NCBI RefSeq assembly: GCF_900130045.1
Contig: NZ_FQXT01000001.1
Location: 434,001 to 498,000 of the forward strand
Length of the DNA stretch: 64,000 nt
Direction of reading: 5' to 3'
From: Leeuwenhoekiella palythoae
Lineage (GTDB): Bacteria; Bacteroidota; Bacteroidia; Flavobacteriales; Flavobacteriaceae
Shown: one piece after another, positions 1-64,000 of the stretch
How the letters are laid out: every line of letters begins with the position of its first letter
Numbering within the stretch: the first letter of the stretch is position 1
Program-made: the position numbers and the translations under genes
The notes under the pieces: model-generated
Told to the model about the DNA's origin: nothing
Database searches by the model: none
Seen by the model: only the letters and a program-made list of their open reading frames with translations

Positions 1-2090
1 ACTGGTCTCCAGACGAAAGTAAAATGGCGTTTACTAATACCATTGAAGACGGAGTACAAGTTTGGGTTCTTGATCTGGAAACAGCAACTGCAAAGCGCGT
101 AACCGAAGCTTTTGTGAATGCTAATATGGGGAATCCTATTAGCTGGTTTAAAGATGGGGAGAGCCTGCTGGTTAATATGCTTCCGGCGACGCGTAAAGAG
201 CTTGTGAACACCGCAGAGGCAGTCCCAACCGGACCAACGATCTCTACAAGTGACGGTTCTAAAGCGCAAAACCGCACCTATCAGGATCTTCTTCAAAATC
301 CTAACGATGTATTCAACTTTGAGCAACTGGCGACTTCTGCTCTCGTAAAAGTAAACCTAGATGGAACTTCGACCTTATGGAAAGACGCAGCGATGTATAG
401 CGATGTTTCGTTCTCGCCTGATGGCAACTACATTATGACAAGTACCATCCACAAGCCCTTCTCGTACATCGTTCCTTATTATCGTTTTCCCGAAACCGTA
501 ACGGTTTATCAGCAAGATGGTACTGAGGTAAAAGTGGTTAATGAAACCCCACTTCTTGAAGAATTACCGCAAGGGTTTATGGCTACACAAACCGGTAAAA
601 GACGCATTTCTTGGCGTGCCGATCAACCGGCAACTTTATATTGGGTAGAAGCCTTAGACCAAGGAGATCCTGAGGTTGAAGTCGAATTCAGAGATCAGGT
701 TTTTATGCAAAAAGCACCCTTTAGCGCGGCTCCGCAAAAAGTGATCAAAACGATCAACCGATACAGCGGAATCTTATGGGGGGATGCCAATACAGCTATT
801 GCTTACGATCGCTGGTGGAATACCCGAAACACTAAAACCTATGTTTTTAATCCTTCGGATGGAAGCAATATGGGCGAAGTCATTTCTGACCGAAGCTATC
901 AAGATGTGTATAGTGACCCCGGTAATTTTGTAACCCACGATAACGAATATGGACGTTCGGTACTGACTTTAGTAAACGGTAGTGCCTATTTAATGGGAGA
1001 CGGATTCAGCGATAAAGGCCAGTTTCCGTTCATTGATAAAATGAATTTAAAAACACAAGAAACTGAGCGTATTTATGAGTCTGAATACACCGATAAGTTA
1101 GAAAGTCTTCAAAAAGCTTTAGATATTGAAGCCGGTAAAATCTTGGTGCGCATAGAAGCGCCAACAGAATATCCTAACTATTACATCAGAGATCTTAACG
1201 ACAACTCGTTAGATCAAATCACGCGTTTTGAAAATCCGTTTAAGAGTATTCAAGATGTGCATAAAGAAGTGATCACCTATAAGCGAGAAGATGGACTTGA
1301 ACTTTCTGGAACTTTATACCTTCCGGTAGGTTATGATATGAACAAAAAAGAAAAGAAACCTATGTTGCTTTGGGCTTATCCTCGCGAGTATAAAGACAAA
1401 AGCAGTGCAGCCCAAACAACCACAAACCCTAACGAATTCACCTATCCTTATTATGGTTCTATGGTGTACTGGGTAACCAGAGGTTATGTGGTGCTTGATG
1501 ATGCGGCATTCCCAATCGTAGGAGAAGGCGATGAAGAACCTAATGATACCTTCAGAAGTCAGCTAGTTGCTAATGCCAAAGCTGCAATTGACGCTGTAGA
1601 TGACTTAGGATATATTGACCGTGATCGCGTAGCAGTAGGTGGCCACAGCTACGGAGCTTTTATGACGGCCAACTTGTTAAGCCACTCCAACTTATTTGCC
1701 GCCGGAATCGCCCGAAGCGGTGCGTATAACCGTACGCTAACGCCGTTTGGCTTTCAGTCTGAAGAGCGTAATTATTGGGAAGCTCCAGAGATTTATTATG
1801 AAATGAGTCCGTTTATGCACGCTGACAAGATGAAAACTCCGCTCTTACTCATTCACGGAGTTGCAGATAATAACAGTGGTACATATCCGCTTCAAAGCGA
1901 GCGCTACTTCAATGCACTAAAAGGTTTAGGCGCCACGGCACGATTAGTGATGCTACCTAAAGAAAGTCACGGTTATGCTGCCAAAGAATCTATCTTACAT
2001 ATGCTTTGGGAACAAGACCAGTGGCTTGAAAAGTATGTGAAGAATCGTGACGTACAAGAGATCAAAAAACAAAAAGAAGTAAAACAATAA
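1..2090 (+). CDS. S9 family peptidase, glutamyl-endopeptidase-like (5' partial)
   Basis: Serine peptidase of the prolyl oligopeptidase superfamily, probably secreted or periplasmic. The reading frame is already open at base 3 and spells a WSPDESKMAF beta-propeller (PD40-like) strand before the first ATG at 24, so the true start lies left of the window. Counting from that ATG, an N-terminal propeller is followed by an alpha/beta hydrolase domain with the nucleophile in GGHSYGAF (Ser 542), Asp 615 in HGVADNN and His 649 in ESHGY. The segment with EERNYWEAPEIYYEMSPF resembles chloroplast-type glutamyl endopeptidases (S9D), which is my best subfamily guess. A strong terminator follows the stop codon. 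Confidence 0.9.
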   Translation, partial: WSPDESKMAFTNTIEDGVQVWVLDLETATAKRVTEAFVNANMGNPISWFKDGESLLVNMLPATRKELVNTAEAVPTGPTISTSDGSKAQNRTYQDLLQNPNDVFNFEQLATSALVKVNLDGTSTLWKDAAMYSDVSFSPDGNYIMTSTIHKPFSYIVPYYRFPETVTVYQQDGTEVKVVNETPLLEELPQGFMATQTGKRRISWRADQPATLYWVEALDQGDPEVEVEFRDQVFMQKAPFSAAPQKVIKTINRYSGILWGDANTAIAYDRWWNTRNTKTYVFNPSDGSNMGEVISDRSYQDVYSDPGNFVTHDNEYGRSVLTLVNGSAYLMGDGFSDKGQFPFIDKMNLKTQETERIYESEYTDKLESLQKALDIEAGKILVRIEAPTEYPNYYIRDLNDNSLDQITRFENPFKSIQDVHKEVITYKREDGLELSGTLYLPVGYDMNKKEKKPMLLWAYPREYKDKSSAAQTTTNPNEFTYPYYGSMVYWVTRGYVVLDDAAFPIVGEGDEEPNDTFRSQLVANAKAAIDAVDDLGYIDRDRVAVGGHSYGAFMTANLLSHSNLFAAGIARSGAYNRTLTPFGFQSEERNYWEAPEIYYEMSPFMHADKMKTPLLLIHGVADNNSGTYPLQSERYFNALKGLGATARLVMLPKESHGYAAKESILHMLWEQDQWLEKYVKNRDVQEIKKQKEVKQ

Positions 2091-2118
2091 GTTTTATACT
2101 TTTTAGTTTCGGCTTAAA

Positions 2119-2156
2119 GTCTCAGCAAGTTTTTGAATGCTTGCTGAGACTTTTTT
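2119..2156 (+). terminator. Rho-independent terminator
   Basis: Perfect 11-bp stem (GTCTCAGCAAG paired with CTTGCTGAGAC, 10-base loop) followed directly by six T residues, 29 bases after the S9 peptidase stop. Confidence 0.9.
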
Positions 2157-2272
2157 GTTAATTGCTAGAGATTTCAAACTGAACATCAAACCTCTATACT
2201 TAAGCTGTATTCAAAACTATGCGTGCATAACAAGTGTCTATCACAAATAGGGTGCATACCGTTTAAAACAGC

Positions 2273-2280
2273 TACCTTTA
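2273..2280 (+). promoter_or_regulatory. Possible -7 promoter element of the desaturase gene
   Basis: TACCTTTA is one base from the Bacteroidota -7 consensus TAnnTTTG and lies about 64 bases upstream of the desaturase ATG. No clear -33 TTTG was found at the expected spacing, so this is tentative. Confidence 0.35.
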
Positions 2281-2343
2281 CGCCTATGCGAGTAACAGAC
2301 AAGCTCGCACCCCTAAACATGTTTTAATTTTTGAACACACACG

Positions 2344-3321
2344 ATGAATTTAAATAATATACGTCTTGAAGTGATGCAAACCATAGGAAAGTCTATGGAC
2401 GAGCTCATTGGTAAATATTTGAAGTCGGTTGAAGAAAACTGGCAACCTACCGATATGCTTCCAGACGCGACAAATCCTGAATTTATAGAAGATGTAAGAG
2501 AGATTCAAGAGCTCTGCCGCGAGATGGATTATGATCTGTTTACCGTTTTAGTAGGTGATACGATTACAGAGGAAGCTTTACCTACGTACGAGTCTTGGTT
2601 AATGAGCGTACAAGGCGTAGATCAAGTAAACGGCAATGGGTGGTCTAAATGGGTGCGCGCCTGGACTGCAGAAGAAAACCGTCACGGTGATCTGCTTAAT
2701 AAATATCTATACCTGTCAGGACGCGTAAATATGCGCGAGATGGAAGTTAGTACGCAGTACCTCATTAGCGATGGTTTTGATATTGGTACCGGTATGGATC
2801 CTTATAAAAACTTTGTATACACCAGTTTTCAGGAATTGGCAACTAACGTATCGCACCGCCGTGTAGCATCGTTTTCGCGTAAAGCGGGCAACAAACAGCT
2901 GGCTAAAATTTGTAATACGATCGCGAAGGATGAAGCAAGGCACGCTTCGGCATATATGGATTTTGTACGCCGAATTTTTGAACTGGATCCTAGTGAAATG
3001 ATGATGGCCTTTGAAGCCATGATGAAAAATAAGATCGTAATGCCGGCGATGTTCTTACGCGAGAGCGGTCAGCAAATTGGCGAACTGTGGGAGCATTTTT
3101 CTGATGCTGCACAGCGTTCTATGGTGTACACCACTCAGGACTACATCACGATCTTAAAATCTTTAATTGCAGATTGGAATATCAATGATATAAAAGGACT
3201 TAACGACAAAGGAGAGCGCGCTCGCGATTATCTGATGAAGCTACCAGACCGTCTAGAACGTATTTCTCAACGTATTGTAGTGCCTAAACGTGATCATACA
3301 TTTAAATGGATCGCCACCTAG
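2344..3321 (+). CDS. Acyl-[acyl-carrier-protein] desaturase (soluble, di-iron)
   Basis: Cytosolic ferritin-like desaturase that inserts a cis double bond into acyl-ACP with O2 and reduced ferredoxin. The 325-residue protein has the usual family length and both diagnostic iron-binding motifs: EENRH at residues 110-114 and DEARH at 196-200. Earlier acidic residues around 76-77 (TITEEALPTY) fit the first carboxylate ligand. There are no membrane segments, so this is the soluble plant/actinobacterial type rather than the membrane FADS type. It is monocistronic, with its own terminator shared with the convergent oxidoreductase gene. Likely role: adjusting membrane unsaturation. Confidence 0.95.
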   Translation: MNLNNIRLEVMQTIGKSMDELIGKYLKSVEENWQPTDMLPDATNPEFIEDVREIQELCREMDYDLFTVLVGDTITEEALPTYESWLMSVQGVDQVNGNGWSKWVRAWTAEENRHGDLLNKYLYLSGRVNMREMEVSTQYLISDGFDIGTGMDPYKNFVYTSFQELATNVSHRRVASFSRKAGNKQLAKICNTIAKDEARHASAYMDFVRRIFELDPSEMMMAFEAMMKNKIVMPAMFLRESGQQIGELWEHFSDAAQRSMVYTTQDYITILKSLIADWNINDIKGLNDKGERARDYLMKLPDRLERISQRIVVPKRDHTFKWIAT

Positions 3322-3340
3322 TTCTTTACTTTTATTTTAT

Positions 3341-3377
3341 AAAAAATCCCCGATAAGAAACTTATCGGGGATTTTTT
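3341..3377. terminator. Bidirectional terminator
   Basis: Perfect 17-bp inverted repeat (AAAAAATCCCCGATAAG and its complement) with a 3-base loop, between two convergent genes. The A/T flanks give a T tract on both strands. Confidence 0.93.
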
Positions 3378-3399
3378 ATACGATTTGGTAAGTATAAAA

Positions 3400-4395
3400 T
3401 CAGATTTTAATAATCATTTTACCTTTGTTCTTTCCATCAAAAAGATCTAGAAATGCTTGAGGAATATTTTCAAAACCTTCTACAATTGTTTCTGTATACA
3501 CTAGCTTTTCCTGTTTTAGCCATTCTGCTAATTGAGCGATAGCTTCTTCAAATTTTGAAGCATAATTAGATACAATAAACCCTTGCATTAGCGCACTATT
3601 TTTTATTAAAAAAGGTTGAACACTTAAGCTTTTAGGAATAGTGGTCTCATTATAAACTGCGATCGCACCACAGTTGATGATGCGTGCATATTTATTAATG
3701 TGATATAAAACAGCATCTGAAATCTCTCCTCCTACGTTATCAAAATAAATATCAACTCCTTCAGGGCAGTGTTCTTTTATTGCAGCAGTTAGATCATCTG
3801 TTGTTTTGTAATTAATACCTGCATCAAAATTAAAATTTTGTTTAAGCATATTAATTTTTTCGTCACTTCCTGCAATCCCCACAACCCTCAGGCCTAAAAG
3901 TTTACCTATTTGGCCTACTATACTTCCAACAGCTCCGGCTGCTCCTGAAACTAGAAGGGTTTCGTTTTCTTTTGGTTTTCCTATTTCGGTAAGACCAGTA
4001 TATGCAGTAAGGCCGGTCATTCCTAAAATTCCCAAATAAGCAGACAAAGGCGCCTTCGACGCATCTACTTTATGTAAATCTTCAGTTGTTATAACTTGTA
4101 AGGTTTTCCAAGGCATTACTTTAGAAACATAATCCCCTGCTTTATAATCTGGATGTTTTGATTCAATAACCTCTGCGATAATACCAGATGTTAAAGGTTT
4201 TCCAACTTCAAATGGTGGGACATATGATTTCGTATCGTTCATACGTCCTCTCAAGTACGGATCTACCGATACATACTTTGATTTCACAAGTAATTCTCCC
4301 TCTTGAGGGTCTCCAACAGATTGTTCTTCAAATTTAAAGTTTCCTAGATTAGGAGTTCCTTCAGGTCGATTATTCAATAAAATTGTTTGTCCCAT
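3400..4395 (-). CDS. NADP-dependent oxidoreductase, zinc-independent MDR family (PTGR/CurA-like)
   Basis: Predicted NADPH-dependent 2-alkenal/enone reductase of the leukotriene B4 12-hydroxydehydrogenase-like medium-chain dehydrogenase/reductase family. The N-terminus ILLNNRPEGTPNLGNF and the segment DPYLRGRMND are typical. The Rossmann loop is SGAAGAVGS, and the catalytic zinc cysteines of classical alcohol dehydrogenases are absent. The frame opens at 4425, but I place the start at the ATG at 4395 (MGQTILLNN), which matches the family N-terminus. Length 331 residues. Monocistronic; substrate unknown. Confidence 0.9.
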   Translation of the reverse strand: MGQTILLNNRPEGTPNLGNFKFEEQSVGDPQEGELLVKSKYVSVDPYLRGRMNDTKSYVPPFEVGKPLTSGIIAEVIESKHPDYKAGDYVSKVMPWKTLQVITTEDLHKVDASKAPLSAYLGILGMTGLTAYTGLTEIGKPKENETLLVSGAAGAVGSIVGQIGKLLGLRVVGIAGSDEKINMLKQNFNFDAGINYKTTDDLTAAIKEHCPEGVDIYFDNVGGEISDAVLYHINKYARIINCGAIAVYNETTIPKSLSVQPFLIKNSALMQGFIVSNYASKFEEAIAQLAEWLKQEKLVYTETIVEGFENIPQAFLDLFDGKNKGKMIIKI

Positions 4396-4707
4396 ATTTT
4401 TTTCTTTAAAATTACAAGACGGCAAACAGTTAAAATGTGAAATATTCTTTTTAATACTTATTTAACTATCTATTGAAGAATAAAAATTAGGTAAGTCGTA
4501 GCTCCATCTTTTAGCGATAGTACTTTACAAGACGACCTCGTTTTATCGATTATTTAAAAGACAATACAAGTTTAAAATCTGAGTTCATCGCCAACATTAT
4601 AAGATATTTGCCTTTGAAAGATATGAGCTTTGCTATCAGACGTTTTAAAAACAACATAACTTTAAAAAGAGACTACAATACCAAAATTATTACAAAGGGG
4701 CTTGGTA

Positions 4708-5445
4708 TTAATCACAGCGTATTTTCCATGCTTTGGCGTGTGGTAAATTTTTACTCGGAATATGAAACCTAAAACTGCTGTAGGCTGCAATGGAATCTTT
4801 GAGCAGCGTCAAAATCTCTTCCTTTAGATAACCAATTTTCTGAAGCATTGCACCGGTAAGTGCGCGGGTGCGCGCATTATAATTCAAAGCAAGTTTAGCA
4901 ATAGTCTTATGCTCCGGGCTGCTCAGCGCTGTAAGCCGCTTGGTCATATGATAACACAATTCTTCTGGTGTTGCGTTGTTAGTGCTATGTACCGCCCGCA
5001 AAACATCAAGAATTTGAAAATAAGGAATGTGCGCTGCAATAATGGGATTATTTTGTTTTACAAAACATATTTTGAACGCACCTCGTTTTATGGGATTACG
5101 CTTTTCTGCCAGCCCCACTTCTAATTGTGTAGCTTTAACAGCATCAAAATCAAAGTTTGCAAATACCGAAGCACCTGTGAGATAACCCACTTGTTGTTCG
5201 CCATCATAAAGCAAATCCTTTACCACCTCATAGGGTTTCAAAAGCTGCTCCCCTTCTGCAAGAATTTCGGGTTTATAGAATTTATCTTTAGCCAATTTGT
5301 TTATCGTTCCGCGTTTTGCAAGGGTATTCAAAAAGTGCTCAACATAATTTTCGTTTTCTGTAAATTCCTTAAAATCGTTATGAGTAAATACGTAGCCTTC
5401 TGGTAATTCTTCAATCTGTTCTTCGAGATGCGCAATCGTTTTCAT
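4708..5445 (-). CDS. DUF6088 family protein (AbiEi-antitoxin-like)
   Basis: A 245-residue protein resembling the DUF6088 / type IV AbiEi antitoxin group. An N-terminal winged-helix-like stretch (roughly residues 10-65, with a typical FTHNDF / KRGTINKLAKDKFYKP run) is followed by a transcriptional-regulator-like middle containing LTGASVFANFDF. Such genes normally sit just before a nucleotidyltransferase toxin (AbiEii-like) gene. Here the next 300 bases downstream on the same strand hold no toxin frame, so it appears to be an orphan. Family assignment is from recalled sequence character. Confidence 0.7.
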   Translation of the reverse strand: MKTIAHLEEQIEELPEGYVFTHNDFKEFTENENYVEHFLNTLAKRGTINKLAKDKFYKPEILAEGEQLLKPYEVVKDLLYDGEQQVGYLTGASVFANFDFDAVKATQLEVGLAEKRNPIKRGAFKICFVKQNNPIIAAHIPYFQILDVLRAVHSTNNATPEELCYHMTKRLTALSSPEHKTIAKLALNYNARTRALTGAMLQKIGYLKEEILTLLKDSIAAYSSFRFHIPSKNLPHAKAWKIRCD

Positions 5446-5950
5446 GAAATTCTTATTTGATTGATCTACATGTAAAAGACCGGCAAATAGATCAAGTGTT
5501 ACGGTAGATACGGCGCTTCAACTCATTTTAACGTTAACGCGCGATCTACACGTAGGGTTTATTTATGTTGGACATAAAAAAACGAGGAACGTTTAATCAA
5601 GCATACCGTTAAAATTGTGTTCTTGCATCGCACACCATATAAATCTTAAGATTGAAGTCTAGAAGTTCTTTAAGCCAATTCTAAAGCCGAATTTTAAAAA
5701 TGCATAGGCTCGCAGGGTTTGGCAGGCTTATGCATTGATGTGCATATAGCAGCAGGATCTTTCGGAAAAATAAGGGGTTTCCTTCGGTATTCGTTCGGTA
5801 TTGATTCGGTACTGCATCGGGTTATAAAGGATTAAAAAACAGCGGAGCTGGTACAGAATATTACACCTGTTTTTAAAAAATACACATTTTACCGAAGGAA
5901 GTACGAAGCAAACTGCCAGGAGATCAATGTAGGTAATACGCGACTGCGTG
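5446..5950. other. Intergenic region without a recognised gene
   Basis: About 500 bases with no convincing ORF on either strand. Around 5779-5815 the heptamer TTCGGTA occurs three times within 40 bases. Its right end runs into the first cassette-boundary palindrome. Confidence 0.6.
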
Positions 5951-6048
5951 TTATTTAGGCATTTAATGACACCACTTAAAAGTATGGATATCCCCTAAAT
6001 TCTAAGGGGATATGTATATATTTAGTGATGGTATAACGAGTTACCTGC
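5951..6048 (+). repeat. Imperfect palindrome, candidate attC-like site A (5' boundary of cassette 1)
   Basis: The site has an internal 9-bp perfect hairpin (ATATCCCCT / AGGGGATAT, 5988-6014). Partly complementary flanks (ACACCACTTAAAAGTAT against ATATATTTAGTGATGGT) extend it to roughly 100 bases. It ends in GTTACCTGC (6040-6048), whose exact reverse complement closes the unit at 6873-6881. The left arm (R''-equivalent) is degraded. Confidence 0.6.
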
Positions 6049-6064
6049 AAGCTGAAAAAACAGA

Positions 6065-6880
6065 ATGAAGAAAACAATCCTACTTATTTTATTGACAATC
6101 TCAATTACTTCTTGTAAAAGTCAAGAGGAAATTGATTTTAAAGTTGGTTACTTACCAAATTACAATTACACGTTGACCCAAAAACAGATTTCAGAAAACA
6201 ATGTAAAATATATTGCATCAGACGAAATACTTCAAAATTTAAAAAACAACGGAATTGAAAATCCTACTTTAACTAAAGACACAAGTCTTTTAAAAAGTGT
6301 TTCTAAAACAGGAAAACTCAAAGGAAACGAATTTCCGATTAACATAGAATTGTTAGAATCCAACAATCCATCTTTAACAAGTGGAACCAAATTTTTCGGA
6401 AAATCAATTGACGGAAAGACTAGAATTGACTCTATTTATTCTTCGACAATGACAGAAGAAAAAAAGAGAACATTACTTCCTGCAATGGAATCGATGATGA
6501 ATCAAATCAAATATCCTAATAGAAAAATTAAAGTTGGAGAAAGTTTTGAGCAGAAAAACCCAATGTCAATGCCTATTGCAGACGTTACAATAGAAATGGA
6601 AATTAATTCAATTTACACTTTGAGAAAAGTAGAAAACGGAATTGGATATTTTGACCTTGACCAAGTCTACACTATAAAATCTGCAACTAAAGATTACGAA
6701 ATGGAATTGAACGGAATTGGTAAAGGACAAATTGATTATGACATTGAAAAACAATTCTTCACTAAATTCTATTTGGAAATGGAAATGAATTTAAAAACGG
6801 AATTAGAAGTATTTAGTATTGAATTACAAACGAAAAGTATAACAGACCAAACAACGGAAATAATAAAAGCCAGCAGGTAA
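6065..6880 (+). CDS. Putative lipoprotein in cassette 1
   Basis: A 271-residue protein with a lipoprotein signal peptide (MKKTILLILLTISITSCKSQ, lipid-modified Cys 17), so probably anchored in the inner or outer membrane. The mature part is rich in charged residues and short beta-like strands and shows no motif I recognise; a distant resemblance to DUF6263-type lipoproteins is possible but unproven. Codon use is markedly AT-rich compared with flanking housekeeping genes. The ORF starts 24 bases after the cassette's GTT, and its stop codon lies inside the 3' boundary repeat, a layout typical of integron cassettes. No promoter of its own was seen. Confidence 0.75.
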   Translation: MKKTILLILLTISITSCKSQEEIDFKVGYLPNYNYTLTQKQISENNVKYIASDEILQNLKNNGIENPTLTKDTSLLKSVSKTGKLKGNEFPINIELLESNNPSLTSGTKFFGKSIDGKTRIDSIYSSTMTEEKKRTLLPAMESMMNQIKYPNRKIKVGESFEQKNPMSMPIADVTIEMEINSIYTLRKVENGIGYFDLDQVYTIKSATKDYEMELNGIGKGQIDYDIEKQFFTKFYLEMEMNLKTELEVFSIELQTKSITDQTTEIIKASR

Positions 6881-7008
6881 CAATGGCTATAAGTAATTGC
6901 TTGTTCTCGCCTACTTCTGAAAATCCTTGCGGATTTTCAGTTTGGTGTGTACTTGCAAAGTTAAGTGCTAAAACCACGCAACTACTCATAGCCGAGACCG
7001 TTAGCCAC
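6873..7008 (+). repeat. attC-like recombination site B between cassettes 1 and 2
   Basis: About 136 bases with imperfect dyad symmetry. The left arm GCAGGTAAC (6873-6881) is the exact complement of the cassette 1 start. Next come GGCTAT and AAGTAATTGC, partly complementary to GCAACTACTC and ATAGCC on the right, then a central perfect 10-bp hairpin (CTGAAAATCC / GGATTTTCAG, 6917-6940). The right arm is GTTAGCCAC (7000-7008), which begins cassette 2. Bases 6879-6925 recur 46 kb away (53537-53583) with one mismatch. Confidence 0.75.
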
Positions 7009-7025
7009 AAAACTGAAAAAAAACT

Positions 7026-7922
7026 TTGGAAATTGATTTAAAAACTTTTGTAGGACTAAAAGAACTTTATCTCATCGATTCAGTTCCAGCTACTTTTGAG
7101 AGTTTAGAACTTATTACAAAAGCTTCTACTGAATTAATCCAATCAATTTACGATTCTAAACCTGAACTTGGAGAAGGCGAAGTTTTTATAGAAACACTTT
7201 CAATAAAAATTTTACTTGCAACAAAAAGTATTATTGAACTTGGAAATGGGACAAAAGTATCTGCTCTTACAAAAGAAAGTAATGTAAAGCTATTAGATTT
7301 TGCTTCAATAAACATTCTTACACGCTCAATAATTGAGGCATTTCTTACAATGGAATATCTTTTCTACAACAACCTCGAATTGAACGAAAGAAATTTTAGA
7401 TTTTATATTTGGCAAATATCAGGTTATAAAGCAAGACAAATTTTTTTCGAGAAAAGAAAAGGACTCAAAGAAAATGTGACCGAAAAACTGAAAACGGAAC
7501 TTTCAGAGATTGAACGTTTATTGTCTATTATTGAGAAATCACCTTATTATGCTGACTTAAATAGGCAAAATTTATGGAAACTCGATAAATTTGGACTTCC
7601 AAGACTCGTAAGTTGGCAAAAACTAATTGAACAGAGTATATTAAAAACATCATTGTTTGAAACATCATATAAACTCTATTCAAATTATGCTCATTCGGAG
7701 TTTATTTCTCTAATTCAAATGAATGGAGCAAATACTCTAAACAAAGGTTCAAAAGAAAACGACCAATCAATTTTAAATTCTTTGCGAGTTGTAAAAATGA
7801 TTAATTGTATTTCAATGGTTTGCTTAAAGAATAAATTTGATTTTGCTTCCAAAGTATTTGAAAAGTATGACGAGGAGACAAAAACGACAATACTATTTTG
7901 GAATGAATTTGGAACGGGATAA
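7026..7922 (+). CDS. Hypothetical protein, possibly DUF5677/HEPN-like, in cassette 2
   Basis: A 298-residue, mostly helical cytosolic protein. The segments LTRSIIEAFLTMEYLFY and LYSNYAHSEFISLIQMNG are reminiscent of DUF5677-type helical proteins, but I cannot confirm this. The only start compatible with the cassette boundary is a TTG at 7026; no in-frame ATG lies nearby upstream. Composition is AT-rich. The gene starts 25 bases after the cassette GTT and ends 10 bases before the complementary right arm at 7932. Function unknown; cassette-borne genes of this kind are often defence or adaptation functions, which is only inference here. Confidence 0.7.
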   Translation: MEIDLKTFVGLKELYLIDSVPATFESLELITKASTELIQSIYDSKPELGEGEVFIETLSIKILLATKSIIELGNGTKVSALTKESNVKLLDFASINILTRSIIEAFLTMEYLFYNNLELNERNFRFYIWQISGYKARQIFFEKRKGLKENVTEKLKTELSEIERLLSIIEKSPYYADLNRQNLWKLDKFGLPRLVSWQKLIEQSILKTSLFETSYKLYSNYAHSEFISLIQMNGANTLNKGSKENDQSILNSLRVVKMINCISMVCLKNKFDFASKVFEKYDEETKTTILFWNEFGTG

Positions 7923-7931
7923 AAAAGTACA

Positions 7932-7960
7932 GTGGCTAACATTGCTAACCGTTGCACAAG
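7932..7960 (+). repeat. Truncated attC-like site C (3' boundary of cassette 2)
   Basis: GTGGCTAAC (7932-7940) is the exact complement of GTTAGCCAC at the start of cassette 2. Only ten bases separate it from the next GTT (GTTGCACAAG, 7951-7960), so the folded body seen in site B is missing here, probably by deletion. The right half belongs to a 52-bp repeat copied at 10637-10688. Confidence 0.65.
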
Positions 7961-7995
7961 AATGTAAAACGCAATATTATAAACATAAATAAGCC
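7944..7995 (+). repeat. 52-bp direct repeat, copy 1
   Basis: Begins GCTAACCGTTGC and ends TAAGCC. Identical at 45 of 52 positions to 10637-10688, in the same orientation. The two copies bracket the hydrolase / membrane protein / AraC block. Confidence 0.8.
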
Positions 7996-8019
7996 GCTTT
8001 AAGCGGTTTTTCTTTTTTT
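7993..8019 (+). terminator. Probable terminator after cassette 2
   Basis: Short GC-rich hairpin CCGCTT / AAGCGG at 7994-8006 followed by a run of 12 T in 13 bases. Confidence 0.6.
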
Positions 8020-8398
8020 GATCATCTGGATTTAGACCAAATTCAGAACTCTTAAAACGGATTTATCGCTGTTTGTTAGTCTATTTTTCAGAGAAAAAAA
8101 TGAAGCGAGCATTCCTGCTCCGCTTTTCGCTCGTTTTTGGGTGAACTTAAGGTGCTTTTTGAGTTTAAAGACTCCATTTGAATTATATCACCCCAAAAGT
8201 GCTAAACTCCTCAAATGCTGTTTTCGTATGATATCGTACTCTATTCAATTACCTTTAAAACTTAAGCAGGTAGTTTTGAAGGCTCATTGCCATAAGCACT
8301 AATATTGCCCCGTTTTGGAAACAACTAACCTTGATTTGGTGACTTTTACTTTTTAAAGAAATACAAATTTTGCATTGTGAACGTAAAAGATTAGAACA
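8020..8398. other. Intergenic region upstream of the hydrolase gene
   Basis: No convincing ORF. A GC-richer hairpin (GCGAGC around 8104, GCTCG around 8131) lies in otherwise AT-rich DNA. I see no clear promoter, although one for the three-gene block must lie here or further upstream. Confidence 0.5.
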
Positions 8399-9304
8399 AT
8401 GCGAAAAGTAAAATTTAAAAATAGAAATTGGGACACAGCTGCCAATCTTCATTTGCCTGACAACTTTAACGAAACACTAAAATACACAGCAATTGTTTGT
8501 GTTCATCCAGGAAGTAGTGTAAAAGAACAAACCGCAGGTTTATATGCACAGCAACTTGCTCAACAAGGATTTATTGCGCTAGCTTATGATGCTTCTTTTC
8601 AGGGAGAAAGCGGCGGAGAACCAAGATATTTGGAAGATCCTGCAGCTCGTGTGGAAGACATCTGCTATGCTGTAGATTATCTTACAACATTGAATTTTAT
8701 TGATGAAAACCGTATTGGTTTGTTAGGAATTTGTGCCGGAGGTGGTTATGCATCAAACGCTGCAATGAAAGAAAGGCGAATAAAAGCCGTTGCGACAGTT
8801 GTAGGAACGAATGCAAGTAGAGCATTCAGAGAAGCAAATTTTTTAGAAACACTGAAAACGGTTTCAATCCAACGAACCACAGAAGCTAAAGGAGCAGAAC
8901 CAATGATTACGCAGTGGACACCCAATTCTGACGAAGAAGCCAAACAAATGGGAATGGACGAATTTGATATGTTGGAAGCTATCGACTATTACAGAACTTC
9001 GAGAGGTAACTATCCTACATCAAACAATAAATTGCTTTTTACAAGCATGTCCAATCTTATTATGTTTGACGCTTTTCATTTTGCAGAGTTTTTGCTCACA
9101 CAACCTTTGCTGGTAATCGTTGGGGATAAAGTGGGAGCGTTTGGCTCGTATAGAGATGGTTTCGAATTATACAACAAAGCCGCTTCAAAGAATAAAAATA
9201 TTCACGTTGTAAAAGGTGCAAGTCATTACGACTTATATGACCAACCCAAGGCAACAAAAGAAGCGCTGGACAATTTAGTTCCATTTTTTCAAGAAAATCT
9301 TTAG
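8399..9304 (+). CDS. Alpha/beta hydrolase, dienelactone-hydrolase-like
   Basis: A 301-residue cytosolic hydrolase with no signal peptide. The nucleophile elbow is GICAGGGY with Cys 112 in place of serine, as in dienelactone hydrolases. The conserved HPG (residues 36-38) fits an oxyanion region, VIVGDKVG supplies a candidate Asp and ASHYDLYD the catalytic His. Similar proteins occur widely in bacteria beside AraC regulators; natural substrate unknown. It is the first gene of a three-gene run (hydrolase, small membrane protein, AraC regulator), with 9 bases to the next gene. The block lies between two copies of a 52-bp repeat and probably entered the island as a unit. Confidence 0.88.
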   Translation: MRKVKFKNRNWDTAANLHLPDNFNETLKYTAIVCVHPGSSVKEQTAGLYAQQLAQQGFIALAYDASFQGESGGEPRYLEDPAARVEDICYAVDYLTTLNFIDENRIGLLGICAGGGYASNAAMKERRIKAVATVVGTNASRAFREANFLETLKTVSIQRTTEAKGAEPMITQWTPNSDEEAKQMGMDEFDMLEAIDYYRTSRGNYPTSNNKLLFTSMSNLIMFDAFHFAEFLLTQPLLVIVGDKVGAFGSYRDGFELYNKAASKNKNIHVVKGASHYDLYDQPKATKEALDNLVPFFQENL

Positions 9305-9313
9305 CATAAATCA

Positions 9314-9673
9314 ATGGCTACTTTGCTTAAGCTAATAGGAGTCCTGGTGATTATTTTGGGGTGTGTGCTAACATATAAACCAAACTTACTTAGTCACACC
9401 CCTTTACCTGAAAACAACTATCACTTGATTGAAATGAGGGTTAGATGGGGATTCTTGATTGGGTTGGGTATTTTTATTTTTGCTTTCAATCATTGGAACT
9501 CTTGGAAAGTAATAATTTCTGCTTTTTTATTTTTCTTAACCATAGGGATTGTTATAGCTCGCGCATTTGGGATCATTATGGATGTTTTTTTTATAAAACA
9601 AATTTTATGGCTAAGCATTGAATTTGTTATTTTAATTGTTTTTGGAATTTTATATAAATATGCGCACAATTAG
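9314..9673 (+). CDS. Small membrane protein, unknown function
   Basis: A 119-residue protein that is largely hydrophobic, with about four predicted membrane segments: residues 5-20, 38-56, 62-84 and 93-115. I do not recognise a family. It sits 9 bases after the hydrolase gene and overlaps the AraC gene by 14 bases, so the three are probably cotranscribed and translationally coupled. Confidence 0.75.
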   Translation: MATLLKLIGVLVIILGCVLTYKPNLLSHTPLPENNYHLIEMRVRWGFLIGLGIFIFAFNHWNSWKVIISAFLFFLTIGIVIARAFGIIMDVFFIKQILWLSIEFVILIVFGILYKYAHN

Positions 9674-10571
9674 CTCCTTATCTGAGTTTCATCGTTTATT
9701 ATCCATTCCACCACCGTTACATCCTCTGGTAAGTGTGGCTATGGTTTCTGAAATACACGCAACAGATTCTGAAGTATGGAAAAAATTCTCTACCGATTTT
9801 TATACCATATCACTAAAAAATAATATTCAGTCCAAAATAAAATACGGACAGCAGTATTACGACTTTGATAAGGGCACAATGATTTTTACCGCACCGAAAC
9901 AAATACAATTTGTTGAAGTAAATAAAACCAATACGTTTAATGAAACAGATGGGACTGGCTACGTGCTGATGTTTCACGCTGATTATTTGAAAAAGCATCC
10001 ATTGCAAACTACGATTAAAAATTATGGTTTCTTTTCTTATGCTGTAAACGAAGCCTTGCATCTTTCAGAACAAGAAGAAAAAAATATCGTTGAGCTATTT
10101 CAGAAAATAGAAAAAGAATATCAGCACATTGATAAGCATACTCAAGACATTATTTTGTCACAAATGGATTTGCTATTGAACTATTGTAACCGTTTTTATG
10201 AACGTCAATTCATTACCAGAAAAGCCGTAAATAATGATTTGCTTTCTAAAATAGAACAATTACTCAATGCCTATTTTAATGATGCTGAACAACAGAGAAA
10301 TGGCTTAATAACAGTTGAATATTTGGCAAATAAGCTCAACATTTCAGCAAATTATTTAAGCGATATGTTGCGTTCACTTACAGGGCAAAATGCACAACAA
10401 CACATTCACAATAAAATCATTGAAGTAGCTAAAGAAAAACTTTTATCCACCAATTTATCTGTAAGTGAAATTGCTTATGAATTGGGTTTTGAGCAACCTC
10501 AATCGCTCAATCGACTTTTTAAAAATAAAACCAAAATATCACCCCTGAAGTATAGAAAATCATTTAATTAA
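9660..10571 (+). CDS. AraC family transcriptional regulator
   Basis: A 303-residue regulator with a cupin-like N-terminal ligand domain and a C-terminal double helix-turn-helix. The first HTH is around VEYLANKLNISANYLSDML and the second around VSEIAYELGFEQPQSLNRLF; the tail TKISPLKYRKSF is the family signature. The frame opens at 9636, but I prefer the ATG at 9660 (MRTISSLSEFHRLL), which leaves a 14-base overlap with the preceding gene. It probably controls the hydrolase operon of which it is the last gene. Confidence 0.92.
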   Translation: MRTISSLSEFHRLLSIPPPLHPLVSVAMVSEIHATDSEVWKKFSTDFYTISLKNNIQSKIKYGQQYYDFDKGTMIFTAPKQIQFVEVNKTNTFNETDGTGYVLMFHADYLKKHPLQTTIKNYGFFSYAVNEALHLSEQEEKNIVELFQKIEKEYQHIDKHTQDIILSQMDLLLNYCNRFYERQFITRKAVNNDLLSKIEQLLNAYFNDAEQQRNGLITVEYLANKLNISANYLSDMLRSLTGQNAQQHIHNKIIEVAKEKLLSTNLSVSEIAYELGFEQPQSLNRLFKNKTKISPLKYRKSFN

Positions 10572-10636
10572 ATTTATACTTCTTGACTTTTTTGGCAGGC
10601 ACAATAGAAAGCTGATAGCCACATATCGCTAGTACC

Positions 10637-10688
10637 GCTAACCGTTGCATAAGACTGTAAAACGTAATATTACGAACACAATTAAGCC
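10637..10688 (+). repeat. 52-bp direct repeat, copy 2 (attC-like site D)
   Basis: Matches 7944-7995 at 45 of 52 bases. It contains GTTGCATAAG (10644-10653), a plausible cassette start. The complement expected at the 3' end of the following small ORF is present only in degraded form (TTGCGCAGC, 10982-10990). Confidence 0.7.
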
Positions 10689-10775
10689 TCCTAAAACTTC
10701 TACGCTAGCGGATGTTTTTACGCAACGAAACCAATACCAAACAGGTTAAGCAACATTTGACAAAAATATCTCGTA

Positions 10776-10970
10776 ATGACAATAAACTATAACGAAGCTG
10801 ATGAGTCAATAGAAATAACAGACGGAATAAAGAAAAAATCAGTTTTCGGAAGAAGAAGATTCTCAATTCAATTAAAAGATGGAAAAAGCAGAGAACTAAA
10901 TGAAATAAAAACGCAATCAGAATTTAATGAATTAAAAAAGGTGTTTTCTGCAATTGGAATTGCCAACTGA
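10776..10970 (+). CDS. Small hypothetical protein
   Basis: A 64-residue, strongly charged, soluble protein with a central KKKSVFGRRRF basic patch and acidic N-terminus. No family recognised. AT-rich composition and its place between attC-like sites D and E suggest another cassette gene. It starts about 130 bases after the presumed cassette boundary, more than in the other units, so the start is less certain. Confidence 0.5.
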   Translation: MTINYNEADESIEITDGIKKKSVFGRRRFSIQLKDGKSRELNEIKTQSEFNELKKVFSAIGIAN

Positions 10971-10979
10971 ACTTAAAAA

Positions 10980-11116
10980 CGTTGCGCAGCAAAGGTTGTT
11001 AGCAATAGCACGTTTTCGCCTATTCCAAAATTCCTATAGATTTTCATCTGGTTTATTCTGTATTTAGTAAGTTAGCTGCTTGTACTTAGTAATACTTACA
11101 CAAAGCCGTTGCAACG
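10980..11116 (+). repeat. Diverged attC-like site E
   Basis: Aligns without gaps to the first half of site B (20 of 32 bases around AGCAATAGCACGTTTTCGCC) and continues similarly through the TTCGCCTA, AAAAT, GATTTTCA and AAGTTAG blocks. The left arm (CGTTGCGCAGC) has AGC where the others have AAC, so it is probably decayed. The right arm GTTGCAACG (11108-11116) opens 11 bases before the next ORF. Confidence 0.55.
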
Positions 11117-11119
11117 CCT

Positions 11120-11740
11120 ATGAGAAAAATCCTAACTCTAATAATAAGCGGAATACTTACCTTTTCTTGTTCCTCTTCACTAAGAGATTTTACTTATTTA
11201 GATATTGATAATAAAGAAATATCTAGATCAAAATTTAGACAAAAGAGATCAACGAATCAATATTTAGATATTCAGATTGATTCCTTAAATCAGAAAAAAT
11301 TAGTTGAGAGAACTAAAACCGGAAAACTCGAAAATTTTGTAGCATATCGTACCTTAGTCTCCAATAAAACCTCAGAAAAATTAGATAACACTAAGCCTTT
11401 AGTAATTATCTATCATCCAGGAAAGGACGCTTGCAATTCGTCCGGATCAGCTACAAAAGAAACACTTAAAAATTGGTATGGAACTTTAGAAGATGGAGTT
11501 CAACAATTAAAAGCTAACGCTCCTATTTATCTATATAAGGAAAAAGAGGCTTTAGAAAAATATGATGGAATACTCAATTGGCATAAAGATCCTGATGGCC
11601 TAACTGAAAAACTGTTTTTTAAATATCATTATCCCTGCTCAAGTTTCGTAGTAATTTCGTCAGATGGAGAATATGTTTCTTATTTCGGAGAATTTAGTAA
11701 AGAATATGTTTGGAATGCTATAAATCTAATTTCAGAATAG
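11120..11740 (+). CDS. Putative lipoprotein, unknown function
   Basis: A 206-residue protein with lipoprotein signal MRKILTLIISGILTFSCSSS (Cys 17). The middle contains VIIYHPGKDACNSSGS and the C-terminal part SSFVVISSDGEYVSYFG, a weakly thioredoxin-like strand pattern, but with no CxxC and no confident family. The ORF begins 11 bases after the GTT of site E, as expected for a cassette gene. No complementary right arm follows the stop, so the 3' boundary has been lost. Confidence 0.65.
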   Translation: MRKILTLIISGILTFSCSSSLRDFTYLDIDNKEISRSKFRQKRSTNQYLDIQIDSLNQKKLVERTKTGKLENFVAYRTLVSNKTSEKLDNTKPLVIIYHPGKDACNSSGSATKETLKNWYGTLEDGVQQLKANAPIYLYKEKEALEKYDGILNWHKDPDGLTEKLFFKYHYPCSSFVVISSDGEYVSYFGEFSKEYVWNAINLISE

Positions 11741-11992
11741 CATACACGCTACTCCCCTTACAATTCATTAGTTCACCAAACCTCTTCTACCTATAACCTC
11801 ACAACAGTAGATGCCATTTTTATGTAAATTGTGTTTTCAAAAACACCCTATTCGTATATCAATATGTAGGTCGTCTAAAGGGATTAATGCAAATACGATA
11901 ACTTCAATTAATTTCTCTTCGTTTAAATACGCCTAACATTGTAACTAATTCTAAGGTTTTTAAACATATAAGTTACAATCAGCAACTACCCA

Positions 11993-13030
11993 ATGGCTTC
12001 AAAGCGTACAACCACGATCATCAGAATTTTACTATTTTCAGCAACGCTCATCTCCTTATATTTTGTTCCTTGGCCTATTGTAAGGGCGTGGATCAAATCC
12101 TTACCTGACACCATTCAAGAGCAAGTGGATAAAGCTCCAGACTATGGTTTTGACGGAATTATCGTCTATATTGATCAAGGCGGAAAAGTGCCTGCCTGGT
12201 ATACTGCAGGTACGCATAGTAGGGAAACGCAAGAACCGGCTCGTGCCGATGCGTTATTTAAAATTGCCAGCGTAAGTAAATTATACACAGCTTTAGCTGT
12301 TACCAAATTAGCAAGTAAAGGGCAATTAGATTTAGATCAATCGCTTGCACATTATTTTCCGGAATTGGCACATCGTATTGAATACGCAGATGAAATCACT
12401 ATAAAGATGTTGGTAAAACACCGCAGCGGAATACCAAACTTTACAGATATCAATTCGTATTGGGCGCATCCTGAAGACAACAATGAAGAACGTCTGGCTT
12501 TAATACTAGATTTACCTGCAGATTTTGCGCCAGATACTGATTACGCCTATTGCAATACCAACTATTTACTTTTGCACGAACTCATTAAAAAAGTAACCGG
12601 CCAGCCATCATTTTATACTATCAAAAAAGAGATTCTCGAACCTTTAAACCTCAACAACACCCACGGCTCTGTGCACGATGTAGATCTAGACCGAGTAATG
12701 AGCGGGTATTATGTGGGCTACGCGCAGGATTTAAAAACCAATGATAACGATCTTATGCTTGCTACAGCTCAAGATCTGGGCGATTTTCTTAGAGCCCTTA
12801 ATGACGGAAGCGTCTTCAATAACCAAGAGGAACGGGATTTGTATGCTTCACTCTATGAATTTGAACACACCGGTTTGATCCCGGGCTATCAAACCATCGC
12901 CAAATATCATAACGAACTCGATGCTGTCGTGATTCAGTTTACCAATACTGTAGATTTTGAAGGCTACAACTGGAATCTTTCAGAAGTGATGTACAACAAA
13001 GTCGTGAAAATTCTAAAACAGAAATCTTAA
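11993..13030 (+). CDS. Serine hydrolase, class C beta-lactamase-related
   Basis: A 345-residue penicillin-binding-protein/beta-lactamase-fold hydrolase. An N-terminal hydrophobic segment (residues 9-28) probably anchors or exports it. The three active-site motifs are visible: SVSK (Ser 93, Lys 96), YCN (186-188) and HTG near residue 294. Members are D-amino-acid peptidases, esterases or carboxypeptidases; the substrate cannot be told. Monocistronic, no convincing regulatory site. Confidence 0.9.
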   Translation: MASKRTTTIIRILLFSATLISLYFVPWPIVRAWIKSLPDTIQEQVDKAPDYGFDGIIVYIDQGGKVPAWYTAGTHSRETQEPARADALFKIASVSKLYTALAVTKLASKGQLDLDQSLAHYFPELAHRIEYADEITIKMLVKHRSGIPNFTDINSYWAHPEDNNEERLALILDLPADFAPDTDYAYCNTNYLLLHELIKKVTGQPSFYTIKKEILEPLNLNNTHGSVHDVDLDRVMSGYYVGYAQDLKTNDNDLMLATAQDLGDFLRALNDGSVFNNQEERDLYASLYEFEHTGLIPGYQTIAKYHNELDAVVIQFTNTVDFEGYNWNLSEVMYNKVVKILKQKS

Positions 13031-13129
13031 AAAAGACCTGCAAACCCTAGATCAATACCAACTTATTCTTAGGAAATAGTTCAAGCTAAGGGTCTGCACG
13101 TCTTTGACTTCTGTAAACAGTTATTGAGA

Positions 13130-13735
13130 TCAGTCCTGTAAAACTTCCTCAAAATGATGCTCGAGAAAAGCGGTATAGTCTCGTAAGGCTTTAGGCACAT
13201 CTGCATTCTTTTCTACATCGTGAAAGTGATTAGAATCTAAATGTTCCAATCCTAAAAATTGATTCATTTTATGAAAACCAAACAATACTCCTTCATCAAC
13301 AGACTTTTGATCGAAAAATTCACCTGCTAAGGTAAAAGCTTCTTCCGGAGCATTCCAACTCGTAGTGATAATGTACTTTTTCCCGTGTAAAGTACCTCCC
13401 GTTCCGTAATTGATAGCAGGATTTTTACGCGTTCTTCCGTCACTCTCGTACATCCCATTCTGGTGACCGTGGGTTAGAACCTTGTCCAAGTAAGTTTTAA
13501 AACCAAACGGCAGTTGAAACCACCAGATCGGGGTGTGATATATTATTAAATCTGCCCAAGTAAATTTCTCAACTTCCTCCTGCAGCTCATAGCTTTCGGC
13601 AACTTGCGTGGTTCGTACCGTATACCCTTTTTTAGCTGTAAAAAAAGCTTCGGTGGTTTCTAAAAGAGTTTTATTAAAAGCTCCCGGAGAATGCGCAAAT
13701 GGATGTCCGCCGTTGAGGATTAAAATATTTTTCAT
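13130..13735 (-). CDS. mdaB: NAD(P)H-dependent quinone oxidoreductase, MdaB/flavodoxin-like
   Basis: A 201-residue flavoprotein of the MdaB/KefF-type NAD(P)H quinone reductase family. ILNGGHPFAHSPGAFN is the phosphate-binding N-terminus, YHTPIWWFQLPFGFKTYLD the flavin-contact segment, and TTSWNAPEEAF the third conserved block. It makes two-electron quinone reductions that protect against redox-cycling compounds. Divergently arranged with the LysR gene (85 bases between the open frames), its likely regulator. Confidence 0.92.
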   Translation of the reverse strand: MKNILILNGGHPFAHSPGAFNKTLLETTEAFFTAKKGYTVRTTQVAESYELQEEVEKFTWADLIIYHTPIWWFQLPFGFKTYLDKVLTHGHQNGMYESDGRTRKNPAINYGTGGTLHGKKYIITTSWNAPEEAFTLAGEFFDQKSVDEGVLFGFHKMNQFLGLEHLDSNHFHDVEKNADVPKALRDYTAFLEHHFEEVLQD

Positions 13736-13758
13736 CAGATTGATTATTTAATTCGGGA

Positions 13759-13766
13759 CAAAATTA
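13759..13766 (-). promoter_or_regulatory. Possible -7 element of mdaB
   Basis: On the minus strand TAATTTTG matches TAnnTTTG exactly, about 24 bases upstream of the mdaB start. No good -33 element was seen. Confidence 0.4.
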
Positions 13767-13802
13767 GAAGAGGACTAACTATTATAAAAATAATATAAAT
13801 AA

Positions 13803-13810
13803 TAGCTTTG
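13803..13810 (+). promoter_or_regulatory. Possible -7 element of the LysR gene
   Basis: TAGCTTTG matches TAnnTTTG exactly and lies 16 bases before the ATG at 13827, so the leader would be very short. Confidence 0.45.
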
Positions 13811-13826
13811 TATAAAATTTTTGATA

Positions 13827-14732
13827 ATGGTAAATCTAGAATGGTATCGCACCTTTCGGGCAATTGTGGAGAAGAAAACGCTAACGCGTGCTGCGGAAGC
13901 CTTGTATGCTTCGCAACCTGGTGTGAGCGTCCACCTCAATGCCTTAGAGGCTTACGTAGGCAGAAAGCTTTTTGAGCGTACGTCACGTAAAATGATTCCT
14001 ACGGAAGAAGGAAAACAACTCTATAATTTTGTGGTGGAAGCCTTAGAGCGATTAGAGCAAGCCGAGCAGCATTTTAAAAAATCCACTAAAGAAACAGTGC
14101 CTTCTTTGCATATAGGAATGTGTACCGAAACATTTCAGACCATTTTAGAGCCAGAAGTTTCAAAACTGCGCTTCAATCTTGTCGCCAAGTTTGGAGGTCA
14201 TCAAGACTTGATCAAAGACCTCAACAAAGGCCTCCTAGATCTGGTCATTACACCTAAAAATAACCACGCCAATACACTGGCGGAGTACGAGGCATTTTCT
14301 AAAGAGCGCATCGTGCTGGTTGCGGGATCTAAAACTTCGCTTAACGAAGTAAACAAACTTTTGGAGCAAAAAGATCTTAAAGCCTTGTCTGCGCATTTAA
14401 AACAGCAGATTTGGTACAGTGCATCTAATGAAATGGATCATTTTAGGAGGTTTTGGTATGATAATTTTAAGTCACGAGCCGACTTTAAACCCAATTACAT
14501 TTTACCGAACATTGGTTCTATAATCCGCTGTTTAGAAGCTGAAAACGGCTTTGCGATTGTTCCTGATTTTCTGGTGCAAGAAGCGATTGCTAAAGGAAGC
14601 ATTCACTTGGTTTGGCAGGGGATTAAAGAAAGTGCAAACACCTTATATTTTGCCACACGAAGTGATCTGCAATACAAAGAAGAAGTGAATACGATTAAAG
14701 AGGTTTTTAAGCAAAAAATGCAACCCCATTAA
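13827..14732 (+). CDS. LysR family transcriptional regulator
   Basis: A 301-residue LysR-type regulator. The winged HTH occupies residues 1-60 (LTRAAEALYASQPGVSVHLNALE is the recognition region) and a periplasmic-binding-protein-like effector domain follows from about residue 85. The frame opens with TTG at 13821, but ATG at 13827 (MVNLEWYRTF) matches the family start. Divergent from mdaB; by LysR convention it should regulate that gene, perhaps in response to quinones or oxidative stress (inference). Confidence 0.92.
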   Translation: MVNLEWYRTFRAIVEKKTLTRAAEALYASQPGVSVHLNALEAYVGRKLFERTSRKMIPTEEGKQLYNFVVEALERLEQAEQHFKKSTKETVPSLHIGMCTETFQTILEPEVSKLRFNLVAKFGGHQDLIKDLNKGLLDLVITPKNNHANTLAEYEAFSKERIVLVAGSKTSLNEVNKLLEQKDLKALSAHLKQQIWYSASNEMDHFRRFWYDNFKSRADFKPNYILPNIGSIIRCLEAENGFAIVPDFLVQEAIAKGSIHLVWQGIKESANTLYFATRSDLQYKEEVNTIKEVFKQKMQPH

Positions 14733-14821
14733 GGTGTTGCATTTCTTTTTTAGTGTTACAAAGCGATATCGAGGTAAGCCTCAGCATTTTCAATTCTTGA
14801 GCTACGCCAAAACGTTTCAAG

Positions 14822-15241
14822 CTAAGATCTGATAAAATTATATACGCCTTTGCCTTCAGCAACCAGAACGGTTTCTTGAAACGCTTTCATTTTAGTCACC
14901 ATAATACGATTACCCATACGCACAAGTTTACCTTCAACTGTGAGCGGTTTTGCTTTGGCGCCACGCAGATAATCTATCCGTAAGTCAATGGTCGCAAGAC
15001 TGTCATCTGGTGTTTTAAAATTGGCAACACCTATAGCCCCGCCAACGGAGTCCATTATGGTGGCAATAATGCCTCCGTGCCAACGGTTTTTACGTATGTC
15101 GCCAACAAAATCACTTCGATAAGGTACTTCGACTCTGATAAAATCTTGCTCCAGCGTTGCTACTTTTAAGCCTAGAAATTTATGAATAGGTATCTCTTCT
15201 TCGGCCAACTTGATCAGTCGCTCTTTGGTTATCGCATCCAT
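14822..15241 (-). CDS. Hotdog-fold thioesterase (PaaI family)
   Basis: A 139-residue acyl-CoA thioesterase-like protein. The hotdog signature includes HGGIIATIMDSVGGAIG (catalytic acidic residue in the central helix) and TIDLRIDYLRGA. Cytosolic. Second gene of a two-gene minus-strand operon, 12 bases after the peroxiredoxin-like gene. Substrate unknown. Confidence 0.9.
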   Translation of the reverse strand: MDAITKERLIKLAEEEIPIHKFLGLKVATLEQDFIRVEVPYRSDFVGDIRKNRWHGGIIATIMDSVGGAIGVANFKTPDDSLATIDLRIDYLRGAKAKPLTVEGKLVRMGNRIMVTKMKAFQETVLVAEGKGVYNFIRS

Positions 15242-15253
15242 ATTCTAAAAATA

Positions 15254-15769
15254 CTATTTTTCGCCTCTGGCGGGATAATCATTCTCCAAGATAAAGTCTA
15301 TAGCTTTAATAAAAGAAGGTAAATAAGGTCTTCCCCAAGGATTGCTGGTGATCGAGGAATAGTAAATTTTATGTTCATTATCGATTAAAAACAAACCGGG
15401 TTCACTAAACAAATCTGGCTCGCCTTCTTTAATGCCTTCGCTTAAATATAAACCCCATTGTTTGGCGGTTGCTTCAGGTAAATCATAGCCTAAAGTCAGC
15501 GCATCAAGTTCCCACTTTTGGCGGGAAAGTCTGGCGCGCTCTTCAGCATCCATACTTACCGCAGCTACTTCCACTCCACGTTCTTTGAAGTCAGGTAGCA
15601 AGTTTTGTAATTCTTGTAAATACTTTTTACAAATTGGGCAATGTAGGCCGCGGTAAAATACTACCAACGTAAAATTTTTAGGCTGTTGCGCTTTTAAATT
15701 CCACGAATTGGCTCCCAAAATTGGAAATTCTAATTCAGGTGCAGGTTGTTTTGGTGTGGGTCGATTCAT
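15254..15769 (-). CDS. Peroxiredoxin-like protein (AhpC/TSA-like)
   Basis: A 171-residue thioredoxin-fold protein. VVFYRGLHCPICKKY carries a CxxC (Cys 44, Cys 47) instead of the usual peroxiredoxin PxxxTxxC, which places it in the AhpC/TSA-like redoxin subgroup. No signal peptide. Probably reduces peroxides or disulfides in the cytosol. First gene of the operon with the thioesterase. Confidence 0.87.
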   Translation of the reverse strand: MNRPTPKQPAPELEFPILGANSWNLKAQQPKNFTLVVFYRGLHCPICKKYLQELQNLLPDFKERGVEVAAVSMDAEERARLSRQKWELDALTLGYDLPEATAKQWGLYLSEGIKEGEPDLFSEPGLFLIDNEHKIYYSSITSNPWGRPYLPSFIKAIDFILENDYPARGEK

Positions 15770-15911
15770 AGTCTTTTTTTAGATTAATAGATGTATCTCA
15801 AACTGCTAAAGCCGTGACTTTAGAACTGCTTCAGCTCTGTATTGGCAAAATCACTAGCCCAAATCAGCTAAGCAAAGAACATTTGGTATTAACTACCTTG
15901 TTTTATTCTTT

Positions 15912-15949
15912 CGGCTAAAGCAGCAGATACTTTTCTAAATCTTTAGCCG
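15912..15949. repeat. Inverted repeat in the intergenic region
   Basis: CGGCTAAAG and its exact complement CTTTAGCCG, 20 bases apart, between the peroxiredoxin-like gene and the GH43 gene. No T tract follows; it could be an operator or a transcript hairpin. Confidence 0.35.
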
Positions 15950-16053
15950 TAAAAGAGCGCTTGAACTTACTTTTCATTTAAAATAGGATAGCTTTTTCCG
16001 AAATCGTTAGCGAAGTACTTTTATTAGTATATTTAAGTATAAAATATACACTT

Positions 16054-17097
16054 ATGAAAATAGTACTACTATCGCTCTTAACACTTATTGCTTTTAATTT
16101 AGAAAGCAACGCTCAAGAAGTACAAACCAACGAAAACGGCGAACCTCCTTTTGAGCCCAATAATCCTTATGTTCACGACCCGGTAATGGCGAAAGATGGT
16201 GATACGTATTATGTTTTTGGAACAGGAGTTGGTATTTCGGTGATGTCTTCTAAAGATTTAAAAACCTGGAAAAAGGAAGCGCCTATATTTAGTGAAGTTC
16301 CTGAATGGACTAAAGAAGCTTTACCGGGATTTAGCAATCATATTTGGGCTCCAGATATTATTTTTTATCAAGGCAGATACCACATTTTTTATTCCTGTAA
16401 CGCCAAGCCCGGCAAACCTCACGCTGCTATAGGCCACGCTTCTACTCCAACTTTAGATCCAGAAAGTTCCGATTTTAAATGGACAGACCACGGGAAAATC
16501 GTACAATCCGTAATGGGTCGCGACACTTGGCAAGCGATTGATGCAAATGCAATTATTGATGAGAGCGGCACTCCTTGGTTGGCCTTTGGATCGTTTTGGG
16601 ACGGTATTAAACTTGTAAAATTAAAAGATGATATGAGTGCAATGGCTTGGCCTCAAGAGTGGCATAGTTTAGCCAGAAGGCCTAGTACCCAACAACCTTA
16701 TGAGTACGAATTGACCGATAGTCAGATAGAAGCTGCATTTTTATATGAACATAATGACTATTATTACCTTTTTGTTTCTCTAGATATGTGTTGCCGAGGC
16801 ATAAACAGTGATTATAAAATAGCAGTAGGCCGTTCAAAAGAACTTACCGGTCCATATATTGACCGCGCCGGATTTACCATGCTCGATGGCAACAGTACCG
16901 TGATCGCCATTGGTGACGGAAAGCAATTTGCCGCCTTGGGTCATAATTCGGTTTATGAGATCGATGGTGAAGATTACTTGTTTGCACACGGGTATTCTAT
17001 ACCTGACGACGGAGAATCTAAACTCATTATTACTCCTATTCATTGGGATAATGACGACTGGCCGATAATTGATATTAATGAGCGATTAACAAAATAA
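16054..17097 (+). CDS. GH43 arabinan endo-1,5-alpha-L-arabinosidase, secreted
   Basis: A 347-residue five-bladed beta-propeller glycoside hydrolase that cleaves alpha-1,5-arabinan. The signal peptide is residues 1-20 (ends ESNAQ). The catalytic set expected of GH43 is visible: Asp 42 in HDPVM (base), Asp 163 in AIDANAI (pKa modulator) and Glu 226 in IEAAFLY (acid). HIWAPDI is a further family landmark. It stands apart from the arabinofuranosidase operon at 28-35 kb but should act upstream of it by releasing oligosaccharides. No SusC/SusD pair adjoins it. Confidence 0.92.
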   Translation: MKIVLLSLLTLIAFNLESNAQEVQTNENGEPPFEPNNPYVHDPVMAKDGDTYYVFGTGVGISVMSSKDLKTWKKEAPIFSEVPEWTKEALPGFSNHIWAPDIIFYQGRYHIFYSCNAKPGKPHAAIGHASTPTLDPESSDFKWTDHGKIVQSVMGRDTWQAIDANAIIDESGTPWLAFGSFWDGIKLVKLKDDMSAMAWPQEWHSLARRPSTQQPYEYELTDSQIEAAFLYEHNDYYYLFVSLDMCCRGINSDYKIAVGRSKELTGPYIDRAGFTMLDGNSTVIAIGDGKQFAALGHNSVYEIDGEDYLFAHGYSIPDDGESKLIITPIHWDNDDWPIIDINERLTK

Positions 17098-17121
17098 TCA
17101 TTAAAATTTTCAGATAAGAAA

Positions 17122-17859
17122 TTGCCACCAATTCCAAAACAAGAAATAAATTTTTCGACTACAACATTCAAAAAAATTAAAGAACAAAGTTCGTACACTA
17201 CGCAACTTGTTAACCTCGGTCTAGGTTGTATTGCATTTGCCTTACTCCTTTTCTTTATTGATTCTAATACAACACCAGTCAACCAACTAACTGTTTGGAT
17301 CAGTATAATTGCTCTTATTGGAATGGTATTTTATACAATTTCTTATATCTATCAATTCTTTGATTATGAAAAAATAGAAACTTACGACCGAGGTTCAATT
17401 ACGATTTTGGAAGAAGGGATTCTCATCGATCATAAGGTCCTTGTTCAGTATGCAGCTATTGAATATTTTAGTCTTCATATTGATGCTTATTATGAGCAAA
17501 GGATAAATATGGCAATGCGAACACCAATGGAACAAAAAAGTTTAGGCCTAAAGAATACGATTAGCTTTAAAACAGAAACCGGTAAACTCACGCGCTACTT
17601 TAAACTTGAAAATAAACTGCGTAAAGAACTTCTAGAACAAACCCTTTTAAACTTGGTAACCACTAACAGATTTTCGAGGTTAGATGCAAAAAGAACTATC
17701 AAACTGATCCCGGAACGTTTCAGAGCACACGGTAGGTATAAGGAATTTGTAATCCAACAAATTAAAGCAGGTCGCATCAATTGTACCGAAGGCTTACTCC
17801 TACACGGTTATTCAAGTGATGCTGAAGCAAAAATGCTCCGATCAAAATATTGCAATTAG
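17122..17859 (+). CDS. Hypothetical membrane protein
   Basis: A 245-residue protein with two membrane segments (about residues 34-50 and 57-78) followed by a cytosolic domain of about 165 residues rich in Lys/Arg. The region YDRGSITILEEGILI suggests a PH-like or bPH strand pattern, but no family is certain. The start is a TTG at 17122, the only codon that includes the whole conserved-looking N-terminus. It follows the GH43 gene by 24 bases and precedes the CPBP gene by 33, so it may be in the same transcript. Confidence 0.65.
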   Translation: MPPIPKQEINFSTTTFKKIKEQSSYTTQLVNLGLGCIAFALLLFFIDSNTTPVNQLTVWISIIALIGMVFYTISYIYQFFDYEKIETYDRGSITILEEGILIDHKVLVQYAAIEYFSLHIDAYYEQRINMAMRTPMEQKSLGLKNTISFKTETGKLTRYFKLENKLRKELLEQTLLNLVTTNRFSRLDAKRTIKLIPERFRAHGRYKEFVIQQIKAGRINCTEGLLLHGYSSDAEAKMLRSKYCN

Positions 17860-17892
17860 TTTATGCATATTTGTCTTTCCAAGACTCATTAA

Positions 17893-18768
17893 ATGCAAGA
17901 ACAAAACTACTCCCACAAAGGTTGGCAACGTATTATACTATTCATTATTCCCTATTTGTTTGTAGTAGGTCTCTTTCAATATGCGGGGTATTTGATCGCA
18001 GGCCTTGACATTACTGACCCTCAACCTACAAAGAGTATCAGTCATCAACTCATTATTAGAGTTTTTGATCTCGTGGGTACACTATTGGTTTTATATTTTT
18101 TTATGACCTTTTTAGACAAAAAACCTTTTGTCGCGCTGGGATTTCAAACACACAAACGACAGCGCGAATTCTGGACGGGGATAGCCATTGGATTTCTGAT
18201 TATGTTCATGGGGTATAGCATCTTGTATTTTTCTAGCGAAATAACGGTAATCACAACAGATCTAGATGCTACAAAATTGATACAATCAGTGGTGTTTTTC
18301 AGTATTATCGCCGTAGTTGAAGAAAGTATTTTCCGCGGTTACATCCTGCGTAATTTAATGCTCTCAATGCCTAAATATATTGCGTTGAGTGTTTCGGCTT
18401 TGGTTTTTGCTTTGATGCACGCCTTCAATCCTAACGTGAGTAGTTTTGCGCTATTCAATATTTTTTTAGCGGGAATTCTTTTAGGCCTTTCGTATGTGTA
18501 CACTAAAAATCTTTGGTTTCCAATCGCTTTGCATCTCAGCTGGAATCTATTTCAGTCGCTCTTCGGGTTTAACGTGAGCGGTCAAGGATTCTATTCCGTA
18601 GTAAAAATTCAGGTAGATCAGGCAAATAGGCTAAATGGAGGCGCTTTTGGTTTTGAAGGTTCGTATATTGCTGTCATTGCACAATTAATTACCATTGCTG
18701 CGATCGCGATATATTATAATTCAAAAAGAAAAACGGATGCCGTCACAACATCAACAACCGAATACTAA
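17893..18768 (+). CDS. CPBP family intramembrane glutamic endopeptidase
   Basis: A 291-residue polytopic membrane protein of the CAAX-processing/bacteriocin-processing (Abi) family with about eight membrane segments. Motif 1 is EESIFRGY (Glu 143, Glu 144, Arg 148), motif 2 FALMH (His 176) and motif 3 HLSWN (His 214). Substrate unknown; relatives act in prenyl-CAAX-like processing or bacteriocin immunity. A tiny membrane protein gene overlaps its 3' end in another frame. Confidence 0.92.
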   Translation: MQEQNYSHKGWQRIILFIIPYLFVVGLFQYAGYLIAGLDITDPQPTKSISHQLIIRVFDLVGTLLVLYFFMTFLDKKPFVALGFQTHKRQREFWTGIAIGFLIMFMGYSILYFSSEITVITTDLDATKLIQSVVFFSIIAVVEESIFRGYILRNLMLSMPKYIALSVSALVFALMHAFNPNVSSFALFNIFLAGILLGLSYVYTKNLWFPIALHLSWNLFQSLFGFNVSGQGFYSVVKIQVDQANRLNGGAFGFEGSYIAVIAQLITIAAIAIYYNSKRKTDAVTTSTTEY

Positions 18769-18868
18769 AAAACAAAAATCATTGCTTTTGCTAGCGGTCT
18801 CTTTTCTATTAGGCTATGCCCTGTTTTCAAATTGGGATATGCTCAAGCAACTACTTCCCGGTTTTTAA
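18737..18868 (+). CDS. Small single-pass membrane protein (43 aa)
   Basis: An ATG at 18737 opens a 43-codon frame that overlaps the end of the CPBP gene by 32 bases and ends at 18868. The product has a basic N-terminus (NTKKQKS), one hydrophobic segment SLLLLAVSFLLGYALF and a short tail ending LLPGF. The 4-base-frame overlap suggests translational coupling to the protease gene. I believe similar tiny proteins follow CPBP or related genes in other Flavobacteria, but this is from memory. Confidence 0.6.
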   Translation: MPSQHQQPNTKKQKSLLLLAVSFLLGYALFSNWDMLKQLLPGF

Positions 18869-18911
18869 TACCGGCCGAAGCACTTACCGTCGGCAAAATG
18901 TACAATGTTAT

Positions 18912-18939
18912 TTTGGCTAAAAGAATAACCGTATCTTTG
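18912..18939 (+). promoter_or_regulatory. Promoter of the DEAD-box helicase gene
   Basis: TTTG (18912-18915) and TATCTTTG (18932-18939), separated by 16 bases, match the Bacteroidota -33/-7 consensus. The ATG follows 16 bases after the -7 element, so the leader is very short. Confidence 0.6.
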
Positions 18940-18955
18940 CCGCTTATAACACTAT

Positions 18956-20281
18956 ATGACATTTAAAGATTTAGGTCTTATTGACCCCATCCTTAAGGCA
19001 TTGACCGACAAAGGATATACCCACCCTACCCCAATTCAACAGCAAGCGATACCCATACTTTTAAAAGGAAAAGATCTTTTGGGTTCTGCGCAAACCGGTA
19101 CCGGAAAAACCGCAGCTTTTACCATTCCTATCCTGCAACAGATCTACAACGGTATTGGTGCTAAAAAAGGGGGACGAAAGCTCAAAGCGCTTATCGTTAC
19201 ACCTACACGTGAACTCGCTATCCAAATTAATGACAATGTCACCGAGTACAGCAAATACACGGGTATTAAAAGTACCGTTATTTTTGGGGGCGTTAAACAA
19301 GCCTCGCAAGTTTTGGCTATGCGTAAAGGCGTTGACGTGCTCACTGCTACTCCCGGTCGCTTATTAGATTTAGTAAAACAAGGGTTTATAGATCTGGGGA
19401 GCATTGAATATCTGGTGCTTGATGAAGCAGACCAGATGCTTGATATGGGTTTTATTCACGACATTAAAAAAATTCTGAAACTGGTACCGCACAAGCGTCA
19501 ATCTTTGTTCTTTTCGGCAACAATGCCCAGAGAGATCGTTGATCTTTCTAAACTGATTCTGGGCGATTTTGAAAAAGTTACCATCGCTCCGGAAAAACCC
19601 ACCGCAGAACGTGTAGATCAGGCTGTTTACTTTGTGGGAAAACGCAATAAAGCTAATCTGCTAAAATTTATTATTGAAACCGAAAAACCTCAGTCGCTTT
19701 TGGTTTTTTCGCGTACCAAGCACGGTGCCAATAAAATCGTTAAAGTTCTAGATAAAGCCGGAATTCAATCAGCTGCGATTCACGGTAATAAATCACAAGG
19801 GGCGCGACAAAAAGCATTGAATGATTTTAAAGATGGAAAATTGCACGTTCTAGTCGCTACCGATATCGCTGCCCGCGGAATTGATGTTTCTGAACTCGAA
19901 CTCGTTATTCAATATGATCTGCCTAATGTGCCCGAAACTTATGTGCATCGCATTGGCCGTACCGGAAGAGCTAAAGCCAGCGGAATTGCAATTTCGTTCT
20001 GCGCAACTGATGAGCGCACATATTTAAAGGATATTGAAAAACTCATCAAACAAAAAGTGCACGTGGTAGCAGAGCATCCATTTTTAAGCGATGAAGCTTC
20101 TGAAGCCGGCCAGATGAAAGGTGGTGATGCGCCAGAGCAGCCTAAACGCAACAATCGTAACCGTTCTAGAAACCGCAACCGAAACCGCAACAAACCTAAA
20201 GGTCAGAACAACAACGGACCAAAAAAGCAGACTGCCCGAAAACCTAACAAACGTTTTGGCAGCAAGCCAAAGACTGAATAA
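18956..20281 (+). CDS. DEAD-box ATP-dependent RNA helicase (RhlE-like)
   Basis: A 441-residue RNA helicase for ribosome assembly or mRNA turnover. Q motif TPIQQQ (25-30), Walker A AQTGTGKT (45-52), PTRELA (83-88), DEAD (156-159), SAT (187-189) and HRIGRTGR (331-338) are all intact. The C-terminal 60 residues are a disordered, Arg/Asn/Lys-rich tail (RNRNRSRNRNRNR) expected to bind RNA. Monocistronic with its own promoter and terminator. Confidence 0.96.
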   Translation: MTFKDLGLIDPILKALTDKGYTHPTPIQQQAIPILLKGKDLLGSAQTGTGKTAAFTIPILQQIYNGIGAKKGGRKLKALIVTPTRELAIQINDNVTEYSKYTGIKSTVIFGGVKQASQVLAMRKGVDVLTATPGRLLDLVKQGFIDLGSIEYLVLDEADQMLDMGFIHDIKKILKLVPHKRQSLFFSATMPREIVDLSKLILGDFEKVTIAPEKPTAERVDQAVYFVGKRNKANLLKFIIETEKPQSLLVFSRTKHGANKIVKVLDKAGIQSAAIHGNKSQGARQKALNDFKDGKLHVLVATDIAARGIDVSELELVIQYDLPNVPETYVHRIGRTGRAKASGIAISFCATDERTYLKDIEKLIKQKVHVVAEHPFLSDEASEAGQMKGGDAPEQPKRNNRNRSRNRNRNRNKPKGQNNNGPKKQTARKPNKRFGSKPKTE

Positions 20282-20321
20282 ACGAGCGCAGAAAATGCCA
20301 CGCGATTGACAGTATCAATGA

Positions 20322-20356
20322 AATCCGTTTTAGTAATTCTAGAACGGATTTTTTTA
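20322..20356 (+). terminator. Rho-independent terminator of the helicase gene
   Basis: Stem AATCCGTT...AACGGATT with an inner TAG/CTA pairing, followed by seven or more T residues. Confidence 0.85.
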
Positions 20357-20490
20357 TTCGAGCTATATTTAGACCTTCAGCAAAAGCAACTTTAGATTTC
20401 TAACTTTTCCTTTAAATTCTAACGATTATTTAACAGCACGTGCATCGCATTCTTGGCTATCTTTAATCATAAATTAATTGATTATTTATT

Positions 20491-20976
20491 ATGAAAAAAT
20501 ACCTTGTATTTAGCTTTTTGGCTACAATACTTTTTACCGCCTGCGACGATACCCGTAAAGCAATGCACGATGAATACTTAGAATTTGTAATGCATACAGA
20601 CAGTCTTGAAACCGTGCACGAAGCTATGGTTGTATCTCACAAAGCTGTAAAAGCAGATACACGTACGCTAGCCCAAAAACTTAAGGATGTTGAGGCCACA
20701 GACTCTATCGCAATGACCGATGTACAAGAACATCAAATGCAATTGAAAGCGCAAGCAACCAGCCTCGCCAAACTCAAAAAATTGATCGAAAGCCACGCCG
20801 ATGTAAAGGGCTATTTTATGTCAGACAGCATTTCGGTGGAGCAAATGGAGCAACAACTATTGGACATGGAAGCCAATAACGAAGAGATCGCTGCTCGTTT
20901 AAATCAGATCAAAACCGAATTACAAAAAATTGAAGCAGAACAAGAGATCCTAAAAAATCAGGATTCTGAAGAATAA
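20491..20976 (+). CDS. Putative coiled-coil lipoprotein
   Basis: A 161-residue lipoprotein (signal MKKYLVFSFLATILFTAC, Cys 18). The mature part is almost wholly helical with heptad-like patterns (LEQ/EEIAARLNQIKTELQKIEAEQEIL), so a coiled coil is likely. No enzymatic motif. Envelope-anchored structural role is inferred. Own terminator at 21031. Confidence 0.75.
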   Translation: MKKYLVFSFLATILFTACDDTRKAMHDEYLEFVMHTDSLETVHEAMVVSHKAVKADTRTLAQKLKDVEATDSIAMTDVQEHQMQLKAQATSLAKLKKLIESHADVKGYFMSDSISVEQMEQQLLDMEANNEEIAARLNQIKTELQKIEAEQEILKNQDSEE

Positions 20977-21030
20977 CAAATTATAACACCTGTATTTTTC
21001 GATTTTCTAAAAATAACTGGCAATAACTAC

Positions 21031-21065
21031 AAGTCCGTTGAAATTGTTTTCAACGGACTTTTTTA
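21031..21065 (+). terminator. Rho-independent terminator
   Basis: Perfect 13-bp stem (AAGTCCGTTGAAA and complement) with a 4-base loop and a T tract running into 21064. Confidence 0.9.
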
Positions 21066-21155
21066 TAGCGCAACAGCCATTTTTCAGCATTAAAAAAGAG
21101 GAGTTTTTAGTAACTTCAAAGATTTAATAATTCCACATCAATAGAATTTCCATTC

Positions 21156-23855
21156 ATGCTGAAAAACATTTTCACGCTACTAAGTATTAGCATTTTAAGC
21201 CTCTCACAGGTTTTTAGTCAAGAAGACAACAAAGACCCTAAAGCCTGGACTCCAGAAGATATTGTTTACACCGAGTCTATGCGCTCGCCTGTTTTTTCGC
21301 CAGACGGTACTATGGTGGTCTGGAGCAAAAGTAAAGCGGTAAAGAAAAAAGACCGTTTTGTTGCTGATCTTTATCTGACGCGTCTGAACATCCAAGAAGA
21401 CGATTCCTTTCTCACTACCCAACTCACCTACGGTGACGATAGCGATTACAGCCCTATATTCTCTAAAGACGGAAAATCACTATATTTTTTGAGTTCGCGA
21501 GACAAAGGCAAAAAACTTTGGAAACTCAGCCTTTATGGTGGCGAAGCCGAAGAAATCCACGAGTTTGACAACGGTATCTCGAGCATTCAGCTTAAAGATG
21601 AAAACACCTTGTTCTTCACTGCTAAAAACGGAAAAACATTATACGATCTTGAAGCAGAAGAAAAAGAAGATGATGTTCAGATCATTGAAGATTCGCTGCA
21701 CTGGCAGCCAAGTCACATTTATGCATTTGACCTTAAAGAAGACCAAATTACCAGAATCACCGATAATGAAAAACCCATACGCAGCTACCAACTTTCGCAC
21801 GATGGCAACTGGTTATATTATACTATCACACGCAGTTTGAGCTATGGCGCAGATGCACAGAAAGATCCGTACAGCTATCTTGTAAACCTTAAAACTGGCG
21901 CCAAAAAGCAAGTCTTGCAAGACTTTGAATTCCCTATTTATGACGTACAATTCACGGCTGATGATAGCGGTTTTTATTTCGGAACCGGCTTTTCTTCAGA
22001 TCCTGAATGGAATGGCGCCGGGATCACCGAATTGTATTATTACGATTTGGCTTCGGCTAAAGCAACTAAAGTTGATCTCGATTGGAAACTTGGTGTAGGT
22101 GGCGGCTATACCGTGGCGGGGAATGACGTGATCGTTTCATTAGCCAATAAAGCCACAATGAAGCTTGCCTATTACACCAAAAAAGGAACGAGCTGGTCAC
22201 GCTCTGAAATGGATTTTGATGACAAAAATGAGCACGTAAGTCTCAATGCAATTACTGAAGATGCTTCTAAGATCGTGTACTCCTACTCTACCGCTTCAAA
22301 ACTTCCGCAGTACCTGATCGCAGATCTAAAAAAAGCTAAAGTTAGCAACGAAGAAACATTCATCACGCTCAACAAAAAGCTTGAAAAAAAGTATATGCCT
22401 AAAAGCGAAATTATGACCTGGACGGGCTATAACGGTGATGAAGTAACCGGGATCTTATACTATCCAAATGATTATCAAGAAGGAAAGAAATATCCATTGA
22501 TGCTCAATATTCACGGTGGCCCATCAAGTCAAGATACCGATGAATGGTCGGGCAGCTGGGCGTATTATCCTTCGATTTTAACGCAAAAAAATATGTTTGT
22601 ATTGATGCCCAACTATCACGGTTCAACCAATCACGGACTAGAATATACCGAAGCGATAAAGGGCAATTATTACGAACCTGAATTAGAAGACATCACCAAA
22701 GGGATCGACAAACTTGTTTCCGAAGGCAAAGTAGATCGGGATCAAATGGGAACTATGGGTTGGTCTAACGGTGCGATCCTTACCACAATGCTTACGGTCA
22801 AATATCCTGATATGTTTAAAGTTGCTGCGCCGGGTGCCGGCGATGTGAACTGGACTTCTGATTTTGGTACTTGCCAGTTTGGGGTGAGTTTTGACCAGAG
22901 TTATTTTGGCGGTGCGCCTTGGGATGATACCAACGGCAAAACCTATAACGAGAATTACCTCATCAAATCGCCACTTTTTGAGATTGAAAAGATTAAAACC
23001 CCAACTATAATTTTCCACGGAAGTGAAGACCGCGCAGTGCCACGCGATCAGGGTTGGGAATATTACCGCGGCTTACAGCAAGTAGGCAAAACACCGGTGA
23101 AATTTTTATGGTTTCCCGGTCAGCCTCACAGTTTAGGAAAGATCACGCACCAGCTACGTAAAATGAAAGAAGAGATTGCCTGGATTGACACCTACCTTTT
23201 TGATAAAAAACCTACCGATAACGAAGCATTCAAAGAAGATAGTCCGCTGGCGGAAATATTTAAACTTGAAGAAGCGCAACAAGAAAACGGGCTGTATGGA
23301 GTTTTAAATAAAGATATACTGATTCCTGAAACTGTTCAGGTGAAAGAAGACTCCATCAGTTTAGGTCGTTTTGAAGTTACTAACGCACAGTTTAAAGCTT
23401 TTAAAAACACATTCTCTTTTGATACCGGAAAAGATAATTATCCGGCCGTGGTTTCCAAAACAGATGCTGAAAACTATGTGACTTGGCTTTCAGCACAAAC
23501 CGGAAAAACCTATCGCCTTCCCAATGCTAAAGAAGCTGAAAAACTTCAGCTAAAAGCAGCAAAAAGTTCTAAAGGTCAAAACAACCTGAATACTTGGGCG
23601 GGATACGACCTCACCGCAGATGATGCTGACCTGTTACTTCAAAAAGTAAAAAGCTTAAACTATTCTCTTTTAAAGCCGGTAGGTTCTAATAAAGGTGTAA
23701 AAGTTGGCGATGCAACACTCTATGATTTGGGAGGAAATGTCGCCGAATACAGTGCCACAGGAACTTACGATTACAGCGCCTACGATTTTGCTGACCCTTA
23801 TGATCAGAAACCTGTGAGCAGTAAACACGTGGGTTTTAGAGTAGTAAAAGAATAA
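21156..23855 (+). CDS. S9 family peptidase fused to a C-terminal SUMF1/FGE-like domain
   Basis: An 899-residue secreted protein. After a signal peptide (ends SLSQVFSQ) comes a beta-propeller of about 400 residues, then an alpha/beta hydrolase with Ser 537 (GWSNGAIL), Asp 625 (HGSEDRAV) and His 658 (GQPHSLG). From about residue 720 to the end lies a second domain with the landmarks GRFEVTNAQFKAF, YRLPNAKEAEKL, YDLGGNVAEY and VGFRVVKE, the hallmarks of formylglycine-generating-enzyme/SUMF1-like folds. The domain is short (about 170 residues) and shows no cysteine pair, so catalysis as an FGE is unlikely; a binding role is more plausible. The frame is continuous, with no sign of assembly error. 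Confidence 0.9.
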   Translation: MLKNIFTLLSISILSLSQVFSQEDNKDPKAWTPEDIVYTESMRSPVFSPDGTMVVWSKSKAVKKKDRFVADLYLTRLNIQEDDSFLTTQLTYGDDSDYSPIFSKDGKSLYFLSSRDKGKKLWKLSLYGGEAEEIHEFDNGISSIQLKDENTLFFTAKNGKTLYDLEAEEKEDDVQIIEDSLHWQPSHIYAFDLKEDQITRITDNEKPIRSYQLSHDGNWLYYTITRSLSYGADAQKDPYSYLVNLKTGAKKQVLQDFEFPIYDVQFTADDSGFYFGTGFSSDPEWNGAGITELYYYDLASAKATKVDLDWKLGVGGGYTVAGNDVIVSLANKATMKLAYYTKKGTSWSRSEMDFDDKNEHVSLNAITEDASKIVYSYSTASKLPQYLIADLKKAKVSNEETFITLNKKLEKKYMPKSEIMTWTGYNGDEVTGILYYPNDYQEGKKYPLMLNIHGGPSSQDTDEWSGSWAYYPSILTQKNMFVLMPNYHGSTNHGLEYTEAIKGNYYEPELEDITKGIDKLVSEGKVDRDQMGTMGWSNGAILTTMLTVKYPDMFKVAAPGAGDVNWTSDFGTCQFGVSFDQSYFGGAPWDDTNGKTYNENYLIKSPLFEIEKIKTPTIIFHGSEDRAVPRDQGWEYYRGLQQVGKTPVKFLWFPGQPHSLGKITHQLRKMKEEIAWIDTYLFDKKPTDNEAFKEDSPLAEIFKLEEAQQENGLYGVLNKDILIPETVQVKEDSISLGRFEVTNAQFKAFKNTFSFDTGKDNYPAVVSKTDAENYVTWLSAQTGKTYRLPNAKEAEKLQLKAAKSSKGQNNLNTWAGYDLTADDADLLLQKVKSLNYSLLKPVGSNKGVKVGDATLYDLGGNVAEYSATGTYDYSAYDFADPYDQKPVSSKHVGFRVVKE

Positions 23856-23960
23856 ATAAACGCAGTTACGAGGCATTCGTTAGAAACAACTATTAAATGT
23901 TAGGCAAGCCAAAGGGTTTGATATCTTTTGGTGACGCCAATAAATTTTATCAATCAAATC

Positions 23961-26900
23961 ATGAAAATCACAAAGTACTTTTTAAACTTCATTGTTGGGA
24001 CAGTTTCAGTCACGGCGGTGGCACAGATCAATCAGACAGATACCCGATTAATGAGCGAACCGGCCATTAGCGATAGCCATATCGCATTTATCTATGCCGA
24101 AGATCTTTGGGTTGCTAATCGTAATGGATCTCAACCAAGACGCCTGACCATCGACGAAGGCGTAGAGTCTAATCCTATTTTTTCACCAGACGGTAAAACC
24201 ATCGCTTTCAGTGCAGAATATGATGGCAATATGGATATTTTCAGCGTGCCGGTCACCGGTGGTGTCCCTACTCGATTAACCTATCATCCGTATCCGGATA
24301 TCGCTAGGGATTTTACACCTGACGGAAAAAAGGTTGTTTTTGCCTCGCAGCGTACCTTATTTACCAATCGTTATACTTCACTATTTACAGTGGCTCTAGA
24401 TGGTGGTCCGGTTTCAGAGTTAGAGATTCCTAACGCATATTGGGCAAGCTATTCTGATGATGGAAAATACATCGCGTATACGCCAATTCCTGATCGGTTC
24501 AACCAATGGAAACATTACCGCGGCGGAACGCAAACTCGCATTTATATCTATGATACTGCAACGCAAGAGGTGGTAGAAATCCCAAAACCGGCAGCAGGAA
24601 GCAACGATGCGCAACCGGAGTTTGTTGGGAATACTGTTTATTTTAGAAGCGATCGCGATGGAGAATTCAACCTCTACGCTTATGATGTGGCTTCAAAACA
24701 AGTGAGTAAGTTGACCGACTTTCAAGATTTTGGTCTGGAAGATTTAGAAGCAAGTAGCGATGGAATGTTGATTTTAGAGCAAGCCGGATACTTGCACACC
24801 TTCAATCCTTCAAACAAGCAGCTTACCAAGCTTAAAATAGGTATCGCAACTGATTTATTAGAGCTACGTCCGCGTTTTGTAAGCGGAAGTTACTATGTAC
24901 GCAGCGGCGGTATTTCCCCTTCCGGAGCGCGTGTGGTTGCTGATTTTAGAGGAGAAATTGTAACGCTTCCTTCAGAAAAGGGAGATATGGTCAATCTTAC
25001 CCAAACTCCCGGAGTTCACGAGACCTTCCCAAAATGGTCGCCGGATAGCAAGCATATTGCTTATTTTTCTGATGCTAGCGGTGAGTATGCGTTGCATATC
25101 AAAGATCAAAACAGCTCCGACGCTGCCAAAGCGATCGCCCTTGAAGGAACCGGATTTTATGCGCACCTGCACTGGTCTCCAGATAGTGAAAAAATCGCTT
25201 ACGTAGATAACGGTAGAAACTTATACATCACCACCATTGCAACTGGTAAAACCCAAAAAATAGCTCAAGATGTATTGTATCAGCCGGGCGATTACCGGGA
25301 TTTATTCGGAAGCTGGTCTGCAGACGGAAATTGGCTCGCTTACACCTTAATCACCAACACCAACTTTGAACAGGCGTATGTGTATTCGCTTAGCGAAAAC
25401 AAGTCTTATCCCATTTCAGACGGCTTATCTAACGTAACCGAACCTACCTTTGACCCTAGCGGAAAATACCTCTACCTCACCGCTTCTACCGATGCAGGCC
25501 CTGTGGTAAACTGGTTTGACCAGTCTAATCAAGATATGACCTCATCAAATGCTTTGTATTTAATTACGCTTCAAAAGGAGGTGAAATCGCCTTTTGCTAA
25601 AGAAAATGATGTTGAAAAAATCGCTGAAGCTGAAGAAGAACAAAAGGAAGATAAAAAAGAGGAAAGCGTACCGACCTTAGAAATTGATTGGGATGGCATT
25701 ATGGATCGTATGGTTTCGGTACCGGTAGGCACAGGCAATTTTATGTCGCTTGCTGCTCCTAAAGAAGGAATGCTGTACTACATTTCCTATCCTTCCTATG
25801 ATGCTCCTGCGATGTTGCATCTGTACAATTTAGGCGAACAAAAAGACGAAGAACTTTTTGAGGTAGATTCCTTTGAAATTTCTGCGAGCGGAGAGAAAAT
25901 GATGTATTACAGTAATGGAAGCTGGTTTGTTTCTGACACCGGAAAAAAATCAGATCAAGGTCCGTTGGCTTTTGATGCGATCAAGGTTAAGATCGATCCT
26001 AAACAAGAATGGGAAAACATATTTAATGAAGCCTGGCGCGTGAATCGCGATTACTTCTATGACCCGGGAATGCACGGCGTAGACTGGGATGCGATGAAAG
26101 AAAAATACAGCGTATTCCTTCCTGATGTTCCTTCAAAAAGCGACCTCTACCGCGTGATGAGTTGGATGTTTGCCGAGCTTTCAGTTGGGCATCATCGTTT
26201 TGACTACCGAGGTGATTCTCGCGTAGAAAAAGAAAACATCAACGGAGGTTTACTAGGTGCTGATTTTGAGATCAAAAATAACCGTTACCAGATCACTAAA
26301 ATCTACGGTGGACTCAATTGGAATCCAGATCTGCGTTCTCCACTTACCGAACCTGGTGTAAATGCCAGCGAAGGCGATTATATCATAAAAGTAAACGGAA
26401 AAGAAGTAACCGGCGAAGACAACCTCTACCGCTTTTTTGAAAATAAAGCCGAAGATATTGTGACCCTTACCTTGTCTAGCAATGCCAATGGAACCAATGC
26501 ACATGACGAAGAAGTAACCACGATCGCTTCAGAACGTGCGTTACGCAATCGCGATTGGGTAGAAGGCAACATCAAGAAAGTGAACGAAGCCACAGACGGC
26601 CAGGTCGCTTATGTTTATGTGCCAAATACCGCAACAGCAGGCCACGAGTATTTTAAACGCTATTTCTATCCGCAGGCAGACAAAAAAGCGATTATTGTTG
26701 ACGAGCGCTTTAATGGTGGTGGTCAACTGGCAGATTATGTGATTGACCTGTTAAACAAGCCGATGCAGAGTTATTGGAATTTCAGATATGGTAAGGATAT
26801 GAAAGCACCTAGCGCTTCTATTCAGGGACCAAAAGTGATGCTCATTGATGAAACTGCAGGTTCGGGAGGAGATTACTTACCCTATTTATTCCGAAGAAAT

Positions 26901-27203
26901 AAACTAGGAACGCTGGTAGGAAAACGTACCTGGGGCGGACTCGTGGGCGTTTTAGGATATCCGGAATTCATCGATGGCGGTTATGTGACTGCGCCTAACG
27001 TGGCCTTTTACAATGAAGAAGGCTTCGGAATTGAAAATGTGGGAACACCACCAGATGTTGAAGTAGAGCAAACTCCAAAAGACGTGATCGCCGGTAAAGA
27101 TCCACAGTTAGAAAAAGCGATCGAGATCATCTTACAACAGCTTAAAGAAAATCCACCGAAGTCACTCACTACTCCGGAATATCCGGATAAAACCAAAAAT
27201 TAA
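23961..27203 (+). CDS. Tricorn-type protease (S41 family)
   Basis: A protein of 1080 residues, secreted (signal MKITKYFLNFIVGTVSVTAVAQ). Two N-terminal beta-propellers built of TolB/PD40-like blades (SPDGKTIAFS, SPDSKHIAYF, SPDSEKIAYV) are followed by an acidic KE-rich linker near residues 545-565, a tricorn C1 helical segment, a PDZ domain (about 780-840, EGDYIIKVNGKEV) and the S41 catalytic domain with the nucleophile Ser 968 in ETAGSGGDY. Architecture matches bacterial tricorn homologues, which degrade peptides. An in-frame GTG exists at 23928, but the ATG at 23961 begins the signal peptide directly. Confidence 0.94.
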   Translation: MKITKYFLNFIVGTVSVTAVAQINQTDTRLMSEPAISDSHIAFIYAEDLWVANRNGSQPRRLTIDEGVESNPIFSPDGKTIAFSAEYDGNMDIFSVPVTGGVPTRLTYHPYPDIARDFTPDGKKVVFASQRTLFTNRYTSLFTVALDGGPVSELEIPNAYWASYSDDGKYIAYTPIPDRFNQWKHYRGGTQTRIYIYDTATQEVVEIPKPAAGSNDAQPEFVGNTVYFRSDRDGEFNLYAYDVASKQVSKLTDFQDFGLEDLEASSDGMLILEQAGYLHTFNPSNKQLTKLKIGIATDLLELRPRFVSGSYYVRSGGISPSGARVVADFRGEIVTLPSEKGDMVNLTQTPGVHETFPKWSPDSKHIAYFSDASGEYALHIKDQNSSDAAKAIALEGTGFYAHLHWSPDSEKIAYVDNGRNLYITTIATGKTQKIAQDVLYQPGDYRDLFGSWSADGNWLAYTLITNTNFEQAYVYSLSENKSYPISDGLSNVTEPTFDPSGKYLYLTASTDAGPVVNWFDQSNQDMTSSNALYLITLQKEVKSPFAKENDVEKIAEAEEEQKEDKKEESVPTLEIDWDGIMDRMVSVPVGTGNFMSLAAPKEGMLYYISYPSYDAPAMLHLYNLGEQKDEELFEVDSFEISASGEKMMYYSNGSWFVSDTGKKSDQGPLAFDAIKVKIDPKQEWENIFNEAWRVNRDYFYDPGMHGVDWDAMKEKYSVFLPDVPSKSDLYRVMSWMFAELSVGHHRFDYRGDSRVEKENINGGLLGADFEIKNNRYQITKIYGGLNWNPDLRSPLTEPGVNASEGDYIIKVNGKEVTGEDNLYRFFENKAEDIVTLTLSSNANGTNAHDEEVTTIASERALRNRDWVEGNIKKVNEATDGQVAYVYVPNTATAGHEYFKRYFYPQADKKAIIVDERFNGGGQLADYVIDLLNKPMQSYWNFRYGKDMKAPSASIQGPKVMLIDETAGSGGDYLPYLFRRNKLGTLVGKRTWGGLVGVLGYPEFIDGGYVTAPNVAFYNEEGFGIENVGTPPDVEVEQTPKDVIAGKDPQLEKAIEIILQQLKENPPKSLTTPEYPDKTKN

Positions 27204-27211
27204 ATTCATAT

Positions 27212-27289
27212 CGGGTGTTTTTGTTCTTGTAAAGTAGCCAAGTTGAGTAAAACGACTTTGGACGACACCAACAAAAACACCCGTTTTTT
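27212..27289 (+). terminator. Long-stem terminator after the tricorn gene
   Basis: A perfect 14-bp stem (CGGGTGTTTTTGTT and complement, 27212-27225 and 27270-27283) encloses a 44-base loop that itself can pair AAAGT with ACTTT. Six T residues follow. It lies just before the next start codon (27296). Confidence 0.75.
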
Positions 27290-27295
27290 ATAGCT

Positions 27296-27901
27296 ATGAA
27301 AAACCTATTTCAAACCGTCATTTTAATATTTACCAGTCTTTATTCCTTTTCCCAAACTACATATGAAGCCGAAATCCTTCAATTTCAAAATGACCTAAAC
27401 ACTGAATATAAAAATCCGGAAGAATCGCCTTTAACTCCAAAAGAGCAAAAGGAATTTAAAAAACATAGCTTCTACCCTATCGATTCGACCTATCGGGTTG
27501 TGGCGCAATTTCAAAAAATAGAAGATCCGGAAGAGATTCAATTTCCAACCTCATCGGGTGCGATCAAAACCTATGATACCTATGCCCTTGCTACTTTTGA
27601 ACTGGAAGGAAAAACCTATCAATTACCCATTTATCAAAGTCACATGCTACGTAAAATGGAGGAATACAAAGACTATCTCTTTTTACCGTTTACAGATTAC
27701 ACCAGCGGTGTGGAAACCTACGGCGCCGGTCGCTACATAGATCTTAGAATCCCCGAAGGCAATACGATTGTAATAGATTTCAACAAAGCGTACAATCCCT
27801 TTTGTGCGTATAGCCCTAATTATTCGTGTCCAATTCCACCGGAAGCCAATGATCTTAAATTAGAAATTAAAGCGGGAATACGAGGGCCAGAAGAACATTA
27901 G
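27296..27901 (+). CDS. DUF1684 domain-containing protein, secreted
   Basis: A 201-residue exported protein (signal ends LYSFSQ). The body matches DUF1684: a N-terminal helix with the SPLTPKEQKEF segment, then FYPIDSTYRV, GRYIDLRIPEGNTIVIDFNKAYNPFCAYS and the terminal CPIPPEANDLKLEIKAG. Two cysteines in the CAY...CP motif are conserved in the family. Biochemical role unknown. Convergent with the M1 peptidase gene, one base apart. Confidence 0.9.
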   Translation: MKNLFQTVILIFTSLYSFSQTTYEAEILQFQNDLNTEYKNPEESPLTPKEQKEFKKHSFYPIDSTYRVVAQFQKIEDPEEIQFPTSSGAIKTYDTYALATFELEGKTYQLPIYQSHMLRKMEEYKDYLFLPFTDYTSGVETYGAGRYIDLRIPEGNTIVIDFNKAYNPFCAYSPNYSCPIPPEANDLKLEIKAGIRGPEEH

Positions 27902-27902
27902 C

Positions 27903-29576
27903 TTACAATTCTTTGACCAAAGCTACATTGAGGTAATACATTTTTTCAATACGATCTGGCGTAAGCAGGTATTGATTTTTCATCGTAATATCTACTGCTT
28001 TCCAGGTATTCGCTACCGGAAAGATTTTTAGCTCCTCGTGCGTTCCCACCAGACTTAAGGGTAAATCAAAACCTTCAATACAGTTGACATAGCGGTATTT
28101 GATCTGGTTATTTTCAGCATCTACAAAAAGCTCTAAAGTTGGAATCTCGGTCATAGTCAAATACTGCTCAAAAACTTTAGAATAATCGAAATCGGCTTTG
28201 CGCGAAATATACTCCTGTACCTCACTGCCATCAACAGTTTTGTTATGAAAAGTCTGATTCAATCCGGCCAAAATGTTTCTAAATAATTGATCGTTATTGA
28301 TGCTGTGGCGAATGCTGTGGAGCAAATTTCCTCCTTTGGGGTACATATCACCACTCCCCTGAGCGTTCACGCCATACGCCGGAATAATAGGCGTTTTATT
28401 ACCGATCCCTTGGCGAATACCATAATTATATGCATTGGCAGCTTCAGGACCGTAGTTGTAATCTACAAACAGGGTCTCGCTATAATTGGTAAAGCTTTCG
28501 TGCACCCACATATCAGCGAGGTCATTTGTGGTGATGTTGTTGCCAAACCACTCGTGACCGCTTTCGTGAATGATAATAAAATCCCAAGTCAAGCCCAATC
28601 CGGTGCCTGAGCCGTCACGACCGCGATAGCCACCGGCGTAGTAATTTCCGTAAGAAACCGCCGATTGATGCTCCATCCCGGTATTGTCTACTTCTATCAG
28701 TTTGTAACCATCCTCGTAAAACGGATACGGCCCAAACCAATACTCAAAGGCATTCAGCATATTACGCACTTCTTTGGGCATATACTCTTTGGCTTTTTCC
28801 AGGTTATAATCCAGCACCCAATAATTGAGATCAAGATCACCTTTTACACCCGGATATACCTCTTTAAAATTCTCGTAATGCCCGATATACGGAATGATCG
28901 TATAATTACTTATTTGGTTTTCAACGCCCCATTTATAACTCGTGGTACCATCTTGATGTTCGATTTTATCGAGTAAGCGACCGTTAGCCACGGCAGTCAA
29001 CGCATCAGGAACACGCATCGTTAACGAAGCGCCACGATCGGGTTCGTCGCTTTGATGATCCTTATTGGGGTACCAGATAGAAGCGCCCAAACCTTGACAC
29101 GTGACGGTCATCAACCGTCGGCCTTCTGCATCTTTAGAAAACGACCAGCCACCATCCCAGGGTGGTCGTACCGCTACGTGCGGATTTCCACTAAAAAAGA
29201 TCTTTACGGTATGCTCAGAATCTAATTCCTGCGGAAGCGTATTGACCCAATACACATTGCCTTCTCTTTTAAATTGCAGTTCGGTTGCATCATCGTCAAA
29301 AAGAATGCGGTCGATCACCAGCGGTTCTTGCAAATCGATTTGCATCACATCAGGATGCTTTTCCTGAACTACTTTATAAGTGATTTGATTTGCCCCGGAA
29401 GTAAACTGCTTATCATAATCGGGTTGCACCTCAATATCGTAGCGCATCACATCCCACCACGCCCGTTGTGGAGTAATGCTTCCGCGTAAACTATCGGCTC
29501 TTGTAAATTCTTGTGCAGCGACAGAAAGACTCAAAATAAGTCCGAAAAATGTCAGCAATATGACTTTTCTGTTCAA
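27903..29576 (-). CDS. M1 family metallopeptidase, secreted
   Basis: A 557-residue zinc aminopeptidase-like protein with a signal peptide (ends SLSVAAQ). Zinc site HESGH (337-341) with Glu 360 in WVHESF as third ligand. GMEHQ (300-304) stands where aminopeptidases have GxMEN. It is the last gene of a minus-strand operon, only 3 bases after the DUF5695 gene, so it is cotranscribed with arabinan-degrading functions. This may reflect attack on glycoproteins such as arabinogalactan proteins (inference). Confidence 0.92.
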   Translation of the reverse strand: MNRKVILLTFFGLILSLSVAAQEFTRADSLRGSITPQRAWWDVMRYDIEVQPDYDKQFTSGANQITYKVVQEKHPDVMQIDLQEPLVIDRILFDDDATELQFKREGNVYWVNTLPQELDSEHTVKIFFSGNPHVAVRPPWDGGWSFSKDAEGRRLMTVTCQGLGASIWYPNKDHQSDEPDRGASLTMRVPDALTAVANGRLLDKIEHQDGTTSYKWGVENQISNYTIIPYIGHYENFKEVYPGVKGDLDLNYWVLDYNLEKAKEYMPKEVRNMLNAFEYWFGPYPFYEDGYKLIEVDNTGMEHQSAVSYGNYYAGGYRGRDGSGTGLGLTWDFIIIHESGHEWFGNNITTNDLADMWVHESFTNYSETLFVDYNYGPEAANAYNYGIRQGIGNKTPIIPAYGVNAQGSGDMYPKGGNLLHSIRHSINNDQLFRNILAGLNQTFHNKTVDGSEVQEYISRKADFDYSKVFEQYLTMTEIPTLELFVDAENNQIKYRYVNCIEGFDLPLSLVGTHEELKIFPVANTWKAVDITMKNQYLLTPDRIEKMYYLNVALVKEL

Positions 29577-29579
29577 TGT

Positions 29580-32276
29580 TTAATGTTTTAGGGTAAGTGT
29601 GATCGGTTTTGCTTGAAGCGGAATTTTATATGCACCGCGCACCTTCTCGTAGTCTAATGTATATTCCTCTGGAAGGTTTACGTAGGCAAACGGAGTGATT
29701 TCAGATTTAGGCGCTAACGTAAGCTGTACCTCTTTCGTTTTCTTATCAAAGCTAACTTGCTGAACCGCTCCGGCATCTAAAGTGATCCACAAAGCTAACG
29801 GCTGAACAAACACAGCGTTTTTAGCAGCGGTTGTTAATTGCATTGTAACAGAATTCTTTTCTTCTGTAAGATTTCCGCCGAAGGCCAAATAGCCCAATTC
29901 TGCATCTTCAACCAAATACGCCGAAGAATTGATCGCATAGCCATAGAAATTAGAACCATAATCACCCGACAGGTAATCGATCTCTAGCGTTGAAGGCCAA
30001 CTGTGAAAAGCTGCCGCTCCAAAACCATCTTCCGTTATATTAGAAACCGCACCCAGCAAGCCGCCGTAACCAACTTTCAACAAATGTAAATCCTCAGGAT
30101 TTTCCCGATAATTGTCCAGTACAGGAATCGCATTAAGCCCGGAACCGTAATGATGAATCTGGCGTTCTACACGCGATAGTTTACCACCATAAAGAAAATC
30201 CCAATAGCGGCGGGCATTCCCATTATAAGCCCAGTGCGGCATTGTGGGCATATAGGCTAAAATAGCGCTCAAAGTCACCGCTGCTTTAGCGTCATAGCCA
30301 AAATAATCAGACCACATGTACACCTCTTCCTGACCGGTAGAATCCCACGGCATCTCACTACCAAAAGGGTATGCCAGCGACTCCCAATGGTCGGCACGTT
30401 TTTTCATTTCGGCTTCAAGTTTGGTAGCTTCTTCTGTGAGTTGCTCGCGTTTTAAATCCTCGAGTACGTGCAGAAAAACACTTCCTTCCATCTGACCAAA
30501 CTGCGCATAATAGGGTGCCTGAGTAGTCATCGCCAATGTGGTTTGATACGCTTGCTCCAGATACCATTTCCAGTCTTTTTGTGTGACCAGATTATCGTGG
30601 TAGCGTGACAAGCGGTAGAGCGTCCAATATGCAGCAACCACGTGCGGATAGTTGTACGATCTTCCGGGATCTGCAGCCCCTTCTTTATTCCAGGCCGCCC
30701 AGGTATTCCAATTTATCGTGTCGTTATAAGTTCCTGCCGGAAATTCTTCCGGCTCATAATACAACACACTTTTACGCACGCCGTATTTATGTTCGCCCTC
30801 AGCATTTTGTAACACGCCCCAAACGGTTTGGTTTACAAAATCTTCCAGTTTTGAAACCTGTTCCTGATCAGGCTGAAGGTATTGTTTCATCATTCCGCCT
30901 AACCAGCTTCCAGCGCCACCTTCATCGCTCAAACCGGCAATCCAAACCCTTCCGTCTTGCGTAACCTGACGCTTGTTCTGATAATCATACGAAATCAATG
31001 AAGGTGCTCTATTGAACAGATCTTCATCGTCATCAAACCACTGCTTGTCAAAAAGGAAATTCCCAAAATCGGCAACCAGTTCACTTTCGGGCTTAATCAC
31101 TTTATAGTTGATACTTTGCGTTTTTCCATTCGTGTACTTGATCTCAACTCGGGCTCTTCCCCATTGATTTCCGGTAACGGTGTACACATCATACGCATTC
31201 TTAGCTGCATCTTTCTCAACCGAAAGCGCACCTTCAGGAGCCACTTTGATACTGTTTACATCAGAATTATATTTTAAAAACAGTTTTCCCTGTACATCCT
31301 GCGGAAGCACATATCCCGGTACACCAACAGCCACCGACATATCTTTTTCGGTCAGTTGTTGCTGTACTTTTTTGATTTCCGGAGCGAGTGTTAATCGTAC
31401 AGAAAATGTTTTGAGTTCGCCTGGTTTTAAGAAACTTGACGTTGGCGTATTCCATTGCTTTACACCTTTCCATTCATCTGAAGCATAAGCCTTGCTGTTG
31501 GCCATCCACTCGTGAAACCCTTCAAACACAATACTGCGCGGCGAAGGATCGTCAAGCAACGGGCGATAGGCTTCAAATGGCATATTGTTCTCAGGAAGAA
31601 CGAGTAAGGTTTTGCCTTTTCCGTCTAAGCGTTTTACTTCAAGATAGCCTGCATCCAGCCCGATATACGGATCAAAAAATACATTCTTAGCGTGCGCTTC
31701 TTCCAGCGAATTTCCTTCTAAAATATTATTGAAGATCATCGGGATTCCCAGCGCGCCTAACTCGACAGGTTGATCGGTTTTATTCTGAAAATCAAAAGCC
31801 AAAATCAAGTCGCCGTCGGCTTCGGTATAGTTGCGTGTAATGTCAAGCGGAAGATCTTCCGGCAAGGTATTGGCTAAATTTGCAGCAGCCAAAGCGCCTT
31901 CTTTAGCTATCGCTTCCACAGGTTTTCTAGAAGTCGCGGTTGAGACCGTACTCCATTCATTTGAACCTTCTAGGCGGTATCTAAAATTGATATCTCCCAA
32001 ATGGTAGAGTCCGTTGCCGGCTCTGATCTCCAAGCGATCTCCGGGAGTAAAATCAAATCCAGGATCTGATTTTGGAGCCAAGGAAGCCACTGTTTGCGAA
32101 GCCTTGACCAACTTCAGTATAAATTGATCGGTTTCTAAGGTTTCAAAGCCCGAGTCCAAACCTAAAGTTGCTTCTCGCTCTTTGACCTTGTCCCAATATT
32201 CCTGGGCTTGTGCATCGGCTGTAATGCCTATAAAAAGAAGAATAAATACCCCTAATGCTTTTTTGTACGTGTTCAT
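29580..32276 (-). CDS. DUF5695 domain-containing protein, putative glycoside hydrolase
   Basis: An 898-residue secreted protein (signal ends GITADAQ). I recognise it as a DUF5695-type protein. The N-terminal half is beta-rich, and the C-terminal half carries aromatic-rich helices (WNTWAAWNKEGAADPGRSYN, WALYRLSRYHDN-like stretches) typical of an (alpha/alpha)6-barrel glycosidase fold. Its position between a GH51 arabinofuranosidase and an M1 peptidase, with 12 and 3 base spacings, supports action on an arabinose-containing glycan. Catalytic residues and substrate cannot be assigned. Confidence 0.75.
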   Translation of the reverse strand: MNTYKKALGVFILLFIGITADAQAQEYWDKVKEREATLGLDSGFETLETDQFILKLVKASQTVASLAPKSDPGFDFTPGDRLEIRAGNGLYHLGDINFRYRLEGSNEWSTVSTATSRKPVEAIAKEGALAAANLANTLPEDLPLDITRNYTEADGDLILAFDFQNKTDQPVELGALGIPMIFNNILEGNSLEEAHAKNVFFDPYIGLDAGYLEVKRLDGKGKTLLVLPENNMPFEAYRPLLDDPSPRSIVFEGFHEWMANSKAYASDEWKGVKQWNTPTSSFLKPGELKTFSVRLTLAPEIKKVQQQLTEKDMSVAVGVPGYVLPQDVQGKLFLKYNSDVNSIKVAPEGALSVEKDAAKNAYDVYTVTGNQWGRARVEIKYTNGKTQSINYKVIKPESELVADFGNFLFDKQWFDDDEDLFNRAPSLISYDYQNKRQVTQDGRVWIAGLSDEGGAGSWLGGMMKQYLQPDQEQVSKLEDFVNQTVWGVLQNAEGEHKYGVRKSVLYYEPEEFPAGTYNDTINWNTWAAWNKEGAADPGRSYNYPHVVAAYWTLYRLSRYHDNLVTQKDWKWYLEQAYQTTLAMTTQAPYYAQFGQMEGSVFLHVLEDLKREQLTEEATKLEAEMKKRADHWESLAYPFGSEMPWDSTGQEEVYMWSDYFGYDAKAAVTLSAILAYMPTMPHWAYNGNARRYWDFLYGGKLSRVERQIHHYGSGLNAIPVLDNYRENPEDLHLLKVGYGGLLGAVSNITEDGFGAAAFHSWPSTLEIDYLSGDYGSNFYGYAINSSAYLVEDAELGYLAFGGNLTEEKNSVTMQLTTAAKNAVFVQPLALWITLDAGAVQQVSFDKKTKEVQLTLAPKSEITPFAYVNLPEEYTLDYEKVRGAYKIPLQAKPITLTLKH

Positions 32277-32288
32277 ATACGTTGCTTT

Positions 32289-34661
32289 CTAATTTAATTT
32301 GAATTTATAGATTCCTGCCGACTCCTTAGCGACCTGTAAGCTGTTATGCTCCAACTCAAAAGAAGTTTCCTCGAGGTAGATACTGTTTTTATGTGTAACA
32401 TCATTATACACCATATCGTTGGCTCCTGTGATCACAAAAGCTATTCCTTGCGTTGGAATGTCCTCTGTAATAAAGTCAAGCGCCAATTGATATTCCTGAT
32501 GCGTAGCATTGATAACCGAAAGCGTTAAATAGTTTCCATCTTCGGTTAGCGTCGCCGCGACATCTAAAGGCTCGGGAGCACCCGAAACCGCAACAGGAAT
32601 TGTCCCAAATTCTTTTCGATACACTTTTAAAACCAATCCCGTTCCTTCAAGCCAGCTGTCGGTGGGTGTTGTTTTTATCGCTCCGATCACATTTACCGTT
32701 TGCGCATAATTGGCCATATAGTACATTTCAGATTGGCGCGAGAACTCATTCAATCCGGCGGCAATTCCTAAGGCATCACGCAAGAAATAACGCGTACCCA
32801 ATAATCCAAACTCGTGCGGACCGTACCAATAATTCCATTCATCAAGTGCAATTTTTATATTTCGGTCAGCAATCTCCGGAATTTCCCTGCGAGCCCGACG
32901 GTGTTCTTCTGCGATTTCTCTAATTGCATCCGGCATTTGCTTAACGTGCGTAAGCAAACCGCCTGCGTGCCAATCCTGACGGTAAAAATGCTCGCTGATG
33001 TAAGTCATATTTTCAACAGTATTTTGATACATCATATCATTCCATTCTCCGGGATAACCCACAGCGATGATATCTATATCGGGATCTACTGCCCACATTG
33101 CTTCGGCTACTTTGTTATGCTTTTTTACATACTCTTCGATTGGCATATGGCCTAATTGCCAATCGCCAAACATCTCGTTTCCTACCGCCCAAAGTTGAAC
33201 ATCATACGGCTCAGGATGACCATTTGCCGCTCGGCGTTTTCCCATAGGCGTAGTTGCAGCACCGTTAAAATATTCCACTTCATTTGCAGCCAATGCTGCA
33301 TCACCTAAGCCGGTGTTCACAGCAATATTGGCTTCGGCATCTAGAATTTCGCAGAGTTGCATAAACTCGTGAATTCCCACATCGTTATATTCTAAGCCAT
33401 TCCAAGCGCGCTCATATCGGGTAGGGCGTGCATCGGGATTACCAATACCATCTTTCCAATCATAACCCGAGACAAAATTTCCACCGGGCCAGCGGTAAAT
33501 TGGAGAATCTAATTCTTTCAACAAGGCGATCACATCCGGGCGAAAACCTTCAATATTATCTTCCGGCATTAAGGAAATTGCGGCGAGCGTAACCGTACCC
33601 TTTCCTTCAAAAGAGATCTCTAGACTTGCTAAACTTCCTGAATTCTCCCCTGTATGCAATTCAAATTCTTTGGTAACAAATGCTTCCGATTCCGGAATAC
33701 TGAAACCAACCGTATTTTTAGAATTGAGCGCCTCCAGACCAATACTGACCTCCTTAAAAGATCCTTTAGTTTTGTAAACAATTCGACCTACATAATTCGT
33801 ATTCGGTTTGACAGCGATTGAGTCTTGTTTCAAGAAAATTTGATTCCCATCTAATTTAAAAACCGGCAATGCCTGTTCTGAGAAGCCATTTTTTTCGTCT
33901 AAAGTTATCGCTGTACTGTCTACTGAAACTTCCCAAGGCGATGCTAAAGTACCTGGTTTATGATAAAATTTACGGTCGATAAGCATTTCTGCCCAAAGTC
34001 CGCCGTAAATAGATTTTCCCATATGCTCAATAAACTGCCCATAGATATACGGTGACATTGGCTCCTTTTGCGCTTCCAGATTAATGCTAACTTTGGGCTC
34101 AAGAGTTTGCGACGAAAGTTCTTCAAGCTTAATATCCTTAAAATAAGCCGTTCCGGAAGCAGGCGCATTTTTCCCTAATAGACATTCTATAATAAAACTG
34201 TCGTCTCCTTCGGTATTAAATGTCATTTCGACCGGTGTCCAGGCTGTGGTTCCTGTGAATACTGTATCGGCTCTAGAAGAAAACTTACCTAAACCGAATC
34301 CCGCTCCGGCATTGGATTTTTCAGTCGAAACATCCTCTGCTTTTATGAATCCGCTAACCTTATATTGAGCATAGGGCTTGACATTTACTTTCTTAAAAAT
34401 ACGTCCGGTTTGAAGGCTGTCGTGCGTGATCACTAATACTTTAGCATCGGTATCCTTTAAAATACTGTCTGAATAATTCTCTTGATTGCTCCAATATTCT
34501 GTTTCCCATCCGGCATCTTTGAATGCAAAGTTTTTATCTGGCGATAAAAACACCTTAGATGGTTGTTTTTCGGTTGGAGCGCAACCAGAAACCAACACAA
34601 ACAGAATACCTATAAAATTGATTTTATATACAGCGTGAAGCGATTTAGTCAAGAAATTCAT
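32289..34661 (-). CDS. GH51 alpha-L-arabinofuranosidase, lipoprotein
   Basis: A 790-residue exo-enzyme releasing terminal alpha-L-arabinofuranose. Lipoprotein signal with VLVSGC (Cys 27), so it is surface or periplasm anchored. Residues about 45-185 look like a CenC-type carbohydrate-binding module; from about 200 the GH51 core begins (YIYGQFIEHMGKSIYGGLWAEML). General acid/base Glu 496 in AVGNEMFGDW and nucleophile Glu 608 in ALDEWNYW. First gene of the operon GH51 > DUF5695 > M1 peptidase. A divergent AraC gene lies 334 bases away and is the obvious candidate regulator. Confidence 0.95.
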   Translation of the reverse strand: MNFLTKSLHAVYKINFIGILFVLVSGCAPTEKQPSKVFLSPDKNFAFKDAGWETEYWSNQENYSDSILKDTDAKVLVITHDSLQTGRIFKKVNVKPYAQYKVSGFIKAEDVSTEKSNAGAGFGLGKFSSRADTVFTGTTAWTPVEMTFNTEGDDSFIIECLLGKNAPASGTAYFKDIKLEELSSQTLEPKVSINLEAQKEPMSPYIYGQFIEHMGKSIYGGLWAEMLIDRKFYHKPGTLASPWEVSVDSTAITLDEKNGFSEQALPVFKLDGNQIFLKQDSIAVKPNTNYVGRIVYKTKGSFKEVSIGLEALNSKNTVGFSIPESEAFVTKEFELHTGENSGSLASLEISFEGKGTVTLAAISLMPEDNIEGFRPDVIALLKELDSPIYRWPGGNFVSGYDWKDGIGNPDARPTRYERAWNGLEYNDVGIHEFMQLCEILDAEANIAVNTGLGDAALAANEVEYFNGAATTPMGKRRAANGHPEPYDVQLWAVGNEMFGDWQLGHMPIEEYVKKHNKVAEAMWAVDPDIDIIAVGYPGEWNDMMYQNTVENMTYISEHFYRQDWHAGGLLTHVKQMPDAIREIAEEHRRARREIPEIADRNIKIALDEWNYWYGPHEFGLLGTRYFLRDALGIAAGLNEFSRQSEMYYMANYAQTVNVIGAIKTTPTDSWLEGTGLVLKVYRKEFGTIPVAVSGAPEPLDVAATLTEDGNYLTLSVINATHQEYQLALDFITEDIPTQGIAFVITGANDMVYNDVTHKNSIYLEETSFELEHNSLQVAKESAGIYKFKLN

Positions 34662-34780
34662 ACTCGGAAGAAGTCTTAAAATAACAGAAAAAAGGTCTGA
34701 CTAAAATAAATGTAATTCGTTAAGACCTTATTTGTTAAAGTTAGCGAAAGATAATAGCATATTAACTGAAAAACAGTTTT

Positions 34781-34798
34781 TACTATACCGTTATAGTT
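34781..34798. promoter_or_regulatory. Inverted repeat, candidate operator between GH51 operon and AraC gene
   Basis: ACTATA and its exact complement TATAGT flank CCGT, with further T/A symmetry outside. It is the clearest dyad in the 334-base divergent intergenic region (34662-34995), which otherwise shows only AT-rich DNA and no confident promoter. Assignment as an AraC operator is inference. Confidence 0.35.
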
Positions 34799-34995
34799 AA
34801 TCAAGTACTAATACTGATGAAATATCGCCCAAATAAAACGTTTTATGCATTTCAAGTAGTGTCAAAATGTTAAAGTCCCTTTTTTATGATGAATAAGTAA
34901 CCTATCTTGATACTATATTATCCCTAAACTTGACATGAATCATTTTTTAATGCCAATTTTATAGCAAGCACAAACAAATAGTCACCCTTACCCCT

Positions 34996-35841
34996 ATGAA
35001 AGTTCTTCCTTTTAAAATACCCAAGCCCGGTAAAGAAGCGCTTGTTTACCAAGAAGATCACGAACTCAAATTCTACGACAAACTTCACGAGCACGAGGAG
35101 ATCCAGATCAGTTATATTGCAAAAGGTTCGGGAAATTTAATTCTTGGCGATACGATCAATGATTATCGTGAAGGCGATATTCTGGTCATTGGCGAACACG
35201 TTCCTCACGTGTTTAGAAGCGATGATAACGCGATCGATAAATCTATTATGTACACGCTGTTTTTCACCAAGAATTCCTTCGGAAAAGAGTTTTTCAAGCT
35301 TACTGAAATGTCAGGAATCGATAGTTTTTTTGATGAAGCCGAATACGGAATGAAGATCGAAACGAATACCGAATCACTCATTAGAAAATTTTCTAAGTTG
35401 AAGCATCAAAGCCGTATTGAACGCCTGGCTTCATTTCTTCAAATTCTTGATTTGATTCAGCAGTCAGACAAAACTCCACTTTCATCCTTTGTTTACCATA
35501 AAAAATACACAGATATCGAAGGGAAACGTATGAGTGATGTGTATCAATACACGCTTGATCATTTTCAAGAAAATATTACGCTTGACACTATCGCAGAAAT
35601 TGCCAATATGACCAAAAATGCGTTCTGTCGTTATTTTAAGCGGCGTACCAATAAGACGTTTTTACAGTTTTTGATCGAACTGCGTATCGAGCACGCGTGT
35701 AAACTTTTGTACAAAGAAAAAGAGCTTTCTGTAGCCGCTATTTCTGAACTGTGCGGGTTTCAGAACATAGCCAATTTCAACCGAAAGTTTAAAGAATTAA
35801 AGCATACTACACCGTCACAATACCGCCTGCACGTAGCTTAA
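34996..35841 (+). CDS. AraC family regulator of the arabinose-glycan operon
   Basis: A 281-residue regulator. The N-terminal cupin has HEHEEIQISYIAKGSGNLILGD, typical of sugar-sensing AraC proteins. The C-terminal DNA-binding domain contains ITLDTIAEIANMTKNAFCRYF (HTH1) and VAAISELCGFQNIANFNRKF (HTH2), ending HTTPSQYR. Divergent from the GH51 operon, so probable control of it in response to arabinose or oligosaccharides. Its stop overlaps the convergent M23 gene by 4 bases. Confidence 0.94.
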   Translation: MKVLPFKIPKPGKEALVYQEDHELKFYDKLHEHEEIQISYIAKGSGNLILGDTINDYREGDILVIGEHVPHVFRSDDNAIDKSIMYTLFFTKNSFGKEFFKLTEMSGIDSFFDEAEYGMKIETNTESLIRKFSKLKHQSRIERLASFLQILDLIQQSDKTPLSSFVYHKKYTDIEGKRMSDVYQYTLDHFQENITLDTIAEIANMTKNAFCRYFKRRTNKTFLQFLIELRIEHACKLLYKEKELSVAAISELCGFQNIANFNRKFKELKHTTPSQYRLHVA

Positions 35842-36530
35842 GAGATCTTGAGCAATAGATTAGGATCAGGGCAATTATTCTTATAAAAATCCAGCTTTTT
35901 ATGCGTGGAAACTCCGGGATAATCGCCTTTAAACTCTTGCATATCCTTTATGATCTGAAAGTGCAAGTGCGGCCCGTAATCGCCATTTTCTTCTGAGGTT
36001 CCCAGATGCGCAAAGGTTTGACCCGCCGAGATCTTTTGTCCAACGGTCAAAGCAGATAAGGAAGCCCTAGACAAGTGACCATACAGTGTATAAAAATGGA
36101 AATCTTCAAAACGGTGTTCTAAAACAATACACGGACCGTAATCTCCATAGTTTGTGTTGTCTTTAAAACTATGAACGGTACCAGCTACCGGAGCTAAAAT
36201 CGCTGTTCCGGCGGGAACCCAGACATCTAATCCCAGATGGATGTTGCGCTTAAGTTCTGGATTATCATTATTAAAATATAGGCTTCGGTCATAAATACTA
36301 CGCTTTTCTAGATAACCGCCATATGCGACACGCCCACCAGTTTTTGCAAGAAATGTATTGATATAAAGCTGAATCGCCTCCGAAGAACTTGTATCTACTT
36401 CCTTTAGGATCTCGTTAGTCGTAGAAAGATCCAAAAATCGATAATCTGAATCCGCGTATGCCGCATCTACCACCGGTGTGAATTGGGCAGTACATTCTGC
36501 GATTCGGTTTAAAAAAAGCCTGTGTTCCAT
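35838..36530 (-). CDS. M23 family peptidase (LytM-like)
   Basis: A 230-residue peptidase with a full zinc set: His 98 and Asp 102 in HLGLD, His 152 in YGHLS and His 190 in GPHLHF. No signal peptide is seen in MEHRLFLNRIAECTAQF, so it may act in the cytosol or use an unrecognised route; this differs from typical cell-wall M23 enzymes. The N-terminal 80 residues are not recognised. Convergent with the AraC gene. Confidence 0.9.
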   Translation of the reverse strand: MEHRLFLNRIAECTAQFTPVVDAAYADSDYRFLDLSTTNEILKEVDTSSSEAIQLYINTFLAKTGGRVAYGGYLEKRSIYDRSLYFNNDNPELKRNIHLGLDVWVPAGTAILAPVAGTVHSFKDNTNYGDYGPCIVLEHRFEDFHFYTLYGHLSRASLSALTVGQKISAGQTFAHLGTSEENGDYGPHLHFQIIKDMQEFKGDYPGVSTHKKLDFYKNNCPDPNLLLKIS

Positions 36531-36567
36531 CGCGCCAAAAATACAATTCTCTATGCAGTCTAAAACA

Positions 36568-36599
36568 AAAAAGTCCGTTCTGGCAGGAACGGACTTTTT
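36568..36599 (-). terminator. Terminator of the sigma/anti-sigma/DUF4097 operon
   Basis: Perfect 13-bp stem (AAAAAGTCCGTTC and complement) with a 6-base loop, in the correct position after the stop at 36621 on the minus strand. Confidence 0.9.
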
Positions 36600-36620
36600 A
36601 CAACAATTAAACTAAAAAAC

Positions 36621-38351
36621 TCAATTAAGGACGATATCACTATACTTAGATGAAATCGCTATAATACTGTCTGTATTTCTTGATTTATAAAAGCCGTTAA
36701 CCATACTGCTGTTGTAGCCTTCCATAACTTTAGCCTCGATCTTTCTCGGGTAATTTAGACGACTGCGCACACCATTAAAATTAAAATGGAAAGGTGTTTC
36801 CGGCAGGTTGAGTACTACATCGCTGTTCTCTACACTAATGTTTAAGGTTTTAAAATTCTTACCCAATTTTGGGATTGAAAGTTCGCCGAAGCTTCCCGTA
36901 ATCACCGCAGCATCTTCAAGTTCGTTGATCACGATACTGCTTGCTCTAGAATCTACATTGATGCTTTTTGCTTTATCAATCACACAGTTCTTAATATAAT
37001 TTGCGCGTAACGTACCGTAATCCCAAGTAGTCACATCAACGGGACTGTACGCAACATTGATCAAGGTTTTTTCACCTGAAATAGTATTGGCCATAAAATC
37101 TCCGTGTGCGAGCGTTACTCGAGCATTGGTAGCCTCAGAGATTTTCACATTACCGTGGCGAACGTTAAGATCTAGCTGTGCCGCTTTAGGCATATGCACA
37201 ATAATTTTACGAGAAAATGTGCCTTTAGGCTTTACTGCGATAGCAGCCCCGGAAGGAGCCCCCGAATAGCTATAGGTCATTTGCGTGCTCACATTTCCGT
37301 TAGCGTCTGTAGTAACCGTTTTTTTAAGACTTCCGCCTTGTGCTTCGGCCATTTGCTCTAATTTCTTTGCAAAGTCATTACTCCAGCTTTGCATCGCCTT
37401 TTCAACATTTTGCCCTAAAGCCGCCATATCACTCTCAATAGCACGGCCAAAGGTAGCTCCCAAAGCCTCACTAGAACCGCCCAGTTGTTTACCAAAACGC
37501 TCTCCCCAAGCCTTCATATCTGCACTAAACTCATCGCCCCAATCTTCAATAGCAGTACGCCACTGATCTACTTGAGAAACACTTACATTGGTTCCGTATT
37601 TTTTATTCATCGCGGCAACATAGGCTTTCTTATCACGATTAAAAGCAGCGCTGTCAAAATTCATATCTTTTCCAAAAGGTGATTTTGGCATCCCTAGCAG
37701 ACTGCTTCCGGCAAGACCTTGCCCTGCGGCAACTCGCTTTTTATTATTCTGCTCCCATTTTTTCATTACCACATCAAAATCTTCTCCCAGATTCTGCTCA
37801 ATCTTGCGCTTATACTGCTCTAAATATTTAGCCCCGTCACGTTTATACGCCTGGTAGTCAAATGAAACAGCATTCATTCCTTTGTAGAATTCAGCAGGAA
37901 TCTGCATAGATGCAAACTGCTGCAAAATGGGTGAAACATTAGGTTGCTGCATCACCGGCTGAATCATTTGCTGCATAGATGCAGTGATCAAGTCATTGAT
38001 GCCACGAACTTGGGTATCCCCTAAAGCTATACTGGCCGTTGAAGGCGCACCACTGCTAATGATACGTACAGCTCTACTATTGCCCTGAACGTTGACTTGC
38101 CAGCCTTTAAGCAGCTGATTGATCTCTTCTTTACTTAAATCTTCAGACTCAATAACAGCTTCGACTTCGACTTCATTTTTATTCCAATCTTCAAAAACAA
38201 TGTCTGCGTATTGTGACTCTGTAAGGATGGCCACGTTCGCATTAGTAGCAAAGCGCTCATTGAGCTTGCTGTTTATAGTTTGTGCGTTTGCCTGCGGAAT
38301 AAAAACCAAAACCGCCAAAAGCTTCGCATAACACTTCATAATCCTCATCAT
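36621..38351 (-). CDS. DUF4097-like beta-helix protein of an ECF sigma operon
   Basis: About 576 residues, exported (signal ends FIPQANAQ). The C-terminal third is a DUF4097-like parallel beta-helix of repeating short strands (DLNVRHGNVKISEATNARVTLAHGDF and following). The middle, about residues 120-340, is a Gln/Met-rich helical insertion with repeated W-x-x-x-F/WG patterns (GDEFSADMKAWGERFGKQLG), unusual for the family. The frame opens at 38381; I prefer the ATG at 38351, 5 bases after the upstream stop, with 38339 (MKCYAKLL) also possible. Third gene of the sigma operon, so likely an envelope target or sensor. Confidence 0.8.
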   Translation of the reverse strand: MMRIMKCYAKLLAVLVFIPQANAQTINSKLNERFATNANVAILTESQYADIVFEDWNKNEVEVEAVIESEDLSKEEINQLLKGWQVNVQGNSRAVRIISSGAPSTASIALGDTQVRGINDLITASMQQMIQPVMQQPNVSPILQQFASMQIPAEFYKGMNAVSFDYQAYKRDGAKYLEQYKRKIEQNLGEDFDVVMKKWEQNNKKRVAAGQGLAGSSLLGMPKSPFGKDMNFDSAAFNRDKKAYVAAMNKKYGTNVSVSQVDQWRTAIEDWGDEFSADMKAWGERFGKQLGGSSEALGATFGRAIESDMAALGQNVEKAMQSWSNDFAKKLEQMAEAQGGSLKKTVTTDANGNVSTQMTYSYSGAPSGAAIAVKPKGTFSRKIIVHMPKAAQLDLNVRHGNVKISEATNARVTLAHGDFMANTISGEKTLINVAYSPVDVTTWDYGTLRANYIKNCVIDKAKSINVDSRASSIVINELEDAAVITGSFGELSIPKLGKNFKTLNISVENSDVVLNLPETPFHFNFNGVRSRLNYPRKIEAKVMEGYNSSMVNGFYKSRNTDSIIAISSKYSDIVLN

Positions 38352-38355
38352 CGAT

Positions 38356-38955
38356 TTATAAGGTATTGGTTTGTATCTCATTATTTTGAGACACTTGTAA
38401 CTCGTTTAATTTCTCTTTCAACTTGTTCAATAAATCCAATCTAAATTGAAGGTTATCAATCAAAGATTGAATATTATAATCGTTCACTCCTGTTTCTACC
38501 AGATCAGCATTAAGACGGTCATACTCTTGATTCAACTCTTCGAGCTGGCCCATATAAGCATCGACGATGGCTTTGTTATCATCGGTGACGTTAAGTTGCG
38601 CCAATTCCATATGAATGGTTGCCAGATAACTATCTTCAATTTGCTTGTACTCTGGAGAGAAGTCGCTTAGCTGCACTTTTACCGGCTGGGTGGTCGCAAG
38701 CGAGTTAGCCTCTACAGTTTGCTCAGCCTGAGTGCCGGTACTCAATGGATTGTTTAGCAACAGCCCACTAATTGCGATCAGCACCACCAAAACGGCTGCT
38801 ATTTTCATCCAGAGATATCCTTCGGTTTTGGCTTTTGCCTCCTTCCCGAAGTGCGCATCCAGACGCGCATTAAATCGCGCTTCGTGCCCTCGTTTAAGCC
38901 CCTCATCAGGAATGCTCAAATCATTTTTAAACATTTCTCTAATATCCTGTGCCAT
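38356..38955 (-). CDS. Putative anti-sigma factor, single-pass membrane protein
   Basis: About 199 residues. N-terminal cytosolic part of 50 residues, one membrane segment (MKIAAVLVVLIAISGLLL, about 50-67) and a periplasmic helical domain ending in a leucine-rich coiled coil. ATG at 38955 (MAQDIREMF) is chosen over the frame opening at 39021 because it gives the typical layout. It overlaps the sigma gene by 17 bases, which suggests translational coupling and equimolar production. Confidence 0.8.
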   Translation of the reverse strand: MAQDIREMFKNDLSIPDEGLKRGHEARFNARLDAHFGKEAKAKTEGYLWMKIAAVLVVLIAISGLLLNNPLSTGTQAEQTVEANSLATTQPVKVQLSDFSPEYKQIEDSYLATIHMELAQLNVTDDNKAIVDAYMGQLEELNQEYDRLNADLVETGVNDYNIQSLIDNLQFRLDLLNKLKEKLNELQVSQNNEIQTNTL

Positions 38956-39484
38956 GATATTTAGTTTTAAGTTTCTCCTGCAATTTTTTCTTCCCGCGGT
39001 GCACCAGCGTACGCGATGCAACCTCGGTTATTTCTAATATTTCTGATATTTCCTGGTGGTCATATCCCTCTATTAAAAAGAGCATCACCGCATAGCGATA
39101 CCGCTCTGGTAATTCTTCAATAGCTGCTTTGATTTGATCTAGCGTAATCCCATCATCTACAGACCAGTCATTATGCTCATCTACCGTACCCAATACTTGC
39201 TCATTAATGGCGACCAGCTCTAGTTTTTTAGCCTTCAGCATATCAATACTTTTATTGATCACGATACGCTTTAACCAAGCCCCAAAAGTCACCTCTCCGT
39301 TGTATTGATGCATTTTAGTAAATGCTTTTACAAAACCTTCCTGCATCGCTTCTTCGGCTTCAAAAGAATTCTTTAAAAACCTAAAAGCAACATAATACAT
39401 GCCCTCGCTATACTTATTATAAAGTTGCATTTGCGCACGCCGGTCGTTTTGCTTACATCGTTCAAGTATTTCGGTAATTTGCAA
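38939..39484 (-). CDS. RNA polymerase ECF sigma factor
   Basis: A 181-residue sigma-70 family group 4 factor. Region 2 includes YYVAFRFLKNSFEAEEAMQEGFVKAF and FGAWLKRIVINKSIDML; region 4 has LPERYRYAVMLFLIEGYDHQEISEILEITEVASRTLVHRGKKKL. The start is a TTG at 39484, with no usable upstream ATG. Envelope-stress type control together with the downstream anti-sigma factor is inferred. Confidence 0.93.
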   Translation of the reverse strand: MQITEILERCKQNDRRAQMQLYNKYSEGMYYVAFRFLKNSFEAEEAMQEGFVKAFTKMHQYNGEVTFGAWLKRIVINKSIDMLKAKKLELVAINEQVLGTVDEHNDWSVDDGITLDQIKAAIEELPERYRYAVMLFLIEGYDHQEISEILEITEVASRTLVHRGKKKLQEKLKTKYHGTGY

Positions 39485-39618
39485 AATGGTAAATGGTTAG
39501 TTGCTAATTCCTTTTCTAAAGACGAAGTTTTTTCGTCTGCGTTGCAAAATTGTGATTAAATATTTTAGATAAACTATAAGTGGCAGGTTATTTGATTTTA
39601 AAATAGAAAATAGAATAA

Positions 39619-40269
39619 ATGAAGAAACTTTATCTTTTGGTACTAATACCGTTATTGGGAGTGTTTTCCTGTTCTCAAGAGGTAGAGCAAATTCCTGAAG
39701 TTTCTCAAGATCTCGAAACCTTATATTTTCCAAGTGAAGATCGGTTTAAAACCACTCAAACAGAAAAGGTAATAATCGATCTAAACGATTTCAAAACATA
39801 CGCAGAATTAATCGCAGAAATGGACCAAAATGCGTGTAACGGAAAAGGCAATATTCTGCGTTTTACAGAAGAAAATACAGTACTAAAAATTCTAGTTTTT
39901 AAAACCTGTGCTGAGGAAAGTTCATTCGCTTGCTTTGGGCACGTAGATCTATTTGATTTTCAAAATGATTCTTTAAGATCAAATTTTGAAACCAATATTT
40001 CTCCTCAATTATTTACTGCAAAAATCCAAGAGTCCTTAGATACACAAATTAATGCTCCATTTTTTAATAAAGAAGATTTAAAAAGTATTTTAATAAGTAT
40101 TGACTACTCTAATAATAGACAGAATACTTCAATAGAAAATTTAAAAAATACACTACGTCTTATTACAAGTACAATGGCTAAAGTCCAGGACGCATATCAA
40201 TTAGATATCCCTTATTTTATAGAAATTGACAAAACCAATTTCACACCGCCTCCACCTCCATTTTTTTAG
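39619..40269 (+). CDS. Putative lipoprotein, unknown function
   Basis: A 216-residue lipoprotein (signal MKKLYLLVLIPLLGVFSC, Cys 18). Three further cysteines (in NACNGKGN, FKTCAEES and FACFGHV) may form disulfides. The C-terminus ends in a proline run TPPPPPFF. No family recognised. Codon use is AT-richer than neighbouring housekeeping genes. Confidence 0.7.
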   Translation: MKKLYLLVLIPLLGVFSCSQEVEQIPEVSQDLETLYFPSEDRFKTTQTEKVIIDLNDFKTYAELIAEMDQNACNGKGNILRFTEENTVLKILVFKTCAEESSFACFGHVDLFDFQNDSLRSNFETNISPQLFTAKIQESLDTQINAPFFNKEDLKSILISIDYSNNRQNTSIENLKNTLRLITSTMAKVQDAYQLDIPYFIEIDKTNFTPPPPPFF

Positions 40270-40385
40270 GGAATTCTAAACGAAGAAAACCGCAGGACAA
40301 GCCCGAGCATTACTAAAACAAATTTTCGATTTCGAGGGATCCGTCAGCTGTAAGACGGCGTATTAAACCCTTTGGCGGTGCCAAA

Positions 40386-40408
40386 AAAAACCCGCTTAAA
40401 AAGCGGGT
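40386..40408 (-). terminator. Terminator of ohr
   Basis: ACCCGCTT / AAGCGGGT stem with a 3-base loop; read on the minus strand it is followed by eight T residues. It lies 25 bases beyond the ohr stop. Confidence 0.85.
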
Positions 40409-40432
40409 CTCAATCTTTAAAGTAAGTATGAG

Positions 40433-40861
40433 TTACTCGTCGTCTAACAATAAGTTTAACGTCACATCAATATTGTCCATCGTAGCGCGAGAATATGGGC
40501 ATACTTCGTGAGCCTCATTTACTAAAGCCTCTCCTTCTTCAACATCCACGGTAGGTAAATAGCAATCAAGCACCACTGCAAGTTGAAACATATCTTCTTC
40601 ATTCTTACCGATCTTTACCGTAGCAGTCACCGTATAATCGCCAAGATCTACCTTTTTTCCACGCGCTACGTGCGCCAATGCACTACCAAAACACGCCGAA
40701 TATCCCGCAGCAAACAATTGCTCAGGATTGGTACCTTCACCACCGGCTCCACCCAGTCCTTTAGGCACACTCAAATCAAGATCAAGAGTTCCGTCATCTG
40801 TTGAAACACTACTGTCACGACCACCTGTGGCGGTAGCCTTTGCCTTATATAAAGCTTTCAT
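40433..40861 (-). CDS. ohr: Organic hydroperoxide resistance protein (Ohr/OsmC)
   Basis: A 142-residue cytosolic thiol peroxidase that reduces organic and lipid hydroperoxides using lipoyl cofactors. The two reactive cysteines are present: Cys 57 in SACFGS and Cys 121 in VCPYSRAT, with Arg 15 in GGRDSSV. The second motif (VCPYS) marks Ohr rather than OsmC. An 8-bp inverted repeat lies in its promoter region. Confidence 0.95.
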   Translation of the reverse strand: MKALYKAKATATGGRDSSVSTDDGTLDLDLSVPKGLGGAGGEGTNPEQLFAAGYSACFGSALAHVARGKKVDLGDYTVTATVKIGKNEEDMFQLAVVLDCYLPTVDVEEGEALVNEAHEVCPYSRATMDNIDVTLNLLLDDE

Positions 40862-40872
40862 AATAAAATTTT

Positions 40873-40920
40873 CGTTGATTAATATTTTGAATATACCATT
40901 CCTTTAGAGAGGAATCAACG
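40873..40920. promoter_or_regulatory. Inverted repeat upstream of ohr
   Basis: CGTTGATT (40873-40880) and exact complement AATCAACG (40913-40920), 32 bases apart, just upstream of ohr. It could be an operator for a redox regulator; no OhrR gene is present in the window. Confidence 0.35.
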
Positions 40921-41038
40921 TGAGATTCTTAAAGATTTCACAAAAATCCGCAAGCCGAATTTAGAGCCAAGATTTTTGAACGGTAAGAGCGGTATCAGTA
41001 AGGTTTTCTTTTACCTTTAACAGTTCAGAATAGAAGAC

Positions 41039-42079
41039 TTGAAAACACCGAAGAATAAGCATATAGACCTTACTGCAGCTCAAAAACTGATTAAGAACAG
41101 AAAGCGCCCTATTGATCCTCAAATGTTAAGCGCCGAAATTTTAGCTGGAAATACCATTGCGCTCAGCCGGGCAATCACGCTGATCGAAAGTACAACCTCA
41201 GCACATCAGAAAACTGCTCAAGAAATTCTGGCGGCCTGTCTTCCGCACACAAAAAAAGCATTCCGCGTAGGGATCACCGGTGTTCCGGGTGTTGGAAAAA
41301 GTACCTTTATAGAAGCGCTAGGAATGCTCGCCATCGAGCAAGGAAAAAAAGTTGCTGTTCTTGCCGTAGATCCCAGCAGTACTATTTCTCAAGGAAGCAT
41401 CCTGGGCGATAAAACCAGAATGGAGCGACTTACGGCTGACGCCAACGCTTTTATAAGGCCTTCACCGGCAGGTGACGCTTTGGGCGGTGTGGCTCGTAAA
41501 ACCCGGGAAGCCATTAGCCTTTGTGAAGCGGCAGGCTTTGACCTCATTTTTATTGAAACGGTGGGCGTAGGTCAAAGTGAAATAGCCGTGCATCAAATGA
41601 CTGATTTTTTCTTACTGCTGAAGCTTGCCGGAGCGGGAGATGAGTTACAAGGTATTAAACGTGGAATTATTGAAATGGCCGATGCGATCGTTATCAACAA
41701 GGCAGACGGTATAAATACCATAGCGGCCAAACATGCTAAAACCGAATTTTCAAGAGCGCTTCATTTATACCGACCTAAAGCAAGCGCCTGGCAACCAAAA
41801 ATCATGTTGTGCAGCGCACTCAAAGAAACAGGCATTGACGAGATCTGGCAGACGCTTCTAGAATTTGAAGCGCATACAAAGGCTAATGGCTTTTTTGAAA
41901 GCAATCGTCAAGATCAAAATAAATACTGGTTACAAGCTACTGTTGTCAATGCTTTAAAAGATCGATTTTATAAAGATGAAACGGTTAAACAGCAATTACC
42001 GAAACTGTTAGACGCCATAAACACAGGTAAGGTTTCGGCGTTTCAGGCGGCACAAGAACTCTTAAAAAACTTCAAGTAA
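41039..42079 (+). CDS. meaB: Methylmalonyl-CoA mutase-associated GTPase MeaB
   Basis: A 346-residue G3E-type GTPase chaperone that protects and loads methylmalonyl-CoA mutase with adenosylcobalamin. Walker A GVPGVGKST (81-89), switch region VDPSSTISQGSILGDKTRM, ETVGVGQSE and base-specificity NKAD are all present. Start is a TTG at 41039. The mutase subunit genes are not nearby, so the gene stands alone here. Confidence 0.95.
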   Translation: MKTPKNKHIDLTAAQKLIKNRKRPIDPQMLSAEILAGNTIALSRAITLIESTTSAHQKTAQEILAACLPHTKKAFRVGITGVPGVGKSTFIEALGMLAIEQGKKVAVLAVDPSSTISQGSILGDKTRMERLTADANAFIRPSPAGDALGGVARKTREAISLCEAAGFDLIFIETVGVGQSEIAVHQMTDFFLLLKLAGAGDELQGIKRGIIEMADAIVINKADGINTIAAKHAKTEFSRALHLYRPKASAWQPKIMLCSALKETGIDEIWQTLLEFEAHTKANGFFESNRQDQNKYWLQATVVNALKDRFYKDETVKQQLPKLLDAINTGKVSAFQAAQELLKNFK

Positions 42080-42136
42080 GCTACCTCTGGTAATTCTATC
42101 GATGAGCGACACTTATTAACTACTAACAAAACTTGA

Positions 42137-42400
42137 TCAGGATTTTAAACGCGCATACCGCTTTTCGTTCTTTCGGTATTTTAAAAAGCCTACGACAATA
42201 CCTAAAATCAAACCGATTATACCAAAAAGTATAAAATCTGTAGTATCAAAAATACCACCCATAAAATAAGTAATTACCAATTTATAGGTGAGCGCTCCTA
42301 AAATAACTTGTAGTGTAACCCCGAGAATAAATTGAAATTTAGTCTCTCGCTTTTCTTTCCAGTCGGTTAAAAATTTTCGGTCTTTTGGGTCTAGTCGCAT
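42137..42400 (-). CDS. Small membrane protein
   Basis: An 87-residue protein with two membrane segments (about residues 24-46 and 55-75) and charged ends; possible AtpZ/AtpI-like helical hairpin, not certain. Last gene of a four-gene minus-strand operon, 10 bases after the epimerase gene. Confidence 0.7.
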   Translation of the reverse strand: MRLDPKDRKFLTDWKEKRETKFQFILGVTLQVILGALTYKLVITYFMGGIFDTTDFILFGIIGLILGIVVGFLKYRKNEKRYARLKS

Positions 42401-42409
42401 CTCAAATAG

Positions 42410-43354
42410 TTAGTCTACAAATTCTTGACGGTACCATTCTATTTGTTTCTGAAGACCTTCTTTTAAGGTCGTTGAAGGATTGTAATTCAGCAAGCGACGC
42501 GCCTTCTCAATATTGGCTTTGGTAAACATCTGATCCCCGCCACGTTTCGGTACAATATCCTTGCGAATTTTAGTATTCAGAAGTTCTTCAACAATCGCAA
42601 TACCTTCTCCGGTGGTGTGTTCTTGTTCAGTACCCAGATTGATCACTTCGCCGCGCACCACATCTTCTTTTCCGATAACGCTAACTACACCATCAATGAT
42701 ATCATCTACAAACGTAAAACTACGCACGTGATCCTCGCTACCTTCAAACAGCGGAAATTCTTGATGGAAGAAGCCACAGCCTATTAACTTCGTGTATAAC
42801 TTTTCTGGACGCTCACGCGGGCCATAAACCGAAAATAAACGCAATGAGCAGGTATTCATTTTTTGCTCTCTGGTTTTAGAGAGTACGATTTGCTCTGCTG
42901 CAAGTTTGGTCACGCCATAAAAGGACGCAGGTTCTGGAGCCGCATCTTCGGTCAAGGTCGCTCGTAAACCGTAAATTGACGAAGTAGAAATATTAGCAAA
43001 CAGTTTAAGACCCTTACATTTTAACGCAAAATCGATCAGGTTTTTAGTCGCCACCAGGTTGTTCATCAAATAATCTTCAAAGCTTGAAGTCGCTGCAATA
43101 CCGGGCTGTGCGGCAAAGTGAAAGATATAATCAAAATCTGTAGGAAGCTTTTCAAAATCTTTAGGCGTTCTAAGATCTACAATAAGAATTGGGATTCCCG
43201 CACGCTCCAGCGCTTTGGCATTTCGATCTTTTAAATCCGGACTGTAATAAGGAGAGAAATTGTCTATTCCTGTTACTTCGTGATTCATTGCCTGTAAACG
43301 TTCGGCGCAATGTGATCCTATAAAACCGGCAGCTCCGGTCACCAATATTTTCAT
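42410..43354 (-). CDS. NAD-dependent sugar-nucleotide epimerase (UDP-glucuronate 4-epimerase-like)
   Basis: A 314-residue extended short-chain dehydrogenase/reductase. GAAGFIG (7-13) binds NAD, and YGVTK provides the catalytic Tyr and Lys, with STSSIYG supplying Ser. SLRLFSVYGPRERPEK and the C-terminal region fit UDP-glucuronate/galacturonate epimerases. The frame opens at 43390; ATG at 43354 begins the Rossmann strand (MKILVTG) and follows the PAP2 stop by one base, so the genes are coupled. Likely provides sugar nucleotides for surface polysaccharide. Confidence 0.93.
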   Translation of the reverse strand: MKILVTGAAGFIGSHCAERLQAMNHEVTGIDNFSPYYSPDLKDRNAKALERAGIPILIVDLRTPKDFEKLPTDFDYIFHFAAQPGIAATSSFEDYLMNNLVATKNLIDFALKCKGLKLFANISTSSIYGLRATLTEDAAPEPASFYGVTKLAAEQIVLSKTREQKMNTCSLRLFSVYGPRERPEKLYTKLIGCGFFHQEFPLFEGSEDHVRSFTFVDDIIDGVVSVIGKEDVVRGEVINLGTEQEHTTGEGIAIVEELLNTKIRKDIVPKRGGDQMFTKANIEKARRLLNYNPSTTLKEGLQKQIEWYRQEFVD

Positions 43355-43355
43355 A

Positions 43356-43928
43356 CTAATATGTTTCTTTAAAAATTTTGGCATAGCCAAAACGATGCAG
43401 CCACTGCATCAGTAAACCAATGAGGCCGCCAATTATAAATCCGGTGAGTACATCGCCAGGATAATGCACACCTACGTAAATTCGGCTGTATCCTACAAGC
43501 AGCGCCCACACGATCAAAAACGGAAAAATCCATTTGAAGTTTGAGCGCAAAAGCAAGCCTACAAACATGGCCAGTGCCATCGTACTTGCTGCGTGTGCCG
43601 AAAAATACCCGTAGCTTCCGCAGCGTACTGCGATAAAACGCGCCTGCTCCATAATTCCTTCTTGCCCGCACGGACGCAAACGCTCAAAACCATGTTTAAA
43701 AACATTGGCCAACTGGTCTGTTGCCGTGATCAAAAGGGTGACAGCCACTAACGTATACAGTGTACCTTTTAAACCGAATTTCTTAAAAATCAAAAACAGC
43801 AAAAACGCATACAGCGGAATGCTCGACCATTTATTGGTCAAAAATAACCAGAATGGATCCCAAGTCTCTGACCCCAAATTATTGAGGAAGAGATACAACT
43901 CATAATCCAGTTCTTTTAATTGATTCAT
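43356..43928 (-). CDS. PAP2-family phosphatase
   Basis: A 190-residue inner-membrane phosphatase with about five membrane segments. The three motifs are KHGFERLRPC, FSAHAAS and SRIYVGVHYPGD, giving an undecaprenyl-diphosphate or lipid phosphatase. Start abuts the preceding stop exactly. Operon with an epimerase suggests cell-envelope polysaccharide work. Confidence 0.93.
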   Translation of the reverse strand: MNQLKELDYELYLFLNNLGSETWDPFWLFLTNKWSSIPLYAFLLFLIFKKFGLKGTLYTLVAVTLLITATDQLANVFKHGFERLRPCGQEGIMEQARFIAVRCGSYGYFSAHAASTMALAMFVGLLLRSNFKWIFPFLIVWALLVGYSRIYVGVHYPGDVLTGFIIGGLIGLLMQWLHRFGYAKIFKETY

Positions 43929-44159
43929 TTAATCTTCTTCGTAGCGTGCTACTTCTCTATCGTAAAAATCAGTTGCCGCTTGAATTAAACCTTCGGCTTC
44001 GGTAGCTAGTTCTTCTTCATCATTTTTATCAAAATCCTCCAGCCACTCCACATCGTCAGTTTTAAGGTCAATGATAAACCGCGGAAAATCAGTGTGAATC
44101 ACAAAGATAGATTCTGGGTAATCAGTGTTATCGCCCAATATAAATTTAGGAAGCTCCAT
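43929..44159 (-). CDS. Small conserved acidic protein
   Basis: A 76-residue acidic cytosolic protein (MELPKFILGDNTDYPES..., rich in Asp/Glu). I believe it belongs to a small family conserved across Bacteroidota, function unknown. First gene of the operon with the PAP2 phosphatase and epimerase. Confidence 0.75.
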   Translation of the reverse strand: MELPKFILGDNTDYPESIFVIHTDFPRFIIDLKTDDVEWLEDFDKNDEEELATEAEGLIQAATDFYDREVARYEED

Positions 44160-44391
44160 AAATGAAATTTAGGTTTAACGTCTTGATAAAACGGTCGGCA
44201 AATTTAGGCATCTCAACTAACATTTAATTTAAAAGTCCGCCGAAAATTGCATTATTCTGAGCAAAGGTAAGTTTCCTAAAGAGAACCGCCTTAAAAGCCC
44301 GCCCTAGCCCTAAGTTCTCAAAACAGCGACGCCACATTGTTGCAATTTTATACCGTATCTTCGTGCCCAATTCTATAAACCCTCAAGCGCT

Positions 44392-45837
44392 ATGCAGCCC
44401 ACAACCATTCTCCTATTAATTGCTGGCTATTTTATCACCTTGATGTTGATCTCCTATTTCACCGGAAAAGGTGGCTCTAATGAAGATTTTTTTAAAGCGA
44501 GTAAACAATCGCCGTGGTATCTGGTCGCATTTGGGATGATCGGAGCTTCGCTTTCGGGAGTGACGTTTATTTCGGTGCCGGGTTGGGTTGAAGCGTCACA
44601 GTTTAGCTACTTTCAGGTGGTTTTAGGTTATACCGTGGGATATGCTGTTATCAGCCTTGTTTTGCTTCCACTCTATTACCGATTGAATCTAACTTCGATC
44701 TACACTTATCTTGAAGGGCGTTTTGGTGTTGCTAGTTATAAAACCGGCGCATCCTTTTTTCTACTCAGCCGTGTGGTTGGTGCGAGTTTTAGATTATACC
44801 TCGTGGCAAATGTGCTACAACTCTTGGTTTTTGACAGTATGCAAGTTCCGTTTTGGGTAACAGTGACCATCACCATTTTGCTCATTTGGCTCTACACGTT
44901 TAAGAGCGGTATCAAGACCATTGTATGGACAGACACGCTGCAAACCCTGTTTATGCTTACCGCACTGGGTGTTGCGATCTATTTTGTCTCAACTGATTTA
45001 GGCCTACAGCCCGGCGGGATTTTTAATTTTATTGCGGAAAGCGACATGTCACAAATGTTCTTTTTTGATAATTGGAAAAGCGAAGATTTCTTCTTTAAGC
45101 AGTTCATCAGCGGGGCGTTTATCGCAATTGTGATGACCGGTCTCGATCAGGATATGATGCAAAAAAACCTCACCTGCCGAAGCCTTAAGGATGCTCAAAA
45201 AAATATGTTTTGGTTTACGATCGTACTCACCGTGGTGAATTTTGTGTTTCTCGCACTTGGAGTTTTGCTTACCGTTTATGCACAGAAAAATGGGATCGAA
45301 GCCTCAAAAGACGATCTTTTCCCATACATCGCAACAAAAAGCGGATTAGGCTTTGGGATTGCCATCTGTTTCATTTTAGGCTTGATCGCTGCAGCCTATT
45401 CGAGCGCAGACAGCGCATTGACTTCGCTCACAACATCTTTCAGTATTGATATTTTAGGGATCGAGAAAAAATATGATCAGGCGAAGCAGATCGCCATTCG
45501 TAAAAAAATACACGTTGCGGCTTCCTTGGTTTTAATCCTTGTGATCATTGGTTTCAAATACCTCATTGCTGATGAAAGCGTGATCGCCAGATTGTTTGTT
45601 TTTGCAGGCTACACCTACGGGCCCTTATTAGGCTTATATGCTTTCGGATTATTTACAAAATGGCAGGTAAAAGACAGGTTTGTCCCGGTCGCTGCCGTAG
45701 CATCTCCCATTTTAGGATACATCATCAGTCAGTTGACCTTGACCTACCTTAATTTTGAATTTGGTTTCTTTATCTTGATCTTAAACGGACTCCTAACCTT
45801 TTTGGGCTTAGTAATTATTCGTACTCAAAAGCACTAA
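44392..45837 (+). CDS. Sodium:solute symporter (SSS family)
   Basis: A 481-residue inner-membrane transporter with about 13 membrane helices. The family landmarks GGSNEDFFKASKQSPWYLVAFGMIGASLSGVTFISVPG, the AAYSSADSALTSLTTSFSID motif of the SSS core and the DQDMMQKNL turn are present. Substrate unknown (sugars, amino acids or organic acids). Its last 30 bases overlap the convergent CoA-binding protein gene. Confidence 0.94.
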   Translation: MQPTTILLLIAGYFITLMLISYFTGKGGSNEDFFKASKQSPWYLVAFGMIGASLSGVTFISVPGWVEASQFSYFQVVLGYTVGYAVISLVLLPLYYRLNLTSIYTYLEGRFGVASYKTGASFFLLSRVVGASFRLYLVANVLQLLVFDSMQVPFWVTVTITILLIWLYTFKSGIKTIVWTDTLQTLFMLTALGVAIYFVSTDLGLQPGGIFNFIAESDMSQMFFFDNWKSEDFFFKQFISGAFIAIVMTGLDQDMMQKNLTCRSLKDAQKNMFWFTIVLTVVNFVFLALGVLLTVYAQKNGIEASKDDLFPYIATKSGLGFGIAICFILGLIAAAYSSADSALTSLTTSFSIDILGIEKKYDQAKQIAIRKKIHVAASLVLILVIIGFKYLIADESVIARLFVFAGYTYGPLLGLYAFGLFTKWQVKDRFVPVAAVASPILGYIISQLTLTYLNFEFGFFILILNGLLTFLGLVIIRTQKH

Positions 45838-46173
45838 CGTACACGCAGGATCTACTTCGATATTTGCGGCTTGCAGGAGTTTATAAAACTCCTGATTCTC
45901 AGTACCCGGATTAAAGATCACGCGTTTAGGTTGCAATCCTATGATATAGTCGTAATACGCCTCTTGGCGCTGCGCGTTGAGATAAAGTGTAACCGTATCT
46001 ATATGCTCATATGCTGGCATACCGGTGTCTATGGTTATCCCGGCGACTTCCCCTTCCCTTAAACCGATCGCCACCACAGGTTGGTTATTTTTCACCAATT
46101 TATGTATCGCCATATATGAGTAGCGTATAGGTTTTAGAGAGGCGCCAAGCACCAAGGTTTTCTTTGCTTTCAT
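45808..46173 (-). CDS. CoA-binding domain protein (YccU-like)
   Basis: A 121-residue single Rossmann-fold protein (KTLVLGASLKPIRYSYMAI..., GLQPKRVIFNPGTENQEF). Resembles YccU/succinyl-CoA-synthetase-alpha N-terminal CoA-binding proteins. Cytosolic, function unknown. Convergent overlap of 30 bases with the symporter gene. Confidence 0.9.
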   Translation of the reverse strand: MKAKKTLVLGASLKPIRYSYMAIHKLVKNNQPVVAIGLREGEVAGITIDTGMPAYEHIDTVTLYLNAQRQEAYYDYIIGLQPKRVIFNPGTENQEFYKLLQAANIEVDPACTLVLLSTNNY

Positions 46174-46510
46174 AAATCAAAGTTAAAGGTTTCCTGCAGC
46201 TGTAACAATAGCTTTTAAGACTAGTCTATGTAATAGAAGTCGACTTCCAAGTTTGAATCGTTTATAAATTAGTTTTGATGGTTAGTGTTAATTTCTAGCG
46301 TTCAAGCTTGAAAACCCGAGATTTAGCGGTCTCGGGTTTTCTTTTATTCTAGTATATCAAATTTATTCCGATTACAACCGCTTTAAATTCAGTGAACTAG
46401 CGCGTTTAAATTAGGCTTTACAGAATAAATGTAACTTTTACTGTAACAGATTTAAAACACGTTCGTCTATTTATAAACCGCTAATCACGGGGTACTTTGT
46501 TTTAGCTATT
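46174..46510. other. Intergenic region with an orphan terminator
   Basis: No ORF recognised. It holds a strong hairpin at 46311-46340 (see separate entry) and AT-rich DNA before the receptor gene, including GTACTTTG near 46494, a partial promoter match. Confidence 0.5.
46311..46340 (+). terminator. Rho-independent terminator with no obvious upstream gene
   Basis: AAAACCCGAGA / TCTCGGGTTTT, 11-bp perfect stem with an 8-base loop, T-rich after it on the plus strand. No plus-strand ORF ends nearby other than the symporter 470 bases upstream. Confidence 0.8.
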
Positions 46511-46558
46511 ATGCATTGCAAAGTATTATGTTTTATCAACCAACAAAATCGAACAGTT

Positions 46559-49003
46559 ATGAAATCTAACCATGGGCTATTATGCCTGCTCTTCACGCTA
46601 TGTACCACGCTGCTTTTTGCTCAGCCAAAACCCAATGAGGTAGTTACCGGCTCTGTAAGTGGTGTTGTACTTGACGCCGACCTAAACCAGCCTATTCCCT
46701 ACGCTACCGTAGTTATAACTTCGGGAGAACAAACGATAACCGGTGGTATCACCAACGACGATGGGGCTTTTGAAATCAATAAAATTCCGGAAGGGATTTA
46801 CACGCTTAGGGTTCAATTTATAGGGTATGAAGCTTTTGAACGCGATTTAAAAATTGATCGTGACCATCGCAAGCACGATATGGGCAACCTAAATCTTAGC
46901 GCTGTTCCGGCAGAATTAGATGCTGTGAATATCGTCGCAGAACGCACAACGATCGAGCAAAAAATTGACCGTAAGGTGATCAACGTTGGGAAAGATCTGA
47001 CTACTGCAGGAGCTTCTGCAGCAGATATCATGAACAATATCCCTTCGGTGAATTTAGACCAGCAATCAGGAGCTCTTACGCTACGCGGAAACAGCAACGT
47101 ACAAGTGATGGTTGACGGAAAATTATCCAACATTCCTGCAGATCAATTATTAAAACAGCTTCCGTCTAACTCGATCAAAAAGATCGAATTGATCACTAAT
47201 CCTTCAGCCAAATACAACCCGGACGGAATGAGCGGGATCATCAATATTGTGTTGCACAAGAATGTGAATATTGGTTTTAACGGGGATGTAAGCGCCGGTC
47301 TGGCTTATGAGAAAAATCCACAGTTTAACAGTGGATTGAATTTGAACTACCGCAACGGTAAATTCAACCTGTATTCTAATTACAGTAACACCATCGCAAA
47401 ACGTGCTAACTACGGGACGATCTTTCGCGAAGGCGATAATTCGACTCAATTTTTTGATATGCTGAACGACCAGAATTCGCACCTGCTTAAAGTAGGTCTT
47501 GACGTGTATCTTAATGATAAGAACACGCTTTCCGTTTTCACATCTCAAAATAGCTTTATAGGCACTCCCGGCGGAAACATAAATATTGTTTATGCTGATG
47601 ATATGACCCGCAATCTGATGCAGGATTTTGGCGCAGATATGGACAATTACTCGCAGCAGTACAACTTTGACTACAAACTTGATTTTGAAAAAGAAGGGCA
47701 TAACATCGAGTTTGAAGCCGATTACAATACGTTTGACGCTGATGAAGATACCTTCTTTAATTTTACAGGCGCTACGCCTCTACCCGATTATGAAGATTTT
47801 GTAGATACCAAGCGTGATCGCACCACGTTGAATTTAGACTACGTAAATCCGCTTTCTGAAAGTGAAAAGCTCGAAGTTGGTTTACAGGCCATCCTGTTCA
47901 ATACCGATATTGGCTACAGCAGTACCGGACAATCCTTTAACGCAGAAGGCGATCTGGTTCCTACGCCCAACACGCTTTTTGACTACAGTAGGGATATTTA
48001 TTCGGCATATGTGACTTATGGAAAAAACTACGAGAAGTGGTCGTATCAAGTCGGAGTGCGCGCAGAGCAGGTGAACGTAGCTGCAGATACCAATAGCGTT
48101 CGCGCATTCACCAACGACTATTTTGAGTTGTATCCTTCGGCTTATGTAACCTTTAATCCTTCGGAAAAAAATCAGTATCAGGTAAGTTATAGCCGAAGAA
48201 TTGATCGCCCGGGCGTTGGGCAGGTCAATCCTATTAGAGAATGGAGTTCACCATTGGTAACCGAATACGGAAACGTGAATTTACGTCCGCAATTTACTAA
48301 TTCGCTAGAAGCAAATTATACACGTTCTTTAGACAAGGGAAGCATCACCGCAGGTGTGTTTTACCGCATCATTGAAGATCAGATCAATCAGGCGGTTTAT
48401 GTAGATCGCTTCAATCTAGACCGAATGGTTTTGACCAACGATAATTTTGATTCAACCACTGCATACGGTTTTGAAGTAAGTGCCAATTATAAACCTGCCG
48501 AATGGTGGAGCTTGAATGCAAGTTTTGATCTGTTTAGTCAAACGCAGACCGGTATTTCTGAATCCTTAGATCCGGACATTGAGAATCCAACGGCAGCAGA
48601 TATTATGCTTACGGAACGTGAGGTGACCAATTCTATATTTAACACTCGTATTATCAATAATTTTACGGCTACTCAGCGACTTACCTTTACCGCGTTTGCG
48701 ATGTTTAGAGGTCCTGCGGAAAGCATTCAGTTTAGAAACAAGTCGATGTTTATGACCAATGTTGGCGCCCGTTATAGCATTTTTGACGGTAAAGGGACCA
48801 TCAGCTTAAACTACAATGACATTTTTAATACGATGAAAGCGCGCTTTACGGCTGTGAGTCCGTATCGTGTAGAGGGACAGTTCAATTGGGAAAGCAACAC
48901 GGTATACGTAGGATTTAACTATCGTTTTGGCGATAGTAAGTTCAGAGCGAAGAAACGCAAAAACCGTGATGACAATGAAAAAGACGGAGGCGGATTATTT
49001 TAA
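46559..49003 (+). CDS. TonB-dependent outer-membrane receptor (OMP beta-barrel family)
   Basis: About 814 residues. Signal peptide (ends TLLFAQ), a carboxypeptidase-regulatory-like beta-sandwich (VSGVVLDADLNQPIPYATV to about residue 115), then a plug domain (ASAADIMNNIPSVNLDQQSGALTLRGNSNVQVMVDG) and a large C-terminal barrel ending with FNYRFGDSKFRAKKRKNR and an acidic/Gly tail. The type is the one often paired with no SusD; none adjoins here. Substrate unknown. The frame opens at 46511, but ATG at 46559 (MKSNHGLLCLL) fits the signal peptide. Confidence 0.92.
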   Translation: MKSNHGLLCLLFTLCTTLLFAQPKPNEVVTGSVSGVVLDADLNQPIPYATVVITSGEQTITGGITNDDGAFEINKIPEGIYTLRVQFIGYEAFERDLKIDRDHRKHDMGNLNLSAVPAELDAVNIVAERTTIEQKIDRKVINVGKDLTTAGASAADIMNNIPSVNLDQQSGALTLRGNSNVQVMVDGKLSNIPADQLLKQLPSNSIKKIELITNPSAKYNPDGMSGIINIVLHKNVNIGFNGDVSAGLAYEKNPQFNSGLNLNYRNGKFNLYSNYSNTIAKRANYGTIFREGDNSTQFFDMLNDQNSHLLKVGLDVYLNDKNTLSVFTSQNSFIGTPGGNINIVYADDMTRNLMQDFGADMDNYSQQYNFDYKLDFEKEGHNIEFEADYNTFDADEDTFFNFTGATPLPDYEDFVDTKRDRTTLNLDYVNPLSESEKLEVGLQAILFNTDIGYSSTGQSFNAEGDLVPTPNTLFDYSRDIYSAYVTYGKNYEKWSYQVGVRAEQVNVAADTNSVRAFTNDYFELYPSAYVTFNPSEKNQYQVSYSRRIDRPGVGQVNPIREWSSPLVTEYGNVNLRPQFTNSLEANYTRSLDKGSITAGVFYRIIEDQINQAVYVDRFNLDRMVLTNDNFDSTTAYGFEVSANYKPAEWWSLNASFDLFSQTQTGISESLDPDIENPTAADIMLTEREVTNSIFNTRIINNFTATQRLTFTAFAMFRGPAESIQFRNKSMFMTNVGARYSIFDGKGTISLNYNDIFNTMKARFTAVSPYRVEGQFNWESNTVYVGFNYRFGDSKFRAKKRKNRDDNEKDGGGLF

Positions 49004-49140
49004 CACAATTTTAATTTTTTTGTTATAATTGCAATAGAATTGAATATTTGGTAACATATAATCAATTAACCTATTAAAACATACGGTTATTGTTTATTAG
49101 AGTTAGCCTTCTACAGACGAATAACCAATTAATGGGTAAA

Positions 49141-49168
49141 AAAAACCCGGAGCGCCTGCTCCGGGTTT
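49141..49168. terminator. Bidirectional terminator
   Basis: Perfect 12-bp stem (AAAACCCGGAGC and complement) with a 4-base loop between the receptor gene (plus) and ytxJ (minus). Confidence 0.9.
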
Positions 49169-49192
49169 TCAATTTTAAAAATGTTTTCTCTT

Positions 49193-49585
49193 TTAGAGCT
49201 TCTCCAGCAAGTTTTCGGCCTCTATAGCGCCGTGGGAAGTGTGATAAGTAACCACCCCATTTTTGATCAATAACAATTGCGGACTCTCGTGCTGTACGTT
49301 GAATTTTGTTGCAATTGCATTACTGATGTCGCGATGCGCTTTAAGATCCAGAAAATAAGGCTCTAGTTCCTTTTTGTCGTAATCGTATGCTTTCTCAAAA
49401 CTACGCAGTACCATTCTACTGATTCCGCAGGTGGTACTATGCTTAAAGATTAGCACCGGCACCGCATTAGAGATCTCTACAATTTCATCAAGCTGTTCCA
49501 TACGCTCGAGTGGGATCCAGTTCATTTCCTTAATCTCTTCCTTCGCAATGTCTCGCTGACTTTTAAACATATCAAAAAGTCCCAT
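49193..49585 (-). CDS. ytxJ: Bacillithiol system redox-active protein YtxJ
   Basis: A 130-residue thioredoxin-fold protein of the YtxJ (DUF2847) family. FKHSTTCGISRMVLRSFE carries the reactive Cys 53 in TCGIS, and HESPQLLLIKNG the cis-Pro loop. Predicted monothiol bacilliredoxin that removes bacillithiol from proteins. Cytosolic, monocistronic, upstream of and divergent from clpB. Confidence 0.9.
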   Translation of the reverse strand: MGLFDMFKSQRDIAKEEIKEMNWIPLERMEQLDEIVEISNAVPVLIFKHSTTCGISRMVLRSFEKAYDYDKKELEPYFLDLKAHRDISNAIATKFNVQHESPQLLLIKNGVVTYHTSHGAIEAENLLEKL

Positions 49586-49785
49586 AGTTTTTCTTTTTAA
49601 GGTTTGTTAACGCTTGTAATTCCTAAGCAGTTGTAAATTTAAGGAAACTAAACCGGCTATTGTATTAAGAAAATCCAAAGCCTTCAACCGACAAAAAGAC
49701 AGCTAATTCTGCGCTACAACTGACTAAAAGTCGGTTTTAACAAATGGTACAGCAATTGCCATATCAACATCGAAATACAAACACG

Positions 49786-52389
49786 ATGAACTTTAATAAC
49801 TTCACCATAAAATCACAAGAAGCCATACAGCAAGCCCAGGCGCTTGCTCAAGGGTATGGCCATCAGCAAATCGAGAATGAGCATATTTTTAAAGCCATTC
49901 TTGAAGTTGATGAGAACGTTACTCCATTTCTGCTCCAGAAACTGGATGTGAATGTAAATCTGTTAAAGCAGATTTTAGAGAGCACGCTTACAAGTTTTCC
50001 TAAAGTAAGCGGTGGCGATATTATGCTGTCTCGTGAAGCCGGTAAAACGGTAACCGAAGCCAGCAACATCGCAAAAAAAATGAACGATGAGTATGTTTCG
50101 ATAGAGCATTTGATCCTGGCGATCTTTAAATCGAGCAGCAAGATCGCACAGATCTTAAAAGATCAAGGCGTTACTGAAAAGCACCTCAAAGCCGCGATTG
50201 AAGAATTGCGCAAAGGCGACCGCGTGACTTCGCAAAGCGTTGAAGAAACCTATAATTCGTTAAGCAAATACGCTAAAAACCTCAATCAACTCGCCCGCGA
50301 CGGGAAGCTGGACCCGGTGATTGGCCGTGATGAAGAAATACGTAGAATTCTACAAATCCTTTCACGTAGAACCAAGAACAACCCGATTTTGGTCGGTGAA
50401 CCCGGTACCGGTAAAACCGCGATCGCCGAAGGTCTCGCCCACCGAATCATCGACGGCGATGTGCCTGAAAATCTTCAAGAGAAGCAGATTTGGGCGCTGG
50501 ATATGGGAGCCTTGATCGCCGGTGCCAAATATAAAGGAGAGTTTGAAGAGCGACTTAAAGCCGTGATCAAAGAAGTAACTACCAGTGCCGGAGATATCGT
50601 CTTGTTTATAGACGAGATCCACACGCTTGTAGGTGCCGGTGGCGGTCAAGGCGCGATGGATGCTGCAAATATCCTCAAGCCTGCTCTGGCTCGTGGGGAG
50701 TTACGCGCCATAGGTGCAACCACGCTAGATGAGTATCAAAAATACTTTGAGCAGGATAAAGCTTTAGAGCGCCGCTTTCAGAAAGTGAGTGTTTTTGAGC
50801 CCGATACCGAGTCTGCGATTTCTATCTTACGTGGGATCAAAGAAAAGTATGAAACCCACCACAAGGTGCGTATCAAGGACAATGCGATCATTGCAGCGGT
50901 AGAGCTTTCGCAACGCTATATCACCAACCGCTTTTTACCCGATAAGGCGATCGACCTGATGGACGAGGCGGCTTCAAAAATGCGTATGGAGATCAACTCC
51001 AAGCCCGAAGAACTTGATGTACTCGACCGTAAGATTATGCAACTCGAGATCGAGATCGAGGCGATCAAACGCGAGCAAGATGAGAATAAACTCAAGTCCT
51101 TACGCGCCGATCTTGCCAATCTTAAAGAAGAGCGCAACGAGATCAACGCCAAATGGAAGAGCGAGAAAGATGTGGTAGACAACATCCAGAACGCCAAGCA
51201 GGATATTGAAAACTTTAAGCTAGAAGCCGAGCGTGCCGAGCGTGAAGGCAATTATGGTCTGGTAGCCGAGTTACGCTACGGCAAGATCAAGCAAGCTCAG
51301 GAAGAGCTCGAGAAATTGCAGGAGCAACTGGCCGCACAAGCCGATAACAGCCTCATCAAAGAGGAAGTGACCAGCGAAGACATCGCCGAAGTAGTAGCCA
51401 AATGGACGGGAATCCCCGTTACCAAAATGCTGCAAAGCGAGCGCGAGAAATTGCTACACCTCGAGGGCGAACTGCACAAACGTGTGGTAGGCCAGGAAGA
51501 AGCGATCATCGCCGTGAGTGATGCGGTGCGCAGAAGCCGCGCCGGCCTGCAGGATCAAAAACGCCCTATAGGTTCGTTCTTATTCCTCGGGACCACCGGG
51601 GTGGGTAAAACCGAACTCGCAAAAGCGCTGGCAGAATACCTGTTTGATGATGAGAACAACATCACCCGTATAGATATGAGTGAATATCAGGAGCGCCACA
51701 GCGTGAGCCGTCTGGTAGGTGCGCCTCCGGGATATGTGGGTTATGATGAAGGCGGGCAGTTGACCGAAGCCGTACGTCGCAAGCCGTACAGTGTGATCTT
51801 GCTCGACGAGATCGAGAAAGCGCACCCAGACACCTTTAATATCTTGTTACAGGTGCTTGATGAAGGTAGACTTACAGACAACAAAGGCCGTCTAGCCGAC
51901 TTTAAGAACACCATCATCATTATGACCTCAAATATGGGAAGTCATATCATACAGGAGAAATTTGAGACCATCAAAGATCCTGAGACCGCGATGGAAGGTG
52001 CAAAAACCGAAGTGCTGGGGATGTTGAAACAAACCATACGCCCTGAGTTTATAAACCGTATCGACGATATCGTGATGTTTACCCCGCTTACGCGAAAAGA
52101 CATCGAGCAGGTCGTGAGTTTGCAACTCAAAGGCGTGACCCGTATGCTGGCAAAACAAGGCATCACGCTAGATGCTACGGCCGAAGCCATCAAGTTTTTA
52201 GCAGACCGCGGTTTTCAACCGGAGTTTGGGGCACGTCCTGTAAAACGTACCATACAGAAAGAAGTGTTGAACAAACTGTCTAAAGAGATCTTAGGCGGAA
52301 AAGTCACCACAGACAGTATCATTTTACTCGATGCGTTTGATGACGAACTCGTGTTTCGTAACCAAAGCGATCTTGTAGAAAACGACTGA
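49786..52389 (+). CDS. clpB: ATP-dependent chaperone ClpB (disaggregase)
   Basis: An 867-residue hexameric AAA+ disaggregase. N-domain repeats (residues 1-145), NBD1 with GEPGTGKTA (about 204), the coiled-coil M domain (about 400-520, [15 protein letters not shown] onward), NBD2 with GTTGVGKTE (about 602). Length matches the family. ATG at 49786 ([18 protein letters not shown]) is the family start; the frame opens at 49744. Its GC-rich, highly biased codons suggest high expression. A strong terminator follows. Confidence 0.97.
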
Positions 52390-52412
52390 AGAGCATTGCT
52401 CGTATAAACAGA

Positions 52413-52441
52413 AAGCGACATCGTAGTGATGTCGCTTTTTT
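52413..52441 (+). terminator. Rho-independent terminator of clpB
   Basis: AAGCGACATC / GATGTCGCTT, 10-bp perfect stem with a 5-base loop, followed by a run of T. Confidence 0.9.
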
Positions 52442-52593
52442 TATGTTTTGGATTGTCGCGTTGATAACTCGTTGATAAGAGCTTCTGATTTACTGCAGGT
52501 TGCGTTTTCTAAAAGGTTAGTTTTATAATTCTAAATAATGTGGCAAACCGTTTAAGAGATGGGGTATCGAGAATAAATTTCAAGATATAACCA

Positions 52594-52603
52594 GTTGTAA
52601 GCA
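52594..52603 (+). repeat. Cassette 3 left arm
   Basis: GTTGTAAGCA begins 13 bases before the ORF start and is the exact reverse complement of TGCTTACAAC at 53530-53539 after the stop. Confidence 0.7.
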
Positions 52604-52606
52604 ATT

Positions 52607-53524
52607 ATGGAAAAAAAACCTGAATTCCCAGAACTACCGAGTGTTGAAGAAATAAAAACTCTAATTAATGAGTATGAAAATGCTGATTTAAAAAATGTTT
52701 CGTTTAATAAATTATCAGTTCAGTTAAGAAGACTAAAATGGATTCCATTTTTGACAGCTAAATTACATCAAGGTTATCATATTGAAAGAGCAAGAATAAA
52801 CAGACCTGGCGAAATTTTTTATTCAGAAAAAGATATTTCATATAGAAATGACTATGAAAACATAAAGACTTATGGACGAGCAAATGTCAAACATCAATCA
52901 CTATTTTATGGAGCTATTGAATCCGATGTAATTAAACATCCTCGTTTAGTAAATTTAATTGAGACCAGTCAAATATTTAGAAACCTTGATAAAATAAAAG
53001 TTGATAAGGCGGACTTTGTAATGACACTTGGCAAGTGGAGAATAAAACAAGACATCGAAGTAGTTGAAATGGTTTTTAACGAAAACTCAATTAAAAATTC
53101 TAAAGATGTCCAAAAATCATATAAACATCACCTTGAAAGATTAACAAAAGAACATCCTGAAAATTTAGATCAGTTTAAATTAATCTTGGAATTCTTTTCT
53201 AATCAGTTTGCGAAAAAAGAAATAGAAAATGATACGGACTATATGATTTCTGCTGCATATGCAGATTTCGCAATGACTTGGAACAATTTCCCTGGACTTA
53301 AATATCCAAGTGTAAAAAGTGACTATCAAGGACATAATGTTGTATTAACACCAGCAGCAGTTGAACAGTTTCTGGAATTAGAAATTGCTGCAATGTTTCG
53401 AGTTACTAAAAATGGAGAAAATTCGTTGATTTCCCCAATTAAACACGCAACTGAATTTGGACCTCTGAACTCGAATTTTAAATGGGTAGATTACGAACCG
53501 AAAGAATATAAAATTGAACAATAA
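52607..53524 (+). CDS. Hypothetical protein in cassette 3 (weakly RES-domain-like)
   Basis: A 305-residue cytosolic protein, AT-rich in codon use and unlike the neighbouring clpB. The segment RARINRPGEIFYSEKDISYR and GRANVKHQSLFYGA loosely recall RES-type NAD+-degrading toxins (Arg/Tyr and Ser-Leu-Tyr spacing), but this is a guess and no partner antitoxin is visible. It is a single ORF bounded by complementary arms, as in cassettes 1 and 2, 46 kb away. Its start is 12 bases inside the cassette. Confidence 0.7.
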   Translation: MEKKPEFPELPSVEEIKTLINEYENADLKNVSFNKLSVQLRRLKWIPFLTAKLHQGYHIERARINRPGEIFYSEKDISYRNDYENIKTYGRANVKHQSLFYGAIESDVIKHPRLVNLIETSQIFRNLDKIKVDKADFVMTLGKWRIKQDIEVVEMVFNENSIKNSKDVQKSYKHHLERLTKEHPENLDQFKLILEFFSNQFAKKEIENDTDYMISAAYADFAMTWNNFPGLKYPSVKSDYQGHNVVLTPAAVEQFLELEIAAMFRVTKNGENSLISPIKHATEFGPLNSNFKWVDYEPKEYKIEQ

Positions 53525-53529
53525 ATAAC

Positions 53530-53583
53530 TGCTTACAACAATGGCTATAAGTAATTGCTGGTTCTCGCCTACTTCTGAAAATC
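53530..53583 (+). repeat. Truncated attC-like site F (3' boundary of cassette 3)
   Basis: TGCTTACAAC closes cassette 3. From AAC (53537) to 53583 the sequence equals 6879-6925 of site B at 46 of 47 bases, then stops abruptly. The next bases (GTGGTAAA...) look like the right side of a REP element, so the rest of the site has been lost or displaced. Confidence 0.75.
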
Positions 53584-53750
53584 GTGGTAAACAGCTAGAA
53601 TTAACTAAGCACAATACCTCGCTACCGCACGATTAAATCTTTTATAGAAGCTAGAATAACCTCTGCACGATACAATCGCGCAGGAGCAACATAAAGAAAT
53701 AACCCCACCTCGAGTTACCCTCTTGTTACCGCGCGATTGTATCGCGTGGG
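53582..53750. repeat. REP/BIME repeats, group 1
   Basis: Contains a REP right-side fragment (53582-53600), a degenerate copy (53621-53639), one inverted-type copy TGCACGATACAATCGCGCA (near 53664-53682) and one direct-type copy ACCGCGCGATTGTATCGCG (near 53728-53746). Each good copy folds into a hairpin with the loop TGT or ACA. In the 382-base gap (53525-53906) I see nothing else but a weak AGAGCG/CGCTCT dyad near 53811-53858. Confidence 0.75.
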
Positions 53751-53906
53751 AAGATCCTACCCACTACCCCAAAAACCCACTACCTTTAGGGTCATTTCCT
53801 ATAAAAAATAAGAGCGATTTCCTTTTTAAAAAGGGTTAACCGCTCTGATAATGTGATGCATAGCCTGGTTAAGTTTGTATCAAACGAATCTAAAAAAACT
53901 TAAGTT

Positions 53907-54161
53907 ATGCCACATTATGCACAAGGAACTTCAGGATGGACCAAATTAAAGGGATATCAAGCGCTTTGGGATCCTAAGATCGATCTGGGTAAATTCTATT
54001 TTACCACCTTTCAAGGGAAACGCGAAGAAACCCCGTATATGACCGCAGAAAATTTTGCCCGCGTCATCGACATCCTTAGAAACGAAACGCCGGTTTATGG
54101 TAACGCCAGCACCGGCTCGGTCACTACCCAAGCCGAAGAAGTGGGTGAAGAAGAAAGTTAG
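53907..54161 (+). CDS. Small hypothetical protein between REP clusters
   Basis: An 84-residue acidic protein (MPHYAQGTSGWTKLKGYQALWDP...), C-terminus rich in Glu. Even codon use, a clean ATG and a terminator 45 bases after the stop support it as a real gene. No family recognised. Its GC content is closer to the host genes than to the cassette genes. Confidence 0.6.
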   Translation: MPHYAQGTSGWTKLKGYQALWDPKIDLGKFYFTTFQGKREETPYMTAENFARVIDILRNETPVYGNASTGSVTTQAEEVGEEES

Positions 54162-54205
54162 TCTTCAAAATTTCAGAGAATTTCTAACAACCAGCCAAAA
54201 CGCAG

Positions 54206-54243
54206 CAACGCCTATATCTTTTGATGTAGGCGTTGTTTTTGTT
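54206..54243 (+). terminator. Rho-independent terminator
   Basis: CAACGCCTA / TAGGCGTTG, 9-bp stem with a 12-base loop, followed by TTTTTG. The next REP element begins immediately after. Confidence 0.8.
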
Positions 54244-54245
54244 GT

Positions 54246-54666
54246 TGCGCAATGCAATCGCTCAGGAGCAACATAAAAAACAAACTCATCTTATGTTGCC
54301 GCGCGATTGTATCGCGTGGTAAAAAGTTAGAATTACTCTAACTAAAATCAATTACACAGAATAAACGAATAATAAATCATATAGTATAAGTTGCTACCTC
54401 TGCGCGATGCAATCGCGCAGGAGCAAAAAACTAGAAAAAACTACCTTTAAAGAATAGATACCGTTACCGCGTGATTGTATCGCGTGGTATAATGTTCAAA
54501 TTGAAAAAAGAGGCTAGCCTATTTGCAAAACTGCTCTAGTTTCTAGTATTTTAGGTAAACAATTAATCCCAAGCAGCGCGGTACAATCGCGCAGTAATAA
54601 AAACTAGAAAAGAACCACCTTTTAAGAATAGACACCGTTGCCGCGCGATTGCATCGCGTGGTAAGC
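54246..54666. repeat. REP/BIME repeats, group 2 (upstream of the RAYT gene)
   Basis: Three pairs of opposed elements: inverted-type at about 54246, 54401 and 54575 (variants of TGCGCGATACAATCGCGCA) and direct-type at about 54295, 54463 and 54636 (ACCGCGCGATTGTATCGCGTGG or close variants). Within each pair the spacing is about 25-40 bases with the partly shared spacer AACTAGAAAA...AGAATAGATACCGTT. The 568-base gap 54162-54729 otherwise contains only the terminator above. Confidence 0.85.
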
Positions 54667-54729
54667 TACAACGAGCCACGTGATACTCGCGCTTGAGCAG
54701 CTTTTTTAACTGAAAAAATCCTATTTAAA

Positions 54730-55290
54730 ATGAGCAGTAACTATAAATTCCATAATCCTGAGGGTTTGTATTTTGTAAGCTTTGCAGTTATAGAATGGCT
54801 TGATGTTTTTACAAGAGATTACTATAAAGATATTCTTGTAGACAGTTTAAAGTACTGCCAATCAAATAAGGGAATGGAACTTATAGCCTGGTGCATAATG
54901 ACCAATCACGTGCATCTGATTTATCGAAGTTGTGTCGGGCAAAAACCAGAATTACTTTTAGGAGATTTTAAAAGACATACCAGCAAAGCGCTAGTCAGAG
55001 CAATTCAAGAAAATGCTGAAGACAACCGAAAGGAGTTTCTTCTAAAGCACTTTCAAAAGGCAGCTCAGAAATCATCAAATGTCAATAATTATCAATTTTG
55101 GCAACACGACAACCATCCTATTGAACTCTGGAGTAATGAAGTGATATGGCAAAAGATCAACTATGTCCATAATAATCCCGTAAAAGCAGGCTATATTCAA
55201 AATCCGGAAGATTATAACTATAGCAGTGCCAAAAACTATGTAGATGAACAAGGTTTGCTAGACGTATTAGTATTTCAATATTTTGGATAA
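54730..55290 (+). CDS. REP-associated tyrosine transposase (RAYT, IS200-like Y1)
   Basis: A 186-residue HUH/Y1 transposase-domain protein. The metal-binding HUH pair is His 60 and His 62 in MTNHVHLIYRS, and Tyr 145 lies in WQKINYVHNNPVKAG, the family's catalytic-tyrosine motif. It lacks terminal repeats of an IS and is instead embedded in an array of REP hairpins, as RAYTs are. It presumably recognises and spreads these REP elements. Single-copy here, so domesticated function is possible. Confidence 0.92.
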   Translation: MSSNYKFHNPEGLYFVSFAVIEWLDVFTRDYYKDILVDSLKYCQSNKGMELIAWCIMTNHVHLIYRSCVGQKPELLLGDFKRHTSKALVRAIQENAEDNRKEFLLKHFQKAAQKSSNVNNYQFWQHDNHPIELWSNEVIWQKINYVHNNPVKAGYIQNPEDYNYSSAKNYVDEQGLLDVLVFQYFG

Positions 55291-55321
55291 ACCAGAAATA
55301 TTTTGTGTTCTATAATGCGGA

Positions 55322-55465
55322 GCTGCGCGATACAATCGCGCAGGAGCAGAAATATTAGAAAAAACTAGCTTTAAAGATTAGATACCGTTACCGCGCGGCC
55401 TCCTGGAAAAGAAAGAAAGAAAGAAAGAAAGAAAGCCCAGTTGCCGCGCGATTGTATCGCGTGGT
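55322..55465. repeat. REP/BIME repeats, group 3 (downstream of the RAYT gene)
   Basis: An inverted-type copy (TGCGCGATACAATCGCGCA, about 55324-55342), a direct-type copy broken after ACCGCGCG (55390-55397) and an intact direct-type copy (TTGCCGCGCGATTGTATCGCGTGG, about 55441-55464). The gap 55291-55620 holds these repeats, a GAAA microsatellite and about 150 bases without a recognised feature. Confidence 0.8.
55406..55435. repeat. GAAA microsatellite
   Basis: Six consecutive GAAA units after GAAAA, sitting where the second half of a REP hairpin should be. Confidence 0.95.
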
Positions 55466-55620
55466 AAAACCAAAAATCATCCTCTTTACCAAATCTAAAC
55501 TTTGGTTAGATTCCTATCTTACCGAGCTGCCTGTCCCAAAGTATATAGGCAATTTATCGCATAAAAAACCTTCAATTAATTGATGCAGAATTGATGTATA
55601 TTTACACCAAATAGTATCTT

Positions 55621-55857
55621 ATGGCACGTCAAAGTATTTCCTTTACAAAACCCAATGATGATTGGTTAAAAGAACAGGTAGACTCTCAAGAATACACCAG
55701 TAAAAGTGAATTGATCAATGATCTTGTTAGGCAGGCCCGCAAACAGCAAGCTGAGATAGACTGGATACGCACTAAGCTTGACGACGCCGAACAAAGCGGC
55801 TTTACAAGTGAAAGCAAACAAGAAATTTTAGCTCAGGCTAAGTCTTCTTTTAAATGA
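55621..55857 (+). CDS. parD: ParD-family antitoxin (type II TA)
   Basis: A 78-residue ribbon-helix-helix protein (MARQSISFTKPNDDWLKEQ...YTSKSELINDLVRQARKQQ) with the typical C-terminal extension that covers the toxin. Overlaps the parE start by 4 bases (ATGA-type), the standard coupled arrangement. It should neutralise ParE and autoregulate the operon. Confidence 0.9.
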   Translation: MARQSISFTKPNDDWLKEQVDSQEYTSKSELINDLVRQARKQQAEIDWIRTKLDDAEQSGFTSESKQEILAQAKSSFK

Positions 55858-56138
55858 ATTACCGGCTTAGCAATACCGCTAAAGAAGATTTAATTCGCAT
55901 TTACAAATACGGCGTTTACAAATTTGGCAGTGCTCAGGCTGAGCAGTATTTTGAGAACTTCTTTCTGTATTTTGATCGCATTGCCGAAAATCCATATGCT
56001 TTTGAAGCAGTTGATTTTATTAAAATAGAATACTGACGTTGCGTTTGCGGTGTCGATAGTATTTATTACAGAATCAACAAAAACACGGTGGAGATTATGA
56101 CCATCATTGGCAGGCAAGACACTCAAACTAAAATCTAA
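55854..56138 (+). pseudogene. parE: ParE-family toxin interrupted by an in-frame TGA
   Basis: Codons 1-60 give a normal RelE/ParE N-terminus (MNYRLSNTAKEDLIRIYKYGVYKFG). Codon 61 is TGA (56034-56036), but the same frame continues at once with RCVCGVDSIFYRINKNTVEIMTIIGRQD and stops at 56138, giving 94 codons, the usual ParE length. Family members have Arg-Arg-Cys at this point, so CGA to TGA (one C-to-T change) explains the break. The 60-residue product lacks the C-terminal gyrase-interacting part and is probably inactive, while parD is intact. Confidence 0.85.
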
Positions 56139-56452
56139 TAGTATTCATTTGCTAGGCTTAATTCGATATCTATTGGTATTGAATTGACTGATTTATACAG
56201 ATCCATCAAAAATCAAAAAAACTACTGCAGTGCTCGCCTCAAAGGCGTAATTCCCACATTAGCGCCCATAAAAATCAAATTTCTTTAAGGCATTTCTCCC
56301 ACTCGATCGTTCAGAATAGTTGAATCATTTTAAGGGTCGGCAAAGGCGTCATTTTTAAACTTGACTTATTTTTATTTATTCTAAATAAAAACATTTTATA
56401 CATTCGCATCGTAAATTTTAACCTTTAACAACTATTCAAAATAACGACGCAG
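56139..56452. other. Intergenic region upstream of the siderophore receptor
   Basis: 314 bases without a recognised gene. Its right end carries a Fur-box-like dyad (see separate entry). Confidence 0.6.
56371..56389. promoter_or_regulatory. Candidate Fur-type iron box
   Basis: TTTATTTA and its exact complement TAAATAAA flank TTC, 64 bases before the receptor ATG. An AT-rich palindrome containing ATTCTAAATAA is what I expect of a flavobacterial iron box. Probable repression under iron sufficiency (inference). Confidence 0.5.
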
Positions 56453-58771
56453 ATGAAACAACTAACTACACTGCTCGCCCTAACGCTTCTAAGTTTTTCA
56501 ATGTTTGCACAACAAGGGAATGCTATTAGCGGTACGGTAGTCGACCAAAATGGTAATGCATTGCCCAACGCCAATGTATATCTAGAGAACACCAATTATG
56601 GCACCTCTTCTAATGAAGATGGTTTTTATCAAATAAGCAATATCAGTAACGGTACTTATGTGCTTATAGTTTCTGAAATGGGTTTTAAAACCTTCACTTC
56701 AAAAGCGATCACGATCAATGGTGCAGTAACGCTTAATGTGAAACTTCAGGAAGATGTGAGCGCGCTGGACGACGTGATCATCTCAGGTGCCGGAAAATCT
56801 GAATATGTAGAACGCAACCCTTCGGCTTCTTTACGCCTGCAACAGGATCTTAATAAAATTCCGCAGAACATACAGGTGATTAGCGCAGACGTGATCAAAG
56901 ATCAGCAAGCCATCAGTATGATGGAAAACATTACCCGTAACGTGAGTGGTGCGCAGATGATTGAGCACTGGGGTAATTTTGCACGTATCAATATGCGTGG
57001 ATTTAGAATTCCGCCGTTTAGAAATGGACAAAATGTATTGTCTACTTGGGGACCTCTCGCCGAAGATATGGCGCTTGTAGAACGCATCGAAGTGGTTAAA
57101 GGTCCGTCTGCATTTATGCTATCAAGCGGCGAACCCGGCGGACTTTATAACGTGGTCACTAAAAAACCTACCGGCGTTTCTCACGGTGAAGTTGGCTTAG
57201 TGACCGGTAGTTATAACACTTTGAGAGCCACCTTAGATGTAGAAGGCAAGCTTAGCGATGATAATAAATTACAATACCGCTTTGTGGGTGCCGGTACTAC
57301 GCAAGAAGCACACCGCGCGTACGAAGACCAAAATCGCTATACGTTTGCTCCTTCGGTAAAATACTTGATTGACGATAAAACTTCGGTAACTGCGCAATAC
57401 ACGTTTCAGTATTACAAAACCCGTTTAATAGGTTCTGCATATGTATTTGCTCCTGAAGAATACGCTAGCCTCGACAGAGATTTTACTTTAAACGATCCTA
57501 AGTTAGGCCCGTCAATTATGAAAGAACATTACGGACTTGTAAATTTTGAGCATCAGCTTAGTAACAACTGGTCAGTTAGCGCACAACTCGCGTATCTTAA
57601 TTACCAGCACGAAGGCTCTAGCCTTTGGTTAGACGGTAGTTTTGGTGTTCAAGCCAATGGGGATTTAATTCGTCGCGTGAGCATTTGGGATGCCAAAGAA
57701 GAGAAAAAACTGGGGCAGGCTTTCGTAAACGGAACCGCACAAACCGGTGGCGTGAGTCATAAAATTTTGGGCGGACTTGATTTTGGAAATAGTTCGTATA
57801 TCGCAGATTGGTCTACCGGAATCAATATTGATACCGAAGAAAATCCGTTTAATATTTACAATCCGCAGCCGGCGGCCATCGCTCCTGTTTTTGACCGTTC
57901 TACTCCTCTTACCCAGCGTGCCGTAGGTTATATCACTTATGAGTATCTGGCCTATTACGCACAAGATGAATTGGGCTTTTTTAATGATGATTTACGCCTT
58001 ACCCTTGCCGGTAGGTACACCGAAATGAAGACCAATAGTTACGGTTCTATCTCTACAGATAAAGTATTCACCCCGCGTGTCGCAGTTTCCTACTCTATTT
58101 TAGACAATTTGAGCGCTTATGCTATGTTTGATCAGTCATTTTTACCAACGCAAGGTGCAGATGCCGAAGGGAATTCTTTTGATCCCGTTACTGCCGAAGA
58201 TATCGAGGGAGGAATCAAATATGAATTTGGCGATGGAAAATGGAATGTAGCCGCAGGATACTTCAACATTACCAAAGATAAAATCTTAGTTCCCGGGCCA
58301 GATCCTAATTATTCTATTCAGATTGATAGTGATGTGACTTCTCGTGGGTTTGAATTTGACCTGCGTGGTGAGCTTTTTACCGGTCTGGGTGTTGTGCTTA
58401 ATTATGCCAACACTAATGTAGAAGATGCAGACGGAAACAAAGTCGTAGGCTTCTCTAAACACATCACAAACGGATGGTTCAACTATAAGTTTCAAGAACG
58501 TGCTTTAGAAGGCTTTGGGGTTTCACTTGGTTATCAATACCTCGTAGATCGCTCTACTTGGGCTTGGGGCGCTGATGGAGAAACCGACCTTCCTGATTAC
58601 TTCAGAATGGATGGTGCGCTGTCTTGGGAAAACAACAAATTCCGCGTGGCACTTAACCTCAACAACCTGCTGAATGAGTACCTCTATAGCGGTGCTGATT
58701 ATGGCTCGTATGTATATTGGCAAAGCGAGCCGGGTCGCAATTTTAGACTCAGCTTGAATTATAAATTTTAG
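56453..58771 (+). CDS. TonB-dependent siderophore receptor
   Basis: A 772-residue outer-membrane receptor. Signal peptide (ends SMFAQ), carboxypeptidase-regulatory-like domain (SGTVVDQNGNALPNANVYLEN, to about residue 105), plug (SLRLQQDLNKIPQNIQVI... GGLYNVVTKKP) and a 22-strand barrel ending in FRLSLNYKF. The plug pattern fits ferric-siderophore receptors (FhuA/FpvA-like). Preceded by a candidate Fur box. Terminator shared with the convergent dehydrogenase. Confidence 0.94.
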   Translation: MKQLTTLLALTLLSFSMFAQQGNAISGTVVDQNGNALPNANVYLENTNYGTSSNEDGFYQISNISNGTYVLIVSEMGFKTFTSKAITINGAVTLNVKLQEDVSALDDVIISGAGKSEYVERNPSASLRLQQDLNKIPQNIQVISADVIKDQQAISMMENITRNVSGAQMIEHWGNFARINMRGFRIPPFRNGQNVLSTWGPLAEDMALVERIEVVKGPSAFMLSSGEPGGLYNVVTKKPTGVSHGEVGLVTGSYNTLRATLDVEGKLSDDNKLQYRFVGAGTTQEAHRAYEDQNRYTFAPSVKYLIDDKTSVTAQYTFQYYKTRLIGSAYVFAPEEYASLDRDFTLNDPKLGPSIMKEHYGLVNFEHQLSNNWSVSAQLAYLNYQHEGSSLWLDGSFGVQANGDLIRRVSIWDAKEEKKLGQAFVNGTAQTGGVSHKILGGLDFGNSSYIADWSTGINIDTEENPFNIYNPQPAAIAPVFDRSTPLTQRAVGYITYEYLAYYAQDELGFFNDDLRLTLAGRYTEMKTNSYGSISTDKVFTPRVAVSYSILDNLSAYAMFDQSFLPTQGADAEGNSFDPVTAEDIEGGIKYEFGDGKWNVAAGYFNITKDKILVPGPDPNYSIQIDSDVTSRGFEFDLRGELFTGLGVVLNYANTNVEDADGNKVVGFSKHITNGWFNYKFQERALEGFGVSLGYQYLVDRSTWAWGADGETDLPDYFRMDGALSWENNKFRVALNLNNLLNEYLYSGADYGSYVYWQSEPGRNFRLSLNYKF

Positions 58772-58800
58772 AACGCTCGTGCTTTGCGTTCTTAAACCAG

Positions 58801-58828
58801 AAAAGCTATCTCTCGCGAGATAGCTTTT
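58801..58828. terminator. Bidirectional terminator
   Basis: Perfect 12-bp stem (AAAAGCTATCTC and complement) with a 4-base loop, between convergent genes. Confidence 0.9.
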
Positions 58829-58849
58829 CACTTTTTATAATAATATTGA

Positions 58850-61042
58850 TTATCCTAAAATAGCTGTTTCTTGCTCCAAGATCATATACGGCTGACGGTA
58901 ATAGCGCTTGCTCGTCGCTTTATACAAAGCACTGGCCAGAGCTCCTGCAACCGGAGGCAAACCGGGCTCGCCCAATCCCGTAGGTGCGATTTCGTTTTCT
59001 GCAAAAAATACTTCGATCTCCAGCGGAGCTTCGTTGTTTCTGATCAATCGGTAGCGGTCAAAATTCTGTTGTTCTGGCGCCCCGTCTTTAAATGTTAACT
59101 GGCTGTACATCGCGTGACCTAGTCCGTCTACAATTCCACCTTCAATTTGATTTAAAGCACCTTCTTTATTGACTACAATTCCACAGTCTACCGCACACCA
59201 TACTTTCTGCACTACCGGATTTCCGCGATCATCCATCACCAGATCGATCACCTGTGCTACATAGGAATTGTGACAGTAATACGCCGAAACACCACGGTAA
59301 ACCCCGTCGATCTCGGTTCCCCAATTACTCTTTTCGCGCACAAGTTTTAAAACGCCGGCATAGCGTTCAGCATCATAATCATTGCGCTCCCCAACCGGAT
59401 TGGCGATCGCATTATCAAAAAGTTCTAATCTAAAATCAATAGGATCTTTACCTGCGGCTTCAGCCACCTCATCGATAAACGATTGCTCTGCTCCTGCGGT
59501 AAAATTAGAACGCGGTGCACGCCAGGCTCCAGTTGAAATATTAGTATCAATACCAAAATTCTCAGCACGATAGTTGGCGAGTGTTCCTGCCGGATAGCGA
59601 TCTGCAAACACCGGACTTGATGGAATACCGCTGCCCTGCACCTCAAAAGCCGTCAGGTTTTTATTAGCATCTAATGCGGCTTTATATTTTAAAGTGTAGG
59701 AAGGACGATAGGTCCCCTGCGTCATATCATCTTCCCGGGTGTAAATGAGTTTTACCGGAGCACCTATTTTCTGCGAAATGGCAGCAGCCTCAAGACCGAA
59801 GTTTCCATATAATCTGCGACCAAAACCGCCTCCCATACGTGTCATATCTACGTGAATGTTATCTCCAGGAATATTGAGCATTGCAGCAGCTGAACCGCGT
59901 AAAGCTTCAGGCGTTTGAATAGGCCCGATCAAGCGCGCCGAATCTGCTTTGACATCGGCAAAAAAGTTCATCGGCTCTAACGTATTATGCGCTAAAAACG
60001 ACCCGAAATATGTGCGCTCGATTACGGTATCGGCATTGGCAAAAGCTGCATCAGGATCTCCGTCCTGGCGCGCTACTTCTCCCTTTCCTTTAGAAAATAC
60101 TGAGGCAAATTGCTCTAAATGCGTCGCAGTACTTTCCGCAGTTGCTTCGGTTTCCCATTCGGCTTGTACCGCCTTTTTAGCCTGCATCACCTGCCAGGTG
60201 CTTTCTCCTACGACTACGATGAGTTCGTTAAACGCATTTACATCTGCCCAGCTTGGGTTTTGTAAAGAAGTATCTACGGTAAATACGTCTTTGATTCCCG
60301 GCATCGCTTTCGCTTCGGTAGCATCAAAACTTTTAAGTTTCATTCCAAAAGCGGGTGCGTGAATGAGCATGGCGATGGCTGCGCCCTCCTCCATATAATC
60401 TAATCCGAATAAGGGTTTTCCCGTAGCGATCTTAACACCGTCTACGTTTTTTACCGCGGTACCAATAAGTTTAAAATCTTTAGGCGCTTTCAGCGGCACT
60501 TCTTCCGGTATTTCAATTTTTGAAGCCTCATCGATCAGTTCTTTGTACGCAATAGTTTTATTGGTAGGTAAATGCTTTACCATTCCTTCTTCGGTCACCA
60601 GATCTTCCGCAGGAATATTCCACAGTTTTGCAGCTGCATTCAAGAATAGATACCGCGCAGTAGCGCCTGCCATACGCAAGCCGTCCCAACCGGCACGAAT
60701 AGACTGACTTCCTCCGGCGATCTGACGACTGAATTTTTTAGTATCCAGAGGTGCTTGCTCTACCGTTACCTGATCCCAGGCTACGTCTAATTCTTCGGCC
60801 ACAATTAGCGGCATCGAGGTTTTTACGTTCTGACCGATTTCAGGATTGGGTGAAAAGATAGTCACCGTACCATTCCCATTTATGCGTATGTATGCATTGA
60901 GGTCAAACGCGATATCTTCAGGCTGCGCATCGCTTTGAGCCAAGCCCGAAAACCAACTGAATTGCAAAAGCAGTCCCGCACCGCCGGCAGCAGAAACTTT
61001 TAAAAACGATCTACGGTTGTGTTTTGTTTTAATAAGTGCCAT
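58850..61042 (-). CDS. Xanthine-dehydrogenase-family molybdenum hydroxylase, large subunit
   Basis: A 730-residue molybdopterin-cytosine-dinucleotide-binding subunit of the isoquinoline-oxidoreductase/aldehyde-dehydrogenase type. A twin-arginine signal (NRRSFLKVSAAGGAGLLL) directs export as a folded protein with its small partner. MTRMGGGFGRR and GLGEPGLPPVAGAL are cofactor/active-site landmarks. Follows the 2Fe-2S subunit gene by 6 bases. Substrate (aldehyde or N-heterocycle) unknown; no FAD subunit is present. Confidence 0.93.
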   Translation of the reverse strand: MALIKTKHNRRSFLKVSAAGGAGLLLQFSWFSGLAQSDAQPEDIAFDLNAYIRINGNGTVTIFSPNPEIGQNVKTSMPLIVAEELDVAWDQVTVEQAPLDTKKFSRQIAGGSQSIRAGWDGLRMAGATARYLFLNAAAKLWNIPAEDLVTEEGMVKHLPTNKTIAYKELIDEASKIEIPEEVPLKAPKDFKLIGTAVKNVDGVKIATGKPLFGLDYMEEGAAIAMLIHAPAFGMKLKSFDATEAKAMPGIKDVFTVDTSLQNPSWADVNAFNELIVVVGESTWQVMQAKKAVQAEWETEATAESTATHLEQFASVFSKGKGEVARQDGDPDAAFANADTVIERTYFGSFLAHNTLEPMNFFADVKADSARLIGPIQTPEALRGSAAAMLNIPGDNIHVDMTRMGGGFGRRLYGNFGLEAAAISQKIGAPVKLIYTREDDMTQGTYRPSYTLKYKAALDANKNLTAFEVQGSGIPSSPVFADRYPAGTLANYRAENFGIDTNISTGAWRAPRSNFTAGAEQSFIDEVAEAAGKDPIDFRLELFDNAIANPVGERNDYDAERYAGVLKLVREKSNWGTEIDGVYRGVSAYYCHNSYVAQVIDLVMDDRGNPVVQKVWCAVDCGIVVNKEGALNQIEGGIVDGLGHAMYSQLTFKDGAPEQQNFDRYRLIRNNEAPLEIEVFFAENEIAPTGLGEPGLPPVAGALASALYKATSKRYYRQPYMILEQETAILG

Positions 61043-61048
61043 AATCGA

Positions 61049-61513
61049 TTATTTTTTTGTTGCTGCAAGAGCCACAGCTTTATTGATTCGGGTATAGGTT
61101 CCGCAGCGGCAAAGGTTACCGCTCATTGCGTTTTTGATCTCATCTTCAGAAGGAGTTGCATTGCGATTGAGTAAAGCGGCTGCACTCATAATCTGACCAG
61201 CCTGACAATATCCGCATTGCGGAACGTCAACTTCTACCCAGGCTTTTTGTACCGGATGATCACCGGTTTCTGAAAGTCCTTCTATTGTAGTAATCTTCAT
61301 CGAAGCATTTGCGATGGCACTCACTGGTAGCGAACACGAGCGCACGGCGTTTCCGTTTAAGTGAATGGTGCAGGCTCCACATTGGCCAATACCACAGCCG
61401 TACTTGGTTCCTACCATTTTAAGATGGTCTCGCAACACCCAAAGAACGGGAGTATTTGCGGCGACATCTACTTGATGTTCTTGCTCGTTAATCATTAGGG
61501 AATACTGTGGCAT
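61049..61513 (-). CDS. (2Fe-2S) subunit of the molybdenum hydroxylase
   Basis: A 154-residue protein with two [2Fe-2S] clusters: plant-type Cys 40, 45, 48, 60 ([14 protein letters not shown]) and helical-domain Cys 100, 103, 135, 137 (QCGYCQAG and CRCGTYTRI). It has no signal peptide and is expected to be hitch-hiked through Tat with the large subunit. First gene of the pair. Confidence 0.95.
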
Positions 61514-61691
61514 AGCGCGTTATTTTTGTGAAACATCTGTAATTGAGCGCAATAGAAAAGCGCAATGCTTTAAAGTTACTTATTTTAAACGTGCTCCACT
61601 TATACTTTTCAAACCAAATCTTAAGCTAAAAGCCTTTAAAAAATTAGCATTTCCTTACAATTTGAGCTGATTCTATCCGCTGTTAAAGGGC

Positions 61692-61699
61692 TACTTTTG
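61692..61699 (+). promoter_or_regulatory. Possible -7 element of the Omp85-like gene
   Basis: TACTTTTG matches TAnnTTTG, 15 bases before the ATG; a TTTG at 61661 is somewhat far for a -33 element (27 bases between). Confidence 0.4.
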
Positions 61700-61713
61700 C
61701 CTGAAAATCAACA

Positions 61714-62898
61714 ATGCCGAGAAACTTACGCGCGCTTTTATTGGGTCTGCCCTTCTTGCTTTTAGCTGTTCAGCTGCAAGCGCAAGACACTTCAATTCCC
61801 AACGAAACTCCCAAAAAAGGATTTATTTCCCGCTACCTCAACAGGGTTTTTAACGATACCGTATCTCAAGAAAAACCACAATTCTTGATCTATCCGGTTT
61901 TAGGTATTCGCCCTGAAACAGGCTTGGAATTTGCCGTTGCGCCACTCTTTGTATTCTATGCCAATGAAGACACTAATAACCGACTTAGTGAAATTAATAC
62001 TTACGCATTTTTTACCTTCAACGGGCAGTATGGAATACGCATCAATCACGCCGTCTATTCTGATCAGGACAAATGGTTTTTCTTAGGTGATCTAGATGCA
62101 GAACGTTTTCCGCTAAAGTATTACGGGATAGGAAATGATGTTCCTAAAGACAATATTGCACTGGTAGATGCTACGCAAATTCAGATCAAAGAACGGGTGT
62201 TGCGCAAGGTTTTAAAGAACTTTTATGTTGGTCTTGAAACCGATTTTAGAAGTCTGTCTAATGTTTCTTTTGATGCTCCTGAAGATAGTCAGGAAGCTTT
62301 AGATATTGAGCTTCCCTTTGGTGCCGAAGGAACGACCAATTTTGGTATGGGCGCCGGTCTTGTTTACGATGCCCGACACAATGTATTGAATGAACGCAAC
62401 GCCTTCTTTAGCGAATTGGCTTACCTCAATTACAATCCGTTCTGGAAAAGCGATGTAAAATACCAGACCGTCACCACAGACAACCGGTTTTTTACACCCA
62501 TAGGCAAAAGAGATGTACTGGCAGCACAAGTAATTGGTCAGTTTAGTTTTGGTGGCGAAGTGCCCTTTAACCAGCTATCGTACTTAGGCGGTGAGAATAT
62601 TATGCGGGGTTATTTTAGCGGAAGGTTTAGAGATCGCAATCAAGTCGCAGCACAAGTAGAATATCGTTTTCTACCGCTTAAACTGGGTTTTACTGACCGT
62701 TTAGGAGCAACTGTTTTCACCGGTGTAGGCGAAGTCTTTGACGATTGGAACGAGCTGGAGATGAACAAGATCAAATGGTCTGCTGGTGCCGGTGCGCGCT
62801 TTTTGATCTTTAGAGAAAAAGATATTTTTATTCGCTTTGATTATGCTTTTACCAAAGATGGAAATAACTTTTATCTGAGTATAGGAGAAGCTTTTTAG
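61714..62898 (+). CDS. BamA/TamA-family outer-membrane protein (surface antigen D15-like)
   Basis: A 394-residue exported protein (signal ends QLQAQ) with no POTRA repeats visible; residues about 50-394 form a 16-strand Omp85 barrel. GGENIMRGYFSGRFRDRNQV contains the RGY/F lid-loop signature and the final strand ends SIGEAF. Likely a barrel-only Omp85 relative, function unknown. Monocistronic. Confidence 0.88.
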   Translation: MPRNLRALLLGLPFLLLAVQLQAQDTSIPNETPKKGFISRYLNRVFNDTVSQEKPQFLIYPVLGIRPETGLEFAVAPLFVFYANEDTNNRLSEINTYAFFTFNGQYGIRINHAVYSDQDKWFFLGDLDAERFPLKYYGIGNDVPKDNIALVDATQIQIKERVLRKVLKNFYVGLETDFRSLSNVSFDAPEDSQEALDIELPFGAEGTTNFGMGAGLVYDARHNVLNERNAFFSELAYLNYNPFWKSDVKYQTVTTDNRFFTPIGKRDVLAAQVIGQFSFGGEVPFNQLSYLGGENIMRGYFSGRFRDRNQVAAQVEYRFLPLKLGFTDRLGATVFTGVGEVFDDWNELEMNKIKWSAGAGARFLIFREKDIFIRFDYAFTKDGNNFYLSIGEAF

Positions 62899-62967
62899 TC
62901 CTACTTGACCAAAAATTTTCAGACAATCATTTTATAAGCTTTTGGCTATTCAACCCCTTGCCCACTA

Positions 62968-64000
62968 CTAAAAATAATTTCTGAAGAGCGCCTTACTAAT
63001 TTCTTCTTGCAATTTATTTTCAGGAGTTTTTCGCTTTAATTGATAAGCGCGTTCTACACGTTCAGTTGACGGGTCGTCGTTTTCTGTCAGATCAAGCTTC
63101 AGCGCTCCGTAGCTTAAATACTTCTCATAATCTGGGGTCTCTGTAGTTTCAACGTAATGGCGCAATTCGTCTAAAGGTTTACCCGCCATTTGAGTAACGG
63201 TTTCCCAAAACTCTTCTTCGGTATAGCCGCGCTGTTGTTCACGAAAATAAGTTTTATACATCGCTCGCATCACATCGTCTAATGACTTTTCATTTTCACT
63301 CTCGTGGCGGATGGCAAGATCAAGCAACAGCCCTATTATTGGACCTTTATGATAATAGGAAATCGTTGTGGCATCTGAAACAGCATCGTTGTTCAAGAAA
63401 TGATTCCAAACATCATAACTAGAGCGTTCTAAAGACATATGCTCTTTCCCCTCTTTATTTTCGATCGCCTGAAAATGACTGCTTAAATACTGCAGCATAT
63501 CTTCTTCAGTGATCAAATCTGCATCACGCATAATGAGATATTCGTAATACACCGTAAAACCTTCAGCCACCCAGAGCATCGTCGTGTAATTTTCTTTGCT
63601 ATAGTCAAACGGTCCCAATTCAATAGGCCGTAAAGCTTTTACATTATACAGGTGAAAATATTCGTGCGTGATAAAATTGAGAAAGGCCTTGTAGTCAGCA
63701 TCGGTTTTAAAGTCAAAACTTCCATAGGTGAATACCGCTTGCGAGTTGGCGTGTTCTAGTCCGCCTCCGCCGGGTTCCATCATAATAAAAGCATATTCCT
63801 CAAAAGGAATGTGCTGCATTAAATCGGTCGTACGCAGAATGATCTCTCGCAAATCTGTTACAAATTGCTGCTCATCTAATCCCTCTGGTGTTGCGATAGC
63901 CAGCGTAAACGCTTTACCCAATTGCTGAAACTCAATCATTTTTTGATTTCCTAAATAAAACGGACTGTCGTAAAGCATGTCTGCTGATGCAGCGTAAAAA
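62968..64000 (-). CDS. M61 glycyl-aminopeptidase-like metallopeptidase (5' partial)
   Basis: Zinc peptidase of family M61. HEYFH (residues 105-109 from the first in-window ATG at 63978) with Glu 139 in WVAEGFT. Upstream of that ATG the frame stays open to the window edge and reads FYAASADMLYDSPFYLG, matching the family, so the real start lies beyond 64000. The last 90 residues lack a PDZ domain, unlike longer M61 proteins. Confidence 0.9.
   Translation of the reverse strand, partial: FYAASADMLYDSPFYLGNQKMIEFQQLGKAFTLAIATPEGLDEQQFVTDLREIILRTTDLMQHIPFEEYAFIMMEPGGGGLEHANSQAVFTYGSFDFKTDADYKAFLNFITHEYFHLYNVKALRPIELGPFDYSKENYTTMLWVAEGFTVYYEYLIMRDADLITEEDMLQYLSSHFQAIENKEGKEHMSLERSSYDVWNHFLNNDAVSDATTISYYHKGPIIGLLLDLAIRHESENEKSLDDVMRAMYKTYFREQQRGYTEEEFWETVTQMAGKPLDELRHYVETTETPDYEKYLSYGALKLDLTENDDPSTERVERAYQLKRKTPENKLQEEISKALFRNYF

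Follow-up and report, generated by a model that had tools for sequence, protein, structure and literature searches.

The closest described counterparts of the locus presented here are the integrons, chromosomal superintegrons included, in which a tyrosine recombinase lies at the insertion point of tandem cassettes that share one orientation and mostly contain one open reading frame (ORF) each. Every such cassette has complementary ends of its own and, 3' of its ORF, an imperfectly palindromic site that has a GTT core and folds from the bottom strand. All of these traits are shared by the flavobacterial arrays described below. An integron in the strict sense would also have cassettes that move as units, an attI site adjoining the integrase, a Pc promoter for the array, GTTRRRY/RYYYAAC cores, and an integrase that joins attC to attI by way of the folded bottom strand, falls within the IntI clade and carries the IntI-specific domain; the accessible portion of one study calls this domain defining, and the search method used there requires it (PMC9668308). 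Bacteroidota are among the phyla listed with integrons in the available part of another paper (PMC8618304). According to those sections of the IntegronFinder 2.0 paper that could be consulted, hardly any complete integrons occur in Bacteroidetes, and an earlier survey had only In0 (PMC9024848). An 'Integron-like' subgroup of tyrosine recombinases, which are simple enzymes related to Xer and IntI, has also been defined, and the available part of that work does not describe Bacteroidota arrays or sites of the present kind (PMC8138268). No description of these arrays was found in the literature searched, which did not include bioRxiv or most subscription journals, and a report elsewhere is possible.

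The window, i.e., the whole 64-kb stretch of DNA that was analysed, contains units that are read here as mobile cassettes of an integron-like Bacteroidota system run by a non-IntI recombinase. The probability of this reading is put at about 0.86; recombination itself is inferred, no assay having been made and no circle seen. Units were called with a strict detector, which requires, counted from GTT, 9-10 bases of complementarity followed by the typical mismatch and 3 more matches. Over both strands of the window it returns two units only (6040-6881 and 52594-53539). The features of the window are the following:

5961..6039, + strand: attI-like region, the head of the platform; inverted repeat 5988-5995 / 6006-6013, with TATAACGA at 6032-6039 before cassette 1.
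6040..6881, + strand: cassette 1, from GTT to AAC; arms 6040-6048 / 6873-6881; found by the strict detector, with copies in 3 other genomes.
6065..6880, + strand: ORF 1, 271 aa; sub-threshold Pfam match only.
6882..6999, + strand: site body of cassette 1, attC-like and folding; supported by its occurrence in 30/60 genomes, covariation and folding.
7000..7940, + strand: cassette 2; arms 7000-7008 / 7932-7940.
7026..7922, + strand: ORF 2, 298 aa, TTG start, DUF5677 (Pfam).
7941..8008, + strand: platform tail, in which a few bases of the body precede GCTAACCGTTGCACAAG...; recurs in the genus and where the main array of the same genome ends.
10628..10695, + strand: second, diverged copy of the tail; repeat 79% identical.
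10997..11110, + strand: decayed site body; weak profile match (E 2e-4), without matching arms.
52594..53539, + strand: cassette best read as a stray, with a 305-aa ORF at 52607-53521; found by the strict detector and preceded by TATAACCA at 52586-52593.
53540..53585, + strand: truncated site body of the preceding cassette; body match / profile.

An earlier note, made from the letters of the window alone, had pointed to exact complementarity between the first bases of cassette 1 and a segment that holds the stop codon of its ORF. Both observations stand: the start arm GTTACCTGC (6040-6048) is the exact complement of the end arm GCAGGTAAC (6873-6881), and the TAA of ORF 1 (6878-6880) lies within the latter. 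Beyond these 9 bases, the pairing continues with 2 mismatched positions and then 3 matches. A folding body does lie between AAC and the next GTT, as the note had it, but it measures 118 nt (6882-6999) rather than 119. The GTT at 7000 directly opens cassette 2 (unit 7000-7940, GTTAGCCAC ... GTGGCTAAC), which has the same pattern in a less perfect form; its outer pairing past 9 bases is imperfect, and it is missed by the strict detector. Judged from its N-terminus by eye, the product of ORF 1 is a probable lipoprotein of unknown function. A tblastn search with 11 recombinases gave no convincing recombinase remnant in the window (best E 0.059). Between 53640 and 55200, the window also holds short, repeated, GCGCGATTGTATCGCG-like palindromes, which adjoin an ORF that by eye resembles a REP-associated Y1 transposase.

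The arm pattern was set against several controls. In the fetched array stretches, strict units number 286 with a GTT core as opposed to 9 in total for 11 other cores, and 0 in antisense. In related arrays, the exact complement of the first 9 bases occurs within 4.5 kb downstream of 106/131 unit starts, while reversed arms gave 2 occurrences. Over 80 loci, the strict detector returns 63 GTT units vs. 14 for 11 other cores, although some AT-rich false matches remain (e.g., one at locus L054 near the recombinase of the window's own genome). A looser detector was noisy over the same 80 loci, with 82 and 61 matches by strand, 41 with reversed arms and, summed over both strands, 480 for six other cores; given this high background, it was left out of the counts. 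A chance origin of the arm pattern was rejected on the reversed-arm, other-core and antisense controls. The arm counts were taken from the fetched array stretches and from those 23 of the 80 loci in which the looser detector had given units. They therefore describe arrays and cannot stand for a random sample; among the stretches, some overlap one another or could derive from a single species.

The anatomy of the units is uniform in plan and variable in sequence. The array loci contain 322 candidate units, as opposed to 26 when the arms are reversed, and 211 of the 322 have 10 matches, 1 mismatch and 3 further matches. In 209 of the 211, the mismatch is an A in the start arm facing a C in the end arm. 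The arms themselves are variable (134 distinct). The earlier note had remarked that the arm of cassette 1 is not the classical GTTRRRY, and this extends to the arrays in general, since only 22/286 start arms fit; its GTTA, on the other hand, is not the general form, as base 4 is G in 169/286 arms and A in 114/286. Thus, the GTTRRRY/RYYYAAC core of integrons is not met, but a GTT/AAC core is retained. Of 251 distinct units no longer than 2 kb, 214 have their longest ORF in sense and 1 has it in antisense, while in 36 it is shorter than 60 aa. The tandem, same-orientation arrangement of cassettes with mostly one ORF each is that expected of integrons. Walking from GTT to the complement of the arm also exposed other families of bodies in the same AAC...GTT frame, the shortest of which has 38 nt.

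The note had proposed that homologs of the site body be sought elsewhere, their absence counting against a recombination system. Such bodies are present in 30/60 genomes, the window's own included, with different ORFs between copies. They were found in 27/37 genomes of the window's family and in 3/23 others, many of them in same-strand series, and a body profile gave 171 matches in the fetched loci, some of which are the same site in overlapping loci. Some arrays extend over tens of kilobases, and in one genome long arrays occupy approximately 2.215-2.261 and 2.724-2.792 Mb. A site that is 96% identical is carried by a Persicobacter psychrovividus (Cytophagales) plasmid; across 40 kb of this plasmid there are 24 strict units on one strand and 0 on the other. 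No body match was found in a phage collection. Like units also stand beside related recombinases in metagenome-assembled genomes (MAGs) assigned to Firmicutes (L115), to Spirochaetota (L098) and to no classified group (L103), for which contamination was not checked; at L115, four tandem units are oriented opposite to the recombinase.

According to the same note, the proposal would have failed had the same ORF always been fixed to the same flanks. This is not what is seen, as the unit of ORF 1 sits behind different flanks. Cassette 1 is found in four contexts, i.e., the window and genomes G156, G155 and G076, each with other neighbors, and in all three of the latter the DNA similarity to the window begins exactly at 6040. 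The end arm has changed in the G156 copy, and the copy at L161 has imperfect arms. For this recurrence analysis, 4 units from 3 more loci were added, which gave 290 units, 289 of them distinct by context. One genome holds 13 copies of a 438-bp cassette, which are preceded by 11 different 28-base flanks. There are 15 further multi-copy groups, not counting two compound groups that consist of this cassette. These data suggest that the cassettes move as units, which meets this property of integrons on sequence evidence only. Copies within a genome mostly retain the same 3' body. Between species, the same ORF and arms occur with different bodies (L160, L162, L163); for instance, the cassette at 52594 in the window recurs in G026, where it stands first in the array behind the recombinase and has another body.

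The folding of the site was likewise borne out. As single-stranded DNA in situ, cassette 1 has a top-strand z of -2.1 (6/200 shuffles as good) and a bottom-strand z of -4.3 (0/200). By computed folds only, 162 of 163 sites have a bottom strand of greater stability than the top strand. When a site is given its own start arm, which it would meet in a circle, an arm helix is formed in 161/163; with the neighbor's arm, this happens in 12. This sample excluded units longer than 2.6 kb and units without a detected next unit. With its own arm added, the bottom strand of cassette 1 goes from -26.3 to -33.6 kcal/mol. In an alignment of 46 bodies, hand-picked from the profile matches, 93.6% of the outer-stem cells are paired and 9/14 stem pairs change on both sides, with a covariation score of 0.256 vs. 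0.055 when shuffled and no more than 0.066 with the partner slid. Own-arm pairing, covariation and strand bias thus support a folded single strand as the substrate, which is still an inference. A covarying stem would equally fit a structured RNA, such as a 3' UTR element or terminator, that was spread with its genes by homologous recombination between copies; the short strong inner hairpin in some bodies and the body swaps between species point in the same direction. However, it is the bottom and not the transcribed strand that folds better, Rfam has no match in the window, and the pairing of arms across a whole ORF with a fixed A·C mismatch would be left unexplained. An RNA origin is accordingly considered very unlikely, and the folded sites are better understood as recombination sites of mobile cassettes.

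Directly upstream of array heads, several PF00589 matches were found in ten genomes searched. The link between recombinase and array was tested at 51 Bacteroidota loci, of which the 37 with at least 1.5 kb downstream were counted: a strict unit follows on the same strand within 2.5 kb in 26/37 and within 300 nt in 22, units are divergent at 3/37, and there is no unit on either side at 8/37 (one of these 8, L139, groups with Xer). For the arms, the IntI rows provide no more than a weak negative control, since 1.5 kb of upstream sequence is available for only 3/12. The recombinase of the window's own genome lies on contig 10 (427956-429125), and downstream of it are cassettes with correct arms and a tail of the window type. 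Its putative catalytic residues (R229, H318, R321, H344 and Y353) are invariant in 11/11 homologs. Judged by the nearest named recombinases, the host is taken to belong to the Flavobacteriaceae. Of 299 genomes from this family, an even sample of a larger group, 188 carry a relative of the recombinase at E <= 1e-45. In comparison with VchIntIA (2a3v), a structural model of the recombinase has Z 19.1, rmsd 3.6 and 254 aligned residues; with an archaeal Xer, the values are Z 21.7, rmsd 9.7 and 257 aligned. Residues 1-90 are hardly covered by the structure comparison, and no known N-terminal domain was found beyond sub-threshold Pfam matches (e.g., DUF5710 at E 0.026).

These enzymes differ from the integron integrases in several respects. 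The IntI-specific insertion of about 42 residues is absent, so that the integrase-domain criterion is not met: the protein of the window's own genome has 15 residues where IntI has 60, and the distance from box I to box II is 91-96 in 35/35 array-linked rows as opposed to 133-134 in 12 IntI rows. In a tree of 88 rows, the 12 IntI rows form a single clade (SH-aLRT 100), and all array-linked rows fall outside it. The tree is of a quick kind, with five rows skipped or too short and the 'array' label assigned by hand; the array-linked recombinases are not monophyletic in it (20 changes). Most enzymes of the flavobacterial type also carry an N-terminal extension of about 95 residues and, unlike integron integrases, mostly point along their cassettes. 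The one protein scanned, that of G026, reaches 197 bits with TIGR02249 (integron integrase), for which the cut-off is 265. Its best NCBIfam match is XerA (NF040815, named 'site-specific tyrosine recombinase/integron integrase'), as which several plasmid homologs are annotated; however, the score falls just below the cut-off (214.1 bits vs. 220), and the enzyme is linked to cassette arrays and not to chromosome dimer resolution. An ordinary IntI integron whose sites have drifted, or a cluster of attC sites lacking integrase (CALIN) left by one, would account for the common plan, with its arrays, 3' folding sites, GTT/AAC core and recombinase at the insertion point, and integrons are listed for Bacteroidota in the available part of the source cited above (PMC8618304). 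Yet such an origin is improbable in view of the box distance, the IntI clade, the TIGR02249 score and the rarity of GTTRRRY arms. The arms are built as 9-10 bp, a mismatch and 3 bp, are variable, and rarely have the classical form. In all features that could be computed, the system behaves as an integron does. Because three criteria fail (IntI domain, IntI clade and GTTRRRY cores), the system is called integron-like and not an integron in the strict sense. The suggestion in the earlier note of a variant recombination system in flavobacteria has thereby been upheld: its linked recombinase is not IntI, it has an attI-like site, and its arms are mostly not GTTRRRY.

At the heads of the arrays, the junction is TATAACNA followed by GTT, or a near form, in 6/11, a palindrome in 4/11 and a divergent arrangement in 1/11. 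The own-genome recombinase also has TATAACNA and GTT at its downstream junction, like the head in the window. An attI adjoining the integrase is therefore present, as judged from its position and letters and without an assay. The head in the window (about 80 nt before 6040) is a dispersed repeat in the genus, with 11 contexts including the window and a different sequence after each; the copies mostly stop at or near the cassette border. At array ends in the genus, only about 4 body bases remain before the tail. Together with the body swaps, these nearly absent bodies are not expected of classical attC recombination, which is 3'-sided; either there are crossovers at the AAC side as well, or the bodies were replaced or deleted secondarily. 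Because head and tail are dispersed genus repeats, 6040-7940 is best read as a platform without a recombinase of its own, plausibly served in trans, which is an inference. It resembles a CALIN in having sites and cassettes without an adjoining recombinase, but differs in that its attI-like head and its tail are both repeated, so that it is not just a decayed or stray cluster. The cassette at 52594, on the best reading, is a stray at a secondary TATAACCA site. No sister species was found to have the chromosomal site of the window cassettes in an empty state; the upstream search, over 13 genomes, instead revealed the head as a dispersed repeat. Other genus copies of heads and tails of platforms lacking a recombinase are among L146-L159 and L171-L178, and on contig 10 of G000 (338077-339108) a head and a tail stand about 0.9 kb apart, with room for one cassette.

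Dispersed heads and tails could also mean that the units are transposon-like repeats moved by another enzyme (of the IS200/IS605 type, IS110 or REP type), the recombinase being a bystander, and IS110-family elements are indeed located in sites. This is difficult to reconcile with a recombinase that heads the array at most of the testable loci, generally within 300 nt, or with the private arms and own ORF of every cassette, and the IS110 elements are inside the sites of only some arrays. Movement by a transposase as the source of the pattern is hence thought slightly less probable still than a drifted IntI integron, and cassettes moved by the array-linked recombinase remain the preferred reading.

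Several of the loci carry further mobile elements. At L049, an IS110-family element (11888-12905; PF01548, PF02371) directly follows the AAC of a site, and by eye the flank is the same at L047, L050, L051, L055, L061 and L064. IS110-type elements are known to target integron attC sites, which the L049 flank recalls. A Chryseobacterium plasmid (L181, NZ_CP041688.1, 5986-13026) has a recombinase with small same-strand genes behind it, and beyond these come genes for an IS110 transposase and for the maturase of a group II intron. A Flagellimonas marinaquae plasmid (L180, NZ_CP092416.1, 3215-6123) has a xerA-type recombinase and a short divergent array, in which one cassette (4123-5292) holds erm(F) in antisense and the next a gene of the RibD_C/dihydrofolate-reductase family; the array adjoins a Tn3-family transposase, and the plasmid is mobilizable.

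While recombination has not been demonstrated, a mechanism can be proposed. Excision by the recombinase would release a cassette in circular form and bring its two arms together, which would complete a long bottom-strand hairpin. This folded strand could then be joined, at its junction of body and GTT, either to the attI-like site in double-stranded form or to a different site. For the platform at 6040-7940 and the cassette at 52594 in the window, the recombinase encoded on contig 10 would act in trans. The strand choice of attC sites is set by unpaired bases, and here the conserved asymmetry of the A·C mismatch and unequal loops may play this part. Insertion would be favored over excision, an inference from the fact that arms differ between cassettes and so pair fully only in the circle. 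The fuller version of this proposal, i.e., a Xer-derived recombinase without the IntI domain that arose independently of the IntI integrons, acts on folded-strand cassettes, has its insertion biased by circle-fitting arms, and serves several recombinase-less platforms per genome in trans, is held with no better than even confidence.

If confirmed, the system would be a second case in which to ask what single-strand cassette recombination requires, because it lacks the IntI domain that has been described as necessary. That the arms are exactly complementary also makes the question of cassette origin directly testable. The mobilizable Flagellimonas plasmid with erm(F) inside a cassette is among the reasons why the system matters. 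Standard integron searches probably miss it, because both the recombinase and the folded sites differ. The system appears to be common in flavobacteria and their relatives and, if confirmed, would mean that a large gene-exchange system has gone unseen.
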